Origin: Cognatishimia activa
GTDB lineage: Bacteria; Pseudomonadota; Alphaproteobacteria; Rhodobacterales; Rhodobacteraceae
Assembly (NCBI RefSeq): GCF_001458335.1
Contig: NZ_CYTO01000009.1
Span: forward strand, 444,385 to 508,384
Direction: 5' to 3'
Length of the DNA: 64,000 nucleotides
In this document: piece after piece, positions 1 through 64,000 of the stretch
How the letters are laid out: each line of letters opens with the position of its first letter
Position numbering within the stretch: position 1 is the first letter of the stretch
Notes under the pieces: generated by a model
Database searches by the model: none
What the model was told of the DNA's origin: nothing
What the model saw: the letters and a program-made list of their open reading frames with translations, nothing else
Position numbers and translations under genes: made by a program

Positions 1-96
1 CGACTTTGTGCCGATCGGGTCAGCATACATGTCCATGCCGGCCCGGCCAAAGACCACAAATTTGCGGCCCTTAATTGCGTCTATAACGTTAGCCAT
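1..96 (-). CDS. iolC: 5-dehydro-2-deoxygluconokinase, N-terminal fragment (runs off left edge)
   Basis: Only the first 32 codons are present; the rest lies outside the window. The start MANVIDAIKG is followed by VVFGRAGMDMYAD, which matches the first beta-strand of PfkB-family sugar kinases, where the Gly/Asp pair contacts the sugar. In the family, IolC phosphorylates 2-deoxy-5-keto-D-gluconate, the step after IolB in inositol breakdown. The ATG shares one base with the iolD stop (TGATG), and a GGAAGGG ribosome site lies just upstream inside iolD, so the two are translationally coupled. The assignment rests on the PfkB-like N-terminus plus position beside iolD; another PfkB kinase cannot be excluded from this fragment. 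Confidence 0.72.
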   Translation of the reverse strand, partial: MANVIDAIKGRKFVVFGRAGMDMYADPIGTKS

Positions 97-1976
97 CAAA
101 CGCCCTTCCGCTGTTTGCTGCGGGAGGACTCCCAATCCACATGAGCGGCGCGCACGCGGTCACTTTCGGTGATATGAGGGCTGCCCACTTCCCACCATGC
201 GTGACCTTCAGCGGTCCAACCTTCATAAGGGTCAACCTTCATCACGATCACATGAGTTTTGTCGCTGGCTTTGGCGCGCTTGAAGGCGTCGCCCAGCTCG
301 GCAGGATTGGACACCGTTTCAGCAATTGCACCTTGCGAAGCGGCATGCGCTTCGAAATCCACGGCAAAGGGTTCTGGAATGGTCGGGCAATCCTCAAGCA
401 GGTTGTTAAAGCTCTCATTGCCAGTGTTGTTTTGCAGTTTATTGATCACCGCAAAGCCACCATTGTCGAGCACCAGAATGATCAGTTTTTTGCGGCTCAG
501 CACCGACGAATAGATGTCGGAATTCATCATCATGTAAGAACCGTCGCCAATGAAAACGATCGTGTCTTGATCCGGCTCGCTTTCGGCCTGTGCGATGCGA
601 GCGCCCCATGCGCCAGAGATTTCATAGCCCATGCAGCTAAAGCCAAATTCGACATCCACTGTGCCAGTCGACAGCGTCCGCCAGTTGGCGGTGACTTCAG
701 CTGGAAGGCCACCAGCTGCGGCCACAACGCGGTCGCGCGCGTCACAAAGTTCGTTCACAACGCCAATGGCTTGCGCATAAGAGTTCGGGCGGTTTCCGTG
801 GGCGACATTTTCCGCCACATAGCCATCCCATTTCTTACGTTCGGTTTTGGCAAAATCGACCCATTCAGTAGGGGCCGCATAGTCCAGTGCTGCATCCAAA
901 GCCGTGAGGCTGAGTTTCGCGTCACCAACGATTGGCAAAGAGCGGTGCTTGCCCGCGTCATGACGGCCTGCATTGATCGAGATGATCTGCGCGTCTTTTG
1001 CAAATGCTGTCCAAGACCCCGTTGTGAAGTCTTGCAACCGGGTGCCAACTGCGAGGATCACATCGGCCTGCTCTGCGATGGTGTTGGCGCTGTTTGATCC
1101 AGTTACCCCAATAGGGCCGATATTGAGATCGTGCGTCGCGACCAAGTTTGCGCGACCGGCAATGGTTTCGACCACAGGGATCTGGTGTTTCTCTGCAAAG
1201 TCGGTCAACTCGGTGACCGCGCGGGAATATTGCACACCGCCGCCCGCGATGATCATCGGGCGTTTGGCGCTTTTCAAGGCTTCTACCGCGTCTGCAATCT
1301 CATTTGCATCCGGTGTCACGCGGCGAATGCGGTGTACTTTCTTTTCAAAGAACACAGCGGGGAAATCATAAGTCCAGCCTTGAACATCCTGCGGCAGACC
1401 TAGGAATGCCGGCCCGCAATCCGCCGGATCAAGAAGAGTCGCAAGCGCATTTGGCAATGACTGGATGATCTGTGCCGGGTGCGTGATGCGATCCCAATAG
1501 CGGACAACCGGTTTGAACGCGTCATTAACGCCGTAGGTCGGATCCTGAAAATTCTCCATTTGCTGCAACACAGGGTCGGGCAGGCGGGTCAGAAACGTGT
1601 CCCCGCACAGAAGCAACATCGGCAGGCGGTTTGCATGGGCCAAAGCGGCGGATGTGACTAGGTTGGATGTGCCAGGACCAGCAGAGGCTGTGCAGAACAT
1701 AAAGCGTTGGCGCAACCACTGTTTTGCATAGCCAGCCGCCGCAAACCCCATGCTTTGTTCGTTCTGGCCACGGTAAAGCGGCAGCGCGTCCTGATGGTTA
1801 TAAAGGGCTTCACCAAGGCAGGTCACATTGCCATGGCCAAAGATGCCAAACCCACCGCCACAAACGCGCATTTCCTGCCCGTCGATCTCGATGAATTGGT
1901 TGGAAAGCCAACGGATTATAGCCTGCGCTGTGGTCAGCTGAATTGTGTCGGCTGATGATGTCATTGTTTCGCTCAT
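96..1976 (-). CDS. iolD: 3D-(3,5/4)-trihydroxycyclohexane-1,2-dione hydrolase (TPP-dependent)
   Basis: 626 residues, the usual IolD length. It opens the ring of the diketo inositol intermediate to give 5-deoxyglucuronate in the cytoplasm. The thiamine diphosphate enzyme layout is visible: N-terminal pyrimidine-binding domain with the catalytic glutamate in RGQNEQSMGF (E73), a central Rossmann-like domain (about 220-350), and a C-terminal pyrophosphate-binding domain with GDGSYMMMN and a downstream LDNGGFAV stretch. The N-terminal GGFGIFGHGN is typical of IolD rather than acetolactate synthases. It is followed by iolC with one-base overlap and is divergent from the oxidoreductase at 2130. A palindromic operator candidate lies 77 bp upstream. 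The start has no strong ribosome site; the Met at codon 5 is an alternative. Confidence 0.95.
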   Translation of the reverse strand: MSETMTSSADTIQLTTAQAIIRWLSNQFIEIDGQEMRVCGGGFGIFGHGNVTCLGEALYNHQDALPLYRGQNEQSMGFAAAGYAKQWLRQRFMFCTASAGPGTSNLVTSAALAHANRLPMLLLCGDTFLTRLPDPVLQQMENFQDPTYGVNDAFKPVVRYWDRITHPAQIIQSLPNALATLLDPADCGPAFLGLPQDVQGWTYDFPAVFFEKKVHRIRRVTPDANEIADAVEALKSAKRPMIIAGGGVQYSRAVTELTDFAEKHQIPVVETIAGRANLVATHDLNIGPIGVTGSNSANTIAEQADVILAVGTRLQDFTTGSWTAFAKDAQIISINAGRHDAGKHRSLPIVGDAKLSLTALDAALDYAAPTEWVDFAKTERKKWDGYVAENVAHGNRPNSYAQAIGVVNELCDARDRVVAAAGGLPAEVTANWRTLSTGTVDVEFGFSCMGYEISGAWGARIAQAESEPDQDTIVFIGDGSYMMMNSDIYSSVLSRKKLIILVLDNGGFAVINKLQNNTGNESFNNLLEDCPTIPEPFAVDFEAHAASQGAIAETVSNPAELGDAFKRAKASDKTHVIVMKVDPYEGWTAEGHAWWEVGSPHITESDRVRAAHVDWESSRSKQRKGV

Positions 1977-2052
1977 AGGTGGGCGACTTTCTTCAAAAAT
2001 TCGACGCTATGCCGAATGGTGCTTGCGAGTTTTCGAATCTCAAGATACAGTT

Positions 2053-2070
2053 TTTGCAACCGGTTGCAAA
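2053..2070. promoter_or_regulatory. LacI-family operator candidate in the iolD/oxidoreductase divergent region
   Basis: Perfect 18-bp palindrome with half-site TTTGCAACC, centred on CCGG. It lies in the 153-bp gap between iolD (start 1976, minus) and the oxidoreductase gene (start 2130, plus). The same sequence, extended by two T to the left, occurs at 6393-6414 beside the LacI-type gene, and I see it nowhere else in the window. LacI-family operators typically have central CG and this size. Inferred role: repression of both divergent inositol transcripts by the regulator at 5316-6314. Confidence 0.8.
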
Positions 2071-2129
2071 CTGGTTTTCAAAAATCGTAAAGTGAATCGC
2101 ACGCTGAGCTCATTGGGAGGGAGGGCCTT

Positions 2130-3233
2130 ATGACCCAGATCGGCATTGGCATCCTTGGGGGTGGCTATATGGGCAAGGCCCATTCTGTGGCCATGGCTGC
2201 GGTTGGGGCTGTGTTCAATACAGCGCTGCGTCCGCGCCTTGAGATGATCTGTGCATCGTCACCCGAAAGTGCTGAGCGCTATCGCGCGGCCTACGGGTTT
2301 GCGCGCGCAACAGATGATTGGCGTTTATTGGTGAATGATCCAGCGGTAGAGGCCATTGTCATTGCCACGCCGCAAGAGACCCACAGAGAAATCGCAGAGG
2401 CAGCCTTTGCCTTGGGCAAACCTGTGTTCTGTGAAAAACCACTCGGCGCATCCATAGCCGACAGTGCGGCTATGGTCGCGGCTGCGGAAGCGGCTGGGGT
2501 CGTGAATATGACCGGCTTTAATTATATCCGCACGCCAGCCAGTCAGTTTGCTCGCCAATTGATTGCAGAAGGGGCCATTGGGGACGTCACGTGGTTCCGC
2601 GGTGAACACACCGAAGACTTTTACGCAGACCCGCAAGCGCCCGCAACTTGGCGCACATCGGGCATGGCGAATGGCACGATGGGAGACCTCGCGCCTCACA
2701 TGATCAACGCCGCGCTCGCTTTGTTGGGGCCCGTAGCGGAAGTTATGGCAGATGTAGAAACGGTCCATGCCAAACGCCCCGGCGGTGACGTGACAAATGA
2801 TGATCAGGCCCAAATGATGTGCCGTTTTGAGAGCGGTGCCATGGGGCATATGTTCTTCAGCCGTATCGCGACGGGTCGCAAGATGGGCTATGCTTATGAA
2901 ATCACTGGAACAAAGGGCGCCATTCGCTTTGATCAAGAGGATCAGAATGCGCTTTGGCTTTATGAAATGGATGGCCCCGAGGCGACCCGCGGGTTCCGCA
3001 AAATCCTGACCGGGCCTGCCCATCCTGACTATCTGCCGTTCTGCCAAGGCCCAGGCCATGGCACCGGGTATCAGGATCAGATCATCATTGAGGCGAAGGA
3101 CTTCCTCGAAGCCGTCGCCACCAAAACGAACAAATGGCCGACTTTCAAAGACGGCCACGACGTGAACCGAATTGTCGCTGCGGCGCTTGCTTCCTCGGAC
3201 ACAAAGTCCTGGCAAGACGTCAACGCATTCTGA
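2130..3233 (+). CDS. Gfo/Idh/MocA family oxidoreductase (inositol pathway dehydrogenase)
   Basis: 367 residues. An N-terminal Rossmann fold begins with GILGGGYMG (7-15), and the family motif EKP is at 102-104, where Lys takes part in catalysis. The C-terminal alpha/beta domain contains DLAPHMINAAL with the expected active-site histidine. The family oxidises or reduces sugar and inositol hydroxyl groups with NAD(P). A strong ribosome site (GGGAGGGAGGG) precedes the ATG. It is followed 18 bp later by iolE, so it probably acts as an inositol 2-dehydrogenase or an isomer-specific dehydrogenase (scyllo- or chiro-inositol). Which substrate cannot be told from sequence alone. The second oxidoreductase at 4158 makes one of the two a candidate IolG. 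Confidence 0.87.
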   Translation: MTQIGIGILGGGYMGKAHSVAMAAVGAVFNTALRPRLEMICASSPESAERYRAAYGFARATDDWRLLVNDPAVEAIVIATPQETHREIAEAAFALGKPVFCEKPLGASIADSAAMVAAAEAAGVVNMTGFNYIRTPASQFARQLIAEGAIGDVTWFRGEHTEDFYADPQAPATWRTSGMANGTMGDLAPHMINAALALLGPVAEVMADVETVHAKRPGGDVTNDDQAQMMCRFESGAMGHMFFSRIATGRKMGYAYEITGTKGAIRFDQEDQNALWLYEMDGPEATRGFRKILTGPAHPDYLPFCQGPGHGTGYQDQIIIEAKDFLEAVATKTNKWPTFKDGHDVNRIVAAALASSDTKSWQDVNAF

Positions 3234-3251
3234 GCATCAGGAAGGAAAAAG

Positions 3252-4145
3252 ATGAGCATCAGAATTGGCAACGCCCCTTGTTCATGGGGTGTGGAATTTG
3301 CAAATGACCCGCGCAACCCAACTTGGCGGGAGGTTTTGAAACAGTGCGCTGAGGCGGGCTATAAAGGGATCGAGCTGGGACCGGTTGGCTTTATGCCTGA
3401 GGATCCGGCCGAGCTGGCCCCAGCGCTGGAAGAATTCGATCTAGAGCTGATCGGGGGTGTGGTGTTCCGCGCCTACCACGATCCGGATGCATGGGAAGAT
3501 GTGCTCGATGCAACGCATCGCACGGCCAAAGCGCTAAAGGCCCATGGGGCGCAGCATTTGGTTTTGATTGACTCCATTTCACCCCGTCGTGCGCCTACTG
3601 CTGGGCGTGCCGCGGAAGCCGAGCAAATGGATAAGGCCGAGTGGATCGCGTATCGCGACCGCATTGCTGAAACCGCTCGTATCGGCACCGAGGAATACGG
3701 GCTCACCGTTGGTATTCACGCACATGCAGCTGGGTTCATGGACTTCGAACCAGAGCTCGTGCGCCTGCTGGATGAGGTTGACGAGAAGATCCTGAAAATC
3801 TGCTTTGATACGGGGCACCACTCCTATGCAGGTTTTGATCCGGTGGCCTTCATGAAGCGCTATGTGGATCGCATTTCCTACATGCATTTCAAGGACATCG
3901 ATCCAAAGGTGAAGGCAGACGTCATTGCCAATCGGACCGGATTCTATGACGCTTGCGGACAGGGGATCTTCTGCAATCTCGGCGACGGCGATGTGGACTT
4001 CCCTCAGGTACGACAAGTGCTGCTGGATGCGGGCTTTGAAGGTTGGTGCACCGTCGAACAAGACTGTGACCCAACCCTTGATCCGGACACACTTGGTGAC
4101 GCGCGCAAGAACCGGGAATACCTTGAATCCATTGGCTTTTCATAA
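3252..4145 (+). CDS. iolE: myo-inosose-2 dehydratase
   Basis: 297 residues, matching IolE length. It removes water from 2-keto-myo-inositol to give the diketone that IolD hydrolyses. The opening IGNAPCSWGVEF and the segment YKGIELGPVGFMPED are characteristic of IolE. The fold is an AP-endonuclease-2-type TIM barrel that binds a divalent metal; FDTGHHSYAGFDPVAF and YMHFKDID carry conserved His and Asp ligands. A ribosome site (GAAGGAAA) precedes the ATG. It is flanked by the two Gfo/Idh/MocA genes at 18 and 12 bp, so the three form one operon. Confidence 0.95.
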   Translation: MSIRIGNAPCSWGVEFANDPRNPTWREVLKQCAEAGYKGIELGPVGFMPEDPAELAPALEEFDLELIGGVVFRAYHDPDAWEDVLDATHRTAKALKAHGAQHLVLIDSISPRRAPTAGRAAEAEQMDKAEWIAYRDRIAETARIGTEEYGLTVGIHAHAAGFMDFEPELVRLLDEVDEKILKICFDTGHHSYAGFDPVAFMKRYVDRISYMHFKDIDPKVKADVIANRTGFYDACGQGIFCNLGDGDVDFPQVRQVLLDAGFEGWCTVEQDCDPTLDPDTLGDARKNREYLESIGFS

Positions 4146-4157
4146 GGAAACGGCACT

Positions 4158-5300
4158 ATGGCAACCATGAGTAAACTCAAATGGGGCATGATTGGCGGCG
4201 GTGAAGGCAGCCAAATCGGTCCAGCACACCGACTGGGTGCCTTGGCGGATGGGCACTTTGCTTTCGCTGCGGGTGCTTTGGATCACCGTCCTGACGTGGG
4301 TCGTGAATATGGCCAGCGGCTTGGGCTTGATGCGGACCGTTCATATGGCGACTGGACCGAGATGCTTTCGGGTGAAAAAGCGCGCGAGGATCGGATCGAC
4401 CTGGTGACTGTCGCAACCCCGAACGCCACGCATTTTGAAATCACCAAGGCTTTCCTTGAGGCGGGCTTTAATGTGCTTTGCGAAAAGCCCATGACGATGA
4501 CCGTCGAAGAAGGCGAAGAAATCGTCAAAGTCGCTGAGAAATCAGGGAAAATCTGCGCTGTAAACTACTGCTACTCCGCTTATCCGATGGTGCGCCAAGC
4601 CCGTGCTATGGTGCGAAATGGCGAACTTGGTAAAGTGCGGTTGGTGGTCACCAATTTCAGCCATGGTCATCACGGCGATGCCACCGACGCGGATAACCCG
4701 CGCGTGCGTTGGCGCTATGACCCGGCGATGGCGGGTGTCTCTGGCCAGTTTGCCGATTGCGGTATTCACGCGCTGCATATGGCGAGCTTTATTTGTGATG
4801 ACGAGGTGAAAACCCTTTCCGCAGATTTTGCATCCACCATCCCCAGCCGCGAGCTAGAAGATGACGCGATGGTCAATTTCCGTATGGAAGGGGGTACCGT
4901 TGGTCGCCTTTGGACATCTTCCGTGGCAATTGGCCGTCAACACGGTTTTGACATTCAGGTGTTTGGCGAGACAGGTGGTCTGCGTTGGGCCTCGGAACAG
5001 CCAAACCAACTGATCTACACGCCAGTCGGTGGTCGCACGCAGGTGATCGAAAAGGGAGAGGGCGGTCTTTATGAAGACGCCCAACGCCTGAGCCGCGTAG
5101 CGATTGCGCATCCGGAAGGGTTCCCGTTGGCGGTGGCCAACATCTATTGTGACCTCGCGGATGCCATCCGTGGCGAGAATAGAGATGGGCTGCCGAATGC
5201 AGCGGCTGGCGTGCGCTCTATGGCAGCCGTGCACACGGCGGTTGAGTCTGCAAAAGACGGCGGAGCGTGGCTTGACGCGCGGCCATCGATTTTCCGGTAA
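4158..5300 (+). CDS. Gfo/Idh/MocA family oxidoreductase, second inositol-cluster copy
   Basis: 380 residues. The Rossmann signature is MIGGGEGSQIGPAH (11-24) and the catalytic EKP is at 109-111, followed by DCGIHALHMASF with the family histidine. The GGGEGSQIGPAHR start marks a distinct subgroup from the enzyme at 2130, so the two are not recent duplicates and probably act on different stereoisomers or at different steps. An AAGGA ribosome site lies about 9 bases before the ATG, and the gene starts 12 bp after iolE. It ends 15 bp before the convergent LacI-type gene, leaving no room for a clear terminator. Confidence 0.85.
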   Translation: MATMSKLKWGMIGGGEGSQIGPAHRLGALADGHFAFAAGALDHRPDVGREYGQRLGLDADRSYGDWTEMLSGEKAREDRIDLVTVATPNATHFEITKAFLEAGFNVLCEKPMTMTVEEGEEIVKVAEKSGKICAVNYCYSAYPMVRQARAMVRNGELGKVRLVVTNFSHGHHGDATDADNPRVRWRYDPAMAGVSGQFADCGIHALHMASFICDDEVKTLSADFASTIPSRELEDDAMVNFRMEGGTVGRLWTSSVAIGRQHGFDIQVFGETGGLRWASEQPNQLIYTPVGGRTQVIEKGEGGLYEDAQRLSRVAIAHPEGFPLAVANIYCDLADAIRGENRDGLPNAAAGVRSMAAVHTAVESAKDGGAWLDARPSIFR

Positions 5301-5315
5301 AGGCGGGTCTTTAAA

Positions 5316-6314
5316 TTAGGGGATGGGGCGCAACGTGCCCCGTTCCACAATTTCGCAAGGGAAAATGCGCGTTTCGGGATAGCGGTCATTCTCATCCAGC
5401 ATCGCAACCATCAACTCGATCGATGATTGCACAATCTGACGGATCGGCTGGTGAATGGTCGTCAGATTGATGTTTTCCCAACGCGACATTTCCATATCGT
5501 TTAGCCCAATGATCCCGATGTTTTCGGGGCAAGAGAGGGGGCTGTCTTGGATTGCCGACAAAGCACCAATAGACAGAACGTCATCACCGCAGAAATAGGC
5601 TTCTGCTGGGCCTTTATCCAATAGGCGCAGCATTTCTTTGCGACCCGCTTCAAATGAGTATTTCTCTGCAAAAGAGAAGGTGGTCTCAATGTCCGGGTGG
5701 TTTTCCATTTCGGCCATGAACCCCGCATGGCGGTCTTGGGTCGATGTTGCGCTTAATGGGCCGCCCAGAAACGCGACCTTTTTATAGCCGCGCGCCACGA
5801 GGGTTTGCGCAGCCATGCGGCCACATTGGACGTTGTCGATGCTGACGATATGGACCTTTGGGGCAGAAGATGCGCGACCAAAGGAATGCACCACCGGAAC
5901 GCCTGCGTCTTTGAAGGCTTTTGAAAACCCTGCTGGCAGTGTGGATGATGCGACCACCGCTCCATCCACAGAGTACTGCCGCAACATGCGCACAGAATTT
6001 TCTGCATCAGTCTCATCAGACAGATTCACCAGCAGCGGGCGCAAGCCGCGATCTTGCAGGCCTTTGGTGAAGAGATCGAAGACTTCTAGAAAGATCGGGT
6101 TGTGAAAGTTGTTGGATACAAGACCAATAAGCTTGGTCCGCCCGGTCGTGAGGGAAGATGCCAGCGCATTGGGGCTATAGCCCAAGTCTTTTGCAGCCTT
6201 TTCTACCTTGCGGCGCATTTTTTCGGAAACCGATGCCCCGTCAGTAAACGTGCGGGAAACCGCGGATCGCGAAACGCCTGCACGTTCTGCAACCTCTTTC
6301 AATGTCACGGCCAT
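5316..6314 (-). CDS. LacI-family repressor of the inositol genes
   Basis: 332 residues from the chosen start. The ATG at 6314 begins MAVTLKEVAERAGVSRSAVS, the standard LacI helix-turn-helix at residues 3-23, and has AAAGGACG upstream; a longer reading frame to 6401 would add 29 unconserved residues and read into the operator. Residues 60-332 form the periplasmic-binding-like ligand domain (IGLVSNNFHNPIF, GDDVLSIGALSAI). It is transcribed away from the binding-protein gene at 6501, and the gap holds a 22-bp palindrome. The same palindrome before iolD supports control of both inositol units plus itself. The ligand is unknown; an inositol or a pathway intermediate is likely by context. Confidence 0.9.
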   Translation of the reverse strand: MAVTLKEVAERAGVSRSAVSRTFTDGASVSEKMRRKVEKAAKDLGYSPNALASSLTTGRTKLIGLVSNNFHNPIFLEVFDLFTKGLQDRGLRPLLVNLSDETDAENSVRMLRQYSVDGAVVASSTLPAGFSKAFKDAGVPVVHSFGRASSAPKVHIVSIDNVQCGRMAAQTLVARGYKKVAFLGGPLSATSTQDRHAGFMAEMENHPDIETTFSFAEKYSFEAGRKEMLRLLDKGPAEAYFCGDDVLSIGALSAIQDSPLSCPENIGIIGLNDMEMSRWENINLTTIHQPIRQIVQSSIELMVAMLDENDRYPETRIFPCEIVERGTLRPIP

Positions 6315-6392
6315 TCTGGCGTCGTCCTTTCTAGTCGTTAGCGTCCTTTTAACTGTTTTTGCAGCGTTATACAGCATGTCCGGAAAAAACTC

Positions 6393-6414
6393 TTTTTGCA
6401 ACCGGTTGCAAAAA
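6393..6414. promoter_or_regulatory. LacI-family operator candidate between the repressor and binding-protein genes
   Basis: Perfect 22-bp palindrome with half-site TTTTTGCAACC. It is 79 bp upstream of the repressor start and 87 bp upstream of the importer binding-protein start, and shares 20 contiguous bases with the site at 2051-2070. The placement suits repression of the importer and autorepression of the regulator. Confidence 0.83.
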
Positions 6415-6500
6415 GTTTTGAGATGTGGTTAAAATTGAGTCGGCCCCGGAGGAGTGCGCTTTGCGTTTGATCCTCCGAGCAAAAACCTTGGGAGGAAAAT

Positions 6501-7451
6501 ATGGCTTCAATTTTGAAAAAACTGGCATTGGCAACGGCAGTGGTGACCGCACCACTGATGGCTGCAACCGGTGCCAGTGCGGAAGGCGAGAAGTATATTC
6601 TGGTCAGCCACGCCCCTGACAGCGACAGCTGGTGGAACACCATCAAGAACGGCATCGCGCTGGCGGGTGACCAAATGGGCGTGGAAGTCGAGTATCGCAA
6701 CCCGCCAACCGGCGACCTTGCAGATATGGCACGTATTATCGAGCAGGCAGCAGCATCTGGTCCAAACGGCATCATCACCACTCTGGCTGATTATGATGTT
6801 CTGTCCGGCCCAATCCAAAATGCCGTTGCAAGTGGCGTTGACGTGATCATCATGAACTCTGGTACACCAGATCAGGCGCGCGAAGTGGGCGCTTTGATGT
6901 ATGTGGGTCAGCCAGAGTATGACGCGGGTTACGCAGCAGGCCTGCGCGCGAAGGGTGACGGCGTTGGCAGCTTCCTTTGTGTGAACCACTACATCAACTC
7001 ACCATCTTCTACCGAGCGTTGCCAAGGTTTCGCGGACGGTCTGGGTGTGGATCTGGGCAGCCAGATGATTGACTCCGGTCAAGACCCTGCGGAAATCAAA
7101 AACCGTGTTCTGGCATACCTGAACGCAAACCCAGGCACAGAAGCGGTTCTGACCCTTGGGCCAACATCTGCGGACCCAACTTTGCTTGCGCTTGATGAAA
7201 ACGGCATGGCTGGTGACATCTACTTCGGCACCTTCGACTTGGGCGACGAGATCGTCAAAGGCATCAAAGGTGGCGTCATCAACTGGGGTATCGACCAGCA
7301 ACCATTCCTGCAGGCTTACCTGCCAGTTGTTGTGATGACGAACTACCACCGTTACGGCGTACTGCCAGGCAACAACATCAACTCTGGTCCGGGTTTCGTC
7401 ACTGCAGACGGCCTGACACTGGTTGAGAAATATGCGGGCGAATTCCGCTAA
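6501..7451 (+). CDS. Sugar/inositol ABC transporter, periplasmic binding protein
   Basis: 316 residues. A signal peptide (hydrophobic 8-22, cleavage after ASA near residue 27) leads into a type-I periplasmic binding fold of the ribose/inositol group: EKYILVSHAPDSDSWWN at the front, then GIITTLADYDVL and GVDVIIMNSG. GGAGGAAAAT provides the ribosome site. It is the first gene of an importer with the permease at 7539 and ATPase at 8659. Given the shared operator with iolD, the expected ligand is myo-inositol or a related cyclitol. A stem-loop with a T-run follows at once (7468-7496). Confidence 0.88.
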   Translation: MASILKKLALATAVVTAPLMAATGASAEGEKYILVSHAPDSDSWWNTIKNGIALAGDQMGVEVEYRNPPTGDLADMARIIEQAAASGPNGIITTLADYDVLSGPIQNAVASGVDVIIMNSGTPDQAREVGALMYVGQPEYDAGYAAGLRAKGDGVGSFLCVNHYINSPSSTERCQGFADGLGVDLGSQMIDSGQDPAEIKNRVLAYLNANPGTEAVLTLGPTSADPTLLALDENGMAGDIYFGTFDLGDEIVKGIKGGVINWGIDQQPFLQAYLPVVVMTNYHRYGVLPGNNINSGPGFVTADGLTLVEKYAGEFR

Positions 7452-7467
7452 GTTTTATATCCTCCAG

Positions 7468-7496
7468 CAGGGCGGCTTAGCTGGCCGCCCTGTTTT
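7468..7496 (+). terminator. Intercistronic stem-loop after the inositol binding-protein gene
   Basis: Nine-base arms CAGGGCGGC (7468-7476) and GCCGCCCTG (7484-7492) with a 7-base loop, then TTTT. It lies 17 bp after the binding-protein stop and before the permease in the same direction. It probably acts as a partial terminator or 3'-end protector, giving more binding protein than membrane subunits. Confidence 0.7.
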
Positions 7497-7538
7497 CGGT
7501 ATACTCCCCTCACATCGACAAACTTCGTGGAGCTTTCC

Positions 7539-8657
7539 ATGTCCGACGCACAAACCTCGGGCGTTGACGAGCGCGTTAAGCAACAATCCAGCCTGCGCAA
7601 AGCCCTGATCCGACCAGAACTTGGCGGCATCTGTGGCACAGTCATCGTCTTTATCCTGTTTTTTCTTTTCGCTGGCGACAGCGGCATGTTCAATTCCCAA
7701 GGGGTCATGAACTGGAGCGTGGTCTCCGCGCAATTCATGATCATCGCTGTGGGGGCTTGCCTCCTCATGATTGCTGGTGAGTTTGACCTCTCCGTGGGCT
7801 CTATGATTGGCTTCTCTGGCATGATGATTGCCATTTTTGGCGTCACCTTGGGTTGGCCGATCTGGCTTGCGATCATCGTTACCTTCCTGATGGCCATGGC
7901 GATCGGTTGGGTGAACGGCATGATTGTTGTGCGCACGGGCCTTCCAAGCTTTATCGTGACCTTGGCCTTTCTGTTTATCTTGCGCGGTTTCACCATCTTC
8001 TTGCCTCAGGTGATTGAGCGGAAAACCATCATTGGTGGCATCAAAGATGCCGCGGAAGGCGACTGGCTGGGTGTAGTGTTTGGCGGCAAGATCCTAAAAG
8101 GGTTCTTCCAATGGCTGGGCGATAATGGTGTGATCGCGACCTTTGAGCGGGGCACCCGGGCAGGGGAGCCGGTGGTCGACGGCATTCCAATGTTGATCGT
8201 ATGGGCGATTGTCTTGGTCATTCTCGGCCACGTTCTGTTAACCCGTACCAAATTTGGCAACTGGATCTTTGCTGCTGGGGGCGACGCAGAAGCGGCGCGT
8301 AACTCTGGTGTTCCGGTCAACCGCGTGAAAATTTCCATGTTCATGTTCTCAGCCTTCTGCGCGACGGTCTTCGCCACCTGTCAGGTGATGGAGTTCGGAT
8401 CCGCCGGTGCTGACCGTGGTTTGCTGAAAGAATTCGAAGCCATCATCGCGGTGGTGATCGGTGGCGCTTTGCTAACAGGCGGTTATGGCTCCGTTGTGGG
8501 TGCAGCCCTCGGTGCGCTGATCTTCGGTGTCGTACAGCAGGGTCTGTTCTTCGCAGGCGTGGAAAGCTCGCTCTTCCGCGTGTTCCTTGGCGTGATCCTT
8601 TTGGGCGCGGTGATCCTGAACACCTATATCCGCCGCATCATCACAGGGGAGCGTTAA
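7539..8657 (+). CDS. Sugar/inositol ABC transporter permease (CUT2 type)
   Basis: 372 residues from the ATG at 7539, which has GTGGAGC just upstream; a GTG at 7527 overlaps that ribosome site and is less likely. The protein is strongly hydrophobic with about ten membrane segments. It carries the BPD_transp_2 features: GEFDLSVGSMIGFSGM near residue 90 and VVIGGALLTGGYGSVVGAALG towards the C-terminus. A charged loop of some 60 residues (around 165-225) is longer than in RbsC. It forms the channel with the binding protein (6501) and ATPase (8659, one base after this stop). Confidence 0.88.
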   Translation: MSDAQTSGVDERVKQQSSLRKALIRPELGGICGTVIVFILFFLFAGDSGMFNSQGVMNWSVVSAQFMIIAVGACLLMIAGEFDLSVGSMIGFSGMMIAIFGVTLGWPIWLAIIVTFLMAMAIGWVNGMIVVRTGLPSFIVTLAFLFILRGFTIFLPQVIERKTIIGGIKDAAEGDWLGVVFGGKILKGFFQWLGDNGVIATFERGTRAGEPVVDGIPMLIVWAIVLVILGHVLLTRTKFGNWIFAAGGDAEAARNSGVPVNRVKISMFMFSAFCATVFATCQVMEFGSAGADRGLLKEFEAIIAVVIGGALLTGGYGSVVGAALGALIFGVVQQGLFFAGVESSLFRVFLGVILLGAVILNTYIRRIITGER

Positions 8658-8658
8658 G

Positions 8659-9438
8659 ATGGCTGAACCTATCATTCGTATGACCAACATCGAAAAGCAC
8701 TTCGGCTCTGTGATTGCCTTGGCGGGGGTGTCTGTAGATGTCTTTGCTGGGGAATGTCACTGCCTGTTGGGTGACAACGGTGCCGGTAAGTCGACCTTCA
8801 TTAAGACCATGTCCGGTGTGCACCAGCCCACCAAGGGCGAGATCTATTTTGAAGGCGAACCAATGAACTTTGGCGACCCTCGGGATGCCATCTCAGCAGG
8901 GATTGCGACGGTGCACCAGCATTTGGCGATGATCCCTTTGATGTCGGTCAGCCGTAACTTCTTCATGGGCAATGAGCCTGAGAAGAAAGTCGGACCGTTC
9001 AAGTTCTTTGATCACGAATATGCCAATACTGTCACGATGGACGCGATGAAGAAGATGGGCATCAACCTGCGAGGTCCTGACCAAGCGGTTGGCACGCTAT
9101 CCGGTGGTGAGCGTCAGACGGTGGCCATCTCTCGTGCAGTACATTTTGGGGCGAAGGTGTTGATCCTCGACGAGCCAACGTCGGCATTGGGTGTGCGTCA
9201 GACCTCCAACGTTCTGGCAACCATCGACAAGGTGCGCAAGCAGGGCATTGGTGTTGTCTTCATCACCCACAACGTGCGCCATGCCATGGCGGTTGGAGAT
9301 CGCTTCACAGTGCTGAACCGGGGTAAGACCCTTGGAACCGCATTGAAGGGCGAAATTCAGCATGAAGAGTTGCAAGATCTCATGGCTGGCGGCCAGGAGC
9401 TTGCGACGCTTGAGGGCAGCCTCGGCGGCACCGTCTAA
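8659..9438 (+). CDS. Sugar/inositol ABC transporter ATP-binding protein (single-domain)
   Basis: 259 residues with one nucleotide-binding domain: Walker A GDNGAGKST (38-46), signature LSGGERQTVAISRAV, Walker B VLILDEPTSALG, switch His in VVFITHNVRHA. CUT2 ATPases such as RbsA usually hold two domains in about 500 residues, so this is the shorter FrcA-type form and should work as a homodimer. It is the last gene of the importer operon; an intrinsic terminator follows at 9465-9496. Confidence 0.9.
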   Translation: MAEPIIRMTNIEKHFGSVIALAGVSVDVFAGECHCLLGDNGAGKSTFIKTMSGVHQPTKGEIYFEGEPMNFGDPRDAISAGIATVHQHLAMIPLMSVSRNFFMGNEPEKKVGPFKFFDHEYANTVTMDAMKKMGINLRGPDQAVGTLSGGERQTVAISRAVHFGAKVLILDEPTSALGVRQTSNVLATIDKVRKQGIGVVFITHNVRHAMAVGDRFTVLNRGKTLGTALKGEIQHEELQDLMAGGQELATLEGSLGGTV

Positions 9439-9464
9439 GACTCGCGCTCAGTAACGATGAGATC

Positions 9465-9496
9465 AAAACCGCCCGGTGTGATCCGGGCGGTTTTTT
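9465..9496 (+). terminator. Rho-independent terminator after the inositol importer operon
   Basis: Twelve-base arms AAAACCGCCCGG and CCGGGCGGTTTT around a 6-base loop, continuing into a T-run. The stem is perfectly paired and the loop short. It isolates the inositol importer from the phosphonate operon downstream. Confidence 0.92.
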
Positions 9497-9569
9497 CTTG
9501 TTTGGGGTTGTCTAAGAGACTCTTCAAGCCCAAAAAATTTGTCTAGCGATTTACAAAACTGACGCAGTC

Positions 9570-9587
9570 CTGTCGTGACTCTGTCAC
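9570..9587 (+). promoter_or_regulatory. Pho box (PhoB binding site) upstream of phnC
   Basis: Two direct repeats CTGTCGT (9570-9576) and CTGTCAC (9581-9587) at the 11-base period of PhoB half-sites, 65 bp before the phnC start. PhoB boxes in proteobacteria are tandem CTGTCAT-like repeats with this spacing. It implies that phosphonate uptake is induced by phosphate starvation. Confidence 0.8.
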
Positions 9588-9651
9588 TTAATGTTTAAGA
9601 AACTGCAATCGCATCCCCATAGGTTCGGCCTCGAATTTTTGGGGGACTGGA

Positions 9652-10461
9652 ATGCTCACCGTCACAAACTTGACGAAACGCTTTGGCAGCAAAGCCGCGG
9701 TCGATAACGCGAATTTTGATGTCAACGAACCCGCTATGATTGGCATTATTGGTCGGTCGGGCGCTGGTAAATCTACCATGTTGCGGATGATGAACCGTTT
9801 GGCGGATGCATCCGAGGGCTCAATCGTCTTCGAAGGTGAAGACATCACTGCCCTAAAAGGCGCAGCAAAGCGCGCGTGGCAGTCCCGCTGTGCGATGATC
9901 TTTCAACAGTTCAATCTGGTGCCTCGGATGGACGTTGTGTCCAACGTTCTGCACGGAACACTGAACCGCCGCAGCACAGTGGCGACCATGTTCAACCTCT
10001 ATCCAGAGGATGACATCCACAAAGCGATTGAGATCCTTGATCGCCTTGGTATTGCGGACCAAGCCCCAAAGCGCGCCGAGGCGCTGTCTGGCGGTCAGCA
10101 ACAACGTGTGGCGATTGCCCGTGCCGTGATGCAGGACCCGCAGATCATTCTTGCGGATGAGCCGATTGCTTCCCTTGACCCGATGAACGCACAGATCGTG
10201 ATGGAGGCTCTGCGCCGCATTCATGAAGAAGACGGGCGCATGGTGATCGCGAACCTGCACACGCTCGACACCGCGCGTCGCTACTGTGACCGCGTGATCG
10301 GCATGCGCGACGGGCGCATCGTATTCGATGGCACCCCGGATCAGCTAACCACCGGAGCGGCACGCGACATCTACGGCGCCGGCGATGACTTCTCTGAAGC
10401 CGCCACATCCACCGAAATTCAAGCTTTGGACAGGTCCGCGGCAACCGCCGTCAATGCCTGA
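9652..10461 (+). CDS. phnC: Phosphonate ABC transporter ATP-binding protein
   Basis: 269 residues. Walker [10 protein letters not shown], signature [15 protein letters not shown], and Walker [13 protein letters not shown], with the PhnC-typical [16 protein letters not shown] and the histidine switch in [13 protein letters not shown]. It energises import of phosphonates across the inner membrane with PhnD and the two PhnE proteins that follow. Preceded by a Pho box (9570-9587) and a possible PhnF half-site. Confidence 0.93.
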
Positions 10462-10518
10462 TCCTGAACCTCATCGTGCACGGAGGTGTGCGCGAGACCT
10501 ATCATCATGGAGAGACTG

Positions 10519-11427
10519 ATGAAAAAGACTATCGTACTGGCTCTGGCCGCTTCTACTGCTCTGTCCTCTGCTGCAATGGCAGAAGGCATCTCTGAATTCC
10601 GCATCGGCATCTTGGGCGGTGAAAACGCACAAGACCGCATGAACTCTTACGAGTGCCTGCGCGCATACACAGAGGAAGCTCTGGGCGTTCCAACAAAACT
10701 GTTCGCACCTGCTGACTACGCTGGTGTTATCCAAGGTCTCGTTGGCGGCACTCTGGACTTCGCATGGTTGGGCGCGTCTTCCTACGCTGCAACTTACCTG
10801 CAAAACGAAGATGCAGTTGAGCCAGTGCTGATCAAAGTGAACCTGGACGGTTCCATCGGCTACCACTCTATCGGTTTCGCACGCAAAGACGCAGCGATTG
10901 GGAACCTGGACGACATGGAAGGCAAAGTGTTCGGCTTTGGCGACCCTAACTCCACATCCGGTTACCTGATCCCATCCATCGAGATCCCTCAGTACAAAGA
11001 CGGCATCACAATGGACTCCGGCAAATACTTTGGTGAAGTGAAATTCACCGGTGGCCACGAGCAAACAATCGTTGCGGTGAACAACGGCGACATCGACGGC
11101 GGTGTGACTTGGGCAGACGGCCAAGGCAACTGGGAAGACGGCTACAACTCTGGCGCGCTGCGCAAAGCTGTTGACGCGGGTCTGGTTGACATGAACGACC
11201 TGGTTCAAATCTGGAAATCCAAGCCGATCCCAGAAGGTCCAATCGTTCTGCGTAAAGAGCTGCCAGCGGACGTAAAAGCGACCATGACTGCACTCGTAGA
11301 CAACATGTATGAAAACGATCAGGACTGCGCATACAACATCGCAGCGGGCGAAACTCTTGGCTTCCAGCCAGTGACCCACGCGACCTATGAGTCCATCATC
11401 GAAGCACGCAAACTGAAGTCTAAATAA
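10519..11427 (+). CDS. phnD: Phosphonate ABC transporter substrate-binding protein
   Basis: 302 residues from the ATG at 10519, which has GGAGAG 5 bases upstream and starts MKKTIVLALAASTALSSAAMA, a clean signal peptide ending at AMA. The mature protein starts EGISEFRIGILGGENAQDRM, the standard PhnD opening. WLGASSYAA and the HEQTIVAVNNGDIDGG segment belong to the phosphonate-binding family. In the family it captures phosphonates such as 2-aminoethylphosphonate in the periplasm. A terminator-like hairpin lies between this gene and the permeases. Confidence 0.94.
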   Translation: MKKTIVLALAASTALSSAAMAEGISEFRIGILGGENAQDRMNSYECLRAYTEEALGVPTKLFAPADYAGVIQGLVGGTLDFAWLGASSYAATYLQNEDAVEPVLIKVNLDGSIGYHSIGFARKDAAIGNLDDMEGKVFGFGDPNSTSGYLIPSIEIPQYKDGITMDSGKYFGEVKFTGGHEQTIVAVNNGDIDGGVTWADGQGNWEDGYNSGALRKAVDAGLVDMNDLVQIWKSKPIPEGPIVLRKELPADVKATMTALVDNMYENDQDCAYNIAAGETLGFQPVTHATYESIIEARKLKSK

Positions 11428-11445
11428 TTCAGTTTTTCCCCTGAT

Positions 11446-11476
11446 GGCGGGCCCCAGTCTTGGGGCTCGCCTTTTT
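11446..11476 (+). terminator. Intercistronic terminator-like hairpin after phnD
   Basis: Arms GGCGGGCCCCA (11446-11456) and TGGGGCTCGCC (11461-11471) pair with one internal mismatch around a 4-base loop, followed by five T. It lies 19 bp after the phnD stop and 17 bp before the first permease. It should cause partial termination, so PhnD is made in excess. Confidence 0.8.
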
Positions 11477-11493
11477 CATGATAAGGCCCCGAT

Positions 11494-12372
11494 ATGGCAG
11501 AACTTTCCGCAGGCAGTGTCAGCGTCAATAGCATCCAAAACTCTTATATGGAGCAGGTGCGCCGCAAACGACTGTATTCCTTTATCGCTTTGATCATCTT
11601 CGCCGCGTTAATGGTATCCGGTTTTAACACCGCTGCCGCCCGGAACGGTGGTTCTTTCTGGGGTGGGATCGACAATTTCTTTGACTATCCGGCAGATGTT
11701 GTCGGCGAAGCTGCAGAGAAATTTGCCGAACTTCCTGCGCATTTCGTGACCTATTTCCCGGCCTTGGTAGAGACGGTGAATATCGCCGCTGTCTCCACTT
11801 TGATCGGCGCGCTTTTTGCAATCATCCTTTCGCTTCTATCCACCCGTGGTCTGGCGAAATTCCCCAAACTGGTTGGCGTCTTCCGCCGTGCGATGGACAT
11901 CATGCGCGCGGTGCCAGAGATTGTGATTGCATTGATCCTGATCTTTATTCTGGGCGGTGGCCCGGTGCCCGCGATGATCGCCATTGCGATCCACACCGCG
12001 GGCGCTCTGGGCAAGCTTTATTCCGAAGTGAATGAAAACGCCGACCTCAAACCGGTGGATGGGCTAAGCTCTGTTGGCGCCACTTGGTCGCAAAAAATGC
12101 TGCTGGCCGTGGTGCCGCAGGTCGCGCCAAACTGGCTGTCTTACGCATTGCTGCGTTTTGAAATCAACATTCGCGCCTCGGCCATCTTGGGCTTCGTCGG
12201 CGCGGGCGGTTTGGGCTACGAGCTCAAAAACGCGATCTCCTGGGGGCAGGGGCGTTATGACGAGGCAGGGGCCATGTTCATCCTGCTCTTCTTAACGATT
12301 GTCCTGTTTGACCAAATTTCAAGTTACTACCGCGACCGGCTGGTGCATGGCGCGGGTGAGGGAGGGCACTAA
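11494..12372 (+). CDS. phnE: Phosphonate ABC transporter permease, first subunit
   Basis: 292 residues with an N-terminal membrane anchor near 30-48 and a BPD_transp_1 domain (about 95-285). The EAA loop contains DGLSSVGATWSQKMLLAVVPQVAPNW, the PhnE form of the ATPase contact. RASAILGFVGAGGLGYEL is also diagnostic. It pairs with the larger PhnE at 12374, which starts one base after this stop, to form a heterodimeric channel. Confidence 0.92.
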   Translation: MAELSAGSVSVNSIQNSYMEQVRRKRLYSFIALIIFAALMVSGFNTAAARNGGSFWGGIDNFFDYPADVVGEAAEKFAELPAHFVTYFPALVETVNIAAVSTLIGALFAIILSLLSTRGLAKFPKLVGVFRRAMDIMRAVPEIVIALILIFILGGGPVPAMIAIAIHTAGALGKLYSEVNENADLKPVDGLSSVGATWSQKMLLAVVPQVAPNWLSYALLRFEINIRASAILGFVGAGGLGYELKNAISWGQGRYDEAGAMFILLFLTIVLFDQISSYYRDRLVHGAGEGGH

Positions 12373-12373
12373 G

Positions 12374-13705
12374 ATGGCTGCTCTGGACACCAATCCTGTC
12401 ACCAACACCGCCGCTTTGCAGGCTGACGCAAGCCGCCTGTTCCGCAAAAAGCGCCTGTTTTCCTTCGCGGTTCCTGCGCTGATCCTGGTCTATCTGACCT
12501 ATATCTTCTTTGCCTTTGACATCATGGGGCTAGTGCAGAAAGCCAATGGCGACAACGCGCGTTCGCTTATCGCCGACACTTACAGCCACAAGGTTCACAT
12601 CACCCGCGACAACCGCAATGGCGCGGTGACTGCGGCCATCGAAGGCGAGAAAAAGGGTCGCTACCCAGAAGGCACCGCGCCGGATTGGGTAGAACTCGGC
12701 GAGACAACGGTCATTGATCTGGGTGACGGACACATCATCACCTATGGTCCTGAAACCATCACTTATGATGTGCCAGGCTACGGTTTAATCAAAGCGACCC
12801 CAAGCCGCTCTCGGGGTGTGGTGCAAGAATACCCGACCGATGAGATCCCAGAATGGATCAACGCCTCTAAGAACCGGATGGCGATCACCACAGAAGCGGG
12901 CCGTCTGACTGTGACGCGTAACCGTTCCGAGGTGTTCCGTTACTTCACCGGCTGGGAGCTGTTCTTCTTCACGCTGTCTAGCCCGTATCACGGCATGGGA
13001 TTTGGCGAACTGGTGTCGCGCGCCTTCAACGGTGAAGCCGCTGCAATTATGAACGACTTTTGGAACAACCCGATGTGGCTGCATGGCCAAGTCGCTTGGG
13101 CCATTGGTGAAACCATTCTGATGGCTTTCCTTGGAACCATGGGCGCAGCGATTGTTGCTCTGCCACTCGCCTTCCTCGCGGCCAAGAACTTTGCGCCCCT
13201 TATGGCGGTGCGCTTTGCCACCCGCCGGTTCTTTTACTTCCTACGCGGCGTGGACGCCTTGATCTGGACGATTATCCTATCCCGCGCCTTTGGCCTTGGG
13301 CCTTTGACCGGTGCGCTGGCGATCTTGATCACGGATACGGGCAGCTTTGGTAAGATGTTCTCAGAAGCGCTTGAGAATGTGGATAAAAAGCAGATCGAAG
13401 GCATCCGTTCCACTGGTGCCAAACCGATCCAACGTTATCGCTTTGGCGTCATCCCGCAGATCACCCCGGTGCTGCTCTCTCAGATCCTCTACTATCTGGA
13501 ATCCAATACCCGCTCTGCCACCATTATTGGTGCGATCACAGGCGGTGGTATCGGCCTGATGCTGACCCAAGCGATCATCACCCAGAAAGACTGGGAAGAG
13601 GTGACCTACTACATCGTGCTCGTCGTGCTGATGGTGATGATGATGGACACAATCTCTGGCTGGCTGCGCGGCAAGTTGATTGGGTCCTCTGAGGACAAGC
13701 ATTAA
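12374..13705 (+). CDS. phnE: Phosphonate ABC transporter permease, second subunit (extended N-terminus)
   Basis: 443 residues from the ATG at 12374, directly after the first permease and preceded by GGGAGGG; an upstream in-frame ATG at 12299 lies inside that gene and is unlikely. After a membrane anchor (about 30-50) comes a polar stretch of some 140 residues, then the permease domain (about 220-435) with an EAA loop ([24 protein letters not shown]) and [15 protein letters not shown]. The long extracytoplasmic N-terminus is usual for second PhnE subunits of this group. The stop shares one base with the next gene's start (TAATG). Confidence 0.9.
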
Positions 13706-14322
13706 TGGCGAGACTAAAGGCTGACGCGCCGGTTCTGCACGACAATGCAAGTGTCGTGAATTCAGACATTGGCGCGTTTTGTGAGGTGGGTGAGGGCGCA
13801 CGGCTGCTCAACTCCACTTTGGGCGACTACTCTTATTGCGAGCGGCTTTGCGACATCGCGAATGCAACGATCGGCAAGTTCGCCAATATCGCAAGCTTTG
13901 TGCGGATCGGCGCCACGGATCATCCTCTAACGACAGCTTCGCTTCATCATTTCATGTATCGTTCAGGGTGCTACTGGGATGATGCGGAAAACGATCAAGC
14001 TTTCTTTGAACACCGCGCGTCGCGGCGAGCGACTTTGGGTCATGACATCTGGATCGGCCACGGGGCGATGATCAAACCAGAGGTGACAATTGGCCATGGC
14101 GCGGTGATCGCCGCGGGCGCGATTGTGACCAAAGATGTGGCCCCTTACACAATCGTGGCAGGGACCCCGGCCAAAGTTCTGCGTTTGCGCCAACCTGCTG
14201 AGATTGCCGAGCGCATGATCGCGCTGGCTTGGTGGGACTGGGATCACGAACAGATTCGGTCTGCTTTGGAGGACTTCAGAGGCCTCAGCGCTGAAGCGTT
14301 CCTAGAAAAATATGAGCGCTGA
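13705..14322 (+). CDS. Hexapeptide-repeat acyltransferase of the phosphonate operon
   Basis: 205 residues with left-handed beta-helix hexapeptide repeats: an N-terminal set ([20 protein letters not shown]) and a C-terminal set after a loop ([33 protein letters not shown]), ending in [15 protein letters not shown] as in XAT acetyltransferases. A subgroup of these is regularly found in C-P lyase operons and may acetylate aminophosphonates or phosphonate intermediates, as PhnO does with a different fold. The substrate is inferred from context. It ends 8 bp from the convergent phnF. Confidence 0.83.
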
Positions 14323-14329
14323 TAGCACG

Positions 14330-15064
14330 TTAGTCTTCTTCAAAAGTCAGCGTCATCCGCTCACCGCAAAACCACGTCATGCCGTATTCAACCGGCATGC
14401 CGTCGCCATCCACATCTAACCCCGTTGAGTAGAGCAAAGGAGCCCCCTCGCGGACCTGAAGCCGCAAAGCTTGGGTGGCATCCGCCAAGACCGCTCGAAT
14501 ACGGGTGCTGGAACGGGTGAAGTCCGTCACGCCTGCTTTGGCGAGGGCTTTGGTAATACTGGTTTCTTCTGCCAGCGCTTGCGCAATTCCCGGCAGTCGT
14601 GCTTCAGGAAAATGGCTGATCGAAAGCGCGATCGGGTGTCCGTCCGTCAAAGACACACCGTGTCTGACACAGATTGTATCGCCGGTTGGGATCTTTAGCC
14701 GGTCCGCCTCTTCTTCGGTTGCGGGGCGGCTTTCAAGGCTGAGGGTCCGTTTTGATGGCAATCGCCCAGCCTGCCGCAAATTCTGGTGAAAGCGCATGCG
14801 TTTTCCCAGCGGATACTCCGCCGGGACCGATTTTACAAAAGCCCCCGCGCCACGACGGGTGTGGACTAATCCTTCTTCCACCAATGCAGACAAGGCGTGG
14901 CGCACCGTATGACGGTTGACGCCAAACCGTTCAGACAGAACCGCCTCAGTGGGCAGCTTGTCCCCCGGCTTGTAGCGGTTCTCGGCAATATCCATGCGCA
15001 AGGCATTTGCGATGGCTCGCCAGATCGGCGTACGGCCGTTGGATGATCGATTTGATTGGGTCAT
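14330..15064 (-). CDS. phnF: GntR-family (HutC subfamily) regulator of phosphonate metabolism
   Basis: 244 residues. An N-terminal winged helix (about 12-78: KLPTEAVLSERFGVNRHTVRHALSAL) is followed by a UTRA ligand domain (about 95-240) ending in VEYGMTWFCGERMTLTFE, a hallmark of PhnF. It is transcribed away from phnG, the standard arrangement in alphaproteobacteria, and probably represses the phn transcripts; the 96-bp gap would hold its site. A TGTCTAG heptamer occurs in this gap and also upstream of phnC. Confidence 0.92.
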   Translation of the reverse strand: MTQSNRSSNGRTPIWRAIANALRMDIAENRYKPGDKLPTEAVLSERFGVNRHTVRHALSALVEEGLVHTRRGAGAFVKSVPAEYPLGKRMRFHQNLRQAGRLPSKRTLSLESRPATEEEADRLKIPTGDTICVRHGVSLTDGHPIALSISHFPEARLPGIAQALAEETSITKALAKAGVTDFTRSSTRIRAVLADATQALRLQVREGAPLLYSTGLDVDGDGMPVEYGMTWFCGERMTLTFEED

Positions 15065-15119
15065 TTCATGGAAACTTCACAAAACTCTGCTGGTCGGAAT
15101 CACCTCAGTCGGCGATAAT

Positions 15120-15140
15120 ATGTCTAGTTGTATAGTAAAC
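15120..15140. promoter_or_regulatory. Possible PhnF binding site before phnG
   Basis: An imperfect dyad with left element TGTCTAG and right element TATAGTA lies 20-40 bp upstream of the phnG start. The left heptamer recurs at 9540-9546, upstream of phnC. HutC-subfamily regulators bind TATA/CTAG-rich dyads of this size. The match is weak and no third copy is present. Confidence 0.35.
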
Positions 15141-15160
15141 TGCAAACTTGTCGAGAGGCC

Positions 15161-15610
15161 ATGCAAGAGATCCAACAAAAAGAGCGCAAAGCTTGGTTGA
15201 GCCTGATGGCGACGTCGCCTGATGGCGCGTTGACCAAGCTATTTGCACAAACCGCCGAGACGCCCGCGTTTGACTGGCTGCGTCCCCCGGAAATTGGCAG
15301 CGTCATGGTACGTGGCCGCACCGGCGCAACGGGCGCACCCTTTAATTTGGGTGAGATGACCGTGACGCGCTGCTCGCTCAAACTCAGCACCGGTGAAGTC
15401 GGACATGGCTATGTGCAAGGACGCCGCAAAGAAGACGCCGAAAGCGCAGCACTGGTCGACGCGCTGATGCAGACAGAGGCGGCGACTGAGTTGCAGGCAG
15501 CGGTTTTGTCTCCGCTCTCTCAACAAGTTGCTGACACCAAATCGGCTCGTGCGCGCAAAGCAGCATCGACGAAGGTCGATTTCTTCACCATGGCGCGAGG
15601 AGAGGACTGA
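15161..15610 (+). CDS. phnG: C-P lyase core subunit PhnG
   Basis: 149 residues from the ATG at 15161, which has GAGAGG 2 bases upstream; a start at 15128 would overlap the promoter. RKAWLSLMATSP opens the family, and VMVRGRTGATGAPFNLGEMTVTRCSLKL and GHGYVQGRRKEDAESAALVDAL are conserved PhnG blocks. It is a subunit of the PhnGHIJ core that attaches the phosphonate to ribose before C-P cleavage. It shares one base with phnH (TGATG). Confidence 0.95.
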   Translation: MQEIQQKERKAWLSLMATSPDGALTKLFAQTAETPAFDWLRPPEIGSVMVRGRTGATGAPFNLGEMTVTRCSLKLSTGEVGHGYVQGRRKEDAESAALVDALMQTEAATELQAAVLSPLSQQVADTKSARARKAASTKVDFFTMARGED

Positions 15611-16173
15611 TGGAAGCTCTTGAACTCACAGGCGGGTTTTTCGATCCCGCACCAGAAGCCGCCCGTGCCTTTCGCCAGATCATGACGGTCATGGCAAAAC
15701 CGGGCACCATTCTAGATTTGGATCAGGCCGAGGCCCCAGCACCGGTGTCAAAAGCTGCAGCGACCTTGCTATTGACCCTTTGTGATCCGGATACAGGCAT
15801 CTACCTTGCCGGGGACGCTGACACTGATGCCGTACGCAATTGGATCAACTTCCACATCGGCGCACCGCTTGTATCGGCTGCGACCTGCGACTTTGCGGTT
15901 GGCACATGGGAGGCGCTTGCGCCGCTGTCTCAATTCAAAATCGGCACCTCCGAATACCCGGATCGCTCTGCCAGCCTGATCGTGGAAAGTGACGTTCTTG
16001 AAAACCAAGGTGCGGTGCTGCAAGGCCCGGGCATCAAAGACCGTGCGGCGCTGAGCTTGCCGGAAACGGCGGCATTCCAAGCCAATCAGATGCTCTTCCC
16101 GCTAGGGCTCGATTTCTATTTCACCCAAGGCAGCCGCGTCGCGGCCCTGCCACGCACGACGGAGGTCCGCTGA
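15610..16173 (+). CDS. phnH: C-P lyase core subunit PhnH
   Basis: 187 residues, the usual PhnH length. It has the family features FRQIMTVMAKPGTI near the N-terminus, LLTLCDPDTGIYL, and GPGIKDRAALSL with FPLGLDFYFTQGSRVAALPRTT at the end. PhnH is a structural, pyridoxal-transferase-like subunit of the C-P lyase core with no known catalytic residues. It overlaps phnG and phnI by one base each. Confidence 0.95.
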   Translation: MEALELTGGFFDPAPEAARAFRQIMTVMAKPGTILDLDQAEAPAPVSKAAATLLLTLCDPDTGIYLAGDADTDAVRNWINFHIGAPLVSAATCDFAVGTWEALAPLSQFKIGTSEYPDRSASLIVESDVLENQGAVLQGPGIKDRAALSLPETAAFQANQMLFPLGLDFYFTQGSRVAALPRTTEVR

Positions 16174-17261
16174 TGTATGTTGCTGTAAAGGGCGGCGAAC
16201 GCGCCATTGAAAACGCGCATGCCTGGCTTGCTGAAGAGCGCCGGGGGGATACGTCTGTTGAAGAACTGTCCATTGCGCAAATTCGCGAACAGCTGAAGCT
16301 GGCGGTGAACCGGGTGATGGCGGAAGGCTCGCTGTATGATCCTGATCTTGCGGCATTGGCCATCAAACAAGCGCGGGGCGATCTGATTGAAGCAATCTTC
16401 CTGATCCGTGCCTACCGCACAACATTGCCGCGTTTTGGGTCCTCAAACCCAATTGAGACAAGTGAGATGGACTGCGAGCGCCGGATTTCCGCGACCTTTA
16501 AAGACCTGCCGGGTGGACAGGTTTTGGGCCCAACCTTTGACTACACGCACCGTCTGCTGGATTTCAAATTGGCCGCAGATGGTGAGACAATCGAAGTTCC
16601 AGAGCGCGACGCGGTGCCTGAAACGGTGCCCCATGTGACGGAATTCCTGAACAAGGAAGGGCTTATTCAGGATGAAGCGGCCAGCGAAGACACGCCGCCC
16701 GACCTGACGCGCGAGCCACTCGAACTGCCCGCCGACCGAGCTTTGCGCCTGCAGTCTTTGGCACGTGCGGATGAAGGCTTTACGCTGGGCATGGCTTATT
16801 CCACCCAACGGGGCTATGGCCGCACCCACGCCTTTGTAGGCGAGCTGCGCATTGGCGCGGTGTCTGTGGAAATGGACATTCCAGAACTGGGATTTGCCAT
16901 TGATCTTGGTGAAATCACCGTGACGGAATGTGAAACCGTGAACCAGTTCACCGGTTCCAAAACAGAACCCCCGCAATTCACCCGCGGCTATGGTTTGGTC
17001 TTTGGTCAGTCAGAGCGCAAGTCGATCTCGATGTCTCTTGTAGACCGGGCATTGCGTTGGGAAGAACTGGGCGAAGACAATGTTGGCGCACCGGCGCAAG
17101 ATGCAGAATTTGTGCTCTATCACGGCGACAATATCCAGGCGACCGGGTTCCTCGAACATATCAAACTCCCCCATTACGTGGACTTCCAATCTGAATTGGA
17201 ATTGATCCGCAAATTGCGCCGTGAGGCCATGGAACGGGCTGTGCCGGAGGCAGCAGAATGA
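16173..17261 (+). CDS. phnI: C-P lyase core subunit PhnI
   Basis: 362 residues. It begins MYVAVKGGERAIENAHAWL, the conserved PhnI opening, and carries RRISATFKDLPGGQVLGPTFDYTHRLLDF and QRGYGRTHAFVGELRIG. In the family PhnI with G, H and L displaces adenine of ATP by the phosphonate, giving ribose-1-phosphonate 5-triphosphate. Its stop overlaps the phnJ start by 4 bases. Confidence 0.96.
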   Translation: MYVAVKGGERAIENAHAWLAEERRGDTSVEELSIAQIREQLKLAVNRVMAEGSLYDPDLAALAIKQARGDLIEAIFLIRAYRTTLPRFGSSNPIETSEMDCERRISATFKDLPGGQVLGPTFDYTHRLLDFKLAADGETIEVPERDAVPETVPHVTEFLNKEGLIQDEAASEDTPPDLTREPLELPADRALRLQSLARADEGFTLGMAYSTQRGYGRTHAFVGELRIGAVSVEMDIPELGFAIDLGEITVTECETVNQFTGSKTEPPQFTRGYGLVFGQSERKSISMSLVDRALRWEELGEDNVGAPAQDAEFVLYHGDNIQATGFLEHIKLPHYVDFQSELELIRKLRREAMERAVPEAAE

Positions 17262-18118
17262 GCGATTACAACTTTGCTTACCTAGATGAGCAGACCAAAC
17301 GCATGATCCGCCGTGCGATCCTCAAAGGTCTGGCAATCCCCGGCTACCAAGTGCCGTTCGCCAGCCGCGAAATGCCGATGCCCTATGGTTGGGGCACCGG
17401 CGGGGTGCAGGTCTCAGCGGCGACATTGACGCCAGAGGACACGCTGAAAGTGATCGACCAAGGGGCCGATGACACCACCAACGCCGTGTCCATTCGCAAG
17501 TTTTTCGAAAAGACGGCAGAGGTCGGAACCACCACGGAAACCTCGGCGGCAACGGTCATCCAAACCCGTCACCGCATTCCTGAAGAGGACCTGAGCGAGG
17601 ACCAGATCCTTGTCTATCAAGTGCCCATCCCGGAACCACTCCGCTTCTTAGAACCTCGTGAAACCGAGACCCGCAAAATGCATGCGTTGGAAGAATACGG
17701 CCTCATGCATGTGAAACTCTATGAAGACATCGCCAAACACGGCCATATCGCCACCAGCTATGCCTATCCCGTGAAGGTGGAAGACCGTTACGTGATGGAC
17801 CCGTCGCCAATCCCGAAATTTGACAATCCAAAGATGGAAATGTCTGCCATTCAGCTCTTTGGCGCAGGGCGCGAGCAACGGATCTACGCGCTGCCGCCAT
17901 ACACCAAGGTTGTGAGCCTGGATTTTGAAGATCACCCGTTTGATCCGTCTAAAGCCCCCCATGCCTGCGCGCTGTGCGGGGCCGAAGATTCCTATCTGGA
18001 TGAAGTGATCACAGATGACAAAGGCGGGCGGATGTTTGTCTGCTCTGACACGGACTATTGCGAAAAGCGTCGGGCGGAAGGCCATACCGGTGACCTGACC
18101 AAGGAGACAGCGGCATGA
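17258..18118 (+). CDS. phnJ: Alpha-D-ribose 1-methylphosphonate 5-phosphate C-P lyase (radical SAM)
   Basis: 286 residues. The catalytic subunit that breaks the carbon-phosphorus bond with a 4Fe-4S cluster and S-adenosylmethionine. The unusual Cys pattern C237-x2-C240-x21-C262-x5-C268 is complete. The conserved stretch IPGYQVPFASREMPMPYGWG (27-46), which includes the radical-bearing glycine region, is present, so the enzyme should be active. It overlaps phnI and phnK by 4 bases at each side. Confidence 0.97.
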   Translation: MSDYNFAYLDEQTKRMIRRAILKGLAIPGYQVPFASREMPMPYGWGTGGVQVSAATLTPEDTLKVIDQGADDTTNAVSIRKFFEKTAEVGTTTETSAATVIQTRHRIPEEDLSEDQILVYQVPIPEPLRFLEPRETETRKMHALEEYGLMHVKLYEDIAKHGHIATSYAYPVKVEDRYVMDPSPIPKFDNPKMEMSAIQLFGAGREQRIYALPPYTKVVSLDFEDHPFDPSKAPHACALCGAEDSYLDEVITDDKGGRMFVCSDTDYCEKRRAEGHTGDLTKETAA

Positions 18119-18885
18119 CACCATTATTGTCAGTCAAAGACGTTGCCAAACACTATGGCAATCACATCGGCTGCACCGATGTCAGCTTTGACCTTTACCC
18201 CGGTGAGGTCATGGGAATCGTTGGGGAATCTGGCTCCGGCAAATCCACTTTGCTCAACTGTCTGGCGGGGCATTTGCCTTCTGATAAAGGCGAGGTGATC
18301 TTTGACACCCGCGTCGATGGCCCCAAAGACACGCTGAAAATGTCAGAACCCGAGCGGCGCATGCTAGGGCGGACTGATTGGGCATTTGTACATCAACACG
18401 CGCGGGATGGCCTGCGCATGGGGGTAAGTGCCGGCGGCAATGTGGGCGAGCGGCTCATGGCCGTTGGTGCGCGTAACTATGCCGATATTCGCTCTGAAGC
18501 TGTGACATGGCTCGACCGGGTCGAGATTTCGGAAGACCGTGTGGATGACCGCCCGACGACATTCTCTGGTGGCATGCAGCAGCGTCTACAGATAGCGCGG
18601 AACTTGGTAACTGGACCGCGGCTTGTCTTCATGGATGAGCCGACCGGGGGCCTAGACGTTTCTGTGCAGGCGCGCCTGTTGGACTTATTGCGTGGCTTAG
18701 TGCGTGATCTCGGACTTTCAGCGATTATCGTGACCCATGACTTGGCGGTTGTACGCCTTCTGGCGGATCGCCTGATGGTGATGAAGTCAGGCCGTGTGGT
18801 TGAGACCGGTCTGACGGATCAAGTGCTTGATGACCCACAACATTCTTACACCCAGCTGCTGGTCAGCTCGGTTCTGCAGGTGTGA
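18115..18885 (+). CDS. phnK: C-P lyase accessory ATP-binding protein PhnK
   Basis: 256 residues, ABC-type ATPase: Walker A GESGSGKST, signature FSGGMQQRLQIARNL, Walker B LVFMDEPTGGLDV. The FVHQHARDGLRMGVSAGGNVGERLMAVG segment is specific to PhnK compared with oligopeptide ATPases. PhnK docks on the C-P lyase core rather than on a membrane permease. It overlaps phnJ by 4 bases and is followed directly by phnL. Confidence 0.93.
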   Translation: MTPLLSVKDVAKHYGNHIGCTDVSFDLYPGEVMGIVGESGSGKSTLLNCLAGHLPSDKGEVIFDTRVDGPKDTLKMSEPERRMLGRTDWAFVHQHARDGLRMGVSAGGNVGERLMAVGARNYADIRSEAVTWLDRVEISEDRVDDRPTTFSGGMQQRLQIARNLVTGPRLVFMDEPTGGLDVSVQARLLDLLRGLVRDLGLSAIIVTHDLAVVRLLADRLMVMKSGRVVETGLTDQVLDDPQHSYTQLLVSSVLQV

Positions 18886-18887
18886 CT

Positions 18888-19571
18888 ATGATTGAACTTT
18901 CAAACGTTTCCAAAACCTTCACCCTGCACAATCAAGGCGGTGCCGTGCTGGAAGTGATGCGCGGCGCAAATCTTGTGGTGCCAAAAGGGGAGTGCGTTGC
19001 TTTGACCGGTGCATCCGGTGCGGGCAAGTCCACGCTCATGCGGATCATCTATGGCAATTACCTGGCTGCGGCAGGCACCGTTAAAGTGGGCGATGTGGAT
19101 GTGACCAAGGCTGCGCCACGGGAAATCCTCGCGCTGCGCCGGGACACGCTGGGCTATGTCAGCCAGTTCCTGCGGGTGGTGCCTCGGGTCTCGACACTGG
19201 ACGTGGTCGCCGAGCCGCTTCTGTCTTTGGGCGTGGCAGCTGATGAAGCCAAAGACCGCGCGGCGGCGTTGCTGGGCAAACTCAACATTCCCGAAGCGCT
19301 CTGGGGACTGAGCCCAACGACTTTCTCCGGTGGTGAACAACAACGCGTGAACATCGCGCGCGGCTTTGCCCATGAATATCCGGCTTTGCTGCTTGATGAA
19401 CCAACCGCGAGTTTGGATGCCACGAACCGAGAAGTGGTTCTTGGGCTTATTGAGGATGCCAAAGCACGCGGCACCTCTATCGTCGGGATTTTCCATGACG
19501 AAGCCGCCCGTGCACGGGTCTGCGACCGAGAAATCGACGTCACCGGGTTTTCCCCACAGGCGGCCGCATGA
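18888..19571 (+). CDS. phnL: C-P lyase accessory ATP-binding protein PhnL
   Basis: 227 residues from ATG 18888; a GTG at 18882 in the same frame (overlapping the phnK stop) would add two residues and cannot be excluded. ABC ATPase with Walker A GASGAGKST, signature FSGGEQQRVNIARGF, and Walker B LLLDEPTASLD. IELSNVSKTFTLHNQGG and the GYVSQFLRVVPRVS block are PhnL features. It is needed with PhnGHI for the first C-P lyase step. It overlaps phnN by 4 bases. Confidence 0.93.
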   Translation: MIELSNVSKTFTLHNQGGAVLEVMRGANLVVPKGECVALTGASGAGKSTLMRIIYGNYLAAAGTVKVGDVDVTKAAPREILALRRDTLGYVSQFLRVVPRVSTLDVVAEPLLSLGVAADEAKDRAAALLGKLNIPEALWGLSPTTFSGGEQQRVNIARGFAHEYPALLLDEPTASLDATNREVVLGLIEDAKARGTSIVGIFHDEAARARVCDREIDVTGFSPQAAA

Positions 19572-20116
19572 GTGGGCGTCTGATCGGGATTGTCGGCCCG
19601 TCTGGTGTGGGCAAAGACAGCGTCATGCACGGCCTTGTGGAGGCCGTGCCAGCACTGAAGCTCGTGAAACGCACCATCACCCGCGCACCGGGTTTGGGTG
19701 GCGAAGACTATGAGGCTGTACTTGAAGAAGAATTCGACATGCGCGCCGGAGCAGGGGAATTTTGCCTCTATTGGGAAGCGCATGGTCTGTACTACGGCGT
19801 GCCAGATACCGTTCGCACCCGCATCGCGCGCGGCGAGCAGCTTCTGGTGAACCTATCCCGTGCCGTCCTGCCTCGTGCGCAAGAGGTGTTTCCCGAATTG
19901 CTGACCCTCAACATCACCGCGACCCCTGAAACCCTTGCCACGCGTCTGGCTGGACGGGGGCGCGAAAGCGAGGCTGAGATCGTCAAGCGCCTTGAGCGCG
20001 CAAGCAGGCCATTGCCGGAAGGGGCGAAGGTCACCGATTTGTCTAACGACGGCTCTTTGGAAGAAACCGTCGCCAATGCTATTGAAATTCTATTCCCGCA
20101 AAAGGTGCCGTTATGA
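19568..20116 (+). CDS. phnN: Ribose 1,5-bisphosphate phosphokinase
   Basis: 182 residues with a guanylate-kinase-like fold. The P-loop is GPSGVGKDS (9-17). KRTITRAPGLGGEDYEAV and FCLYWEAHGLYYGVPDTV match PhnN. It phosphorylates ribose 1,5-bisphosphate to PRPP, completing recovery of the ribose moiety. It overlaps phnL and phnM by 4 bases at each end. Confidence 0.94.
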   Translation: MSGRLIGIVGPSGVGKDSVMHGLVEAVPALKLVKRTITRAPGLGGEDYEAVLEEEFDMRAGAGEFCLYWEAHGLYYGVPDTVRTRIARGEQLLVNLSRAVLPRAQEVFPELLTLNITATPETLATRLAGRGRESEAEIVKRLERASRPLPEGAKVTDLSNDGSLEETVANAIEILFPQKVPL

Positions 20117-21300
20117 ATTCTCCCATTGCGTCCAACAACTTGGCCCCATCGTCGGTTCAACTGGGCAGCTTTTGTCTCGCGAACGCGCAGATCGTCCTGG
20201 AAGATCATGTCATCACCGGCGCACTTTGGGTGCAGGACGGGATCATTGCGAAGATCGAAGAAACCTCTGATGTCCCAGATGGTGCCATCGACTGTGCAGG
20301 GGACTACCTGATCCCGGGCCTGATCGAGCTGCACACCGACAACCTAGAGCGCCACATCCAGCCGCGTCCAAGCGTCGATTGGCCGCACGATGCGGCAATC
20401 CTCGCCCATGATGCGGAACTGGCCAGTGTGGGCATCACAACCGTGTTCGACGCTATGCGTGTTGGCTCGATCCCAACCGGCAAGGGCGGCTACATCAAAT
20501 ATGCGCGGCAACTGTCCAAAGAGCTTTGGCAGCTGCGAGAGAAAAACGTTCTGAAAATCAGCCACTTCCTGCACCTTCGGGCAGAGGTGTGTTCAGAAAC
20601 CTTGGCGGAAGAATTGTCAGAGTTCGATGAAACCGACCGCGTCGGCATCGTCAGCCTGATGGATCACACTCCGGGACAACGTCAGTTCCGAGATATCTCG
20701 AAATTGAAAACCTATGTGGCTTCAAAACGCGGCATGAATGACGCGGAATTTGACGAGCATGTTCAAAAGCTTCTCAAGCTGCGCGAGACCTATGGCGAGT
20801 TGCACGAGGCAAAGACCGTGTCTGAAGCGCGTCGGTTTGGCGCCGTGCTGGCAAGCCACGACGACACCACAACAGAACAGGTCGAAGTGTCTTCTGGTCA
20901 CGGCATCCACCTTGCTGAGTTCCCCACCACGGTTGAAGCCGCAGGGGCCTGCCGCGCCAATGACATCGCCATCATGATGGGCGCACCAAATATCATTCGC
21001 GGTGGATCTCATTCCGGCAACGTGTCTGCGCTTGATCTGGCGGATCGCAACTTGCTGGATATCATCTCCTCTGACTATGTGCCTGCGGCTTTGCTGCTAT
21101 CGGCCTTCCGACTGGCTGAACGTTGGGATGATCTACCGCGCGCCGTACGCACGGTGACCGCCAATCCAGCAGATGCGACGGGTCTCAAGGACAGAGGCCG
21201 TCTCGCACAAGGTCTCCGCGCCGATATTGTGCGGGTTTCTGCTCTAGGAAGCACCCCAGTGGTGCGCGGTGTATGGAGCCAAGCGCGGCAGGTTGGCTAG
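20113..21300 (+). CDS. phnM: Alpha-D-ribose 1-methylphosphonate 5-triphosphate diphosphatase
   Basis: 395 residues, amidohydrolase fold. Metal ligands are visible in GLIELHTDNLERH (near 75) and SLMDHTPGQRQF, and the C-terminal NPADATGLKDRGRLAQGLRADIV is the typical amidohydrolase tail. It removes diphosphate from the ribose-1-phosphonate triphosphate before PhnJ acts. It is the last gene of the phn operon and ends 3 bp before the convergent AEC transporter gene. A separate PhnP is not seen in the operon. Confidence 0.94.
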   Translation: MNSPIASNNLAPSSVQLGSFCLANAQIVLEDHVITGALWVQDGIIAKIEETSDVPDGAIDCAGDYLIPGLIELHTDNLERHIQPRPSVDWPHDAAILAHDAELASVGITTVFDAMRVGSIPTGKGGYIKYARQLSKELWQLREKNVLKISHFLHLRAEVCSETLAEELSEFDETDRVGIVSLMDHTPGQRQFRDISKLKTYVASKRGMNDAEFDEHVQKLLKLRETYGELHEAKTVSEARRFGAVLASHDDTTTEQVEVSSGHGIHLAEFPTTVEAAGACRANDIAIMMGAPNIIRGGSHSGNVSALDLADRNLLDIISSDYVPAALLLSAFRLAERWDDLPRAVRTVTANPADATGLKDRGRLAQGLRADIVRVSALGSTPVVRGVWSQARQVG

Positions 21301-21303
21301 GGC

Positions 21304-22233
21304 CTATTGAAGGATCAAGAGCCAACATGAGACGGTGACAATTGACAGTGCGGTGCCAATCAACACCGCACTGGCGGCAACGCGTTTTGCGTGCCCATAG
21401 AGGTTGGCAAAGAGGTATGCATTAACGCCCGGCGCCATCGAGGCGGTTGTAATCATCGATCTGACATTGTCTTGGGAGATGTCAAAATGGCTGCCAAGCG
21501 CATATGCAAGGGCAGGGGGAAGCCCCAAGGAAAGTGCGCAAATATATAGGACAACACGCAGATCACCCTCTGGTCGATACCGCCGTAAGACGCCGCCGAT
21601 CGCAAAAAGTGCGGTCGGTAGGGCGGCTTGGGACAATAGATCGATGCTGTCATCGATGGCTGTTGGCAGGGTGATGCCCGAAAGGTTCACCGCAAAGCCA
21701 GCCGCAATCGCCAAAACCAGCGCGTTTGACACCATACCGTTCAAAACCGTGGTCACCGTGGCAAAGAAGGACTTGCCGCGTGCTTTCACAATTTCCATGG
21801 CTGTGATGCCGACCCCATAGGCAAAGAGCGAGTGCACCGAGATAATCGCAAAGTTGCCGCCCAGTGACTCTGCTCCAAAGGCGCGCTCTGCAATCGGAAG
21901 GCCCAGCATCAGAGAGTTGGCGAAAAGACTGCCAAAGCCGATCACAACACTGTCTTCCCACGGGCGGCCAAAGAGATGTCTAGCGCCCAAAAGCCCCGCG
22001 CAGAAACACGCAAACCCGGCGGCATAATAGCTGCCCAGCATCGCCCCATCAAAGTTGGCTTTAAGGTCTAGATCCGCAATCGCGCCAAAAAGCAGGGCTG
22101 TCACCAAGAACAGAATGGTGAAGCGCATCATGCTGTCGACCACCGTATCGGTGACCAAACCTACCCAACGCGCAACATAGCCCAAACCGATCAAGACAAA
22201 GACCGGCAGAACGATGTTTAGGATGTCAAGCAT
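21304..22233 (-). CDS. AEC-family (auxin efflux carrier type) permease
   Basis: 309 residues, about ten hydrophobic segments arranged in two halves. IVLPVFVLIGLGYVARWVG at the start and MTTASMAPGVNAYLFANLYG near the end fit the AEC/BASS-like family of carboxylate and weak-acid carriers, including malonate transporters. The substrate cannot be inferred. It starts 6 bp after the MBL-fold hydrolase gene ends, on the same strand, so it may be cotranscribed with the housekeeping run upstream. Confidence 0.8.
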   Translation of the reverse strand: MLDILNIVLPVFVLIGLGYVARWVGLVTDTVVDSMMRFTILFLVTALLFGAIADLDLKANFDGAMLGSYYAAGFACFCAGLLGARHLFGRPWEDSVVIGFGSLFANSLMLGLPIAERAFGAESLGGNFAIISVHSLFAYGVGITAMEIVKARGKSFFATVTTVLNGMVSNALVLAIAAGFAVNLSGITLPTAIDDSIDLLSQAALPTALFAIGGVLRRYRPEGDLRVVLYICALSLGLPPALAYALGSHFDISQDNVRSMITTASMAPGVNAYLFANLYGHAKRVAASAVLIGTALSIVTVSCWLLILQ

Positions 22234-22239
22234 TTGAAA

Positions 22240-23043
22240 TTAAATCGGAAAGCTAAGTTTAAGCCCATCATAGGCGGGCCGAATATGGCTTGCGGTTTCC
22301 GCCGAAAGCGTCTCGTAATCCAGATCCACATGCATGTTGGTCAAAACCGCTTCTTTTGGTTTTGAGCGTTCAATCCATTCCAGCGCCGTGTCCAGATGGA
22401 AATGCGTTGGGTGTGGTGTGCGGCGCAACGCGTCCAAAATCCAGCAGCGCAAACCTTCAGTTCTCGGGGCGACGTTTTCTGGGATCTCAGACACATCCGG
22501 CATGTAGAGCACGTCATGCATGCGGAACCCCAGCGCATCAATGCCCCCGTGCGCGACTTCTAGTGGCTCAAAGGTGATCGGGCCGCCGGGGCCGTCGATA
22601 TCGACAGGCTCATCGGCAATGCCATGCAGATCAAGGATCGGTGGATAGGGCGAGCCTTGGGGCTGCACAAACGCATAGCCAAAGCGAGAGAGCAGGGCGT
22701 CTTGTGTTGGGGTGTCCGCCCAGACTTTCACCCGCTCGCGCATATTGAAAACGATCATGCGAAGATCATCCAACCCATGGACATGGTCAGCATGCGCATG
22801 GGTGTAAATCACACCATCCAGACGACCGACATTCTCACGCAGCAACTGGTGGCGCATGTCGGGACTGGTATCGATCAGGACCGTGGTTTTGCCTTTGGCA
22901 TTCTCGCGCTCCACCAAAAGCGAACAGCGGGTGCGGGTGTTCTTTGGGTTTTCAGGATCGCAATCCCCCCAAATGCCGCCCAAACGGGGCACACCACCAG
23001 AACTGCCGCAGCCCAGAATTGTGAAGGTCAGCGTGTCACTCAT
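22240..23043 (-). CDS. MBL-fold metal-dependent hydrolase (PhnP-related family)
   Basis: 267 residues. The metallo-beta-lactamase metal motif HAHADH is at 82-87, and later AHGG, MPDVSE and NMHVDLDYETL supply further ligands. The front FTILGCGSSGGVPRLGG with CDPENPKNTRTRCS matches the family that includes PhnP cyclic phosphodiesterase and RNase Z relatives. The genus-wide link with tatD, holB and tmk argues for a general cyclic-phosphodiesterase or repair role. Because the operon at 9.6-21.3 kb lacks phnP, this nearby gene could supply that step; this is inference. Its start overlaps the tatD stop by 4 bases. Confidence 0.82.
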   Translation of the reverse strand: MSDTLTFTILGCGSSGGVPRLGGIWGDCDPENPKNTRTRCSLLVERENAKGKTTVLIDTSPDMRHQLLRENVGRLDGVIYTHAHADHVHGLDDLRMIVFNMRERVKVWADTPTQDALLSRFGYAFVQPQGSPYPPILDLHGIADEPVDIDGPGGPITFEPLEVAHGGIDALGFRMHDVLYMPDVSEIPENVAPRTEGLRCWILDALRRTPHPTHFHLDTALEWIERSKPKEAVLTNMHVDLDYETLSAETASHIRPAYDGLKLSFPI

Positions 23044-23846
23044 GCAGCGACCGCCTTTGGCACCGCTTTGGTGAAGAGTCGTTCGAAATTCGCCTCGGTC
23101 TGAGCTGCGAATTCCGCATAGTCCATGCCGAATACCTCTGCGCCCACTTTCGCGGTATGTGCCGTGTAGGCAGGTTCATTGCGTTTGCCGCGGAACGGGG
23201 TCGGGGCCAGATAGGGGCTATCGGTTTCCACCAGCACCCGGTCGACAGGCGCGGCCGCAAAAATATCGCGCACTTCTTGGCTTTTCTTGAACGTCGCAAT
23301 GCCAGACATAGACAGATAAAAACCAAGGTCCACACAGGTTTTGGCCAATTCCGGGCCCGAGCAATAGCAGTGCATCACACAGCTGTATGCGCCGTTAGCA
23401 TATTCATCAGAAAGAATGCGTGCCATGTCTTCATCTGCCGCGCGGGCATGGATGATCAAAGGCAGGCCAGTCTGCCGCGCCGCTTCGATGTGAACATACA
23501 AAGATTGCTTTTGGATCTCAGCGCTTTCCGCGGTGTAGTGGTAGTCCAGACCGCTTTCACCAATACCCACGAACTTGGGATGTTTGGCCATGGCCACAAG
23601 CTCTTCGACAGTGGCCAAAGGTTCTTCTGCTGCACTCATGGGATGGGTGCCTGCCGCATAAAACACTGGGTCGTATTTCTCTGCCAAAGCACGCACTTGC
23701 GGCTCGTTCTTAAGCCGCGTGCAGATCGTAACCATGCGACCAACGCCTGCCTCAGCGGCGCGTTCGATCAGCGCCTCGTGTTCGCCGTCAAAATCCGGGA
23801 AATCCAGGTGGCAGTGACTGTCGGTAATAAGCGGAGCTTTGGTCAT
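23040..23846 (-). CDS. TatD-family metal-dependent deoxyribonuclease
   Basis: 268 residues from the ATG at 23846, giving MTKAPLITDSHCHLD with the family HxH at 11-13; a longer frame to 23879 runs into holB. Other TatD ligands are visible in FVGIGESGLDYHY, LIIHARAADED and VLVETDSPYLAP, and HCYCSG. TatD proteins are TIM-barrel 3'-5' nucleases implicated in DNA repair. The holB stop lies 3 bases upstream, so the two are coupled. Confidence 0.9.
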   Translation of the reverse strand: MTKAPLITDSHCHLDFPDFDGEHEALIERAAEAGVGRMVTICTRLKNEPQVRALAEKYDPVFYAAGTHPMSAAEEPLATVEELVAMAKHPKFVGIGESGLDYHYTAESAEIQKQSLYVHIEAARQTGLPLIIHARAADEDMARILSDEYANGAYSCVMHCYCSGPELAKTCVDLGFYLSMSGIATFKKSQEVRDIFAAAPVDRVLVETDSPYLAPTPFRGKRNEPAYTAHTAKVGAEVFGMDYAEFAAQTEANFERLFTKAVPKAVAA

Positions 23847-23848
23847 AA

Positions 23849-24970
23849 TCAGCTTTGCGCGGTTTGTTGTATCTTCCAAACCGTATCCAGCACCATCGCC
23901 GCCGGGTCAAGGTTTACCGACTTACCATGCCGGCTTCGTGAGGTGATCTCTGCAGCGACCTCGGCCCATGCCCGGGTTTTGTGCGGTGTAGGGGATAGAC
24001 GCCCTAGCAGGTCTGCCTCGCCGGGGGCTGCTTCCACGCCCGGCAATTGACCGGTCGCGCCCGTGCGGGCAACCCGGATCAGGAAGAGATCTATCAGGTT
24101 GAGCAGCATTTCATACCGCTCCTCCGAGCCGCGCCCAACCGCTGAATCCGCCAGCGCCAAGGCGCGTGGGCGATTCATTTGTGGGAGTTCTGAAAATAGG
24201 TTGATCAGATCCGCATAAATCCGCATCCCGCCAGATTGAGAAAGCCGAATGGCTTCGCCTACCGAGCCCGACGCCAGCTCGCCCATTGCCGCAGAATGAT
24301 CAGTCTCCACATCCGCCTGTTCAAGCGCAGCGGCCATATCCTCGGCGTTCAGCGTCGAAAGGCGTAGTTCTCGGCAACGGGACCGAATGGTGGGCAAAAG
24401 CCGCGATGGTTGGTGTGAAATCAGAAAGATCACCGTGTCTGCCGGTGGCTCTTCGAGAAGCTTCAAGAGAGCGTTTGCGGCGCTGACGTTCATTTCATCG
24501 GCGCTATCCACAATCACCACCCGACGCCCGCCATCGGTGGCCGAAAGCGCAAAGAAATTCTTCAGCTTGCGGATTTCATCCACCGTGATCTGGCTTTTGA
24601 GCTTCTTGGTTTTCTCATCATAAGGTCGCTTGACCGAGAAAAGCCCCGGTTCTGACCCCGCTTGAATGCGGCGCGCGACCGGGTGTTCAGGATCAATCGC
24701 TAAACTCTGCGCGATCTGGGGCGCATCATCAAACATGCCGCCGCCATCACTTTTAGGCGTCGCCAGCAAAAACCGTGCGATCTGCCAAGCGAGGGTTGCT
24801 TTACCGACCCCTTTGGGGCCTGTCAGCAACCAGCCATGGTGCAAACGGTCAGCGTTAAACGCCTCCAAGAACCCATTTTGGGCGGCGTCCTGACCAAACA
24901 GTTTCACCGTCTCACGCGGATGCGGCGCGCCGTCAATCTGGTCGCTTTGGGGGAGGTCGTCTTCGCTCAT
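23849..24970 (-). CDS. holB: DNA polymerase III subunit delta' (clamp loader)
   Basis: 373 residues. AAA+ type clamp-loader subunit: P-loop GPKGVGKATLAWQIARFLL (about 54-72), sensor region VVIVDSADEMNVSAANALLKLLEEPP, and SHQPSRLLPTIRSRCRELRL, the delta' SRC motif. It loads the beta clamp together with tau/gamma and delta. Its start overlaps the tmk stop by 4 bases, the usual tmk-holB pairing. Confidence 0.93.
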   Translation of the reverse strand: MSEDDLPQSDQIDGAPHPRETVKLFGQDAAQNGFLEAFNADRLHHGWLLTGPKGVGKATLAWQIARFLLATPKSDGGGMFDDAPQIAQSLAIDPEHPVARRIQAGSEPGLFSVKRPYDEKTKKLKSQITVDEIRKLKNFFALSATDGGRRVVIVDSADEMNVSAANALLKLLEEPPADTVIFLISHQPSRLLPTIRSRCRELRLSTLNAEDMAAALEQADVETDHSAAMGELASGSVGEAIRLSQSGGMRIYADLINLFSELPQMNRPRALALADSAVGRGSEERYEMLLNLIDLFLIRVARTGATGQLPGVEAAPGEADLLGRLSPTPHKTRAWAEVAAEITSRSRHGKSVNLDPAAMVLDTVWKIQQTAQS

Positions 24971-25614
24971 GCCAGATAGTCTGTCACAGCCAGTCGGATG
25001 TCGCCAGCCACATCATCAACGCTGCGATTGCCGTCGATCAGGCGAAAGCGGTCTTTGAATTGCTGTGCGAGGTCTAGGAACCCGTGGCGCATTTTGAACT
25101 GCAGCTCTTGGCCAAAGTCTTCAAATCGCTCTTCCGCTGTCTGACGGCCTTTGGCACGGGCGAGACCCACGGCAGGGTCCATGTCGATCAGGATCGTCAG
25201 ATCTGGTTCTGTCCCAATCATAAGTCTATGAAGCTTATCAACTTTTTCCCGCAAATCCCCACGAGAGAGGCCCTGGTACATGCGTGTGCTATCCGCAAAA
25301 CGATCACAGATCACAACCTTGCCTGCATCTAGCGCCGGATAAATCGTACGCTCCAGATGATCCCGACGCGCAGCAGTAAAAAGCAACAACTCCGTCTCTG
25401 CAGACCAGCGATCCGGGTCGCCTTCAAGCACCAAAGAGCGAATTTCTTCGGCCCCAACCGAGCCGCCGGGCTCTCGGGTCAGGATGACCTCATGCCCAAG
25501 GCTCTCGAGGTGTTCGGCAAGCAATCGGGTCTGCGTGGATTTCCCGGACCCGTCGATGCCCTCAAAGGTGATAAATGTACCGGGACGATCCGGCTGATCT
25601 TCTGGTGACGTCAA
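24967..25614 (-). CDS. tmk: Thymidylate kinase
   Basis: 215 residues. P-loop FEGIDGSGKSTQ, the DRX motif CDRFADSTRMYQG, and the lid segment ARAKGRQTAEERFEDFGQEL are all present. It phosphorylates dTMP to dTDP. Bacterial type II Tmk enzymes have the lid arginine seen here. It overlaps the carboxypeptidase gene stop by 4 bases and holB by 4. Confidence 0.95.
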   Translation of the reverse strand: MTSPEDQPDRPGTFITFEGIDGSGKSTQTRLLAEHLESLGHEVILTREPGGSVGAEEIRSLVLEGDPDRWSAETELLLFTAARRDHLERTIYPALDAGKVVICDRFADSTRMYQGLSRGDLREKVDKLHRLMIGTEPDLTILIDMDPAVGLARAKGRQTAEERFEDFGQELQFKMRHGFLDLAQQFKDRFRLIDGNRSVDDVAGDIRLAVTDYLA

Positions 25615-26792
25615 CTTGCTTCCTCAGGAGCCGTGTCTGGTGCGATGCCAAACTGTGACATCAACACTGCTGTAGCGGTGCGCAAGCGGACCGTAAAGCC
25701 TCCTGCGGCCACATCGGCCTCTGCCACAAGCGGTACACGGATTTCAGGCAAGTCCATGGGTTTTATCACAAGTTCCGCCAGTTGCTGACCTTTAGAAATC
25801 GGCGCTTGAAGTGGTCCGTTATAGACAACCTCGGCCTCCAGATCATTCTGCCCGATGACTGGAAGCAAAACATTCACATCTTCAGCGGAAACCAGGCTAA
25901 CCTTCTGGTATGCCCCCATCCAAACATCCGCTTGAGCAACCCGTTTGCCCGCGCGCAGCACTTGTCGCTCGCTAAACTGGCGGAAGGCCCAGTTCACGAT
26001 CTGCTCGGACACTTCAGCACGATCTTTGGTGCTGTCCATGCCAGACACCGCAAATATCACGCGGCGATTGCCCTGTTTGGCGGAGCCGACCAAGCCATAG
26101 CCTGCTTCTTGGGTATGGCCGGTCTTCAGTCCATCGGCGCCAATGCCAAGCTTGAGCAGCGGGTTGCGGTTCAGCGTGTTACGCGGGGCGCGACCGTCGA
26201 AGGCAAACTCGGTTTCGGCAAACATTGGGTAGAATTCAGGAAAGTCTGAAATCAGGCGATTGGCCAATAGGGCCAAATCGCGCATCGACATGCGATGCCC
26301 CGGCGCGGGCCAACCGTTGGAGTTGGCGAAGGTCGAATTTGTCATGCCGATCTGGCGCGCGCGCAGAGTCATCTGGCGCGCAAACCCTTCTTCCGTTCCA
26401 TCAGGGCTTAGGGTTTCGGCGATTACAGCACAGGCGTCATTGCCAGAGAGCACGATAATGCCGCGCAGCAGGTCGACGACCTTTACACGGTCTGTTGTGT
26501 CCAAAAACATGGTGGAGCCGCCATAGCTCATCGCATGTTGGGACACGGGCAGCCGTTCTTCCATGGACAAACGCCCATCGCGCACTGCCTCAAACGCCAT
26601 ATACAGCGTCATGAGCTTTGACATGGAGGCAGGGGGAACCGCGTCATCGGCATTTTTGGTCAAAAGCACCGTGCCGGTGGTCTGGTCGATCACAAAAGCT
26701 GTCTTCGCGCGGGTCTCAAACGCCCAGGCAGGTACAGAAATCATCGCTGCGGCGATAGTGCCCAAAACCATGGATTTAAGTGTGTTTTTCAT
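25611..26792 (-). CDS. D-alanyl-D-alanine carboxypeptidase (penicillin-binding protein 5/6 type)
   Basis: 393 residues with a signal peptide (cleavage after PAWA, residue 24). The serine protease S11 motifs are complete: SMSK (56-59), SGN (116-118), KTG (223-225). A C-terminal PBP5_C beta domain (about 280-370) and a short amphipathic tail would hold it at the outer face of the inner membrane. It trims pentapeptide side chains of peptidoglycan. It lies 39 bp after the SPOR-domain gene on the same strand. Confidence 0.93.
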   Translation of the reverse strand: MKNTLKSMVLGTIAAAMISVPAWAFETRAKTAFVIDQTTGTVLLTKNADDAVPPASMSKLMTLYMAFEAVRDGRLSMEERLPVSQHAMSYGGSTMFLDTTDRVKVVDLLRGIIVLSGNDACAVIAETLSPDGTEEGFARQMTLRARQIGMTNSTFANSNGWPAPGHRMSMRDLALLANRLISDFPEFYPMFAETEFAFDGRAPRNTLNRNPLLKLGIGADGLKTGHTQEAGYGLVGSAKQGNRRVIFAVSGMDSTKDRAEVSEQIVNWAFRQFSERQVLRAGKRVAQADVWMGAYQKVSLVSAEDVNVLLPVIGQNDLEAEVVYNGPLQAPISKGQQLAELVIKPMDLPEIRVPLVAEADVAAGGFTVRLRTATAVLMSQFGIAPDTAPEEAS

Positions 26793-26831
26793 GATCCTGA
26801 TCCCTTGGAAACAGAGTTCAACGAGTGAAAA

Positions 26832-27689
26832 TTAATGGGTGACCGCGTACGCGTCGCTAAAGCCGGTCTCTTTGACCTTTTTCAGCATCGCAGAACGTTC
26901 AGATGAGGATTGCGCAGGACCCACCACCACGCGCCAGAAGGCTTTGCCATTGCTTTCCCCGGGCTTAATGGTCGCGTCTAAGCCAGCGCGGCTCATCTGC
27001 GCAGCCGTATTCTCGGCATTTGCTTTGACGCTGAAGATGCCAATTTGAAGATAAGGCTTAGACAAGCTGCTGGTTGTTGGGGCTGGAGCCGCTGCAGGCG
27101 CAGGTGCCGTTGCCGTAGGAGCGGCCTCTGCCGCATCAATCGCTGCAGCTGCGGAAGCCACCGGATCAAGCGTTTCGGTTTCAACGGTTTCAACCGCGTC
27201 TACTGTCTCTACCACTTCCGGCTCAACCGGCGCTTCCTCGCGGCGTAAAGCTGTGACTTCTAGCTCAACGGGCTGACCCGCAAGCATAGAAAGAGCGCCT
27301 GCTGCGTCAGACGACACTTGCAGCCGTGGGCCGGGCAAAGCGCGTTCGCGACGGAACAAAGCACCGATCACGAATTTCCCATTGGCTTGGTTGCGAATGA
27401 TGACCCGCTCCGGGTCGGTCACGTCGGGGTGGGCAACCCAAACGCCGCCCAATGATGGGCGGCCGTCCCAAAGACCGGCTTCTTTTGCGGAAAACACTTC
27501 TGGCGCTTCCACATCCCGTTCAACAAACGTCGTTGACGTGCTTTGTGTGGGGCCAGCAGAATCCGCACCACCACCAAGGTTAAACCCTTGAAAATCTTCA
27601 CAAGCTGCAACCAAGCTCAGTGCCGATACAAGCATTGCGCCGCGCATAAAACGGGTTCCTGAACCCAGAGTGTAGATGGAATACTTCAT
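26832..27689 (-). CDS. SPOR-domain lipoprotein
   Basis: 285 residues. The N-terminus has a hydrophobic stretch ending LSLVAAC, a lipobox with Cys30 as the likely lipidation site. The centre (about 150-200) is rich in Ala, Pro, Glu and Val, a flexible spacer. The C-terminal 75 residues (LQIGIFSVKANAENTAAQMSR to VVVGPAQSSSERSAMLKKV) form an SPOR domain, which binds denuded septal glycan. It fits an RlpA-like or other cell-division role beside the D,D-carboxypeptidase. No double-psi beta-barrel is evident, so it is not a clear RlpA. Confidence 0.82.
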   Translation of the reverse strand: MKYSIYTLGSGTRFMRGAMLVSALSLVAACEDFQGFNLGGGADSAGPTQSTSTTFVERDVEAPEVFSAKEAGLWDGRPSLGGVWVAHPDVTDPERVIIRNQANGKFVIGALFRRERALPGPRLQVSSDAAGALSMLAGQPVELEVTALRREEAPVEPEVVETVDAVETVETETLDPVASAAAAIDAAEAAPTATAPAPAAAPAPTTSSLSKPYLQIGIFSVKANAENTAAQMSRAGLDATIKPGESNGKAFWRVVVGPAQSSSERSAMLKKVKETGFSDAYAVTH

Positions 27690-27911
27690 GACATGCCCTC
27701 TGCCTGAATATCGCGCCGCTTGTGGCCTTTATGACCGGTCTTATGTGTCGACGTTCTATCTGCCAAGCGCCCATTCCCCTCGTGGCGCCCGTTCCTTTGA
27801 GCGCAGTCTATCGCGCGGGGGGCTTTCTGAAAAGGCTGCATGGAAGCATCGGCGATTTTTCCCCAATTTGATCTTTCAGAATCATTTCAACCGCTTTAGT
27901 CAGGCCCGACC

Positions 27912-28001
27912 GGAGGAGTGGCAGAGCGGTTGAATGCACTGGTCTTGAAAACCAGCAAGGGTTAACGCCCTTCGTGGGTTCGAATCCCACCTCCTCCGCC
28001 A
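27912..28001 (+). tRNA. tRNA-Ser (anticodon UGA)
   Basis: Acceptor arms GGAGGAG (27912-27918) and CTCCTCC (27991-27997) pair fully, followed by discriminator G and an encoded CCA. The anticodon loop CTTGAAA gives UGA. A long variable arm (AAGGGTTAACGCCCTT) marks a class II tRNA, and the T-arm GTGGGTTCGAATCCCAC is standard. Open frames across it are artefacts. Confidence 0.97.
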
Positions 28002-28168
28002 CTATCCCTGACAATCCACTCTTGGCGACGCACTCGAATTGCTGGTCATTTTTTGATCCTTGGTGGATTTTTCTGCCTGATTTTCGAGCAAATACCACCA
28101 TTTTCATTATTTTTGGCACGCAGTTTTATTGTTTTTCGACCTTTTGCACGGGTGTGATGAAGGTGCAG

Positions 28169-28270
28169 GACGCTTAGGGTTCCGCCGCATTCCCAGCGGG
28201 TCAGGTCCGAGAAGCGTCACCTTGTTGGCAAAATCCAGCAAGGCACACGGCGGGCCAAAATCCCGGGAGA
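28169..28270 (+). promoter_or_regulatory. Guanidine-I (ykkC class) riboswitch aptamer
   Basis: The conserved guanidine-I elements occur in order: AGGGTTCCG (28176-28184), GGTCCGAGA (28204-28212), ACACGG (28245-28250) and CCCGGGAGA (28262-28270). Helices fit: GACGCTT (28169-28175) pairs with AAGCGTC (28212-28218); CCGC (28185-28188) with GCGG (28196-28199); and CCTTGTTGG (28220-28228) with CCAGCAAGG (28235-28243), one G-U pair. It ends 96 bases before the start of the binding-protein gene. This class senses free guanidinium and controls guanidine export, import or breakdown. The expression platform is not clear: there is no T-run, so translational control or an alternative helix using 28277-28282 is possible. 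Confidence 0.92.
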
Positions 28271-28365
28271 CTACTGCGCTGGTTTTGTCCGCGCCCTGAT
28301 CTCTTTGTTCCGCCAGCGGGTCCAAACCAACGAAAAAATCGGCGGGACGCGCAATGGGGAATGAC

Positions 28366-29430
28366 ATGAAGATCACAAAGCTACTGTCCGCAACCGCCTT
28401 GTCTTTGGGCGTGCTTACCGCTGCAGCGCCGCTGGCCGCAGAAGAGAAAACCGAATTCAAACTCGCTTGGTCCATCTATGTGGGCTGGATGCCGTGGGGC
28501 TATCTGGAAGACAGCGGGATCATGGACAAATGGGCCGACAAATACGGCATCGACGTCGAGATTGTTCAGTTTAACGACTATATCGAGTCCATCAACCAAT
28601 ACACCGCAGGCGCTTTTGACGGTGTTTCCGCGACCAACATGGATACGCTGTCCATTCCATCGGGTGGCGGTGTCGACACAACCGCTCTGATCGTGGGCGA
28701 TTACTCCAACGGCAATGACGCGGTGATTATGAAAGGCGAGGGTGGTCTCGCGGACCTTAAGGGCAAGCCGGTCAATTTGGTCGAGCTCTCTGTATCTCAC
28801 TATCTTCTGGCACGCGGTTTGGATTCCGTCGGCCTTGAGGAATCCGATCTTGACGGTGTCATCAACACGTCTGATGCCGACATGATCGCGGCCTATGCCA
28901 CCGATGATGTGGACGCGGTAGTCACCTGGAACCCGTTGGTGTCCGAAATCACTGGGTCCAACCCGACCGCGAACGTCTTGTTTGATAGCTCTGACATTCC
29001 GGGCGAAATCCTCGACCTGATGGTGGTGAATACCGAAACCCTCGCCGGCAACCCATCTTTCGGTAAGGCTGTGGCGGGAGCATGGTACGAGCTGATGTCA
29101 TTGATGGCAGCGGGCGACGAAGCTGCGCTGACGGCGATGGCAGAAGCGTCCGGTACCGATCTGGCGGGCTATAAAGCACAGCTTGCCGCGACTGAGATGT
29201 TCTACGATCCCGCAGCAGCGGTAGCGCAGTCCACATCCGCTGATCTTCCGACCACAATGACCAGCGTCGCTGAGTTCCTGTTTGACAAAGGCATCCTTGG
29301 CGAAGGCGCGCCAAGCGCTGACTTCGTGGGCATCGCTTACCCGGATGGTTCCACCACCGGGGACGCGGGCAACGTGAAGTTCCGCTTTGACACGACCTAC
29401 ATGCAGATGGCCGCCGACGGCGCGCTGTAA
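28366..29430 (+). CDS. NitT/TauT-type ABC transporter binding protein, predicted guanidine importer
   Basis: 354 residues from ATG 28366, which has GGGGA 5 bases upstream; the in-frame ATG at 28354 overlaps that site. A signal peptide (MKITKLLSATALSLGVLTAA) precedes the mature start EEKTEFKLAWSIYVGWMPWG. The fold is the type-II binding protein of nitrate/sulfonate/taurine importers. Similar proteins are annotated as putative urea transporters. Here it lies first in an operon under a guanidine riboswitch and upstream of a guanidine-hydrolase-like enzyme, so guanidine is the most economical ligand. The aromatic-rich IYVGWMPWGYLE could hold a cation; that is speculation. Confidence 0.85.
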   Translation: MKITKLLSATALSLGVLTAAAPLAAEEKTEFKLAWSIYVGWMPWGYLEDSGIMDKWADKYGIDVEIVQFNDYIESINQYTAGAFDGVSATNMDTLSIPSGGGVDTTALIVGDYSNGNDAVIMKGEGGLADLKGKPVNLVELSVSHYLLARGLDSVGLEESDLDGVINTSDADMIAAYATDDVDAVVTWNPLVSEITGSNPTANVLFDSSDIPGEILDLMVVNTETLAGNPSFGKAVAGAWYELMSLMAAGDEAALTAMAEASGTDLAGYKAQLAATEMFYDPAAAVAQSTSADLPTTMTSVAEFLFDKGILGEGAPSADFVGIAYPDGSTTGDAGNVKFRFDTTYMQMAADGAL

Positions 29431-29442
29431 GCACCTGAAACC

Positions 29443-29469
29443 GGAGCAGACCTGGCAAAGGTCTGCTCC
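29443..29469 (+). terminator. Intercistronic hairpin after the guanidine-operon binding-protein gene
   Basis: Perfect 10-base arms GGAGCAGACC (29443-29452) and GGTCTGCTCC (29460-29469) with a 7-base loop, 13 bp after the stop. No T-run follows, so it is more likely an mRNA 3'-end stabiliser than a strong terminator. Confidence 0.6.
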
Positions 29470-29490
29470 TTCACAACAGGAGGTCCGTTA

Positions 29491-30303
29491 ATGCGCCTGA
29501 TCAACCTCATACCGGCACGACCGGCGGCCATTTTTCTGGCGGCTTTGCCTTTCATCGCGATTTTCGCAGCCTATTCCATCGGCTCTGACATTCGCCTTGA
29601 AGCCAATCCGCAAGACAAGTTGCTGCCAGCGCCGTCCACCATCGCCGAAACCGCGCAACGGTTGTTCACGGAACCCGATCGGCGGTCCAAAGAAATTTTC
29701 CTTTGGAATGATACGTTCGCGAGCCTTGCGCGTCTTTTCGGTGGGGTAGGGATCTCAGCCTTGTTGTCCTTGCTCATCGGCCTCGCGATTGGGTTGCTGC
29801 CTTACGCGCGTTCAACAATGTCGAGCTTCATCGCAGTACTCTCTATGGTGCCGCCTCTTGCGCTCTTACCAATCCTCTTCATCATGTTTGGTCTTGGGGA
29901 AACATCTAAAGTTGTCCTGATTGTCATCGGGATCACCCCGTTTATGACCCGCGATCTTGCACAGCGCGTGCTGGAAATCCCGCAAGAACAAATTGTCAAA
30001 GCACAAACCCTTGGCGCATCTTCCGCTGTGATCGCGATGCGGGTGGCCCTGCCGCAGGTGCTGCCGCGGTTGATCTCTAACGTGCGCCTGTCGCTTGGGT
30101 CTGCTTGGCTCTTTCTCATTGCCGCAGAAGCAGTCGCGTCCAATGTCGGCCTTGGCTACCGCATCTTCCTTGTGCGCCGCTATTTGGCGATGGATGTCAT
30201 CCTCACTTACGTGATTTGGATCACAATCCTCGCCTTCATCATCGACTGGCTGCTCAAGACGCTCTCGCGCAAAGCCTTCCCTTGGATGGAGTCAGGCCTA
30301 TGA
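29491..30303 (+). CDS. NitT/TauT-type ABC transporter permease (predicted guanidine importer)
   Basis: 270 residues with about six membrane segments and the BPD_transp_1 EAA loop EQIVKAQTLGASSAVIAMRVALPQVLPRL (about 165-195). An ideal ribosome site AGGAGG lies 8 bases before the ATG. It overlaps the ATPase start by 4 bases (ATGA). It would pair with the binding protein at 28366 and the ATPase at 30300. Confidence 0.88.
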   Translation: MRLINLIPARPAAIFLAALPFIAIFAAYSIGSDIRLEANPQDKLLPAPSTIAETAQRLFTEPDRRSKEIFLWNDTFASLARLFGGVGISALLSLLIGLAIGLLPYARSTMSSFIAVLSMVPPLALLPILFIMFGLGETSKVVLIVIGITPFMTRDLAQRVLEIPQEQIVKAQTLGASSAVIAMRVALPQVLPRLISNVRLSLGSAWLFLIAAEAVASNVGLGYRIFLVRRYLAMDVILTYVIWITILAFIIDWLLKTLSRKAFPWMESGL

Positions 30304-31058
30304 GTTTCGTAACTGTCTCAAATGTTTGGCAAAAATACGGGGATCGCTCGATCTTGGAACGGGTCAATGTGACCATCGAGGAAGGCGAATTTATCTCAAT
30401 CGTCGGCGCATCTGGTTGCGGTAAATCCACTTTCTTGCGCATGCTCCTGGCGCAAGAACGCCCCTATAAGGGCGAGATCAGCATCGATGGCGGGGACACT
30501 GCCAAAGAACCCAACCGCGAACGCGGTGTGGTGTTTCAGAAGTACTCGGTCTTTCCACATCTCAGCGTGCGCGAGAACTTGATTGCTGCGGAAAGCTTTG
30601 ACACAGCCTTTGGCCGCCTTAGCGGAGCGAAACGCAAAGCTGCTGAAGCGCGCGCCGATGAAATGCTCGAGCGCATTGGCCTCAATCACGTTGCCGACCA
30701 ATACCCGGCATCGCTCTCTGGCGGCATGCAGCAACGCTTGGCTATTGGACAGGCCATGACCGCCAAACCGCGCATCCTGCTGCTCGACGAGCCGTTCGGC
30801 GCGCTTGATCCGGGCACACGTTTGCAAATGCACGATTTTCTTTTGGAACTGCGTGATGAGACCAACATGACGGTCTTTATGGTCACGCACGACCTGCAGG
30901 AGGGGTTCAAACTCGGGGACCGTGTTCTGGTCTTTGATAAGCCGCGCTGGGACCCGCATGACCCAGGCATGTATGGCGCGACCATCACATATGATTTCGA
31001 TGCCCGCGATGGGGGCATCCCGTTTCAATTGAAGGAGGACGCAGATGTTTCTGCATGA
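30300..31058 (+). CDS. NitT/TauT-type ABC transporter ATP-binding protein (predicted guanidine importer)
   Basis: 252 residues from the ATG at 30300, overlapping the permease stop by 4 bases; the frame is open further upstream but only inside the permease gene. Walker A GASGCGKST, Q-loop VVFQKYSVFPHLSV, signature LSGGMQQRLAIGQAM, Walker B LLLDEPFGALDP, His switch MVTHDLQEGF. The 3' end overlaps the ureohydrolase gene by 14 bases and carries its ribosome site, which couples import and hydrolysis. Confidence 0.9.
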   Translation: MSFVTVSNVWQKYGDRSILERVNVTIEEGEFISIVGASGCGKSTFLRMLLAQERPYKGEISIDGGDTAKEPNRERGVVFQKYSVFPHLSVRENLIAAESFDTAFGRLSGAKRKAAEARADEMLERIGLNHVADQYPASLSGGMQQRLAIGQAMTAKPRILLLDEPFGALDPGTRLQMHDFLLELRDETNMTVFMVTHDLQEGFKLGDRVLVFDKPRWDPHDPGMYGATITYDFDARDGGIPFQLKEDADVSA

Positions 31059-32319
31059 TCGGGACCGTTCCCGAACCCACCACCCTATGGACTTAAAGGG
31101 CACCATCGAGGCGCGCGAGAAGCGCCATCACCACCCGGACCTGACCAAGCTTGCAGGCTGGAAGGCCATGCATCTAGAGGCTGATCTGCCCGAAGGCCGC
31201 ATGGAAGAAGAACGCCAATGGGCGCTCCGCATGGGCCTGACCGGTGCTGACAGCATCGAAGACAAATCCATCCCGACTTTTGCGCGCGGGGAACTGCCGC
31301 ATTTCGCCGGGATCAACACATTCCTCAAGGCACCTTATGCCGAGGACGTTCTGGAGGTCGCAGACTATGATGCCACGGTACTTGGGATCCCATTTGACGG
31401 CGGTACAACTTACCGTCCAGGCACCCGCTTTGGCCCGCAAGGGGTCCGTAAAATCTCGGCGCTTTATACGCCCTATAACTACGAGATTGGCGTCGATCTT
31501 CGCGAGCAAATGACCCTTTGTGATGCAGGTGACGTGTTCACGATCCCTGCAAATATCGAAAAGTCTTTTGATCAGATCAGCCGTGCTGTGAGCCACGTGG
31601 CCAGCTCTGGTTCTTTGCCAATCATGATTGGTGGCGACCATTCCATCGGCTTCCCCTGTGTGCGCGGGATCGCAGAGTGTACGTCCAAGAAGATCGGTAT
31701 CGTGCATTTTGACCGTCATGCGGACATTCAAGAGAAAGACTTGGATGAGCGGATGCACACGACGCCATGGTTCCATTCCACCAACTTGCCCAATGTCCCC
31801 GCGACAAATCTCGTACAGATCGGCATTGGGGGCTGGCAGGTGCCACGCGAGGCGGTGAAGGTCGCGCGTGAGCGCAACACGAACATCATCACCATGGGTG
31901 ACATGGAAAAAATGGGCATCGACAAGACCATCGAGATGGCGCTGGAGATGGCCTGGAAAGACGTCGACATGGTCTACATGTCCTTTGACATCGATAGCAT
32001 CGACTGTGGTTTTGTACCGGGCACAGGCTGGCCAGAACCCGGCGGTTTCTTGCCTCGTGAAGCTTTGGCATTGGCCTCTGGCATCGCAGCAGAAGGCATT
32101 TGTGGCTTGGAGCTGGTCGAGGTGTCTCCGCCATATGACACATCCGACATCACCGCGCTGATGGGGACACGGGTGATCGTGGACGTTTTGGGGGCCTTGG
32201 TGTCCAACGGCAAGCTGGGGGCGCATAAGAAATTCATCGATAAGCCAGTGAGCTTACCGCATGGTGAATTCAACGGTCGCCGCTGGCGCAACGATGGCCC
32301 GCATAAGGTGGGGGTCTGA
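31045..32319 (+). CDS. gdmH: Ureohydrolase-family guanidine hydrolase (predicted, nickel-dependent)
   Basis: 424 residues, about 100 longer than agmatinases because of an N-terminal extension (1-105). GAAGGAGG precedes the ATG. Binuclear metal ligands are complete: H199 in GGDHSIG, D223/H225/D227 in HFDRHADIQ, D315 and D317 in SFDIDSID. Agmatinases and arginases have DAH at the second site; DRH, the following EKDLDERMHTTPWFHSTN, and CGFVPGTGWPEPGG are features I associate with the cyanobacterial guanidine hydrolase Sll1077 (GdmH), which makes urea and ammonia with nickel. The riboswitch and importer upstream support this. A guanidinobutyrase or agmatinase activity is the main alternative. Confidence 0.85.
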   Translation: MFLHDRDRSRTHHPMDLKGTIEAREKRHHHPDLTKLAGWKAMHLEADLPEGRMEEERQWALRMGLTGADSIEDKSIPTFARGELPHFAGINTFLKAPYAEDVLEVADYDATVLGIPFDGGTTYRPGTRFGPQGVRKISALYTPYNYEIGVDLREQMTLCDAGDVFTIPANIEKSFDQISRAVSHVASSGSLPIMIGGDHSIGFPCVRGIAECTSKKIGIVHFDRHADIQEKDLDERMHTTPWFHSTNLPNVPATNLVQIGIGGWQVPREAVKVARERNTNIITMGDMEKMGIDKTIEMALEMAWKDVDMVYMSFDIDSIDCGFVPGTGWPEPGGFLPREALALASGIAAEGICGLELVEVSPPYDTSDITALMGTRVIVDVLGALVSNGKLGAHKKFIDKPVSLPHGEFNGRRWRNDGPHKVGV

Positions 32320-32783
32320 TGCCACACGATCACCCACATCACCACCACCACCATGACCATGATCACAGCCATGCCCCGCACGGGCATGGTCACAATCATG
32401 CCCATGGCGATCATCTGCACAGTCACATGCATCACGCGGATGAGGCGGCGGACCTTCAGGTTTTAGCCACGCAATTCATCGAAGGCTTTCTTCAGGCAGC
32501 GGATAAAACCAGCTATTTAAAACTGGCTGGCGTGCCCTTTGAACGCCCCTCAAAGGACGGGGCAAAAGCGCTCAAGCTGATCGATGTAGAACTGACCACC
32601 GATTGGCAGGTTGGCACCGCATCCCCGTCTTTTGGATCTCGTGAACTTAGCTACCTGCCATTTCCCGGCGAGATGGTCCAAGAACGCACCAATATGTCGC
32701 TGATCTACGTGTCGATGGATGAAAAATCCACGCTCGATATTCGCGACTTTCTTTATCAACGAAAACAGGAGATTGAGGCATGA
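32319..32783 (+). CDS. His-rich protein, candidate nickel-delivery factor for the guanidine hydrolase
   Basis: 154 residues. The first 39 residues contain 21 histidines with Asp and Gly between, including a run of six (7-12), like the nickel-storing tail of HypB or SlyD. The remaining 115 residues form a soluble acidic domain (LATQFIEGFLQAADKTSYLKL ... FLYQRKQEIE) that I do not recognise; it has no P-loop, so it is not HypB, and no HypA-type zinc fingers. The ATG shares one base with the gdmH stop. Known GdmH needs two HypA/HypB-like helpers, absent here, so this gene may replace them. Function is inferred from composition and position. Confidence 0.75.
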   Translation: MPHDHPHHHHHHDHDHSHAPHGHGHNHAHGDHLHSHMHHADEAADLQVLATQFIEGFLQAADKTSYLKLAGVPFERPSKDGAKALKLIDVELTTDWQVGTASPSFGSRELSYLPFPGEMVQERTNMSLIYVSMDEKSTLDIRDFLYQRKQEIEA

Positions 32784-32932
32784 AACGTAGCCTTATGACC
32801 ATCGTCGGCCTCTTGGTCGCATCCCCAGCATTTGCCCATGTAGATGGGCATTTTCACACCCACGGGATCGAAAATACGCTGATTTTGGCGCTGCTTGCTG
32901 CCGGAACCGCTTATTTGCTTTGGAAGCGTTGA
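32780..32932 (+). CDS. 50-residue His-containing single-membrane-segment peptide
   Basis: Fifty residues, too short for many gene finders. The start overlaps the preceding stop by 4 bases (ATGA) and GATTGAGG supplies a ribosome site. A signal-like N-terminus MKRSLMTIVGLLVASPAFA is followed by HVDGHFHTHG (5 His in about 10 residues) and a C-terminal helix ENTLILALLAAGTAYLLWKR. It resembles the ends of HupE/UreJ nickel permeases (signal, His motif, hydrophobic segment) but lacks their core. It could be a periplasmic metal-binding membrane peptide, or a degraded HupE-like gene. It is the last gene of the riboswitch operon. Confidence 0.68.
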   Translation: MKRSLMTIVGLLVASPAFAHVDGHFHTHGIENTLILALLAAGTAYLLWKR

Positions 32933-32945
32933 TCGCGACCTAATC

Positions 32946-32970
32946 GGGCCCAGAGTCTGTCGCTGGGCCC
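32946..32970. terminator. Hairpin between the convergent guanidine and urt-fmd operons
   Basis: Perfect 8-base arms GGGCCCAG (32946-32953) and CTGGGCCC (32963-32970) with a 9-base loop, 13 bp after the last gene of the plus-strand operon. No T-run follows on either strand. A weaker stem (GCCCCA 33031-33036 / TGGGGC 33060-33065) lies further on. I see nothing else in 32971-33128. Confidence 0.5.
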
Positions 32971-33128
32971 AACACGGAACGCTGCGGGCGTATTGCGAAA
33001 TGGGCTTTCTAGAATACTGGCTCAAAAAGTGCCCCAACTCCGCGAAGAGGGATCGAAGCTGGGGCGAGCGTTCCTAAAATATAGTAGATTATGCAGAAAT
33101 TTCGGTGGTCAGAGCGTATGAAGTCCGG

Positions 33129-33458
33129 TCAATGAGAGATCATCCACGGGCGCTTCGTTGGAAAGCTTTTGGCTCCGTTTGGGTGATGCAGTGTTTTGCT
33201 TGGCTTTTTGGTTCCTCCCCCACAACATCCACAACCTGGCCCATGGTTGCTGCGTTTAGGGCTGTCTGCGGAACGTTCGTTTGTTTCATGAGCGTGGCGC
33301 ACGCGGCTAGATACCGCGGATAAACGCGGGACTGATATCATCACCCGACGGGCCTCGGTTCCACATTCAGGGCACGGGCAAGGATCCATGAACCGGCTCA
33401 TTGGCCTCATTTCCTCAAAAACCCCACATTCGTCGCATTCATATTCATAGACCGGCAT
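33129..33458 (-). CDS. fmdB: FmdB-family zinc-ribbon protein
   Basis: 109 residues. It starts MPVYEYECDECG, the defining FmdB motif, with zinc ligands C8, C11, C29 and C32. A second Cys group near 76-80 (CGCCGGG) is an extra. FmdB was described beside formamidase in Methylophilus and proposed to regulate it, but the family is widespread and its role is not settled. It follows fmdA by 61 bp on the same strand and is the last gene of this operon. Confidence 0.9.
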   Translation of the reverse strand: MPVYEYECDECGVFEEMRPMSRFMDPCPCPECGTEARRVMISVPRLSAVSSRVRHAHETNERSADSPKRSNHGPGCGCCGGGTKKPSKTLHHPNGAKSFPTKRPWMISH

Positions 33459-33519
33459 GACATACCTTTCGCTCTAGTTCGGGAATTGCCCCCTGATGAA
33501 CAGGAGGCAAAAGAGTTGT

Positions 33520-34749
33520 TTAAAGATCGGGGGCGAGTGGAACGTCGATGGAACCATCTAGATATTTGGTCGGCCCATCCGCATTCGGCATCATGTCCCA
33601 CTCAAAGATATCGTTCGGCAACCAAAGCGTTGCACATGCGTTCGGAATATCGACGACGCCAGAAATGTGGCCTTGCACCGGCGCGGTTCCCAAGATCGCA
33701 TAGGCCTGCGCGCCGGAATAACCAAATTTCTTCAGGTACTCGATCGCGTTCAGGCAGGCCTGACGATAGGCGATATGTACGTCCAAATAATGCTGTTCGC
33801 CCTGTTCATCGACACTAATGCCTTCGAAGATAAGGTAATCATTGTAGGACGGTGTGATCGGTGACGGTTTGAAGATTGGGTTCTTCACGCCGTATTTGGA
33901 TACGCCCTCTTTGATCAAAGACACTTTCAGGTGCAGCCAGCCAGCCATCTCAATCGCACCACAGAAGGTGATTTCGCCATCACCCTGACTGAAATGTAGA
34001 TCCCCAATAGAAAGGCCCGCACCATCCACATAGACTGGGAAGTAGATCTTTGAACCGCGACTAAGGTCTTTGATGTCACAGTTCCCGCCATGTTCACGGG
34101 GCGGAACAGTCCGCGCGGCTTCTGCTGCTGCCGCGTCGCGCTCTTCGCCTTTCATTGCACCCATATGAGCGCTCTGCGTGTTTGGCAGAGCAGCCAACGG
34201 AGGCGTGCGGTTTGGGTCTGTATTAAACAACTCCGTTTCGCGTGTGTTCCACATATCCAGCATTTTTCGGTCCGGCAGACAGCCGATCAGACCGGGGTGG
34301 ATCAGACCGGCATATTTCACACCGGGCACGTGGCGGGATTTCGTAAACATCCCGTCGATATCCCAGATAGATTTTTGGGCTTCGGGGAAGTGCTCTGTTA
34401 GGAAGCCACCGCCGTTTTGCTTGGAGAAGAAACCGTTAAAGCCCCACAGCATGTCTTCTTTGGCACCGATGTCGAGAATCTCAACAACAAGCAAATCGCC
34501 GGGTTCTGCACCTTTGACGCCGATAGGCCCCGATAAATAGTGCACTTGTTCCAGTTCAACATCACGTACGTCGCTGGCGTCGTCGTTATTTTTGATCTGG
34601 CCACCGGTCCAGTCATAGGTTTCGATTTTGAAATCATCGCCAGGCTCAACCCAGACATTAATCGGGATGTCTGGATGCCAACGGTTGTGAATGTTCTCGT
34701 TTGTATGTGGGCTTTCACTAAGGTCCACAGAGATGAGCGTATCGGCCAT
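33520..34749 (-). CDS. fmdA: Formamidase (acetamidase/formamidase family)
   Basis: 409 residues, matching FmdA. It hydrolyses formamide, and more slowly other short amides, to ammonia and the acid. Family blocks include HNRWHPDIPINVWVEPGD near the N-terminus, YLSGPIGVKGAEPGDLLVV, FSQGDGEITFCGAIEMAG and the C-terminal GYSGAQAYAILGTAPVQGH. It is encoded 26 bp after urtE on the same strand, so uptake and hydrolysis are on one transcript. Methylophilus has the comparable fmdA/fmdB with an amide importer. Confidence 0.95.
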   Translation of the reverse strand: MADTLISVDLSESPHTNENIHNRWHPDIPINVWVEPGDDFKIETYDWTGGQIKNNDDASDVRDVELEQVHYLSGPIGVKGAEPGDLLVVEILDIGAKEDMLWGFNGFFSKQNGGGFLTEHFPEAQKSIWDIDGMFTKSRHVPGVKYAGLIHPGLIGCLPDRKMLDMWNTRETELFNTDPNRTPPLAALPNTQSAHMGAMKGEERDAAAAEAARTVPPREHGGNCDIKDLSRGSKIYFPVYVDGAGLSIGDLHFSQGDGEITFCGAIEMAGWLHLKVSLIKEGVSKYGVKNPIFKPSPITPSYNDYLIFEGISVDEQGEQHYLDVHIAYRQACLNAIEYLKKFGYSGAQAYAILGTAPVQGHISGVVDIPNACATLWLPNDIFEWDMMPNADGPTKYLDGSIDVPLAPDL

Positions 34750-34775
34750 AACGCAATCCTTTCTTTTGACTTCCG

Positions 34776-35465
34776 TTAAACTGAGAGAAATTTTGAGACC
34801 TTGGCCTCATCCACCCCATCGCGGGGGCTGTCGTGCACGAAGGTGCCGTTTTCGATGACCATCACGCGATCGGCGACGTCCAAGGCAAAGCTCAGAACCT
34901 GTTCCGAAACGATGATCGTCAGGCCCTTCTGGTCGCGAATTTTGCGCAAGGTGCGGGCCATTTCTCGAATGATGGACGGCTGGATGCCCTCGGTGGGTTC
35001 ATCCAACAGCAAAACCTTGGGGTTTGACGCCAAGGCGCGGGCGATGGCGAGCTGTTGTTGCTGACCACCTGACAAGTTGCCACCGCGCCGGTCTTTCATT
35101 TCCAACAGCACCGGGAACAGTTCGTAAATGTCTTCCGGCACTTTCTTTTGCCCGGTGACGGTCAGGCCGGTTTCCACGTTTTCTTGCACGGTCATGGATG
35201 AAAAAATCATCCGACCCTGTGGGACATAGGCGATACCATTGGCAACGCGCTGGTGGGATTTCATGCCGGTGACGGCTTTGTCGCCCACAACCACATCTCC
35301 ACCCTTTTCAGGCACAATGCCCATCAGGGTTTTCATCAGCGTGGTTTTCCCCATGCCATTGCGACCCATGATGGCGACGATCTCGCCGGGCTTCACGTTC
35401 AGATCCAGACTGTGCAGGATTTCACTTTCGCCATAGGAGGCGCGCAGGGATTCTACATTCAACAT
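34776..35465 (-). CDS. urtE: Urea/short-chain amide ABC transporter ATP-binding protein UrtE
   Basis: 229 residues, LivF-like. Walker A GRNGMGKTT, signature LSGGQQQQLAIARAL, Walker B VLLLDEPTEGIQPS. The sequence LRASYGESEILHSLDL and the IQPSIIREMARTL block are typical of UrtE. It works with UrtD at the channel of UrtB/UrtC. It lies 15 bp after urtD and 26 bp before fmdA. Confidence 0.92.
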   Translation of the reverse strand: MLNVESLRASYGESEILHSLDLNVKPGEIVAIMGRNGMGKTTLMKTLMGIVPEKGGDVVVGDKAVTGMKSHQRVANGIAYVPQGRMIFSSMTVQENVETGLTVTGQKKVPEDIYELFPVLLEMKDRRGGNLSGGQQQQLAIARALASNPKVLLLDEPTEGIQPSIIREMARTLRKIRDQKGLTIIVSEQVLSFALDVADRVMVIENGTFVHDSPRDGVDEAKVSKFLSV

Positions 35466-35480
35466 TTGGAATGCCCTTTC

Positions 35481-36221
35481 TTAATGGCCTAGGTAAACTT
35501 CGACGACCTTTGGGTCGTTCTGGACGTGATCCATGGAGCCTTCGCTGAGCAACTCGCCGCGATGCAAAACCGTGACGCGCGTCGCGATGTCGGCCACAAA
35601 ACCCATGTCGTGTTCGATCACGATCACGGAACGGTCCTGGATAATGCGGTTGAGAAGCTCGGCAGTTTTCTTACGTTCCGCGACCGACATCCCGGCCACC
35701 GGTTCATCCAGCATCAACAGCTCGGGGTCTTGGATCAGCAGCATCCCAATCTCGAGCCATTGTTTTTGGCCATGGCTGAGATAGGCCGCTTTTTCATCCA
35801 GTTGATCGGTAAGGAAAATGGTTTCCGCGATCTCTTGAATGCGGTCCTTCACCGCCTGATCTTGTTTAAAGAAGACCGCACCAAACACACCGTGGCCTTT
35901 GGGGTAGGAGAGTTCGAGGTTCTCAAAGACCGAGAGATCTTCGTACACACTTGGCGTTTGGAACTTGCGCCCAACACCGGCATGCACGATCTGGTCTTCG
36001 CGCATATCTAAGAGGTTCATACCCTTGAACTTCACGGTGCCCCCGGTGGCTTTGGTGCGACCGCAGATTAGGTCCAAGACGGTGGTCTTACCCGCTCCGT
36101 TTGGGCCAATGATCACCCGGCACTCGTTGGGTTCAACATAGAAGCTGAGATCATCGACTGCCTTAAAGCCATCAAAGGAGACGGTCAGATCTTCGACGCT
36201 GAGAATAAAACGTTCTGACAT
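35481..36221 (-). CDS. urtD: Urea/short-chain amide ABC transporter ATP-binding protein UrtD
   Basis: 246 residues, LivG-like. Walker A GPNGAGKTT, Walker B LLMLDEPVAGMSVAE, and LSHGQKQWLEIGMLL in place of the usual LSGGQ; this LSHGQKQWLEI signature is normal for UrtD. FMN-like extensions are absent. It lies 9 bp after urtC. Confidence 0.92.
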   Translation of the reverse strand: MSERFILSVEDLTVSFDGFKAVDDLSFYVEPNECRVIIGPNGAGKTTVLDLICGRTKATGGTVKFKGMNLLDMREDQIVHAGVGRKFQTPSVYEDLSVFENLELSYPKGHGVFGAVFFKQDQAVKDRIQEIAETIFLTDQLDEKAAYLSHGQKQWLEIGMLLIQDPELLMLDEPVAGMSVAERKKTAELLNRIIQDRSVIVIEHDMGFVADIATRVTVLHRGELLSEGSMDHVQNDPKVVEVYLGH

Positions 36222-36230
36222 TGGATGCTC

Positions 36231-37358
36231 CTATTCTGCCGGTGCTTTGTTAGGGCCGGGTGCTTCAGCAACCTTGGTTTTTTTCAGGGTCTTCTCGATC
36301 CAAGGTTCAACTTTTTCGGACCAAAGACCTGCCAATCCGTTGGGGAAGGCCATCACAACGGCGATGAACAAACCACCAAGGCCAAGCAGCCAAAGTTCTG
36401 GGAAACCTTCAGAGAAGGTGGTTTTGGCGAGGTTCACCAAAAGCGCGCCGTAGACCGCGCCAAGGATGGATAGCCGTCCGCCAACGGCGCAGAAAATTAC
36501 CATCTCGATCGAAGGTACGATGCCCACGAGGGTAGGGGACATAAAGCCAACCTGTAGGGTGAACATTGCGCCACCGATGCCCGCAAAGGCCGCACCAAGA
36601 CAGAAGATGAAGATCTTAAAGTTCGCGACGTTATAACCCGAGAAGCGTACGCGATCCTCTTGGTCGCGCATGGCGATCAAGAGCCGCCCTAGTTTCGACT
36701 TGCGCACAAACTGCGCCACAAACAGGACCGCGAAAAGCAGGACGCCATTGACGAAATAAAGGATGTTCTTGGCTTCGTCCGTGCGGATGTCCCATCCCAT
36801 CAGGGTGCGCAGATCCGTGATGCCATTCACACCGCCGGTATAGCCCTGTTGACCGATGATCAGGATCGTCAGGATCGCAGCGAAGGCCTGTGTAATGATT
36901 GCGAAGTAAACACCGCCCACACGCCGGGTGAACATGGCGAACCCGATGATAAAGGCAAAGACGACCGGCACCATGACCACAGCCAACATTGTAAAACCTA
37001 GGCTGTAGAAGGGTTGCCACCACACTGGCAGTTCCGTCAGTTGGTTCCAGTCCATAAAGTCTGGAATGCCAGGTGTGGATTGGATGGATGTGTTCTCTGG
37101 CGTGGATGCTTCAAGCTTCAGAAACATCGCCATGCAATAACCGCCAAGCCCGAAGAAGATACCCTGACCAAGGCTGAGGATGCCCCCCGCACCCCAGCAC
37201 AAGGCCAGACCGATCGCCACAAAGGCGTAGGTCAGGTATTTGCCAAACAAGTTCAGGCGGAAGGTGTCGAGCGCAAGTGGCAGGACAAGAAAGATGACCA
37301 CCGCAAGGATCACAAATCCCAAGAGCTCTTTGCGGTTCATGTAATTGGACAGTGTCAT
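36231..37358 (-). CDS. urtC: Urea/short-chain amide ABC transporter permease UrtC
   Basis: 375 residues, LivM-like, about ten membrane segments. GAGGILSLGQGIFFGLGGYCMAMFLKLE and the QGYTGGVNGITDL loop are typical of UrtC, as are the RVRFSGYNVANFKIFIFCLGAAFAGIGG and VGIVPSIEMVIFCAVGGR segments. It pairs with UrtB. It lies 12 bp after urtB. Confidence 0.93.
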   Translation of the reverse strand: MTLSNYMNRKELLGFVILAVVIFLVLPLALDTFRLNLFGKYLTYAFVAIGLALCWGAGGILSLGQGIFFGLGGYCMAMFLKLEASTPENTSIQSTPGIPDFMDWNQLTELPVWWQPFYSLGFTMLAVVMVPVVFAFIIGFAMFTRRVGGVYFAIITQAFAAILTILIIGQQGYTGGVNGITDLRTLMGWDIRTDEAKNILYFVNGVLLFAVLFVAQFVRKSKLGRLLIAMRDQEDRVRFSGYNVANFKIFIFCLGAAFAGIGGAMFTLQVGFMSPTLVGIVPSIEMVIFCAVGGRLSILGAVYGALLVNLAKTTFSEGFPELWLLGLGGLFIAVVMAFPNGLAGLWSEKVEPWIEKTLKKTKVAEAPGPNKAPAE

Positions 37359-37370
37359 TCCGATGGCTCC

Positions 37371-38297
37371 TTATTTACGCAGTTTCAAGGCAAAGAGGCC
37401 TTGCGGACGGATCATCAGGATGCCGACGACAACCAGCAGGGTGATGACCTTTGCCATGGAGCCAGAAAGGAAGAATTCCATGATCGACTGCGCCTGAGAG
37501 ATAGAGAACGCGCTGGCGATCGTACCGAGCAAGGACGCCGCGCCGCCGAAGACGACTACAAGGAAGGTGTCGACGATATACAGCTGGCCAGCGGTTGGGC
37601 CGGTAGATCCGATCATCGTGAAGGCAGAGCCTGCGACACCGGCCACACCGCACCCGATGCCAAAGGTCAGACGGTCGGTCCATTCGGTGTTGATGCCGAC
37701 AGCCCCAGCCATCACGCGGTTCTGGTTGATGGCGCGCACTTGGCGACCCCAAGTCGAGCGGAACATCATGATGTAAACCGCCAGCGAGATGCTCACCGCG
37801 AGAACCATCACAAAGATACCGTTGATCGGAATTTCAATCAGATCAGTAAGCGGCAAAGAGCCCATCATCCAATCGGGGATGCTGACGCCCACTTCACGTG
37901 CGCCAAATACACTGCGGTAAATCTGTTGCAGGATCAGGCTGAGGCCCCAAGTGGCCAAAAGCGTATCCAAAGGACGCTTATATAGGTGCCGGATCATGGC
38001 CCATTCGACCAATAACCCGAGAGCGCCAGACGCTATGAAGGCCAAAAACATGGCGACAAAGAAATATGCGCCAAAGAGCCCGGGCATGTAAGCCGAGAAA
38101 ATGTTTGAAACAATGTAAGTGACGTAAGCGCCAAGGATCATGAACTCGCCATGCGCCATGTTGATCACGCCCATCTGCCCAAAGATGATTGCGAGGCCGA
38201 GTGCCATCAGGACAAAAACGGAAAAGAGAATTAAGCCCGCAAAGCCTTGCATGGCGAAAATCGCGCCAAGCTCGGCCGTAGAGTAGTCAGCAAACAT
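37371..38297 (-). CDS. urtB: Urea/short-chain amide ABC transporter permease UrtB
   Basis: 308 residues, LivH-like with about eight membrane segments. GLAIIFGQMGVINMAHGEFMILGAYVTY is the family core. At 308 residues it is the short form; many UrtB proteins are over 500 residues because of an N-terminal periplasmic domain that is missing here, closer to FmdE-type amide permeases. A hairpin separates it from urtA upstream. Confidence 0.9.
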   Translation of the reverse strand: MFADYSTAELGAIFAMQGFAGLILFSVFVLMALGLAIIFGQMGVINMAHGEFMILGAYVTYIVSNIFSAYMPGLFGAYFFVAMFLAFIASGALGLLVEWAMIRHLYKRPLDTLLATWGLSLILQQIYRSVFGAREVGVSIPDWMMGSLPLTDLIEIPINGIFVMVLAVSISLAVYIMMFRSTWGRQVRAINQNRVMAGAVGINTEWTDRLTFGIGCGVAGVAGSAFTMIGSTGPTAGQLYIVDTFLVVVFGGAASLLGTIASAFSISQAQSIMEFFLSGSMAKVITLLVVVGILMIRPQGLFALKLRK

Positions 38298-38325
38298 GCC
38301 TGCCTCCGGTCGATGTAAGGGGGGT

Positions 38326-38355
38326 GCCAGCCCGGGGAGTTAAACGCGGGCTGGC
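38326..38355 (-). terminator. Intercistronic hairpin between urtA and urtB
   Basis: Perfect 9-base arms GCCAGCCCG (38326-38334) and CGGGCTGGC (38347-38355) around a 12-base loop, 22 bp after the urtA stop on the minus strand. No clear T-run. It probably protects the urtA message or lowers read-through into the permeases. Confidence 0.62.
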
Positions 38356-38377
38356 GAGGGGAAGTTCCGGTTCGGGT

Positions 38378-39649
38378 TTATTGGTACCCTTCTGGGAACG
38401 GGTCAGGTTCCACGAGGTCAGCGGTCTCAAAGACAACCTCATATTGACCATCAGCCTGCGCTTTACCGACGCGCGTTTTGGACCAAAGGTGATGGTTTTC
38501 GTGGACCTTCACATATCCTTCCGGTGCGGATGGAAGTTCGATGCCAACCTGAGCCGCGCGAACTTTATCGACGTCGAAGCTTCCAGCTTTTTCTACCGCC
38601 GCTTTCCAGAGCCATGGACCAAGATATGCGGCCTGTGTCACGTCGCCGATCACGATGTCCTCGCCCCACATTTCTTTGAAGGCTTTCACGAATTCCAGGT
38701 TGTTTTCGTTCTGCAGGGATTGGAAGTACTTCATGCAGGCATAAGACCCGGCGATGTTTTCGCCGCCAATGCCGCGGATTTCGTCCTCGGTCACAGAGAT
38801 GGTCAGAACAAGTGGCTTCTCAGCCGCTGGGTCGATACCTGCCGCAGTCAGCTGTTTGTAGAAGGCAACGTTAGAGCCACCCACAACAATCGCGTAGATC
38901 ACGTCAGGCTTTTTCAAGCGGATCTTGTTGATCACAGAGTTAAACTGGGTGTGGCCCAGAGGATAATATTCCTCGCCAACAACTTTACAGCCGTCCATGA
39001 AGTTTTCGATGTGCTTACGCGCGATCTTGTTGGATGTGCGTGGCCAGATGTAGTCAGAACCCAAGAGATAGAAGGTCTTCGCACCTTTCTCTTTGTTCAC
39101 CCAGTCCAGACCCGCGATGATCTGCTGTGTGGCTTCTTGACCGGTGTAGATCACGTTCGGGCTTTCTTCCAAACCTTCATAGAAGGTCGGGTAATAAAGG
39201 AAGCCGTTATACTGTTCGAACACTGGTAGAACCGCTTTGCGGCTTGCGGAGGTCCAGCAGCCCATGACGCTGGCCACTTTGTCGTTCACCAGCAGCTTTT
39301 TGGCTTTTTCCGCAAAAGTCGGCCAGTCGGATGCGCCGTCTTCTTGAACATATTCGATTTTACGGCCCAAGATGCCGCCTTGTGCGTTGATCTGCTCAAT
39401 CGCCAGTTTTTCGGCCTGTACAGAACCCGTTTCAGAAATCGCCATGGTGCCTGTGATCGAGTGCAGGATACCGCAGGTCACTGTATCATCGGTCACAGCA
39501 AGACCAGTCGTGTTCACCGCAGATGTTGGATAATCAGCAGCTTTCAACCCTTTTGGCATAAACAGAGTGCCGGTCAGCGCCGCACCTCCTGCGAGCATGG
39601 CGCGACGGCTCATACCCTGTGAAACATTGGTTTTTCCCTTGTCAGACAT
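38378..39649 (-). CDS. urtA: Urea/short-chain amide ABC transporter substrate-binding protein UrtA
   Basis: 423 residues. The N-terminus holds a twin-arginine signal (GMSRRAMLAGGAAL, about 12-25), so it is probably exported folded. The mature part is a type-I binding fold of the urea/amide group: VTCGILHSITGTMAISETGSV, VMGCWTSASRKAVLPVFEQY, LLGSDYIWPRTSNK. These match UrtA and the related FmdD amide-binding protein of Methylophilus; with fmdA on the same transcript, formamide and urea are both plausible. It is the first gene of the minus-strand operon. Confidence 0.93.
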   Translation of the reverse strand: MSDKGKTNVSQGMSRRAMLAGGAALTGTLFMPKGLKAADYPTSAVNTTGLAVTDDTVTCGILHSITGTMAISETGSVQAEKLAIEQINAQGGILGRKIEYVQEDGASDWPTFAEKAKKLLVNDKVASVMGCWTSASRKAVLPVFEQYNGFLYYPTFYEGLEESPNVIYTGQEATQQIIAGLDWVNKEKGAKTFYLLGSDYIWPRTSNKIARKHIENFMDGCKVVGEEYYPLGHTQFNSVINKIRLKKPDVIYAIVVGGSNVAFYKQLTAAGIDPAAEKPLVLTISVTEDEIRGIGGENIAGSYACMKYFQSLQNENNLEFVKAFKEMWGEDIVIGDVTQAAYLGPWLWKAAVEKAGSFDVDKVRAAQVGIELPSAPEGYVKVHENHHLWSKTRVGKAQADGQYEVVFETADLVEPDPFPEGYQ

Positions 39650-39735
39650 ATCGCTTCCTTTTCAGTGCGCTTAAAAAACGGGCGATTCTGGCTCACCCGG
39701 CTGACAATCATGTTCGTTGGCAATGCTGCAGTGCA

Positions 39736-39757
39736 GTATACGTCAAATGACGTATAC
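39736..39757. promoter_or_regulatory. Perfect inverted repeat in the urtA / sensor-kinase divergent region
   Basis: Ten-base arms GTATACGTCA (39736-39745) and TGACGTATAC (39748-39757) with a 2-base AA spacer. It lies 87 bp upstream of urtA and 134 bp upstream of the preferred kinase start, in a 241-bp gap. Dyads of TACGT type suit a dimeric LuxR-class response regulator such as that at 43213. I find no second copy in the window. Confidence 0.7.
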
Positions 39758-39890
39758 CGGTGCGCGTTTTGAGCAGTATTCTCATTCCTCAGGTGATCGG
39801 AAATTTTGGGGAAACACGTCGCCGCGAAAATTTGGGTGTTGCCTACATCCTTGTTTTCAATCGGAGATTGTGTGTTGGGGACGTCTGAAA

Positions 39891-42800
39891 ATGGCTATGG
39901 CATTTGGCGCGACCCGTGAGAAGCGCAAATATAATCGTTGGGTTGCCAACGAAACGATGGAGGATTTTGCCCTCCGCTTTACGGCACGCCGCGCGCGCCG
40001 CTGGAGCTACGGGCGCGTTGCAAATACGGCGCTGGGCTCAATTTCCTTTTTGGCTTTGGAAGCGATCGGCGCCGCCATCACGCTGACCTATGGGTTCGAC
40101 ATTGCGATCGTTGCAATCATGATGGTTGGCGCGATCTTATTTCTGACGGGTTTGCCCATTTCCTATTATGCGGCGCGCTATGGATTAGACATCGATCTTC
40201 TGACCCGAGGCGCGGGCTTTGGCTATATCGGCTCGACGATCACATCGCTGATCTACGCGTCATTTACATTTATATTCTTTGCGTTAGAGGCTGCGATATT
40301 GGCCCTTGCGCTGGAATTCTGCCTAAGAATTCCACTGTTCGTCGGCTACGTGGTCAGTTCCCTAATCGTCATTCCGCTGGTGGTTCATGGGTTCTCCAAA
40401 ATCTCTACCTTCCAGACTTGGACGCAGCCGCTTTGGGTGCTTTTGCACATCATGCCTTTCGTGTGCCTGGCATTTGTGGGCTACGATATCGACACATGGA
40501 CCGGGTTTTCCGGCCCGTCTGACGTTCCAGATGCGTCACGCCTGCTGATGTTTGGAGCGGCGTCCGGGGTCATATTCTCCTTGGTTGCACAAATTGGCGA
40601 ACAGGTAGACTTCTTGCGCTTCTTGCCCGAACCCAAAACGCCACAAGAACGCAAGAAATGGTGGATCGCACTGGTGGCCGCTGGACCCGGTTGGTCCATC
40701 TTAGGCGTCCTCAAAATGCTGGCGGGCTCCTATCTCGTGACTTTGGCAGTCCGCGAAGGGGTTGCTTTGGAAGTGGCTGGCGACCCGACGCGTATGTATT
40801 ACATCGCCTTTGATCAATTCATCGGATCCCCCTTTTTGGTGCTGGCGCTGACCGGCGTCTTTGTCACGCTGTCCCAGCTCAAGATTAACGTGACCAACGC
40901 CTATGCCGGCTCCATTGCTTGGTCGAATTTCTTCTCCCGCCTAACCAAAACCCACCCCGGCCGCGTTGTCTGGCTGGTCTTTAACGTGTGCATCGCGCTG
41001 ATGTTGATGGAATTGGGCGTCTTTACGGGCCTCGAACATGTCTTAGGCGTCTACTCCCACGTTGCGGTGGCATGGATTGGGGCCCTGGTGGCTGATTTGG
41101 TGATCAACAAGCCTTTGGGACTAAGTCCAAAGGGGATCGAATTCCGCCGAGCACATCTTTACGACATCAATCCGGTTGGAATTGGGGCGATGTTTGCGGC
41201 CTGCATCCTCTCTTTTATGGCTTATAGCGGCCTACTTGGGCCGTTGTTGGAAGCGTTCTCTTCCTTTGTTGCCCTTGGCGCTTCCTTCGCCCTTGCACCC
41301 GTGATCGCCTATGTCACCAAAGGCAAATATTACCTGGTGCGCGAAGCGGCGCCAAATCTCACTGGAACCCAGACCTGCAACGTGTGTGAGTACAGCTTTG
41401 ACCCTGAAGATATGACAAACTGCCCTTTTCACGGAGGGCATGTTTGCTCGCTCTGCTGCACGCTTGAAACGTCGTGTCATGATGAATGCCGCACCGAAGC
41501 TGGCCTGAAGGTAAATATCCAGCGTTGGCTCTTTTCCTATTTGCCTGCACCGATCGCTCAGCTTTTGATGACGCGTTTGGCGCAGTTTTTGTTAGCCACA
41601 CTGGCGATCTCAATTGCTGTTGGGACCTTGTTGCTGGTGATACGAAACCACGAAGGTGAAGCGAATTTTGATGCGGTTCTGACCGTGCTTTATGGCTCCG
41701 CTGTCATTGTTATTGGCATTTGCGTGTGGATGTTCTTGCTGATTGGGGAAAGTCGGAAGAAGGCCACGGAGGAAGCAGAACGGCAAACGGATCGGTTGCT
41801 CAAAGAAATCCGTGCGCATGAGCGTACGGACCGAGCGCTGCAAAAGGCCAAGGAAAAGGCAGAAGCCGCCAATAGTGCCAAAACCCGTTACATGTCAGGC
41901 CTCAGCCACGAACTGCGCACGCCACTAAATGCGATCTATGGCTTCGCCCAATTGTTAGAGAAGGACAGCGCATTAGGGCCTTGGCAATCATCCCTTTCAA
42001 GCATTCGCCGCTCAAGCGAGCATCTGGCGGGTTTGATTGACGGTTTGCTTGACATTTCCCGCATCGAAGCGGGACGTCTAGAAATCATGAATGACCGCAT
42101 CAACCTTGTGGTCTTCCTCAGTCAGGTTGCGTCAATTTTTGAAGAAGAGGCACGCAATAAGGGCATCTCTTTTGAACTGAAAACCCATGGCAATCTGCCG
42201 GCCTTTGTCAAATCCGATGAGAAGCGCCTTCGCCAGATCATCATCAACCTGCTGTCCAATGCCATTCGCTATACCAACAATGGTTCTGTGCGTCTGAACT
42301 TCTCATACCGCAACGAAGTCGCGATCATCGAAGTCATTGATACCGGCGTCGGGATCGCATCTGATCATCTTGAAAGTATCTGGAGGCCATTTGAGCGCGG
42401 CGAGCGACGGGGTGGGCAGGGCTCTGGGTTGGGTTTGACCATCACAAAGCTGCTTGTAGAGGTGCTTGGCGGCGACATTGGTGTTGAAAGCGTTCAGGGA
42501 AAAGGCAGCACCTTTACGGTACGGCTCATGTTGCCTTCAGTGACACCAAGTGCGTTTGAACCAACAATGAGTGAGAGCGATAGCAGCACGCTTCCCGTGA
42601 CGGGGTATGAAGGGCCGCGCAAAACAATTTTGGTCGTTGATGATGACTTCAATCACTTGGCACTCATTGACAGTTTTCTAAGTGGTTTTGGCTTCGTGGT
42701 TCTTAGCGCACCGACCGTTGATATGGCCGAGGCGATGCTGGCAGATGCCAATGCAGATATCATTTTGCTGGATATCGACATGCCCGGACGAGATGGTTGG

Positions 42801-43220
42801 AGCTTTGCGCGACAACTCAGGTCAAGCAAACACGCCAGTACCCCAATCGCGATGATCTCTGGGCACGCCCATGAGGAAGGGCTCCATCGGTCTGAAATTG
42901 GTTTGCACGATGCTTTCTTGGCGAAGCCTTACAACCTGGATGATCTCCTGTTGCAAATCGCAGAACTTCTCAAGGTCAAACTTGTCTTCAAAGAAGCGCA
43001 AGATTCAGACTTCCATTGTCTTCTGACCGAGGAAGATACCAATCGCCTGATCGAATTTGCCCAAATCGGTCATGTCAGCGCGCTGCGCAAACTACTCTTG
43101 GAACTCAAAATTGCGCGGACCGGACCAGACAGGCTGATGTCAGAAATTAATAGCAAGCTGGAAAGCTTTGATATGGCGGGGCTCGTCGAAATTCTAAGGG
43201 AGCACGAAAGCCATGAATGA
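39891..43220 (+). CDS. NCS1 permease-hybrid histidine kinase fusion
   Basis: 1109 residues from ATG 39891, which has GGGGAC upstream; a start at 39717 would run through the inverted repeat. Residues about 20-480 are a nucleobase:cation symporter-1 fold with some 12 membrane segments (ALGSISFLALEAIGAAITL; LTRGAGFGYIGSTITSLIYAS; QLKINVTNAYAGSIAWSNFF). Residues 496-533 form a Cys-rich cluster (8 Cys, CNVC...CSLCC...CHDEC). Two more membrane helices (about 563-620) lead to a coiled coil and the kinase: H673 in SHELRTPLN, N-box near 786, DTGVGI 817, GSGLGLT 844. A receiver with D961 follows. It probably senses a transported or bound amide, urea or related nucleobase product. Ends 8 bases inside the regulator gene. 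Confidence 0.9.
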   Translation: MAMAFGATREKRKYNRWVANETMEDFALRFTARRARRWSYGRVANTALGSISFLALEAIGAAITLTYGFDIAIVAIMMVGAILFLTGLPISYYAARYGLDIDLLTRGAGFGYIGSTITSLIYASFTFIFFALEAAILALALEFCLRIPLFVGYVVSSLIVIPLVVHGFSKISTFQTWTQPLWVLLHIMPFVCLAFVGYDIDTWTGFSGPSDVPDASRLLMFGAASGVIFSLVAQIGEQVDFLRFLPEPKTPQERKKWWIALVAAGPGWSILGVLKMLAGSYLVTLAVREGVALEVAGDPTRMYYIAFDQFIGSPFLVLALTGVFVTLSQLKINVTNAYAGSIAWSNFFSRLTKTHPGRVVWLVFNVCIALMLMELGVFTGLEHVLGVYSHVAVAWIGALVADLVINKPLGLSPKGIEFRRAHLYDINPVGIGAMFAACILSFMAYSGLLGPLLEAFSSFVALGASFALAPVIAYVTKGKYYLVREAAPNLTGTQTCNVCEYSFDPEDMTNCPFHGGHVCSLCCTLETSCHDECRTEAGLKVNIQRWLFSYLPAPIAQLLMTRLAQFLLATLAISIAVGTLLLVIRNHEGEANFDAVLTVLYGSAVIVIGICVWMFLLIGESRKKATEEAERQTDRLLKEIRAHERTDRALQKAKEKAEAANSAKTRYMSGLSHELRTPLNAIYGFAQLLEKDSALGPWQSSLSSIRRSSEHLAGLIDGLLDISRIEAGRLEIMNDRINLVVFLSQVASIFEEEARNKGISFELKTHGNLPAFVKSDEKRLRQIIINLLSNAIRYTNNGSVRLNFSYRNEVAIIEVIDTGVGIASDHLESIWRPFERGERRGGQGSGLGLTITKLLVEVLGGDIGVESVQGKGSTFTVRLMLPSVTPSAFEPTMSESDSSTLPVTGYEGPRKTILVVDDDFNHLALIDSFLSGFGFVVLSAPTVDMAEAMLADANADIILLDIDMPGRDGWSFARQLRSSKHASTPIAMISGHAHEEGLHRSEIGLHDAFLAKPYNLDDLLLQIAELLKVKLVFKEAQDSDFHCLLTEEDTNRLIEFAQIGHVSALRKLLLELKIARTGPDRLMSEINSKLESFDMAGLVEILREHESHE

Positions 43221-44112
43221 TTTTGGATCTCAGAGCATAGCGCTGGTGGTGGATGATAACCCGGAATCTTTGGGGATGGTTTCCGCCGCTCTTGAAACCC
43301 AAGGCCTGACGGTTCTCGTCGCGAAAGACGGACATTCTGCGATCCAACTGACAGAGCGTGTGCAGCCTGACGTTATCTTGATGGATGCAATTATGCCGGA
43401 GCTTGATGGCTTTGAAACGTGCCGCATTCTGAAAACCGGACCCAACCCAACCCTTGCACCGATTATCTTTATGACGGGCCTGAGTGACCAGGAACACGTG
43501 GTCAAAGGCCTTCAGGCAGGAGGTGTCGACTACATTACGAAGCCGGTTGTGATCGAGGAATTGCTTGCGCGTATGACAACGCATGTCCTGAACTCGCGCC
43601 TTTTACAAAGCGCGCGACAAGCGATCGACGCCTCTGAAAGACTTGTTTTGGCTTTCGGCAAGGACGGTGACCTAAAGTGGGGGTCGCAAAAAGCCCTTGA
43701 GGTGAAAAACGCCGGAAACCTTGATCTGGAGACCGCTGCGTTCAAAGCGTGGCTGCGCAGTTGTATTGCACAGCCGGTGTCCTCGATAGCGCCGTATGAA
43801 AGCGAACAGAGCACACTACAGTTTATTGGTTATTCGGATGCCCAAGAGATCTTGGTGAAGCTCGTTGCCAAACAATCGGAAACAAATGAAGAGACGCTGA
43901 GGGTGGCGTTTGGTTTAACCGCTCGGGAAGCAGAGGTTTTGTTTTGGCTCACGCTCGGAAAAACCAACCGTGACATCAGTGCGATCCTGTCGCTGAGCGC
44001 GCGGACGGTGAACAAACACTTAGAACAAGTGTTTCAAAAGATGGGTGTCGACAATCGCACATCGGCAGCGGTTTTGGCGGATCGGCAGCTGAATTTGGAA
44101 CATCGGGACTAA
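43213..44112 (+). CDS. LuxR-family response regulator
   Basis: 299 residues. An N-terminal receiver has the acidic pair DD (14-15), phospho-acceptor D58 in LMDAIMPELDG, and the Lys in YITKPV. A linker of about 100 residues follows, with no match I recognise. The C-terminal LuxR helix-turn-helix is LTAREAEVLFWLTLGKTNRDIS ... RTVNKHLEQVFQKMGV (about 236-290). It overlaps the kinase gene by 8 bases, so the two form a two-component system. The nearest target is the divergent urtABCDE-fmdAB operon, through the repeat at 39736. Confidence 0.9.
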   Translation: MNDFGSQSIALVVDDNPESLGMVSAALETQGLTVLVAKDGHSAIQLTERVQPDVILMDAIMPELDGFETCRILKTGPNPTLAPIIFMTGLSDQEHVVKGLQAGGVDYITKPVVIEELLARMTTHVLNSRLLQSARQAIDASERLVLAFGKDGDLKWGSQKALEVKNAGNLDLETAAFKAWLRSCIAQPVSSIAPYESEQSTLQFIGYSDAQEILVKLVAKQSETNEETLRVAFGLTAREAEVLFWLTLGKTNRDISAILSLSARTVNKHLEQVFQKMGVDNRTSAAVLADRQLNLEHRD

Positions 44113-44202
44113 TTAAAGCTTTGTTATTTATAGGTTTGATGTAACCGAACCTCTCCGAGGTGAACCGGCTGACTACTTTTATCAAGCGCCGTGAATTCGC
44201 CC

Positions 44203-44949
44203 TTACGGAGACACAAATTCCGGCAGGGATTGAGTGCTTTCTGAAACGGAAACTTCCCTAAACATCGCGCACCCACCGTCGATGATGTCTTGGGCAGGGG
44301 TGTAGTCAAAGCTGTCATAGAATGTATCGGCACCATAATCCTTAAGCGAGACGTCTTGCCATTCAGAGACGATGTGTTCGTAGTTTTTGGACAGAACCCG
44401 CGAACGCGGTGCGAGATTACTGACCAAAACCAGTCCAGTGGGTTTGCAGCCGATCACTGTGATTTTGAGATCCGGGCGATAGCGTTGCAAGATCGGGATC
44501 AGTTTCCAAACATCGCCGGTCCACGCCTCTTCCGGGGCGTCCTCCACATTGCGTGTGGTCATGTCGTAGTCGTAAGGGCAGCAATCATGCAGTGCGATCA
44601 CACCGCCGGGCAAGGAATTACGCTCGGTATTGATGAAATCTCGCAGCAAGAACTCCATCAAGTGCATCCCATCCAGAAAGCTAAAGCTGAGCTTTGCTTT
44701 GAGCGCGCTGAGAACCTTGCTCTCAAAGAAATCATCGCTGGTCTGTTGAAAGCAAAGCAATGCAGGTTTTTGGCCGATTACATTGGTTTCAATGCGAAAA
44801 AACGGATCAACTGCAATGGTTTTGCTACGTACGGGTTCAAAGGTTCGTCCGGTGCGGCAGCCGACCTCCATGTACCAATCAAAAAGGTTGGCTTGATGGA
44901 TGTTCCTGAGAAATCGCACATAGCGCATGTCGTCTGGTCGGTTAAACAT
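44203..44949 (-). CDS. Methyltransferase-like protein of unknown role
   Basis: 248 residues. YMEVGCRTGRTF resembles a degenerate SAM-binding motif I (E-x-G-x-x-G), followed by KTIAVDPFFR (motif II acidic position), LSFSFLDGMHLMEFLLRDF and GGVIALHDCCPYDYD, a pattern found in Methyltransf_24 and related cell-surface-sugar proteins. It lies 18 bp after the GT61 gene on the same strand, so a joint role in polysaccharide or glycan modification is likely. The catalytic activity is uncertain. Confidence 0.62.
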   Translation of the reverse strand: MFNRPDDMRYVRFLRNIHQANLFDWYMEVGCRTGRTFEPVRSKTIAVDPFFRIETNVIGQKPALLCFQQTSDDFFESKVLSALKAKLSFSFLDGMHLMEFLLRDFINTERNSLPGGVIALHDCCPYDYDMTTRNVEDAPEEAWTGDVWKLIPILQRYRPDLKITVIGCKPTGLVLVSNLAPRSRVLSKNYEHIVSEWQDVSLKDYGADTFYDSFDYTPAQDIIDGGCAMFREVSVSESTQSLPEFVSP

Positions 44950-44967
44950 TGCTCTTCCTCATCTGCA

Positions 44968-46092
44968 TTAAGCGGCGCGTTTTGCCCGGCGCTCACGTCT
45001 GAATTTTCGCAACCATTTGCGACGCCCGCTCTCATCAAGCATTTCTTCACCCGGGGCGAGCCCTGCATTAAGCGAGACTTGTTCCATATCTTGATCCGGC
45101 AGATCCCAAAAAGCATTTGGGCTGATCAGGTCATATTCAATCAGCCTCGCCCGAAGGGCCTCAAAATCTAAAAAGGCGACAGAAAAGTGATCGCTGCGTT
45201 TGGGCGGCCAATAGATGGATTTCAGCGTTTCAATCGGCTCAACGGGCAGGCCGCGCCGGTCGTTCATTTGTAAGAGCATCATGCGAGGCAGATGCGCGCG
45301 ACGCTGAATGACCGCCGCTTGTTGGTTTTCGCGGCGGACCATCGCGTAAAGGTGCAGGGCGGAGCCTTCTGCAAAGATCAACTTGCCCGCATTTTGAAAA
45401 AGCGCGATTTGCTCAGCAAAAGACAGGCTTTCGGGCGCGATGATCTCATAGCCTTCGCGTTTAAGCAGCGTTTCAAGATGGTCTTCACATGCATAGCGTC
45501 CCGCGGATGGACCCAAAGCGCTGCGCGTTAGATAGATCCGCCGATCAGGATCGACCGGTCCAGCGGGCGGCAGACGATCGTCGATCCAAGCATGAAAGCG
45601 TGGTGTGCCCAGGCCGCCCAATGCTTCGCCGTAGACATTGCTGGCAGTGTAAAGCTCTGAATAGGTGGCATTTTCAAACCGAACCTCAATGTCGTTCTCA
45701 ACACCCAGTAGATCCAGAAACGGACGAATGAAGGGGAACTGCTGATTGGGACGCTTTGCAGAGTTCCAAAAAACCAGCTTTGTGTCCTTGGGCAGCTCAT
45801 CAAGCGCCCACAGTCGACCCAAACAATTCAGAATGACGTGGCCAAATTGATCGCGCGCGACCCCAGCAAAAAGCGTTGGTTGATCAATGATGGGCAGCTC
45901 TGCGGGGATATTTGGCTCGCCCTCGGGCACTGACATCACATGTTCAGAGCGGATGTCGCAGCCCGGTAGGGCAACGCCGTTGTCATCATAAATACTGAAA
46001 ACACGCTGGGTTCGGTTAAGCCTTTGGCCAACCAAAAAATGCCCTTTAAACGGGCCCTGAACCCCTGGTTCAAAAGACCGAGATAAACTCAA
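44968..46092 (-). CDS. Glycosyltransferase family 61 (DUF563-type) protein
   Basis: 374 residues. The C-terminal half has GT61/DUF563 features: RIYLTRSALGPSAGRYACEDHLETLLKREGYEIIAPESLSFAEQIALFQNAGKLIFAEGSALHLYAMV, where R and the GSALH segment are typical of nucleotide-sugar binding. Bacterial members often lie in polysaccharide or tetratricopeptide glycan loci. It begins divergent from nothing; pxpA ends 134 bp upstream on the same strand. Confidence 0.75.
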   Translation of the reverse strand: MSLSRSFEPGVQGPFKGHFLVGQRLNRTQRVFSIYDDNGVALPGCDIRSEHVMSVPEGEPNIPAELPIIDQPTLFAGVARDQFGHVILNCLGRLWALDELPKDTKLVFWNSAKRPNQQFPFIRPFLDLLGVENDIEVRFENATYSELYTASNVYGEALGGLGTPRFHAWIDDRLPPAGPVDPDRRIYLTRSALGPSAGRYACEDHLETLLKREGYEIIAPESLSFAEQIALFQNAGKLIFAEGSALHLYAMVRRENQQAAVIQRRAHLPRMMLLQMNDRRGLPVEPIETLKSIYWPPKRSDHFSVAFLDFEALRARLIEYDLISPNAFWDLPDQDMEQVSLNAGLAPGEEMLDESGRRKWLRKFRRERRAKRAA

Positions 46093-46158
46093 TGCGAACT
46101 CTTTAACTGCTCATTAATTTTTTCTTAGAGCTAACGCGGAATTCGCCTTTTGTCTATC

Positions 46159-46179
46159 TTTTCCACAGGCTTATCCACA
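46159..46179 (+). other. Pair of DnaA-box-like sequences between GT61 and pxpA
   Basis: TTATCCACA at 46171-46179 matches the DnaA box consensus exactly. TTTTCCACA at 46159-46167 differs by one base in the same orientation, 12 bp away. They lie in the 133-bp gap upstream of the GT61 gene. No AT-rich unwinding region, parA/parB, dnaA or gidA is near, so this is not the origin; a DnaA titration or regulatory role, or chance, is possible. Confidence 0.4.
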
Positions 46180-46225
46180 TTTCACCGCGCGGGTGCGAAC
46201 CTTTGGCGTCATTAAGTGTGGGTTT

Positions 46226-46990
46226 TTACTTTGAAAGCGGCACAATTTTTATGGCTTCATTTACCAAAGCTGTGCGCACGGATTTTGCGATTTCAATGGC
46301 CCCCGGCGTATCTCCGTGAAGGCAGATTGTATCTATAGCTGTTGGAATATTCTGACCCGAAGCCGCGATGATCGCACCGGCTTTGACCATCTGAACGACG
46401 CGGTCTGCTGCTGCATCGGGATCATGGATAACGGCACCCGGCTGTTTACGATCCACCAATGTCGCATCGTCGTTATAGGCGCGGTCGGCAAAGATTTCGC
46501 AGGCGAATTTGCAATTGAGCGCCTGTGCAGCGCGCTGTTGGGCGGTGCCCGCAATGACCATGATGATCAGATCCGGAGCCACGGAAAGCGCTGCCTCATA
46601 ACAAGCTTTGGCCATGGCCTCATCTTCAGCACACATATTGGCCAATGCACCGTGCAGCTTCAGATGTTTGACTTCGCCGCCAACGGCACGCGCCATGGCT
46701 TGCGCGGCACCGATCTGGTAGCGCACCAGATTGCCCAGTGAAGCATGGGAGAAGTTCATCCGTTGGCGGCCAAACCCTTGCAGATCTGGAAAGCCAGGAT
46801 GGGCACCGATGTTGACGCCTTTCTCAACCGCTTTCTGCATGGTTGCAGCCATGACATCCCAATCACCCGCGTGAAATCCGCAGGCAATATTGGCCGATGT
46901 CACGATGTCCAAAAGCGCACTATCGTCGCCTTTTTGCCAAGAGCCAAAGCTCTCACCCATATCCGCGTTTAGATCGATGGTTTTGGTCAT
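46226..46990 (-). CDS. pxpA: 5-oxoprolinase subunit A (LamB/YcsF family)
   Basis: 254 residues. It begins TKTIDLNADMGESFGSW, and contains SANIACGFHAGD, GAHPGFPDLQGFGRQRM and KLHGALAN, all YcsF signatures. PxpA acts with PxpB and PxpC to hydrolyse 5-oxoproline with ATP. No pxpB or pxpC is present in the window, so its partners must be elsewhere or it acts separately. It is divergent from the COG0523 gene with a 140-bp gap. Confidence 0.92.
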   Translation of the reverse strand: MTKTIDLNADMGESFGSWQKGDDSALLDIVTSANIACGFHAGDWDVMAATMQKAVEKGVNIGAHPGFPDLQGFGRQRMNFSHASLGNLVRYQIGAAQAMARAVGGEVKHLKLHGALANMCAEDEAMAKACYEAALSVAPDLIIMVIAGTAQQRAAQALNCKFACEIFADRAYNDDATLVDRKQPGAVIHDPDAAADRVVQMVKAGAIIAASGQNIPTAIDTICLHGDTPGAIEIAKSVRTALVNEAIKIVPLSK

Positions 46991-47130
46991 TTAGGCCTCG
47001 CTTTTGGCTGGTTTACACGGCTCACAGCGTGACAGCAAATGGTAGGGTCGTGATTTGCGCTGGAGATCGGTGTGGGCGCTATATAGTAACACCTGAGGCA
47101 CCAAATTATGTCCAAGGAAAACTGTCTGCC

Positions 47131-48357
47131 ATGTCAGCACCAATCCCCGTCACGATCCTGAACGGTTTCTTAGGAGCCGGGAAGACGACCCTGTTGCAGA
47201 ACCTTCTTGTGCAGGCGCGTGCGTCAGACGATGTGACCCTTGGGGTCGTGGTGAATGAAATGAGTACGCTGGATGTGGATGGCAGTGTGTTGGACACAAG
47301 CGAAGTGATCTCGCGAAATAGTCCACATTTCGCGTCCATCCCCGGTGGCAGTGTCAGCAGCACGGATGGTTTGCCGCAATTCCACGAGGCGGTGCAAAGC
47401 GTATTGGCAGATGGAGAGGTGACACACCTGCTGCTTGAAACGTCCGGTAGTACCCATCCTTGGCCGTTGCTCTCTGCAATCCGTCAGATGAGAGAACTAG
47501 ACCTGCATGGGGTCGTCTCGGTCGTGGACACGGTGGTGCTGTGGCAGGACTATGATCAGGGCAGGGCGGTTCAGGCCAAGGCCAGCGCGAACTTGCAAAA
47601 CGACACCCGTGGGATTGAGAACCTGCTTGCGGAACAGATCATGTTCGCAAATCGCTTGCTGTTGAGCAAAAGCGACAAGGTGGAGCGCGAGGTTTTGACC
47701 AAAGTTGCCCAAGCGGTGCACCCCCTCAACCCTTACGCGGATATCATTGGAATGCAGTGGGGAAATGTGCGCCTGACGGACCTGCTCGCGATGCCTGCCT
47801 ATGACTATGGCCGGGTGGAGACCCTTGGGGCAGAGCTCACCGAGTGGGAAGACAAGCATGGCACGGTGTCCATGGCAAAGCCCGAAAGCTACGCCATTGG
47901 CAGCCGGGTTGTGAATGATCCGCGCCCATTCCATCCGCAGCGCCTATGGGACGTTTATAACAAGTTCCTTGGGATCGGCATTTACCGCAGCAAAGGCTTC
48001 TTTTGGATGCCGACACGGGACAATCTTGTGCTCTTGTGGAACCAGACCGCTGGCAGTGTTGGCCTTGAGATTGTGAACTATTGGAAGATCACAGCACTGC
48101 AGGATGAAAGCCTGAACCTTTCTGACTGGGAGGTTGAGGCCATGCAGCAGAAACTGGTGGATATGCACCCAGACTTTGGGGATCGTCGCTGCAAACTGAC
48201 GGTGATTGGCCAAGAGGCAGAGCTTGATACGTTTGTTGAGGCGCTTAAACAGTGCTTCTGTACGGACGAAGAAATTGCCGTATGGAAAGCGGGCGATGTC
48301 TCTGGTTTTGCTGATCCATGGCCGCGGTCGGTCTCAACACTTTCTTCTGAAAGCTAA
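47131..48357 (+). CDS. COG0523 (CobW-like) GTPase with a substituted metal-binding motif
   Basis: 408 residues from ATG 47131, which has AAGGA about 13 bases upstream; the frame is open to 46897 but over pxpA. Walker A GFLGAGKTTLL (12-22), ETSGSTHPWP as the Walker B/G3 region, SKSD in place of NKxD, and a CobW_C domain with RSKGFFWMPTRD. COG0523 proteins carry GCxCC after switch I, which binds the metal; here the position (72-78) reads GGSVSST, all three Cys being Ser74, Ser76 and Ser77. This may be a metal-independent chaperone or a divergent metallochaperone. Context: divergent from pxpA and convergent with the ACR3-like gene. Confidence 0.85.
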   Translation: MSAPIPVTILNGFLGAGKTTLLQNLLVQARASDDVTLGVVVNEMSTLDVDGSVLDTSEVISRNSPHFASIPGGSVSSTDGLPQFHEAVQSVLADGEVTHLLLETSGSTHPWPLLSAIRQMRELDLHGVVSVVDTVVLWQDYDQGRAVQAKASANLQNDTRGIENLLAEQIMFANRLLLSKSDKVEREVLTKVAQAVHPLNPYADIIGMQWGNVRLTDLLAMPAYDYGRVETLGAELTEWEDKHGTVSMAKPESYAIGSRVVNDPRPFHPQRLWDVYNKFLGIGIYRSKGFFWMPTRDNLVLLWNQTAGSVGLEIVNYWKITALQDESLNLSDWEVEAMQQKLVDMHPDFGDRRCKLTVIGQEAELDTFVEALKQCFCTDEEIAVWKAGDVSGFADPWPRSVSTLSSES

Positions 48358-48390
48358 GATACGCCCGGCCAGTGGGTCGGGCATAATGTG

Positions 48391-49404
48391 TTAGGCCGCG
48401 AGTTTGCGGTTGCGCTGACGCAGCAGCAATTGCTTCATCGCAGTGAGATGCGGGAATTCCACCAACATACCAATCACCAGTGCTGCCAGAATTAGCGGCT
48501 CACCGGGGATTGCGACTGCGGTGACCGCGAGCATCATTGGCGCGTTGCGCGCAGCGGTGGTCATTGTCAAAAGCGCGTGCTGCTCATAGGGCAGGGCAGT
48601 GACGCGAGAGATGCCTTCGACCACAAAGTAAGTCACCACGAAGAACAGGAAGATCGCCACTAGGATGATGCCAAAGATCTGTGCTTGATCTGCGATTGTT
48701 ATGATGTTGCCTGCAAAGATCTGCAGGATCAGCGCGGCGATCACCACCGGAATGATGTGGCCAGCCCAAGTCATGATGCGCGCAAAAAGGTCCTCGGGCA
48801 GCGCTTTCGTCATCACAAAACGTAGGGCTTGCGCGGCTAAAAGTGGCACAAGGAACCAATCCATCAGCGTGCCGGGCACGGATTCAAGATCCACAACGCC
48901 GGTGTGGCGCGTGAAGAGCCACAGCCAAACTGGAAACAACAAGAGTTGGGTCAGCATGTTGATTGGGATCAGCGCGGCACCCAAGGCCGTGTCGCCTTTG
49001 GCCATGCGTGCGAAGCCAAGGAACCAATCCGTACAAGGAGCAAGGAAATAGATCAGCAAGCCGGTGTAAAACACTGGCTGGTTTGATAAAAAGACCGTCG
49101 CGATTGCAAAACCAATGACCGGGATCACAAGGAAGTTTGCACCCCAGGCGATGCCCAGAAAACGCAGGTTTTTCAGGCCATCAAGCAGCGCGCTAGGACG
49201 CAGCTCAAAACAAAGCAAGAAGATCATCAGCAGAAGCGTTTGATCGATGTAGTTGCTGACCATGCCGCTCGCCTCTGGGCTTGCTAGGCCGAGGAAAGAG
49301 CCAGCGATGATCGCGCCAATGAACAGCGCTGCAACGCCGCTACCGGCGAGCCCGGGTTCTGGCGTGTTTGGTTCGGTTTTATGCTGTGAATCATTCACGG
49401 GCAT
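48391..49404 (-). CDS. ACR3-like / bile acid:sodium symporter-family transporter
   Basis: 337 residues with about ten membrane segments. LIYFLAPCTDWFLGFARMAKGD (about 140-160) corresponds to the ACR3 Cys motif of TM4, whose Cys is needed for arsenite efflux; TMTTAARNAPMMLAVTA is a second conserved helix. Relatives with this TDWFLGFARMAKGD variant often accompany ArsO-like flavoproteins, as here. Arsenite or an organic anion could be the substrate. No ArsR or ArsC is nearby. Confidence 0.75.
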   Translation of the reverse strand: MPVNDSQHKTEPNTPEPGLAGSGVAALFIGAIIAGSFLGLASPEASGMVSNYIDQTLLLMIFLLCFELRPSALLDGLKNLRFLGIAWGANFLVIPVIGFAIATVFLSNQPVFYTGLLIYFLAPCTDWFLGFARMAKGDTALGAALIPINMLTQLLLFPVWLWLFTRHTGVVDLESVPGTLMDWFLVPLLAAQALRFVMTKALPEDLFARIMTWAGHIIPVVIAALILQIFAGNIITIADQAQIFGIILVAIFLFFVVTYFVVEGISRVTALPYEQHALLTMTTAARNAPMMLAVTAVAIPGEPLILAALVIGMLVEFPHLTAMKQLLLRQRNRKLAA

Positions 49405-49459
49405 TTTGAATTAACCTCTTTAGGTGGTCATGACGGCAATCAGTGGCGTCGCTTGGGCA

Positions 49460-50602
49460 TTAGCATAGACATTTGTCAGCTTCGCAGCAGCTGAGATCGT
49501 CAAGGAACATGTTGTTGTCGTAATAGGCTTCAAGCGGTGCGGTATCGACACCCATTCGACCCGCGATGGCGTGCGCGACCACGGCAAAACGTTGACGGAA
49601 CTTGTAGATGAAGCAAAACAAATGGCCGTTGTGAGACACCTCTGGACCGACGAGAAATAACCCCGGCTGCGACGTGGATTCATCGTCTTGCGTCAGCAAC
49701 GGCAGCCCGGCGTCTGTGTAGTCAAAGTGTTCGGAAACAGGGCGTGTGCCAGTTCCAAAGCCAGTGGCCAAGATAGGCGGTTGCTCAGATACCCAAGAGC
49801 GGCCATCGCGCGCAATTATTTCGACACCGCTTTCGGTTTCTTGGAGCGCTTCAATGTCTACGTCTGGGATGAGCTCGATGTCCAAATGGGCGTGGAAGGT
49901 GCTAAGCCGTTGTTGTGTGTAAGGAGAGAGGCTGGCGCTTGGGTCTTTGTTTCCATCGAGCCAAGGCGCGCCACGATCTAGTACGTAGACCTTTTTGCCA
50001 TTTGCTCCGAGGCCTAGGGCTGCATCCATACCGCTTTCATAGCCTCCAATCACAAAGGCTGTGTCGCCCTCAATCTCGGTCCATGTGTCGACGGTGCCAT
50101 AGTGACGGCCCAGTTCCGCGCCTTTCAAGCCTTTCCCGCTTGGCGCACCGAACTGACCGCAGGCCCAAATCACGAAATCTGCTGTGAAAGATCCGTGGTT
50201 CGTGTGCAGGGTAAAACCTTTGTCTTCGGGCGTGATGGATTGAACATCTACGCCACACTGGACGTTAAGATCATAGATTTCGGCGGCTTGCTCCAAGTAG
50301 CGCGCATAAGCAGGCCCGTTTGGGTGTTCAGTGCGCAGGGACCAACCCGGAGAGCTGTCATAGCTCACGGCGTTAAGGTCGGTGATGCCAAAAACGTTGC
50401 CGGGAAAAGAAGGGGTCAGGAGCTTGGTCTCTGCAGGCCAATCGCGAAAGCTTTGTCCTATTTTGTCGCGTTCCAATACCCATACGTCAGGGATCGCCAG
50501 ATCACGCAGGACACGCGCGACTCCAAGGCCCGCAGGCCCTGCGCCAATCACTGCTACAGTCATATGTTCGGGGAAATGCACCCCGTCTTCGCAGATCATC
50601 AA
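49460..50602 (-). CDS. ArsO-like FAD/NAD(P)-dependent oxidoreductase with a Cys-rich tail
   Basis: 380 residues. FAD motif VAVIGAGPAGLG (16-27), then a second nucleotide motif VIGGYESGMDAALGLG (about 186-200) and ATGFGTGTRP. This layout matches flavin monooxygenases near ars genes (ArsO) and YpdA-like disulfide reductases. AAGGGG lies 8 bases before the ATG at 50602; Met14 (50563) is an alternative start but has poorer spacing. The last 9 residues CCEADKCLC hold four Cys, unusual in this family and possibly metal or thiol binding. The ACR3-like gene starts 55 bp downstream on the same strand, so the two are probably one operon. Confidence 0.78.
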   Translation of the reverse strand: MMICEDGVHFPEHMTVAVIGAGPAGLGVARVLRDLAIPDVWVLERDKIGQSFRDWPAETKLLTPSFPGNVFGITDLNAVSYDSSPGWSLRTEHPNGPAYARYLEQAAEIYDLNVQCGVDVQSITPEDKGFTLHTNHGSFTADFVIWACGQFGAPSGKGLKGAELGRHYGTVDTWTEIEGDTAFVIGGYESGMDAALGLGANGKKVYVLDRGAPWLDGNKDPSASLSPYTQQRLSTFHAHLDIELIPDVDIEALQETESGVEIIARDGRSWVSEQPPILATGFGTGTRPVSEHFDYTDAGLPLLTQDDESTSQPGLFLVGPEVSHNGHLFCFIYKFRQRFAVVAHAIAGRMGVDTAPLEAYYDNNMFLDDLSCCEADKCLC

Positions 50603-50845
50603 TTGATCCCCTTCGGTAAGCCACGCATCGACGCAATATATCAGTTCACGTCAGCGCAATAAACAGGGCATGGGCGGTTTGTCATTACGACAAAAGACCC
50701 AGGGCGATTATTGGCCAATGAATTGATTTGGCGTGTATTTTTTGGTTTGTCAGGCCAAAATCAAATCTGATTGCAGCAAATGATTAGCGCGATGGATTGG
50801 CGCAATATATTCGGTTTCTCAGCTCCGATTTTGAACAGTCGACGG

Positions 50846-50862
50846 ATGTTATAACGTAACAT
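50846..50862. promoter_or_regulatory. Dyad resembling a Zur-type zinc-repressor box
   Basis: Outer arms ATGTTA (50846-50851) and TAACAT (50857-50862) surround a core that includes the palindrome GTTATAAC (50848-50855). Alphaproteobacterial Zur boxes are built around GTTATAAC with AT flanks. It is 244 bp upstream of the ArsO-like start, rather far. Assignment is tentative and rests on recalled consensus. Confidence 0.3.
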
Positions 50863-50993
50863 TTCTGGGTGCAATGGTTTGATTGGCCTTAATTGCCCCA
50901 ACTGTCTCGTGGGATTTCACAATCCAGTCGTAAGACGTTGGGCGTAATTTAGTCCATCTTGCAAAGTAAAAACCGGTAAGTTCGAGATTGATT

Positions 50994-51011
50994 GCAAATT
51001 GGGCAATTTGC
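50994..51011. promoter_or_regulatory. Perfect inverted repeat upstream of the reductase operon
   Basis: Arms GCAAATTG (50994-51001) and CAATTTGC (51004-51011) with a GG spacer, about 340 bp upstream of the plus-strand reductase start and beside a small Cys-rich frame on the minus strand. It has the size of a dimeric repressor site; the cognate protein is unknown. Confidence 0.45.
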
Positions 51012-51021
51012 GCAAGGACGC

Positions 51022-51144
51022 TTAATTTTTAGACAAATCTGGCCCGTTTTGTTCCGCGCCGCCAAATTCCGGTCCGCATGGGTTGAGAATCTGAATTGCG
51101 CCAATGCAGATAGGGCAAAAGCACTTCGTGCACCCTGTGTTCAT
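51022..51144 (-). CDS. Candidate 40-residue Cys-rich small protein
   Basis: Starts MNTGCTKCFCPICIGAIQIL and contains six or fewer Cys within 25 residues in the pattern C-x2-C-x-C-x2-C, then NPC. Such spacing suits metal or Fe-S binding. There is no good ribosome site in the usual window; an AAGGA lies too far (over 20 bases) upstream. It is in the same direction as the ArsO-like gene, 420 bp downstream. It may be a chance frame. Confidence 0.3.
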   Translation of the reverse strand: MNTGCTKCFCPICIGAIQILNPCGPEFGGAEQNGPDLSKN

Positions 51145-51349
51145 GTCTGACAGCGGCGTCAGATCTGGTCCTTGCGCCAAACACAAACTGGGCAGAGCCG
51201 CCCGGAGCGTTCGTAGACGCGGCCCATTTTTGCTGGCCCTCTAAAGATCGCAACCACCTCCCATTCAGACCGTGATCAGATGCGCGGCATAGATTTCTAC
51301 GCGAGCTTTTCGGAATTGATCAGCGAGCCACCAAAGACAGGAAACACAA

Positions 51350-53098
51350 ATGTCGCAGACGGGCCCAGGATTTAGCACCGAACAACAAAAATACCTGATC
51401 GATGCTTTATCAAAGATCAACTTGAACCGACTTGTTCCTTCGCAAGGCGGCGGTGCCGCAGCAGAAGAAGAAACGGTTTATGGCGTGCCGTTGGAGGATC
51501 TTTGTAAAGAGGAAGTCGCCAAGTATGAAACGCATCCGCTTGATATGTGGCGTCAGATCGAGAAATGGGAAGCCGAGGGACATCTGGCGGAAGGCCTAGA
51601 TCAATTCCTTCTGCGCCACCACGGTTTCTTTAATGTGACGCCCGCAAGCCCGGGTTACATGATGCGCCTGCGTTTGCCCGGCTGCGTGATGCGCAGTGAC
51701 CAGATGAGCATGCTTGCCAACGTCGCTGAGGAAAATGCCGGTGGCTACTCCCACGTTACAACCCGCGGTAGCTTGCAACTGCGTGAGATCCTGCCAGGTA
51801 ACATCATTCCGATTGTTGAGAAACTGCAAACTGTTGGCCTGACCGCACAGGGCACCGGCGCTGACTCCGCGCGCAACCTAACATGTTCGCCAACCGCGGG
51901 ATTTGACCCACAGGAATTGCTTGATACGCGTCCCCTAACATCGCGTCTGTCGATCCGCATTCTGAAGACAAAAGAACTGCAGGGCTTGCCGCGCAAGTTC
52001 AATATTTCCTTTGATGGAGGCGGGGTGATCTCTTGTGCCTCTGACACCAACGACATCGCGTTCCAAGCGGTCACCGTGCTTGAAAACGATCAGGGTATTG
52101 AGCCGGGTCTTTGGTTCCGCATCGCACTGGGTGGCATCACCGGTCATAAGGACTTCGCGAAAGACACAGGATTGGCGTGTCGCGTTGATGAAGCCGTTGA
52201 TGTGGCAGAAGCCATGCTGCGGGTCTATGTCGAACACGGCAACCGCACCAACCGCGGCAAGGCACGTTTGAAATATGTGCTGGATGACAAAGGGGCCGCT
52301 TGGTTCTGTGAACGCACGCAGGAAAAGCTGGACGAAGAGTTCAACACAGGCATCAAACTGACCACTCTGCCCGCCGGTATCGATGCACCGCGCGCGACCA
52401 TTGACCGTCAAGGTCACATTGGTGTGCATCCGCAAAAGCAAGATGGGCTGAACTATATCGGTGTGTCCCTAGAGCTTGGCCGTCTAACCCCAGAGCAGAT
52501 GCGGGGCTTGGCGCGTATCGCCAAAATGTATGGCAGCGATGATATCCGACTGACCGTTTGGCAAAACCCGATGATCGTGGGCGTGCCAGATGATCTGGTT
52601 GAAACGGTACAGTCAGAAGTGGCTGCTCTTGGTATGGGCACGGACGCCACGGCTTTCGCAGCGGGCGCGGTGGCATGTACAGGTAAGTGGGCCTGCAAAC
52701 TGGCCGCTGCCTACACCAAACAAGATGCCCTGAAAATTGTGCGTCACCTGGAAAGCAAATTCACTCTGGATCAGCCCATCAATATTCACCTGACGGGCTG
52801 CGCGAACTCCTGTGCGCAGCACTATATTGGTGACATTGGCATGGTTGGTGCAGCGCTTGCGGGCGGGGCCGAAGGCTACAACATCGTGATCGGTGGTGGC
52901 ACTGACCAAGACCAAGGTTTGGCGCGAACGCTTTGTGGTCCGGTGCCCGCCGAAGACACGCTGGCTATTCTGGAACATGTGGTTGGCGCATACCTAGAGC
53001 GCCGAGAGCCAGGCCAGACTTTCCTCGCATTCACGCGGTCGCTTGATGATGCGGCCCTGCAAACATTGCTGCCCGCCGACAATGCGATGGCCGCTTAA
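51350..53098 (+). CDS. Assimilatory sulfite/nitrite reductase hemoprotein (NirA/CysI family)
   Basis: 582 residues. The duplicated siroheme/4Fe-4S fold is shown by the cluster ligands C443 and C449 (CTGKWAC) and C484 and C488 (LTGCANSC). It reduces sulfite to sulfide or nitrite to ammonia with six electrons; the sequence is of NirA type, and substrate cannot be decided from motifs alone. A CysJ-like flavoprotein follows 30 bp later and probably supplies electrons from NADPH. This pairing in one operon supports sulfite reduction. An N-terminal extension of about 60 residues precedes the first ferredoxin-like half. Confidence 0.9.
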   Translation: MSQTGPGFSTEQQKYLIDALSKINLNRLVPSQGGGAAAEEETVYGVPLEDLCKEEVAKYETHPLDMWRQIEKWEAEGHLAEGLDQFLLRHHGFFNVTPASPGYMMRLRLPGCVMRSDQMSMLANVAEENAGGYSHVTTRGSLQLREILPGNIIPIVEKLQTVGLTAQGTGADSARNLTCSPTAGFDPQELLDTRPLTSRLSIRILKTKELQGLPRKFNISFDGGGVISCASDTNDIAFQAVTVLENDQGIEPGLWFRIALGGITGHKDFAKDTGLACRVDEAVDVAEAMLRVYVEHGNRTNRGKARLKYVLDDKGAAWFCERTQEKLDEEFNTGIKLTTLPAGIDAPRATIDRQGHIGVHPQKQDGLNYIGVSLELGRLTPEQMRGLARIAKMYGSDDIRLTVWQNPMIVGVPDDLVETVQSEVAALGMGTDATAFAAGAVACTGKWACKLAAAYTKQDALKIVRHLESKFTLDQPINIHLTGCANSCAQHYIGDIGMVGAALAGGAEGYNIVIGGGTDQDQGLARTLCGPVPAEDTLAILEHVVGAYLERREPGQTFLAFTRSLDDAALQTLLPADNAMAA

Positions 53099-53128
53099 CC
53101 CTGACATTCCTTTTTCGGAAGACGACCA

Positions 53129-54889
53129 ATGACCGCTCAAGACCCAAATCTGATCAAGAATCTCGCCGTTGCAATTGGCCAGACCCAATCCCAAGCGCCA
53201 TCGGCCTTTATCGGCGAAGACGCGCCGTTTAACGACGCGCAGCGCCAATGGTTGAATGGTTTGCTCAGCGGCTTGCACGCGGTGGCCAATGCGGCAGACG
53301 CCGGCGCAGAAGCTGAGGTGGGCACCGCATTGACGGTTCTTTACGGGTCCCAATCAGGTAATGCCGAAGCCCTTTCCAAGGACCTTCGGAAATTCGCGAA
53401 GACTCAGGGGTTTGAAGCTGAGGTTTCGGCGCTGGATGACAAAACCCCGGCGGATCTGGCTGAAGCAAACCACGTTTTGATCCTTGCTGCGACCTTTGGA
53501 GAAGGGGAACCCACCGACAACGCTGCGAAATTCTATGCTGCATTGATGGATGAGGCGGCGATGCCTCTGCCAGAGACGCTGAACTTTAGTGTGTGTGGAT
53601 TGGGCGACTCCAGCTATGCAGAGTTCAACAAAGCCGCACGCGACATCGATCGCCGCTTGGGCGAATTGGGCGCGACGCGCGCCTCGGACCCAATTTTCTG
53701 CGATGTAGACTTTGACGACGATTACGCCCAATGGCGCGACGGGGCTTTCGCAAGCGAGGCTTTCCAAGCGGCGGCTGGCGCAAGTGCGGCACCGGAACCT
53801 GTGACCGCAGCCGGGCCCGCATTCGATAAGAACCATCCCTTTATGTCTAGCTTGATGGTGTCCGAGCGTTTGAGCGGCGCGGACTCTGCAAAATGTGTGA
53901 ACCATATCGAGCTTTCTCTCGCAGGGGGTGGGCTTGATCTGGATTACGCGGTTGGAGATGCGCTTGGTGTTTGGCCGATGAATTGTAATCACGAAGTGGC
54001 GGCGATCCTCGCGGCGACTGGATTCACCGGAAAAGAAGCGGTTGAGCTTAAAGCCGGGCCTGCGAGCCTCAAGTCAGCCCTGATGAGCCGGTTGGACTTA
54101 ACCACAGTGACGCCAAAGACCCTGGAAGCCTGGGGGCTTGAGAGCGTCGCGGACGATGCTCAGATCATTGACCTGCTGAAGGGTGAAAGCCTTGAGGGGC
54201 TATCTCCACAAAGCCTCGTGGATGGGCTGCGCCCATTGCAGCCGCGTCTATATTCCATTTCCTCCAGCCCCAAAGCCCATCCGGGCGAGGTTCACCTGAC
54301 CGTGGGTGAAGTGCGCTACAATCTGCATGACAGCGACCGCAAAGGGGTGGCCTCCACTTACTTGGGCGAGCGTTTGGCAGAAGGTGGAATGGTGGGCGTT
54401 TACGTCCAAAAATCCGCGCATTTCCACATTCCAGATGATGATAACGTGCCTTTGATCATGATCGGGCCGGGCACAGGCATTGCGCCGTTCCGCGCCTTTC
54501 TTGAAGAACGCGAAGCCCGCGGTGCGGAAGGAAAGAACTGGCTCTTCTTTGGGGATCAGCACGAAGCCTGCGATTACCTGTACCGCGACCAGATCGAAGC
54601 GTGGTGTGAAAGCGAAGTGCTTAACAAAGCCAGCCTCGCTTGGTCCCGTGACACATCTGAGAAGGTTTACGTTCAGACCTTGCTTAAGAAAGATGGCAAA
54701 GAAATCTATGATTGGCTGGAAGAGGGCGCCGCGATCTACATCTGCGGTGACGCAAGCCGCATGGCGTCTGACGTCGACAAAGCCCTGCGCGAAGTAATCC
54801 AAGAACATGGCGGCAAGTCCGCGGAGGAGGCGGACGCTTACATGGACATGCTCAGCTCTTCCCATCGTTACCAGCGCGACGTTTACTAA
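53129..54889 (+). CDS. Sulfite reductase flavoprotein (CysJ-like, diflavin reductase)
   Basis: 586 residues. After a short N-terminal segment comes a flavodoxin domain (about 65-205: LTVLYGSQSGNAEALSKDL, LAATFGEGEPTDNAAKFYAAL), an FAD-binding domain with RLYSISSSPK (about 370), and an NADPH-binding domain with GPGTGIAPFRAFLEER and the C-terminal YQRDVY aromatic stacking on FAD. It transfers NADPH electrons through FAD and FMN to the hemoprotein at 51350. It ends at an intrinsic terminator, so the operon is two genes. Confidence 0.92.
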   Translation: MTAQDPNLIKNLAVAIGQTQSQAPSAFIGEDAPFNDAQRQWLNGLLSGLHAVANAADAGAEAEVGTALTVLYGSQSGNAEALSKDLRKFAKTQGFEAEVSALDDKTPADLAEANHVLILAATFGEGEPTDNAAKFYAALMDEAAMPLPETLNFSVCGLGDSSYAEFNKAARDIDRRLGELGATRASDPIFCDVDFDDDYAQWRDGAFASEAFQAAAGASAAPEPVTAAGPAFDKNHPFMSSLMVSERLSGADSAKCVNHIELSLAGGGLDLDYAVGDALGVWPMNCNHEVAAILAATGFTGKEAVELKAGPASLKSALMSRLDLTTVTPKTLEAWGLESVADDAQIIDLLKGESLEGLSPQSLVDGLRPLQPRLYSISSSPKAHPGEVHLTVGEVRYNLHDSDRKGVASTYLGERLAEGGMVGVYVQKSAHFHIPDDDNVPLIMIGPGTGIAPFRAFLEEREARGAEGKNWLFFGDQHEACDYLYRDQIEAWCESEVLNKASLAWSRDTSEKVYVQTLLKKDGKEIYDWLEEGAAIYICGDASRMASDVDKALREVIQEHGGKSAEEADAYMDMLSSSHRYQRDVY

Positions 54890-54911
54890 AGCGTTCACAT
54901 GCTAAAGAAAG

Positions 54912-54935
54912 CCCGGCGACAACGCCGGGTTTTTT
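54912..54935 (+). terminator. Rho-independent terminator after the sulfite reductase operon
   Basis: Perfect 7-base GC stem CCCGGCG (54912-54918) and CGCCGGG (54923-54929) with a 4-base loop and six T. It is 22 bp after the flavoprotein stop. Confidence 0.93.
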
Positions 54936-55049
54936 GCGTTTGGAGCCGGGGTTTTGGCGTTTTTAATCCCCGACACTCTGGACAACCTAGCGTCTCCCTT
55001 GTTCTTTGTTGCCCGCAGCCATCGCGTTGCAGGGACTAAGGGAAGAGAC

Positions 55050-56429
55050 ATGACCAATCACGCTGAAGCCATTGCTGAACTGAAAGACCTTTTGGGGGAT
55101 CGTCTGTCCCAAGGCCAATCGGTGCGTGAGACGCATAGCCATGACGAAGCCTACACAACTCCGGTTCTGCCAGACGCGGTGGCCTTTCCGGAAAGCACAC
55201 AGGAAGTCTCTGAAATCGTTAAGATTTGCGCGCGCCATAAATGCCCGATTGTGGCCTATGGGGTGGGGTCTTCGCTTGAAGGGCATGTGGTGCCCGTCAA
55301 AGGTGGTGTGAGCCTCAATATGATGGGGATGAACAAAGTGCTGGCGATCCATGCCGAGGACCTTGATGCGGTTGTGCAGCCCGGCGTGACGCGGACGGAA
55401 CTGAATACAGAGCTGCGCGATACCGGATTGATGTTCACCGTCGACCCCGGCGCGGACGCGACGATGGGCGGGATGGCCGCAACACGGGCATCGGGCACCA
55501 ACAGCGTGCGCTATGGCACTATGCGAGAGAATGTTCTGGCGCTGGAGGTGGTCACCGCAGATGGCAGCATCATTCGGACAGGCACCCGCGCCAAAAAGTC
55601 CTCGGCGGGGTATGACCTGACCCATCTTTTTGTGGGGTCAGAAGGCACGCTGGGGATTATCACCGAACTAACCGTGCGCCTGTTTGGTCAGCCTGAAAGC
55701 ATCTCGGCCGCCACCTGCGCCTTTGAAGATATTGATAACGCGGTCCAAAGCGTCATCCTTGCAATCCAAATCGGTCTGCCCATGGCACGGATCGAGTTGA
55801 TTGATGAAGTCCAGATCAAGGCGCTGAACAGCTATAATGACAGCTTCGATCTGCCTGAAAAACCGCATCTGTTTCTTGAATTCCATGGCTCGCCGGCTGG
55901 GGTTGCGGAACAGGTCGAGAGTTTCAAAGATATTGCCGAGGATCTGGGTGCCACTGATTTTGAGTGGGCTAAGAAAACCGAGGATCGCAATCGCTTATGG
56001 GCGGCGCGACACAACGCCTATTATGCGGCGCGCTCCCTTCGCCCACAGGGATCTGCCGTTTTGACGGATTGCTGTGTGCCGATCTCCGCCTTGGCTGATT
56101 GTATTCGCATCGCAAAAGATAAGATTGCCGAGGCGGGGCTTATCTCTCCGATTGTCGGGCATGTTGGGGACGGGAACTTTCACCTGCAAATTCTGATCGA
56201 TCCCGAGGATGAAGTCGAGTTTTCAGCCGCCAAAGCGCTGGCATCTGAACTAAACCACGTAGCGATTGAGCACGAGGGCACGGTGACGGGCGAGCATGGT
56301 GTTGGCTTGGGAAAAATCGCATATATGGAAGCGCAAAATGGCGCGGCTTATGGTGTGATGGCGATGCTGAAACGCTCAATGGATCCGGACAATATCCTGA
56401 ACCCGGGCAAAGTGGTGCAGATCAATTAA
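55050..56429 (+). CDS. FAD-linked oxidase (D-lactate dehydrogenase / glycolate oxidase GlcD type)
   Basis: 459 residues from ATG 55050, with GGAAGAG just upstream; the open frame to 54954 covers the promoter. PCMH-type FAD-binding domain (about 35-215: PIVAYGVGSSLEGHVVPVKGG, DPGADATMGGMAATRASGTNSVRYGTMRENV) and FAD-oxidase C-terminal domain with GHVGDGNFH and ending GLGKIAYMEAQNG ... MDPDNILNPGKV. It oxidises a 2-hydroxy acid such as D-lactate and passes electrons to the quinone pool. Glycolate is the alternative, but glcE and glcF are absent here. Confidence 0.9.
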   Translation: MTNHAEAIAELKDLLGDRLSQGQSVRETHSHDEAYTTPVLPDAVAFPESTQEVSEIVKICARHKCPIVAYGVGSSLEGHVVPVKGGVSLNMMGMNKVLAIHAEDLDAVVQPGVTRTELNTELRDTGLMFTVDPGADATMGGMAATRASGTNSVRYGTMRENVLALEVVTADGSIIRTGTRAKKSSAGYDLTHLFVGSEGTLGIITELTVRLFGQPESISAATCAFEDIDNAVQSVILAIQIGLPMARIELIDEVQIKALNSYNDSFDLPEKPHLFLEFHGSPAGVAEQVESFKDIAEDLGATDFEWAKKTEDRNRLWAARHNAYYAARSLRPQGSAVLTDCCVPISALADCIRIAKDKIAEAGLISPIVGHVGDGNFHLQILIDPEDEVEFSAAKALASELNHVAIEHEGTVTGEHGVGLGKIAYMEAQNGAAYGVMAMLKRSMDPDNILNPGKVVQIN

Positions 56430-56468
56430 GAACAAGCGGTAGAGCTCTGATTTCAAAAGGAAGAGTGT

Positions 56469-56542
56469 TGGAGCGGGTAGCGGGAATCGAACCCGCACCT
56501 TAAGCTTGGAAGGCTCTTATGATACCATTTCACCATACCCGC
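56469..56542 (-). tRNA. tRNA-Gly (anticodon UCC)
   Basis: On the minus strand the acceptor stem GCGGGTA pairs with TACCCGC, followed by discriminator T and CCA. The anticodon loop CTTCCAA gives UCC. The T-arm GCGGGTTCGATTCCCGC is complete. 74 bases with CCA. Confidence 0.97.
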
Positions 56543-56612
56543 TCGGTAGAAATAGGACCTATTTTATCCAGATTCCGAGGTCAATAGTGAAAGCGCGAAA
56601 TTGGGTGCTGGA

Positions 56613-57203
56613 TTAGCTTTTGTCTGAAACTGACCTATCCATTCCATGATACTCTCGGTTCGGCATCATGTCTGATGCGATGGCGAAGCGATTGGACATG
56701 TTGAAGAACCCGATCACGTCCGCCAGATCAAAGATCTCTTCCTGGCTGAGACCCGCCGCTGACAACGCCTCTCTATCCGTGTCACCCACATCAAATGGTG
56801 TTTTCGTGAGTTTCCACGCAAAATCGAGCATGGCGCGTTGTCGATCCGACAGTTTGGCAACCCGATAGTTCATCACCATCATCTCACCAAGCTCAGGGTC
56901 GCCGGATAATGCGCGCACCGTTTGGCCATGGGCCACAAGGCAATAGAAGCATCGGTTGGCGGAGCTCACGACCACTGCCACCATCTCGCGCTCTAGCTTT
57001 GAGAGGCCTGAGGGGGCGAGCATTAACGTGTTATAATAGTTGGAGAAGTTCCGCAGCTTTTCCAGGTTAAACGAAAAGGTGGCCAACACGTTTGGCACCA
57101 TGCCGAGCTTTTCCACGCAAATGTCGAAGTATTTCTTCGTCTCATCGTCCAAAGCTTCATATTCAGGAAGGTCAAAGACAGAGATGTGGTCTGGCTGTGG
57201 CAT
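56613..57203 (-). CDS. Carboxymuconolactone-decarboxylase (AhpD-like) family, peroxidase-related protein
   Basis: 196 residues from ATG 57203 (MPQPDHISVFDLPEYEALDD), which has AAGGTG upstream. The AhpD-type redox motif is C-x2-C-x3-H in RCFYCLVAHG (about 99-108), expected for alkylhydroperoxidase-like thiol chemistry. Other family features are LSKLEREMVAVVVSSANR and ALSAAGLSQEEIFDLADVIGFFNMSNR. It probably reduces organic peroxides; the donor is unknown. It is a single gene beyond the TRAP operon's terminator. Confidence 0.85.
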   Translation of the reverse strand: MPQPDHISVFDLPEYEALDDETKKYFDICVEKLGMVPNVLATFSFNLEKLRNFSNYYNTLMLAPSGLSKLEREMVAVVVSSANRCFYCLVAHGQTVRALSGDPELGEMMVMNYRVAKLSDRQRAMLDFAWKLTKTPFDVGDTDREALSAAGLSQEEIFDLADVIGFFNMSNRFAIASDMMPNREYHGMDRSVSDKS

Positions 57204-57313
57204 GCGGCACCTTTGGTTTGATGGCGTTATCGCGATGAGTTGATCATAGGGAATGACGCCTGTCAGGGGTTTTCGGTTGTGACGGTGCGTTCGCTTCACT
57301 GTTGCACCAAAGG

Positions 57314-57344
57314 AAAAAGGCCACCCAACTGTCGTTGGATGGCC
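57314..57344 (-). terminator. Rho-independent terminator of the TRAP transporter operon
   Basis: On the minus strand the arms GGCCATCCAAC and GTTGGGTGGCC pair with one G-U-type position and a 4-base loop, then TTTTT (plus positions 57314-57318). It is 37 bp after the large-permease stop. A second, 9-base inverted repeat (GAATTCAGG / CCTGAATTC, 57349-57357 and 57373-57381) touches the stop codon. Confidence 0.85.
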
Positions 57345-57380
57345 ACGTGAATTCAGGTTTGAATGGGTGGACCCTGAATT

Positions 57381-58781
57381 CTAAACTTGTCCCGGTAGCC
57401 AAAGCACAATCATTGGGAAGGCCACCAACAACGCGATGGTGATCGCGTCGGCAATGAAGAAAGGCGTGACGCCTTTGAACACGTCTTGCACACTCAGATC
57501 ATCGCGCACACCGGCGACCACAAAGCAGTTCAGGCCGATCGGCGGGGTGATTAGGCAGAACTCGGCCATTTTCACGACCAAGATGCCAAACCAGATCGCA
57601 CACATGGGTCCGCTCATGCCGAATGTGCTTTCAGCGGCTGAAACGAACTCTCCGCCATTCAGAGCCATAACCGCTGGGTAGACCACAGGTAGGGTCAACA
57701 GAAGCATGCCGATGGCGTCCATGAACATGCCCAAGACGGCGTAGGCCAGAAGGATGCAGATCAGGATCAGCATGGGCGACATGGTCAAGCTGGTGATCCA
57801 GTCAGAGAACGCACCCGGCAGGTCCGCAAAGCCCAAGAACCGCACGTAGATCAGAACGCCCCAGATGATGGTGAAGATCATGACGGAAAGCTTTGCGGTC
57901 TCAAGCAAGGCTTCTTTCAGTTGTGGCCAGCGCATGCCTTGGACGAGCGCCATGAGGAAGACCACGAAGGCCCCGATCGCGCCGCCTTCAGTCGGCGTGC
58001 CCCAAGCGTCTCCGCCAAACGGGTTGTAGACAAAGAAGATGATGGTCACGACGACAAAGACGATTGGTAGGGCTGGGGGCAGGGCGAGGAAACGCTCTTT
58101 CCACGTAAAGCCACTGACCGCTGGGCCAAAGCCTTTGATGGTCAGCGCCATGCCGATGATCAAAAGCCCATAGATCAGCGCAGAGAATGCGCCGGGGATG
58201 AAGCCAGCCAGCAGCAGTTTGCCCACGTCTTGTTCAACAATGATGGCGTAGATCACGAGGATCGCTGAGGGAGGGATCAGGGATGCAAGTGTCCCCCCCG
58301 CAGCGACAACCCCAGCGGCGAACCGCTTGTCGTAACCAATCTTGAGCATTTCAGGGATCGCGATCCGGGCAAAGACGGCCGATGTTGCAACTGACGCACC
58401 GGATACCGCGGCAAAGCCTGCCGTTGCGAAAACGGTCGAGACGGACAGTCCTCCGGGCACCCAAGCGAGCCATTTCTTCGCCGCTTCAAAAAGGGCCTTT
58501 GTCAGGCCCGCGTAATAGGCGAGGTAGCCAATCAGAATGAAGGTTGGGATCAGGCTAAGCGCTTGGCTAGAGATCTTTGAATGGGGCACTTGGCCTGCAG
58601 TTTTCACCGCGACGGTCAGGGCTTTTTCAAATCGTGCGGGATCATAGCCGGACTTGGCCCAGAAGATCAAAATCAATCCGATCATGCCCGCCATGCCCGC
58701 AGCAAACGCCACGCGCATGCCCAGAACAACCAGCACCAACATGCCCCCGGTGACGACAAGTCCAATATCGATAGGTTCCAT
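57381..58781 (-). CDS. TRAP transporter large permease (DctM family)
   Basis: 466 residues with about 12 hydrophobic segments. ASVATSAVFARIAIPEMLKIGYDKRFAAGVVAAGGTLASLIPPS is the DctM family signature, with the typical GTLASLIPPSAILVIY. It moves organic acids in symport with sodium together with the small permease and the binding protein upstream. It follows the small permease by 12 bp. Confidence 0.93.
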   Translation of the reverse strand: MEPIDIGLVVTGGMLVLVVLGMRVAFAAGMAGMIGLILIFWAKSGYDPARFEKALTVAVKTAGQVPHSKISSQALSLIPTFILIGYLAYYAGLTKALFEAAKKWLAWVPGGLSVSTVFATAGFAAVSGASVATSAVFARIAIPEMLKIGYDKRFAAGVVAAGGTLASLIPPSAILVIYAIIVEQDVGKLLLAGFIPGAFSALIYGLLIIGMALTIKGFGPAVSGFTWKERFLALPPALPIVFVVVTIIFFVYNPFGGDAWGTPTEGGAIGAFVVFLMALVQGMRWPQLKEALLETAKLSVMIFTIIWGVLIYVRFLGFADLPGAFSDWITSLTMSPMLILICILLAYAVLGMFMDAIGMLLLTLPVVYPAVMALNGGEFVSAAESTFGMSGPMCAIWFGILVVKMAEFCLITPPIGLNCFVVAGVRDDLSVQDVFKGVTPFFIADAITIALLVAFPMIVLWLPGQV

Positions 58782-58793
58782 TGTGTTGTCGTC

Positions 58794-59426
58794 CTATTTC
58801 TCATTGCCCGAGACTTGCTCGGCTTCCATGGCGGCCTGTGTTGCAGCGTCGGCAATCAAAGGCACGGCAATGGGATTTTCTACATTTGTCAGAAAGGCGC
58901 GGGCATAGGCCACAAGCTGAAGCGCAAGGCGGATTGCCAAGAGCCCAAATGCCAAAGGCGCCATGAGTTTTGCGGGCCAGATCGGCAGCGCAATATCCAT
59001 CGAGCTATCGCGGCTCCACATGGGGGCTCCAAAGTCAAAGCTCCGGTCGAAATGGGACCATGTGCCCCACACAAGCAGGACCATCAGCAAGAAGATCGCG
59101 AGCGTTGTGATGAATTCGACCAAATAAAGCGTGCGGCCTTTTAAAGCGCCGACAACCATATCCATCCGAATATGCCCGCCATCGCGTTGGGTGAACGAAA
59201 TCCCCATGAATGCAATCAGCGGCATGGCTTGTTCGATCCAGTCCACATAGCCGGGCAGGGGTTGGTTAAAAAAGTTGCGACCGGAAACTGAAATCACCGC
59301 CAAGATCATGAGCGAGAAAACCGCCAATCCACTGATCAAAGCAAAGATACGTTCTAGTCGATAAAGCCGCTGGTCGATGCGGCTAAGCAGGCTGTCATCA
59401 GACAGAACCAAAGAGGAACCGGCCAT
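58794..59426 (-). CDS. TRAP transporter small permease (DctQ family)
   Basis: 210 residues with four membrane helices (ALISGLAVFSLMILAVISVSGR; MPLIAFMGISFTQRDGGHIRMD; VEFITTLAIFLLMVLLVWGTW; LAPLAFGLLAIRLALQLVAY). The DctQ signature RDGGHIRMDMV follows helix 2. It forms the membrane complex with DctM. It lies 85 bp after dctP's stop, with an intervening hairpin. Confidence 0.9.
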   Translation of the reverse strand: MAGSSLVLSDDSLLSRIDQRLYRLERIFALISGLAVFSLMILAVISVSGRNFFNQPLPGYVDWIEQAMPLIAFMGISFTQRDGGHIRMDMVVGALKGRTLYLVEFITTLAIFLLMVLLVWGTWSHFDRSFDFGAPMWSRDSSMDIALPIWPAKLMAPLAFGLLAIRLALQLVAYARAFLTNVENPIAVPLIADAATQAAMEAEQVSGNEK

Positions 59427-59465
59427 GCCATGTTCTCCTATTATGTCGGGTGAAACCGAAAGAAA

Positions 59466-59493
59466 CCCGCGCTGAAAGGGTGATCAGCGCGGG
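59466..59493 (-). terminator. Intercistronic hairpin between TRAP binding-protein and small-permease genes
   Basis: Perfect 10-base arms CCCGCGCTGA (59466-59475) and TCAGCGCGGG (59484-59493) with an 8-base loop, 18 bp after the binding-protein stop on the minus strand; a TTTCTTT run follows on that strand. Likely partial terminator. Confidence 0.75.
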
Positions 59494-59511
59494 CTTCATT
59501 GCGTTTGCGGA

Positions 59512-60522
59512 TTACATGCCTTTTGCGATCATGCCGGTGACAAGATCGTATAGCTCTTGCGCTGGCAGGCCGCGGGCCGTGTTGTCTTCGATCCAAGCGG
59601 CTGCGGCAGGTGCAGCTGCAGCTTCCTTGAAGGCTGCGATTTCTGAGTCAGCGAAAGTCACCTGAGAAATGCCACGCTCTTCCAGCGCTGGGCCCCATGC
59701 CGCCATTGTGTTGTTGTTGTAGTTGTCCACGTAGTGATCCAGCGCTTCGTCGATGGATCCAAGCAGCGCGTCACGGTGGGCGTCAGGCAGATCAGCAAGC
59801 GCATCGGTGTTCACAACAACCGGGCAGTTTACGGTGCCTGGGTTCAGGTTGGTGGTCCACCATTTGCCATTTTCAATGGTGCCAAATGACATATGCGCAT
59901 GTGGTGCGAAGCTCACCGCTTTCACAACGCCGCTGTCCATAGCTTGACGTACTTCGGATGCGGACATGGAAGTTGGCACCGCGCCAATGGTCTCCATCGC
60001 AGCACCGATACCACCGGTTGCGCGCACGGACAGACCTTCGAAATCTGCCAGTGTCGCAGGCGCCACACCGACACCGACGATGTTGTATTGAGGCAGTGGG
60101 GACGGCATCAGAAGCGTTGCGTTCCAACGCCCCAGGTCTTCTTGAGTGGCCGGGTGGCTGTAAACTGCCTTGGACAGCTCGATCTCTTGCTCCAGCGATG
60201 CAACGCCAAGGAATGGCAGCTCCAGAACGGTGATGGATGGGTTCTTGTCGCGGTGGTAGCCCGCGCAGAACTGCGCCATTTCAAACGCGCCGATGGAGAT
60301 ACCGTCCAGGTTCTCGCGGTTCTTAGACAGGCCGCCATAGCTGATGTTCAAAGTGAACTCGCCGCCGGTCTTTTCGCTGACCAGTTCAGCAAGCTTTTCC
60401 ACGTGCTCTGTGAAGGCGCGACGTTTGCCCCAAAGGGACACGTCCCATGATGTCGCTGCGGCTTCGGTGGCAAAGGTAACAGTCACTGCTGCAATTGCTG
60501 CAGCCTTTAGTGAATATCGCAT
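59512..60522 (-). CDS. TRAP transporter substrate-binding protein (DctP family)
   Basis: 336 residues. A signal peptide (MRYSLKAAAIAAVTVTFATE, cleavage near ATS) leads to the DctP fold: WGKRRAFTEHVEKLAELVSEKTGGEFTLNI, LSVRATGGIGAAMETIGAVPTSMSASEVRQAMDSGVV with the substrate-carboxylate Arg in LSVRATGG. First gene of the TRAP operon. The family imports C4-dicarboxylates and other organic acids; ligand is undetermined. Confidence 0.92.
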   Translation of the reverse strand: MRYSLKAAAIAAVTVTFATEAAATSWDVSLWGKRRAFTEHVEKLAELVSEKTGGEFTLNISYGGLSKNRENLDGISIGAFEMAQFCAGYHRDKNPSITVLELPFLGVASLEQEIELSKAVYSHPATQEDLGRWNATLLMPSPLPQYNIVGVGVAPATLADFEGLSVRATGGIGAAMETIGAVPTSMSASEVRQAMDSGVVKAVSFAPHAHMSFGTIENGKWWTTNLNPGTVNCPVVVNTDALADLPDAHRDALLGSIDEALDHYVDNYNNNTMAAWGPALEERGISQVTFADSEIAAFKEAAAAPAAAAWIEDNTARGLPAQELYDLVTGMIAKGM

Positions 60523-60652
60523 GTGATCCTCCCAATCATGCGTTGATGTGGGGAAAGATTAACAATGCGAATGGTTGCCGCGCTATGAAGGAAAATGCCG
60601 TCAGAAAAGAGATTGCTCTGCGGATTTCCGCAGAGCGGTCTCGCGACGCTAG

Positions 60653-61393
60653 TTAGACCGCACGCAACAGCAGTTCAAAGAGCAGCATGCCAGCAATCGA
60701 CATGGTCACGGCGCTTGCGATCATGGGGCTTGTGGCGTTTTCCAACGCTTCTGGGATCAACTCAGAAAGGGTCATCCAAATCATGGCTCCAGCGGCAAGT
60801 CCCAAACCAATGGGCAAGAATGGCGTGAAAAAGGTCACAAACATGAACGCGGGAACCGCCAAGAGGGGCTGGGGCAAGCTTGAAAAGACGCTCCACCCCA
60901 TGGCTTGCCAGACCTTCGCGCCCCGCGGCACCAGTACAAGCGCAATGGCTAGGCCTTCCGGAATGTTATGAATCGCAATCGCCGCCGTGATGAATTCGCC
61001 CAGGTTGCCTTCTCCAGCGTAGGCAACGCCGACGCCCACCCCTTCAGCGGCAGAATGCAGTGTCATAATGCCAACGATCATGAGCATTTTGACCGCGTCT
61101 GCCCCCACGATATCGCCGATGTGAAAATTGTCGTAGCGTTCAATGATTTGATGGCTGATTGCGATAAAGACAAAGCCACCGACTAATCCTAGGATCGTCC
61201 GTGTCGGGCTAAGGGCCATACCTTCCTGAAGCAGGCTGAAACTGGCCGCAATCATCAAGCCCGCCGCAATCCCATTGCAGATGGAAACAGCTTTCGGCGA
61301 CATGCTGCGCCAGATGACGAAAGGCAAAGGGCCAAGGCCCGTGGCCAAAGCCGTAATCAATGCAGCGAGAAAGACATAAATGACAGGGTCCAT
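60653..61393 (-). CDS. ZIP-family divalent metal transporter
   Basis: 246 residues, eight membrane segments expected. Metal-site motifs are HSAAEGVGVG in one helix and HNIPEG in another, the canonical ZIP pair. ZIP/ZupT proteins import Zn2+, Fe2+ or Mn2+. An Irr-type palindrome (61468-61484) 75 bp upstream suggests iron-dependent control, which would favour iron or manganese over zinc. It lies between the TRAP operon and dctD, on the same strand but 130 bp from the TRAP genes. Confidence 0.88.
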   Translation of the reverse strand: MDPVIYVFLAALITALATGLGPLPFVIWRSMSPKAVSICNGIAAGLMIAASFSLLQEGMALSPTRTILGLVGGFVFIAISHQIIERYDNFHIGDIVGADAVKMLMIVGIMTLHSAAEGVGVGVAYAGEGNLGEFITAAIAIHNIPEGLAIALVLVPRGAKVWQAMGWSVFSSLPQPLLAVPAFMFVTFFTPFLPIGLGLAAGAMIWMTLSELIPEALENATSPMIASAVTMSIAGMLLFELLLRAV

Positions 61394-61467
61394 AGCAGCC
61401 TCGATTGTCGCAGAAATCCGGACGCTGAATACGTCTGGATCGCTAATTTGGTCACGTATGTGCTCAA

Positions 61468-61484
61468 TTTAGAATTATTCTAAA
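61468..61484. promoter_or_regulatory. Irr-type (ICE) palindrome upstream of the ZIP transporter
   Basis: Perfect palindrome: TTTAGAAT, T, ATTCTAAA. It agrees with the iron-control element TTTAGAA-N3-TTCTAAA bound by the Fur-family regulator Irr in alphaproteobacteria. It is 75 bp upstream of the ZIP start and 49 bp upstream of position 61533 where dctD ends. Confidence 0.7.
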
Positions 61485-61532
61485 ACAATTAAAAGACCTA
61501 ATTTGAGTAAGCGATGCGAGGGTGCATCGATC

Positions 61533-62870
61533 TTAAAGCAATGCGTCTTTGTCCAAGCCAAGCTTCACGATTTTTTCATTCAAAGTCCGTCGCCCAATGC
61601 CAAGTGCCTCGGCTGCTGCGTCCATGCGGCCTTCGTGAGACCGGACCGCTTTGGCAATCAACTCCCGCTCTAGTGCGGCCACGGCTTCGCGAAGCGTGGC
61701 GGGGAGGTCATCCATCTGTGAGCCACCAGAAATCGATTGGGCCAAAGACCCTGCGCCGCGACGGGCAGACAACACCCGGCGCTCACAGACATGACGCAGT
61801 TCGCGCACATTGCCGGGCCAGTTATGGGCGAGCATCGCCGTCAGGTCTTCGGGCAGGATTTCTGGTGCTTCGATTTCATAAATACGTGCATATTCCGCCA
61901 AGAAATGCGCGGCCAATATGGTCAGGTCATCCGGGCGTTGACGCAAAGGCGGCACGGTTATGGTGACCGTATTGATGCGGAACAGCAGGTCTTGGCGGAG
62001 GCGTCCGTCGGTGACGGAAGCGCTGACATCTTGGTTGGTGGCCGAAAGCACGCGGAAGTCCACGGGGATTGGCGTGCTTGCGCCTATGGGCAGGACTTCT
62101 TTGTCTTCAATGACGCGCAGCAATTTTGCTTGCACTTCGAGGGGGCAGGCACAGATCTCATCTAAAAATAACGTGCCGCCTGACGCAGCCACAAGGCGCC
62201 CTTTGTTCTGACCTTCCACGCCAAACATCTCGCTTTCAAAACGGTCCGAGGAAAGCGCGGCGCAATTGACCGCGAGGAAGGGCGCATCGGGCCGTTTGCC
62301 AAGATCGTGCAGCGCACGGGCAACGAGTTCTTTGCCTGTGCCCGTTTCTCCTTCGACCAAAATCGCCACGTCGGTTTCCGCGAAATCAAGGATGTCTCTG
62401 CGCAGATTGGCGACGTCTTCGGTCTCGCCAAGCAAAATTCGGTCGAGACCGGACAGACGATAGAGGCGCTCTTTTAGCCTTTCATTGCTGAGACGCATGC
62501 GGGACTGTTCTGCTGCGTGGCGCAGGGCTGTCAGCAAACGACGTGGCTCATATGGCTTTTCCAGGAAACTGTACGCGCCGTTTTGCATGGCTTCCACTGC
62601 CATAGGGATATCGCCATGGGCACTGATAAGAACCACCGGAGGTGCTTCTGCATCCAGACTGGCGAGCAGTTCCAGCCCGGACATGCCCGGCATGCGCACA
62701 TCAGACAGGATCACATCTGGCACGGACCCTTTCAGGTGATCAGCCACTTTGGAAGCGCGGGAAAGCGCCTCCACCTGCCACTCGGCAGCTTCCAAGAGAT
62801 CCACCAAGGATTGACGCATGCCTGTGTCGTCATCAATGACCAAAATGCGGAATGGGGAAGGGTCGCTCAT
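61533..62870 (-). CDS. dctD: DctD-type response regulator without a GAFTGA loop
   Basis: 445 residues. Receiver with D57; AAA+ domain with Walker A GETGTGKE (174-181), Walker B GGTLFLDEIC (231-240), the sensor region NWPGNVRELRHV; and a C-terminal Fis-type helix-turn-helix (about 400-440). In sigma-54 activators the segment FG-x-x-x-GAFTGA-x(8-10)-G-x(3)-A occurs before Walker B; here it is FGVEGQNKGRLVAASGG, so the GAFTGA loop is deleted. It therefore probably does not contact sigma-54, like Rhodobacter capsulatus NtrC. It overlaps nothing; dctB ends 3 bases upstream. Confidence 0.9.
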   Translation of the reverse strand: MSDPSPFRILVIDDDTGMRQSLVDLLEAAEWQVEALSRASKVADHLKGSVPDVILSDVRMPGMSGLELLASLDAEAPPVVLISAHGDIPMAVEAMQNGAYSFLEKPYEPRRLLTALRHAAEQSRMRLSNERLKERLYRLSGLDRILLGETEDVANLRRDILDFAETDVAILVEGETGTGKELVARALHDLGKRPDAPFLAVNCAALSSDRFESEMFGVEGQNKGRLVAASGGTLFLDEICACPLEVQAKLLRVIEDKEVLPIGASTPIPVDFRVLSATNQDVSASVTDGRLRQDLLFRINTVTITVPPLRQRPDDLTILAAHFLAEYARIYEIEAPEILPEDLTAMLAHNWPGNVRELRHVCERRVLSARRGAGSLAQSISGGSQMDDLPATLREAVAALERELIAKAVRSHEGRMDAAAEALGIGRRTLNEKIVKLGLDKDALL

Positions 62871-62873
62871 CGA

Positions 62874-64000
62874 TCAAGTCTCGCTCAAAGCTATGGGCAG
62901 GGTCACGCGGAACACCGCGCCGCCCCGTTGGGCATTGCGCGCGGTCATTTGGCCACCGTGATCGTTTACGATACTGGCAGAGATCGCAAGGCCAAGCCCC
63001 ATGCCTTGGCCGCTCTCGCGGCTTGTGACAAAGGGCTCCTGCAGGTCGGCCAGCGTGGCTTCCCCCAAACCATGGCCTGTGTCGCGGATTTCAAACCAAG
63101 CAGCGCCATCAGAGTGATCCAGCGTGACAGATAAGGCCCGCGCGTCGCTGTCTTCCATGGCGTCAATCGCGTTGCGCAGGAGGTTCGTCATCACCTGCTC
63201 TAAACGCAAACGGTTGCCGCGGACGGTGACCGAGGTTTTAGGTATCGTCAGGTCCACTTGGACTTCGCGGGTGGTGATATTTGGTTCCACCAATGCCAGT
63301 GCTGCACGCATGGCAGCGCAAAGGTCCACGTCTTGAAACGGGTCGTCTTCGCTGCGGGCAAAGAACTTGAGCTGACGGGTGATACCTTCCATCCGGTCCA
63401 CAAGACCGCCAATCTTGCCCGTGAACCGCGTGTCTGCTTTGGTACCGATTTCAGCGGCCGCCACATGATTGCGCATTGCGGCAATGGGTTGGCCCAGTTC
63501 ATGGGTCACGGAGGCCGCCAGTTGCCCGAGCGCCGCCAAGCGGCTGGCCTGTTCCAGCTCCTTTTGCGTGCGCTGCAATCTGCGTTCCGCTGTCCGACGC
63601 TCATCGATTTCCACCGCCAAACGTTCATTGGCACTACGCAAAATCGCTTCTTCTTTCTCTGAACGGGCGAGCGCGCGGGCCACGCGCCGGGCGCGTTGCA
63701 CTTGGGCGGCGATCAATAGCGCCCCAGCCAGAAGAACGATGAGCGCGGCAACCAGCCAACTGCGCGCAATCGCCTGATCGTCACTTGCGAAATAGTGCAA
63801 TGTCCAGCCATGCGGCAGATCGTTCGCACGCAAGTAAATGCGTTCGACCCCTGCGACTTCAGCCTTTTGGTCGTTGAGTTGTTTCCAATCTAACGGGGCA
63901 AGCGGCTGGCCAGTGAATTGGCGCGCCTGTTGGATGGTTGCACGCTGTTGATCTGAAAGAGGGCCAAGGGTGCGGTATCGCCATTCAGGCTGAGACGACA
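62874..64000 (-). CDS. dctB: DctB-type sensor histidine kinase, C-terminal part (runs off right edge)
   Basis: The frame is open to the window end, so the start lies outside; 375 codons are present. The visible part begins in the periplasmic sensor domain (SSQPEWRYRTLGPLSDQQ, QPLAPLDWKQ, HGWTLHYF), followed by a membrane helix (SWLVAALIVLLAGALLIAAQV), a coiled coil, and the kinase: H-box VTHELGQPIAAMRNH, N-box TNLLRNAIDAME, G1 DTGHGLGE, G2 GQGMGLGLAIS. It would phosphorylate DctD (4 bases downstream) in response to organic acids and control the TRAP operon. Confidence 0.92.
   Translation of the reverse strand, partial: SSQPEWRYRTLGPLSDQQRATIQQARQFTGQPLAPLDWKQLNDQKAEVAGVERIYLRANDLPHGWTLHYFASDDQAIARSWLVAALIVLLAGALLIAAQVQRARRVARALARSEKEEAILRSANERLAVEIDERRTAERRLQRTQKELEQASRLAALGQLAASVTHELGQPIAAMRNHVAAAEIGTKADTRFTGKIGGLVDRMEGITRQLKFFARSEDDPFQDVDLCAAMRAALALVEPNITTREVQVDLTIPKTSVTVRGNRLRLEQVMTNLLRNAIDAMEDSDARALSVTLDHSDGAAWFEIRDTGHGLGEATLADLQEPFVTSRESGQGMGLGLAISASIVNDHGGQMTARNAQRGGAVFRVTLPIALSET

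Follow-up and report, generated by a model that had tools for sequence, protein, structure and literature searches.

The question raised by this locus is how a predicted nickel enzyme, the guanidine hydrolase GdmH of alphaproteobacteria, might acquire its metal, and what part the small genes encoded directly behind it might play. The locus lies in Cognatishimia activa, a marine bacterium, on contig NZ_CYTO01000009.1, of which a stretch of 64 kb (the window) was analyzed. The operon is located on the plus strand and runs from a Guanidine-I aptamer through an ABC importer and gdmH to two small genes, a His-rich one of 154 aa and one of 50 aa, as listed below.

28163..28271, + strand: Guanidine-I riboswitch aptamer (RF00442, full model; 80.8 bits with a gathering cut-off of 63; E 8e-13)
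28272..28368, + strand: leader or expression platform between the aptamer and the first gene; its conserved blocks GUUCCGCC and GGCGGGAC could pair with each other
28369..29430, + strand: substrate-binding protein (SBP) of the importer (TIGR03427, 516.6 bits, cut-off 333.9)
29491..30303, + strand: ABC permease (PF00528, 71.7 bits)
30300..31058, + strand: ABC ATPase (PF00005, 126.8 bits)
31045..32319, + strand: gdmH, encoding a guanidine hydrolase from the arginase superfamily (PF00491, 256 bits)
32319..32783, + strand: GdmH-associated His-rich protein of 154 aa, a proposed nickel-loading factor that follows gdmH directly and belongs to no known family
32780..32932, + strand: 50-aa protein (similar gene in 48/79 loci)

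An operon that senses, imports and hydrolyzes guanidine is of an already known kind; the less-known biology lies in the small genes behind gdmH, with the His-rich gene falling outside known biology. The preliminary description had read the locus in this sense from an aptamer, an importer and a ureohydrolase of the guanidine-hydrolase type. Each of these elements was confirmed by model or profile matches, and both checks that can be run on sequence, the covariance match above the cut-off and the phylogenetic tree, came out in favor of the reading. The aptamer had been correctly recognized, but its start had been set at 28169, 6 nt inside the element, which begins at 28163. It was found in 78 of the 80 related loci, one of them partial (model R1); these are the best 80 of at least 577 confirmed loci (the best-80 set) and cover the close members rather than the distant ones. 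The aptamer would bind guanidinium and control expression, with the bound state allowing the operon to be expressed. The leader showed block-wise conservation in all 12 aligned close relatives; no covarying pairs were detected among these 12, no intrinsic-terminator-like site was found in 28272..28368, and its predicted folding energy did not stand out (z -0.45). The SBP is an equivalog match to TIGR03427, the model's own name being 'putative urea', and guanidine is probably the ligand, which would be taken up through the SBP, the permease and the ATPase.

In comparison with guanidine hydrolases of solved structure, the ureohydrolase reached 527 bits with 7esr/7oi1 and 523 bits with 9fek, the guanidinase of Nitrospira; guanidinobutyrase 3nio followed as the next-best enzyme at 173 bits. 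In the phylogeny (22 rows, a single tree with the outgroups on long branches), it fell into a 17-row clade together with 7esr and 9fek (support 99/97), separate from guanidinobutyrase, guanidinopropionase and proclavaminate amidinohydrolase. An identity as agmatinase or guanidinobutyrase was rejected on the bit scores and the tree, and the protein belongs by its sequence to the GdmH clade. The six positions of the binuclear metal ligands are conserved in 22/22 rows, and two Trp positions (W242 and W329 here) are both present in 17/17 rows of the GdmH clade and in 0/5 of the others. The window GdmH would be nickel-dependent and specific for guanidine, splitting it into urea and ammonia; the same contig carries a urease gene at another site, so that the urea derived from guanidine could be used further.

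Comparison with described systems locates the peculiarity of the window behind gdmH. The Synechocystis GdmH (Sll1077) operon, in the available text of PMC12186494 and PMC11271267, combines Guanidine-I control, an ABC importer and a nickel-dependent GdmH with the nickel accessory proteins GhaA/GhaB; the first three are shared by the window operon, whereas a HypA-type gene is absent from the window and the slot after gdmH is occupied by the unrelated His-rich protein. The Nitrospira inopinata guanidinase (9fek), as far as the available text of PMC11410670 goes, shares the enzyme clade and the Guanidine-I control, but there guanidine is imported by an APC permease and no nickel chaperone was found, while the window encodes an ABC importer together with the His-rich protein; the same text calls the nickel supply of GdmH in the absence of HypA/HypB-type genes open for Nitrospira. 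The metformin hydrolase operons (MefH/MetCaCb) carry a nickel-dependent ureohydrolase beside the nickel genes HypA, HypB and HupE (available parts of PMC11399263 and PMC11271267), and so resemble the window in having an adjoining nickel gene (here a proposed one); however, their enzyme belongs to another ureohydrolase clade (127–133 bits, against 527 for GdmH) and their accessory genes are the classical HypA/HypB.

The association of the His-rich gene with gdmH was found to be near-strict. A homologue follows gdmH directly in 79 of the 80 loci of the best-80 set, the contig of the 80th stopping at gdmH, and it is the next gene after gdmH in 13/13 distant alphaproteobacterial loci. Sampling of 198 genomes of the family, 385 of the class and 398 of the phylum revealed the gene in 27/27, 11/11 and 7/7 of the GdmH genomes, respectively, counts that are not independent because the genomes are related. 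Three genomes harbor the His-rich gene without GdmH, and their copies are split, truncated or fused. A tie to the importer instead of the enzyme was rejected by two loci that retain the His-rich gene: one (L135) has no importer genes alongside and the riboswitch directly before gdmH, and the other (L080) lacks both such an importer and the riboswitch. These counts bear on a rival account, a plain textbook guanidine operon in which GdmH obtains its metal from free nickel or through urease accessory proteins and the small His-rich genes have no part in it. The riboswitch, importer and GdmH do agree with published systems (available text of PMC12186494 and PMC11410670), the genome has its own urease, and GdmH operons without the His-rich gene occur; yet the gene stands beside gdmH in all the sampled alphaproteobacterial GdmH genomes and elsewhere in the samples only as fragments, which makes this account improbable. 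A shared tRNA-linked insertion site was also rejected, as 10 of 12 close loci proved to be free of tRNA genes in ARAGORN.

The His-rich family ranges roughly from 110 to 180 residues, and no description of it was found in the titles, abstracts and partial texts of the literature. No Pfam or NCBIfam match was obtained for the protein (the window protein up to E 0.1 in Pfam), nor any Pfam match for the core with five relatives up to E 5, any PDB sequence with an E-value below 0.6 or any PDB fold at E ≤ 0.001. Assignment to HypA, UreE or another known family was rejected on the grounds of these missing matches. COMM-domain or CCC-complex entries fill seven of the ten top rows of the Foldseek search; given a best E of 0.12 and TM-scores of at most 0.37 among these ten, we treat them as noise or at most a lead. 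The following parts were distinguished, together with a motif of GdmH itself.

32319..32330, + strand: MPHD start, a proposed nickel site at the amino terminus, which would read NH2-Pro-His-Asp after loss of Met
32331..32426, + strand: variable His/Asp tract, proposed nickel store
32439..32780, + strand: core, in which neither His nor Cys is conserved; proposed to be the docking domain
31129..31140, + strand: HHPD motif within the N-terminal extension that GdmH carries, with HHP kept in 95/95 alphaproteobacterial GdmH examined

The MPHD start was observed in 78/79 loci of the best-80 set, with 14 distinct 12-base sequences at this place across the 79, while the start elsewhere is MH. It is also kept in the 22 of these 79 loci where the gene begins 3–433 nt past the gdmH stop; this, together with the varying codons, led us to reject its conservation as a by-product of the overlap with gdmH. 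Among the 13 distant loci plus L105, three (L125, L128 and L137) fit MPHD or MH only from a downstream start, and in L122 the apparent start is neither. With an MPHD or MH start, His is expected at mature residue 2, as in the nickel site of HypA, which binds nickel through the amino-terminal amine and His2, and the MPHD form also has the subsequent acidic residue (available text of PMC5557546 and PMC7055735). The likeness to the Met-His-acidic motif of HypA is analogous and not identical, since His reaches residue 2 of MPHD only if Met is removed; moreover, the His-rich protein has no PF01155 match, a different predicted fold and neither the zinc site of HypA (two CxxC pairs) nor any conserved Cys (alignment A3).

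We give a probability of roughly 60% to the reading that this is a guanidine-switched operon whose His-rich protein is the nickel-loading factor of alphaproteobacterial GdmH, built on an unrelated scaffold. The nickel role is suggested by the MPHD/MH start, the His tract and a HupE/UreJ neighbor in two distant loci (L105 and L136). GdmH would need nickel, and the protein would replace the HypA/HypB-type pair GhaA/GhaB of Synechocystis; Ni2+ would be held by the processed amino terminus (NH2-Pro-His-Asp, or NH2-Met-His in relatives) and the His tract, and the core would dock on GdmH and pass the metal over. A possible docking or hand-off peptide on the enzyme is its HHPD motif, which reads HHP[DE] in 91, HHPN in three and HHPS in one of the 95 GdmH. 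HypA is absent from the own genome and from 8/12 distant GdmH genomes, although the other 4/12 carry it on other contigs, which counts against the reading, as does the report, in the available part of PMC11271267, that one group saw metformin hydrolase activity in extracts unaffected by chaperone co-expression. GdmH could also be loaded by urease accessory proteins. GdmH relatives in three actinobacterial loci lack the His-rich gene (outside Pseudomonadota, the search covered plasmid records only), and as the Nitrospira enzyme works without a known chaperone too, a dedicated loading factor is not universal.

The His/Asp tract spans 13–44 residues with 1–22 His over the 78 measurable loci of the best-80 set. 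Tract-only metal stores exist, and so variable a tract would suit a store or buffer of nickel (or manganese or zinc) that limits toxicity and supplies the enzyme indirectly, with no docking on GdmH. Such a role is quite unlikely, given that members such as L126 and L127 retain the core and MPHD with the His tract almost gone, and that the association is with gdmH and not with urease or the importer.

The core has eight invariant residues (F53, D62, L87, G99, P103, Y112, P116 and Y130) and no conserved His or Cys across the 26 rows of alignment A3, and its AlphaFold2 block means range from 68 to 96; alignment A1 covers the window sequence and 77 of the 79 related ones, with near-duplicates L019 and L035 omitted. 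Two points speak against nickel loading: such ligands are missing from the core, and some members have only a very short tract. A partner of GdmH with a structural or regulatory role, either a non-catalytic subunit or an assembly factor whose core binds the enzyme while the tract is secondary, would account for a core, not a tract, common to all members, for its lack of conserved metal ligands and for the strict adjacency to gdmH. We regard this as unlikely, because the conserved start, the His tract and the HupE/UreJ neighbor in two loci indicate nickel, and no such partner of the solved GdmH structures 7esr and 9fek is listed among the matches.

The nickel-loading reading extends, at about even odds in our judgment, to a new class of nickel metallochaperone for alphaproteobacterial GdmH with a scaffold of no known relative, whose NH2-X-His site, formed where the MPHD branch loses its Met and the MH branch keeps it, would be convergent with that of HypA and would explain GdmH loading where HypA/HypB are absent. 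If true, one class would be added to the short list of nickel chaperones; in any case, the family, with its HypA-like start and unrelated scaffold, is a testable candidate for GdmH nickel supply.

The 50-aa product seems to be made up of a signal peptide, a short stretch with His residues and a single hydrophobic helix. Two small His-rich genes had been described earlier; both are real, but the label fits only the 154-aa protein, because the 50-aa product has just the short stretch. A gene of this type, recognized by pattern, follows the His-rich gene in 48/79 loci of the best-80 set, and its slot is taken by HupE/UreJ, of the nickel-permease family, in L105 (Sinorhizobium fredii) and L136. 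An origin from HupE is not supported by the profile scores, as the 50-aa profile gave only 6.8–7.6 bits per domain on two HupE proteins; the window protein had no PF04955 (HupE/UreJ) match. The membrane peptide may aid nickel entry or capture. The His-rich gene may further serve as a marker of guanidine use, both in marine Rhodobacterales and in Sinorhizobium fredii, a plant symbiont whose operon is located on a large plasmid.

The operon opens with a Guanidine-I aptamer, followed on the + strand by genes for the substrate-binding protein (SBP), permease and ATPase of an importer, a ureohydrolase, a 154-aa His-rich protein and a 50-aa protein, all overlapping or with small gaps between them. 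The preliminary description of this region as a guanidine operon was right. The operon as such is of a known kind, and it is the accessory His-rich gene that sets it apart.

28163-28271, + strand: Guanidine-I aptamer (80.8 bits; cut-off 63)
28369-29430, + strand: SBP (TIGR03427, 516.6 bits)
31045-32319, + strand: guanidine hydrolase gene, gdmH
31129-31140, + strand: HHPD motif in the N-terminal extension of GdmH
32319-32783, + strand: His-rich gene (core, 32439-32780)
32780-32932, + strand: 50-aa gene

The ureohydrolase (424 aa) scored 527 bits against the Synechocystis GdmH (7esr) and 523 bits against the Nitrospira guanidinase (9fek), with guanidinobutyrase 3nio next at 173 bits. In a tree of 22 rows it was placed with 7esr and 9fek in a clade of 17 rows (support 99/97), so that its proposed separation from other ureohydrolases held; only this split was taken from the tree because the outgroups are on long branches. 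The 12 alphaproteobacterial rows formed a single group (100/99). All six metal-ligand positions were conserved in 22 of 22 rows; the positions of W242 and W329 were Trp throughout the clade (17 of 17 rows) but in none of the five rows outside it. Guanidine specificity and nickel dependence would apply here by analogy with the 7esr and 9fek enzymes. The GdmH of Cognatishimia maritima is 99% identical.

The His-rich gene goes with the enzyme rather than with the importer. Among the best 80 of 577 confirmed GdmH loci, a homologue lies directly 3′ of gdmH in 79, the contig of the remaining one (L044) stopping at gdmH; the two genes overlap in 56 of these 79, and in 22 the homologue starts 3-433 nt past the gdmH stop. 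Distant alphaproteobacterial families harbor it in 13 of 13 loci at 28-59% identity. Sampled genomes gave a similar distribution: of 198 family genomes, 27 have GdmH and 28 the homologue (common to all 27); of 385 class genomes, 11 have GdmH and 13 the homologue (common to all 11); and of 398 phylum genomes, seven have GdmH, each together with the homologue. The extra family genome (G159) matches in two short pieces that do not share a frame, and the extra class genomes have a truncated frame behind a stop (G322) and a core fused to a piece of SBP, through deletion or misassembly (G560). Fisher tests of co-occurrence gave 2e-32 (family) and 1e-19 (class), values that overstate independence because the sampled genomes are related. 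GdmH was also found in 11 plasmid records, seven alphaproteobacterial with the homologue and four actinobacterial without. The His-rich gene is retained at L135, where the riboswitch directly precedes gdmH with no adjoining importer genes and an SBP homologue (46%) lies on a separate contig of the same genome (G655), and at L080, which has no such importer and no Guanidine-I match. The stretch L135:5362-7421 is a minimal unit of riboswitch, gdmH and His-rich gene. At L080:2496-8657 (single-cell genome AG-470-P20), the gene pair adjoins divergent ABC-importer genes, putatively polyamine-like by appearance.

The His-rich protein had no Pfam or NCBIfam match; neither the core alone nor five diverse relatives matched Pfam up to E 5, and PDB sequences gave nothing better than E 0.6 against its profile. 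In the AlphaFold2 model (mean pLDDT 76.5) the first 40 residues are disordered, with block means of 41-47, and the core folds into helices and a sheet (68-96); Foldseek gave no match in PDB at E ≤ 0.001. Seven of the ten top Foldseek rows were COMM-domain or CCC-complex entries, none of them near significance (best E 0.12). Across 26 diverse members neither His nor Cys is conserved in the core, the invariant residues being F53, D62, L87, G99, P103, Y112, P116 and Y130. The tract ahead of the core varies from 13 to 44 residues with 1-22 His (78 measurable loci among the best 80), and core fragments occur at L151:8073-9035, where a His-rich stretch follows the core, and at L152:7103-7351, with no gdmH detected at either.

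The amino terminus begins MPHD in 78 of 79 loci, the exception being MHNH; four codons are used for Pro and two each for His and Asp, and MPHD is retained at L126 and L127, where the tract is nearly lost. Among 14 distant loci (the 13 and Sinorhizobium L105), five start MPHD and five MH, one of the latter with GTG; three could start MH from a downstream in-frame start, and L122 does neither. Methionine aminopeptidase normally removes Met before Pro and leaves it before His, so both forms would present His at residue 2. HypA binds nickel through the amino-terminal amine and His2 of an invariant Met-His-Glu motif, the amine also being used by RcnR, NmtR and E. coli HypB (PMC5557546, PMC7055735).

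HypA/HypB-type chaperones serve the published GdmH and metformin-hydrolase systems (PMC12186494, PMC11271267, PMC11399263). The C. activa genome has the His-rich gene, and no HypA was found in it. HypA was absent from eight of 12 distant GdmH genomes searched; in the other four it did not share a contig with gdmH. In Sinorhizobium fredii (L105) and L136, the gene after the His-rich gene encodes HupE/UreJ (PF04955, 153 and 169 bits), a family of nickel permeases. This slot is occupied here by the 50-aa gene, whose similarity to HupE is not significant, and no HupE/UreJ match was found in the C. activa genome. We therefore propose that the His-rich protein would load nickel into GdmH, with a probability of roughly 0.6 judged from sequence; the odds that it represents a new chaperone class are about even. 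Counting against this role, actinobacterial and Nitrospira GdmH do without the protein, and co-expressed chaperones left metformin-hydrolase activity unchanged in the extracts of one study, although a chaperone knockout gave no growth on metformin (PMC11271267). For the Nitrospira guanidinase no HypA/HypB-type chaperone was found, and its authors termed nickel loading unclear (PMC11410670).

A candidate docking or hand-off site is the HHP motif in the GdmH N-terminal extension, present in 95 of 95 alphaproteobacterial enzymes (91 HHP[DE], three HHPN, one HHPS) within otherwise variable surroundings. It is not confined to enzymes with a His-rich partner, as one of three actinobacterial GdmH (L106) has a similar HHHPE; L107 and L108 lack it.

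The Rfam scan detected Guanidine-I at gathering score in 16 of 20 further loci and not in L124, L125, L126, whose contig begins just upstream of SBP, or L129. L125 scored 41 bits, below threshold, and 69 bits by R1, a model built from 17 aligned aptamers (A4) that include six from the searched set of 80 loci; this 223-nt Guanidine-I-like element (L125:2791-3013) probably carries a long insertion. R1 found the aptamer in 78 of the best 80 loci, one being cut off (L079), and missed L080 and L058, whose contig begins within the importer. At L020:5047-6113 the riboswitch is directly 5′ of the permease, with no SBP match found in the locus. Block-wise conservation of the leader after the aptamer (28272-28368) was seen in 12 of 12 close relatives. 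In this leader GUUCCGCC/GGCGGGAC could form an 8-bp helix; no covarying pairs among these relatives and no terminator-like site were found, and a translational or Rho-dependent expression platform is possible. Stretches resembling the aptamer (GUUCCGCC, AGCGGGUC) recur in the leader.

The genome to which the window belongs measures 3.36 Mb. Past 33.1 kb the genes run on the - strand and encode an FmdB-like zinc-ribbon protein, a formamidase (fmdA) and ATPases of urea transport (urtE/urtD); fmdA and urtE/urtD (33520-36221) adjoin the operon. No fmdA was found near gdmH in the best 80 of 577 loci. Elsewhere on the contig, at C9:405915, there is a match to urease alpha, about 38 kb ahead of the window start. 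In Rubrobacter indicoceani (L106), gdmH is grouped with genes for a symporter, formamidase (fmdA) and urease. Plasmid-borne GdmH occurs in five S. fredii records, and strain NGR234 (L105) carries the entire guanidine operon on its large plasmid pNGR234b.
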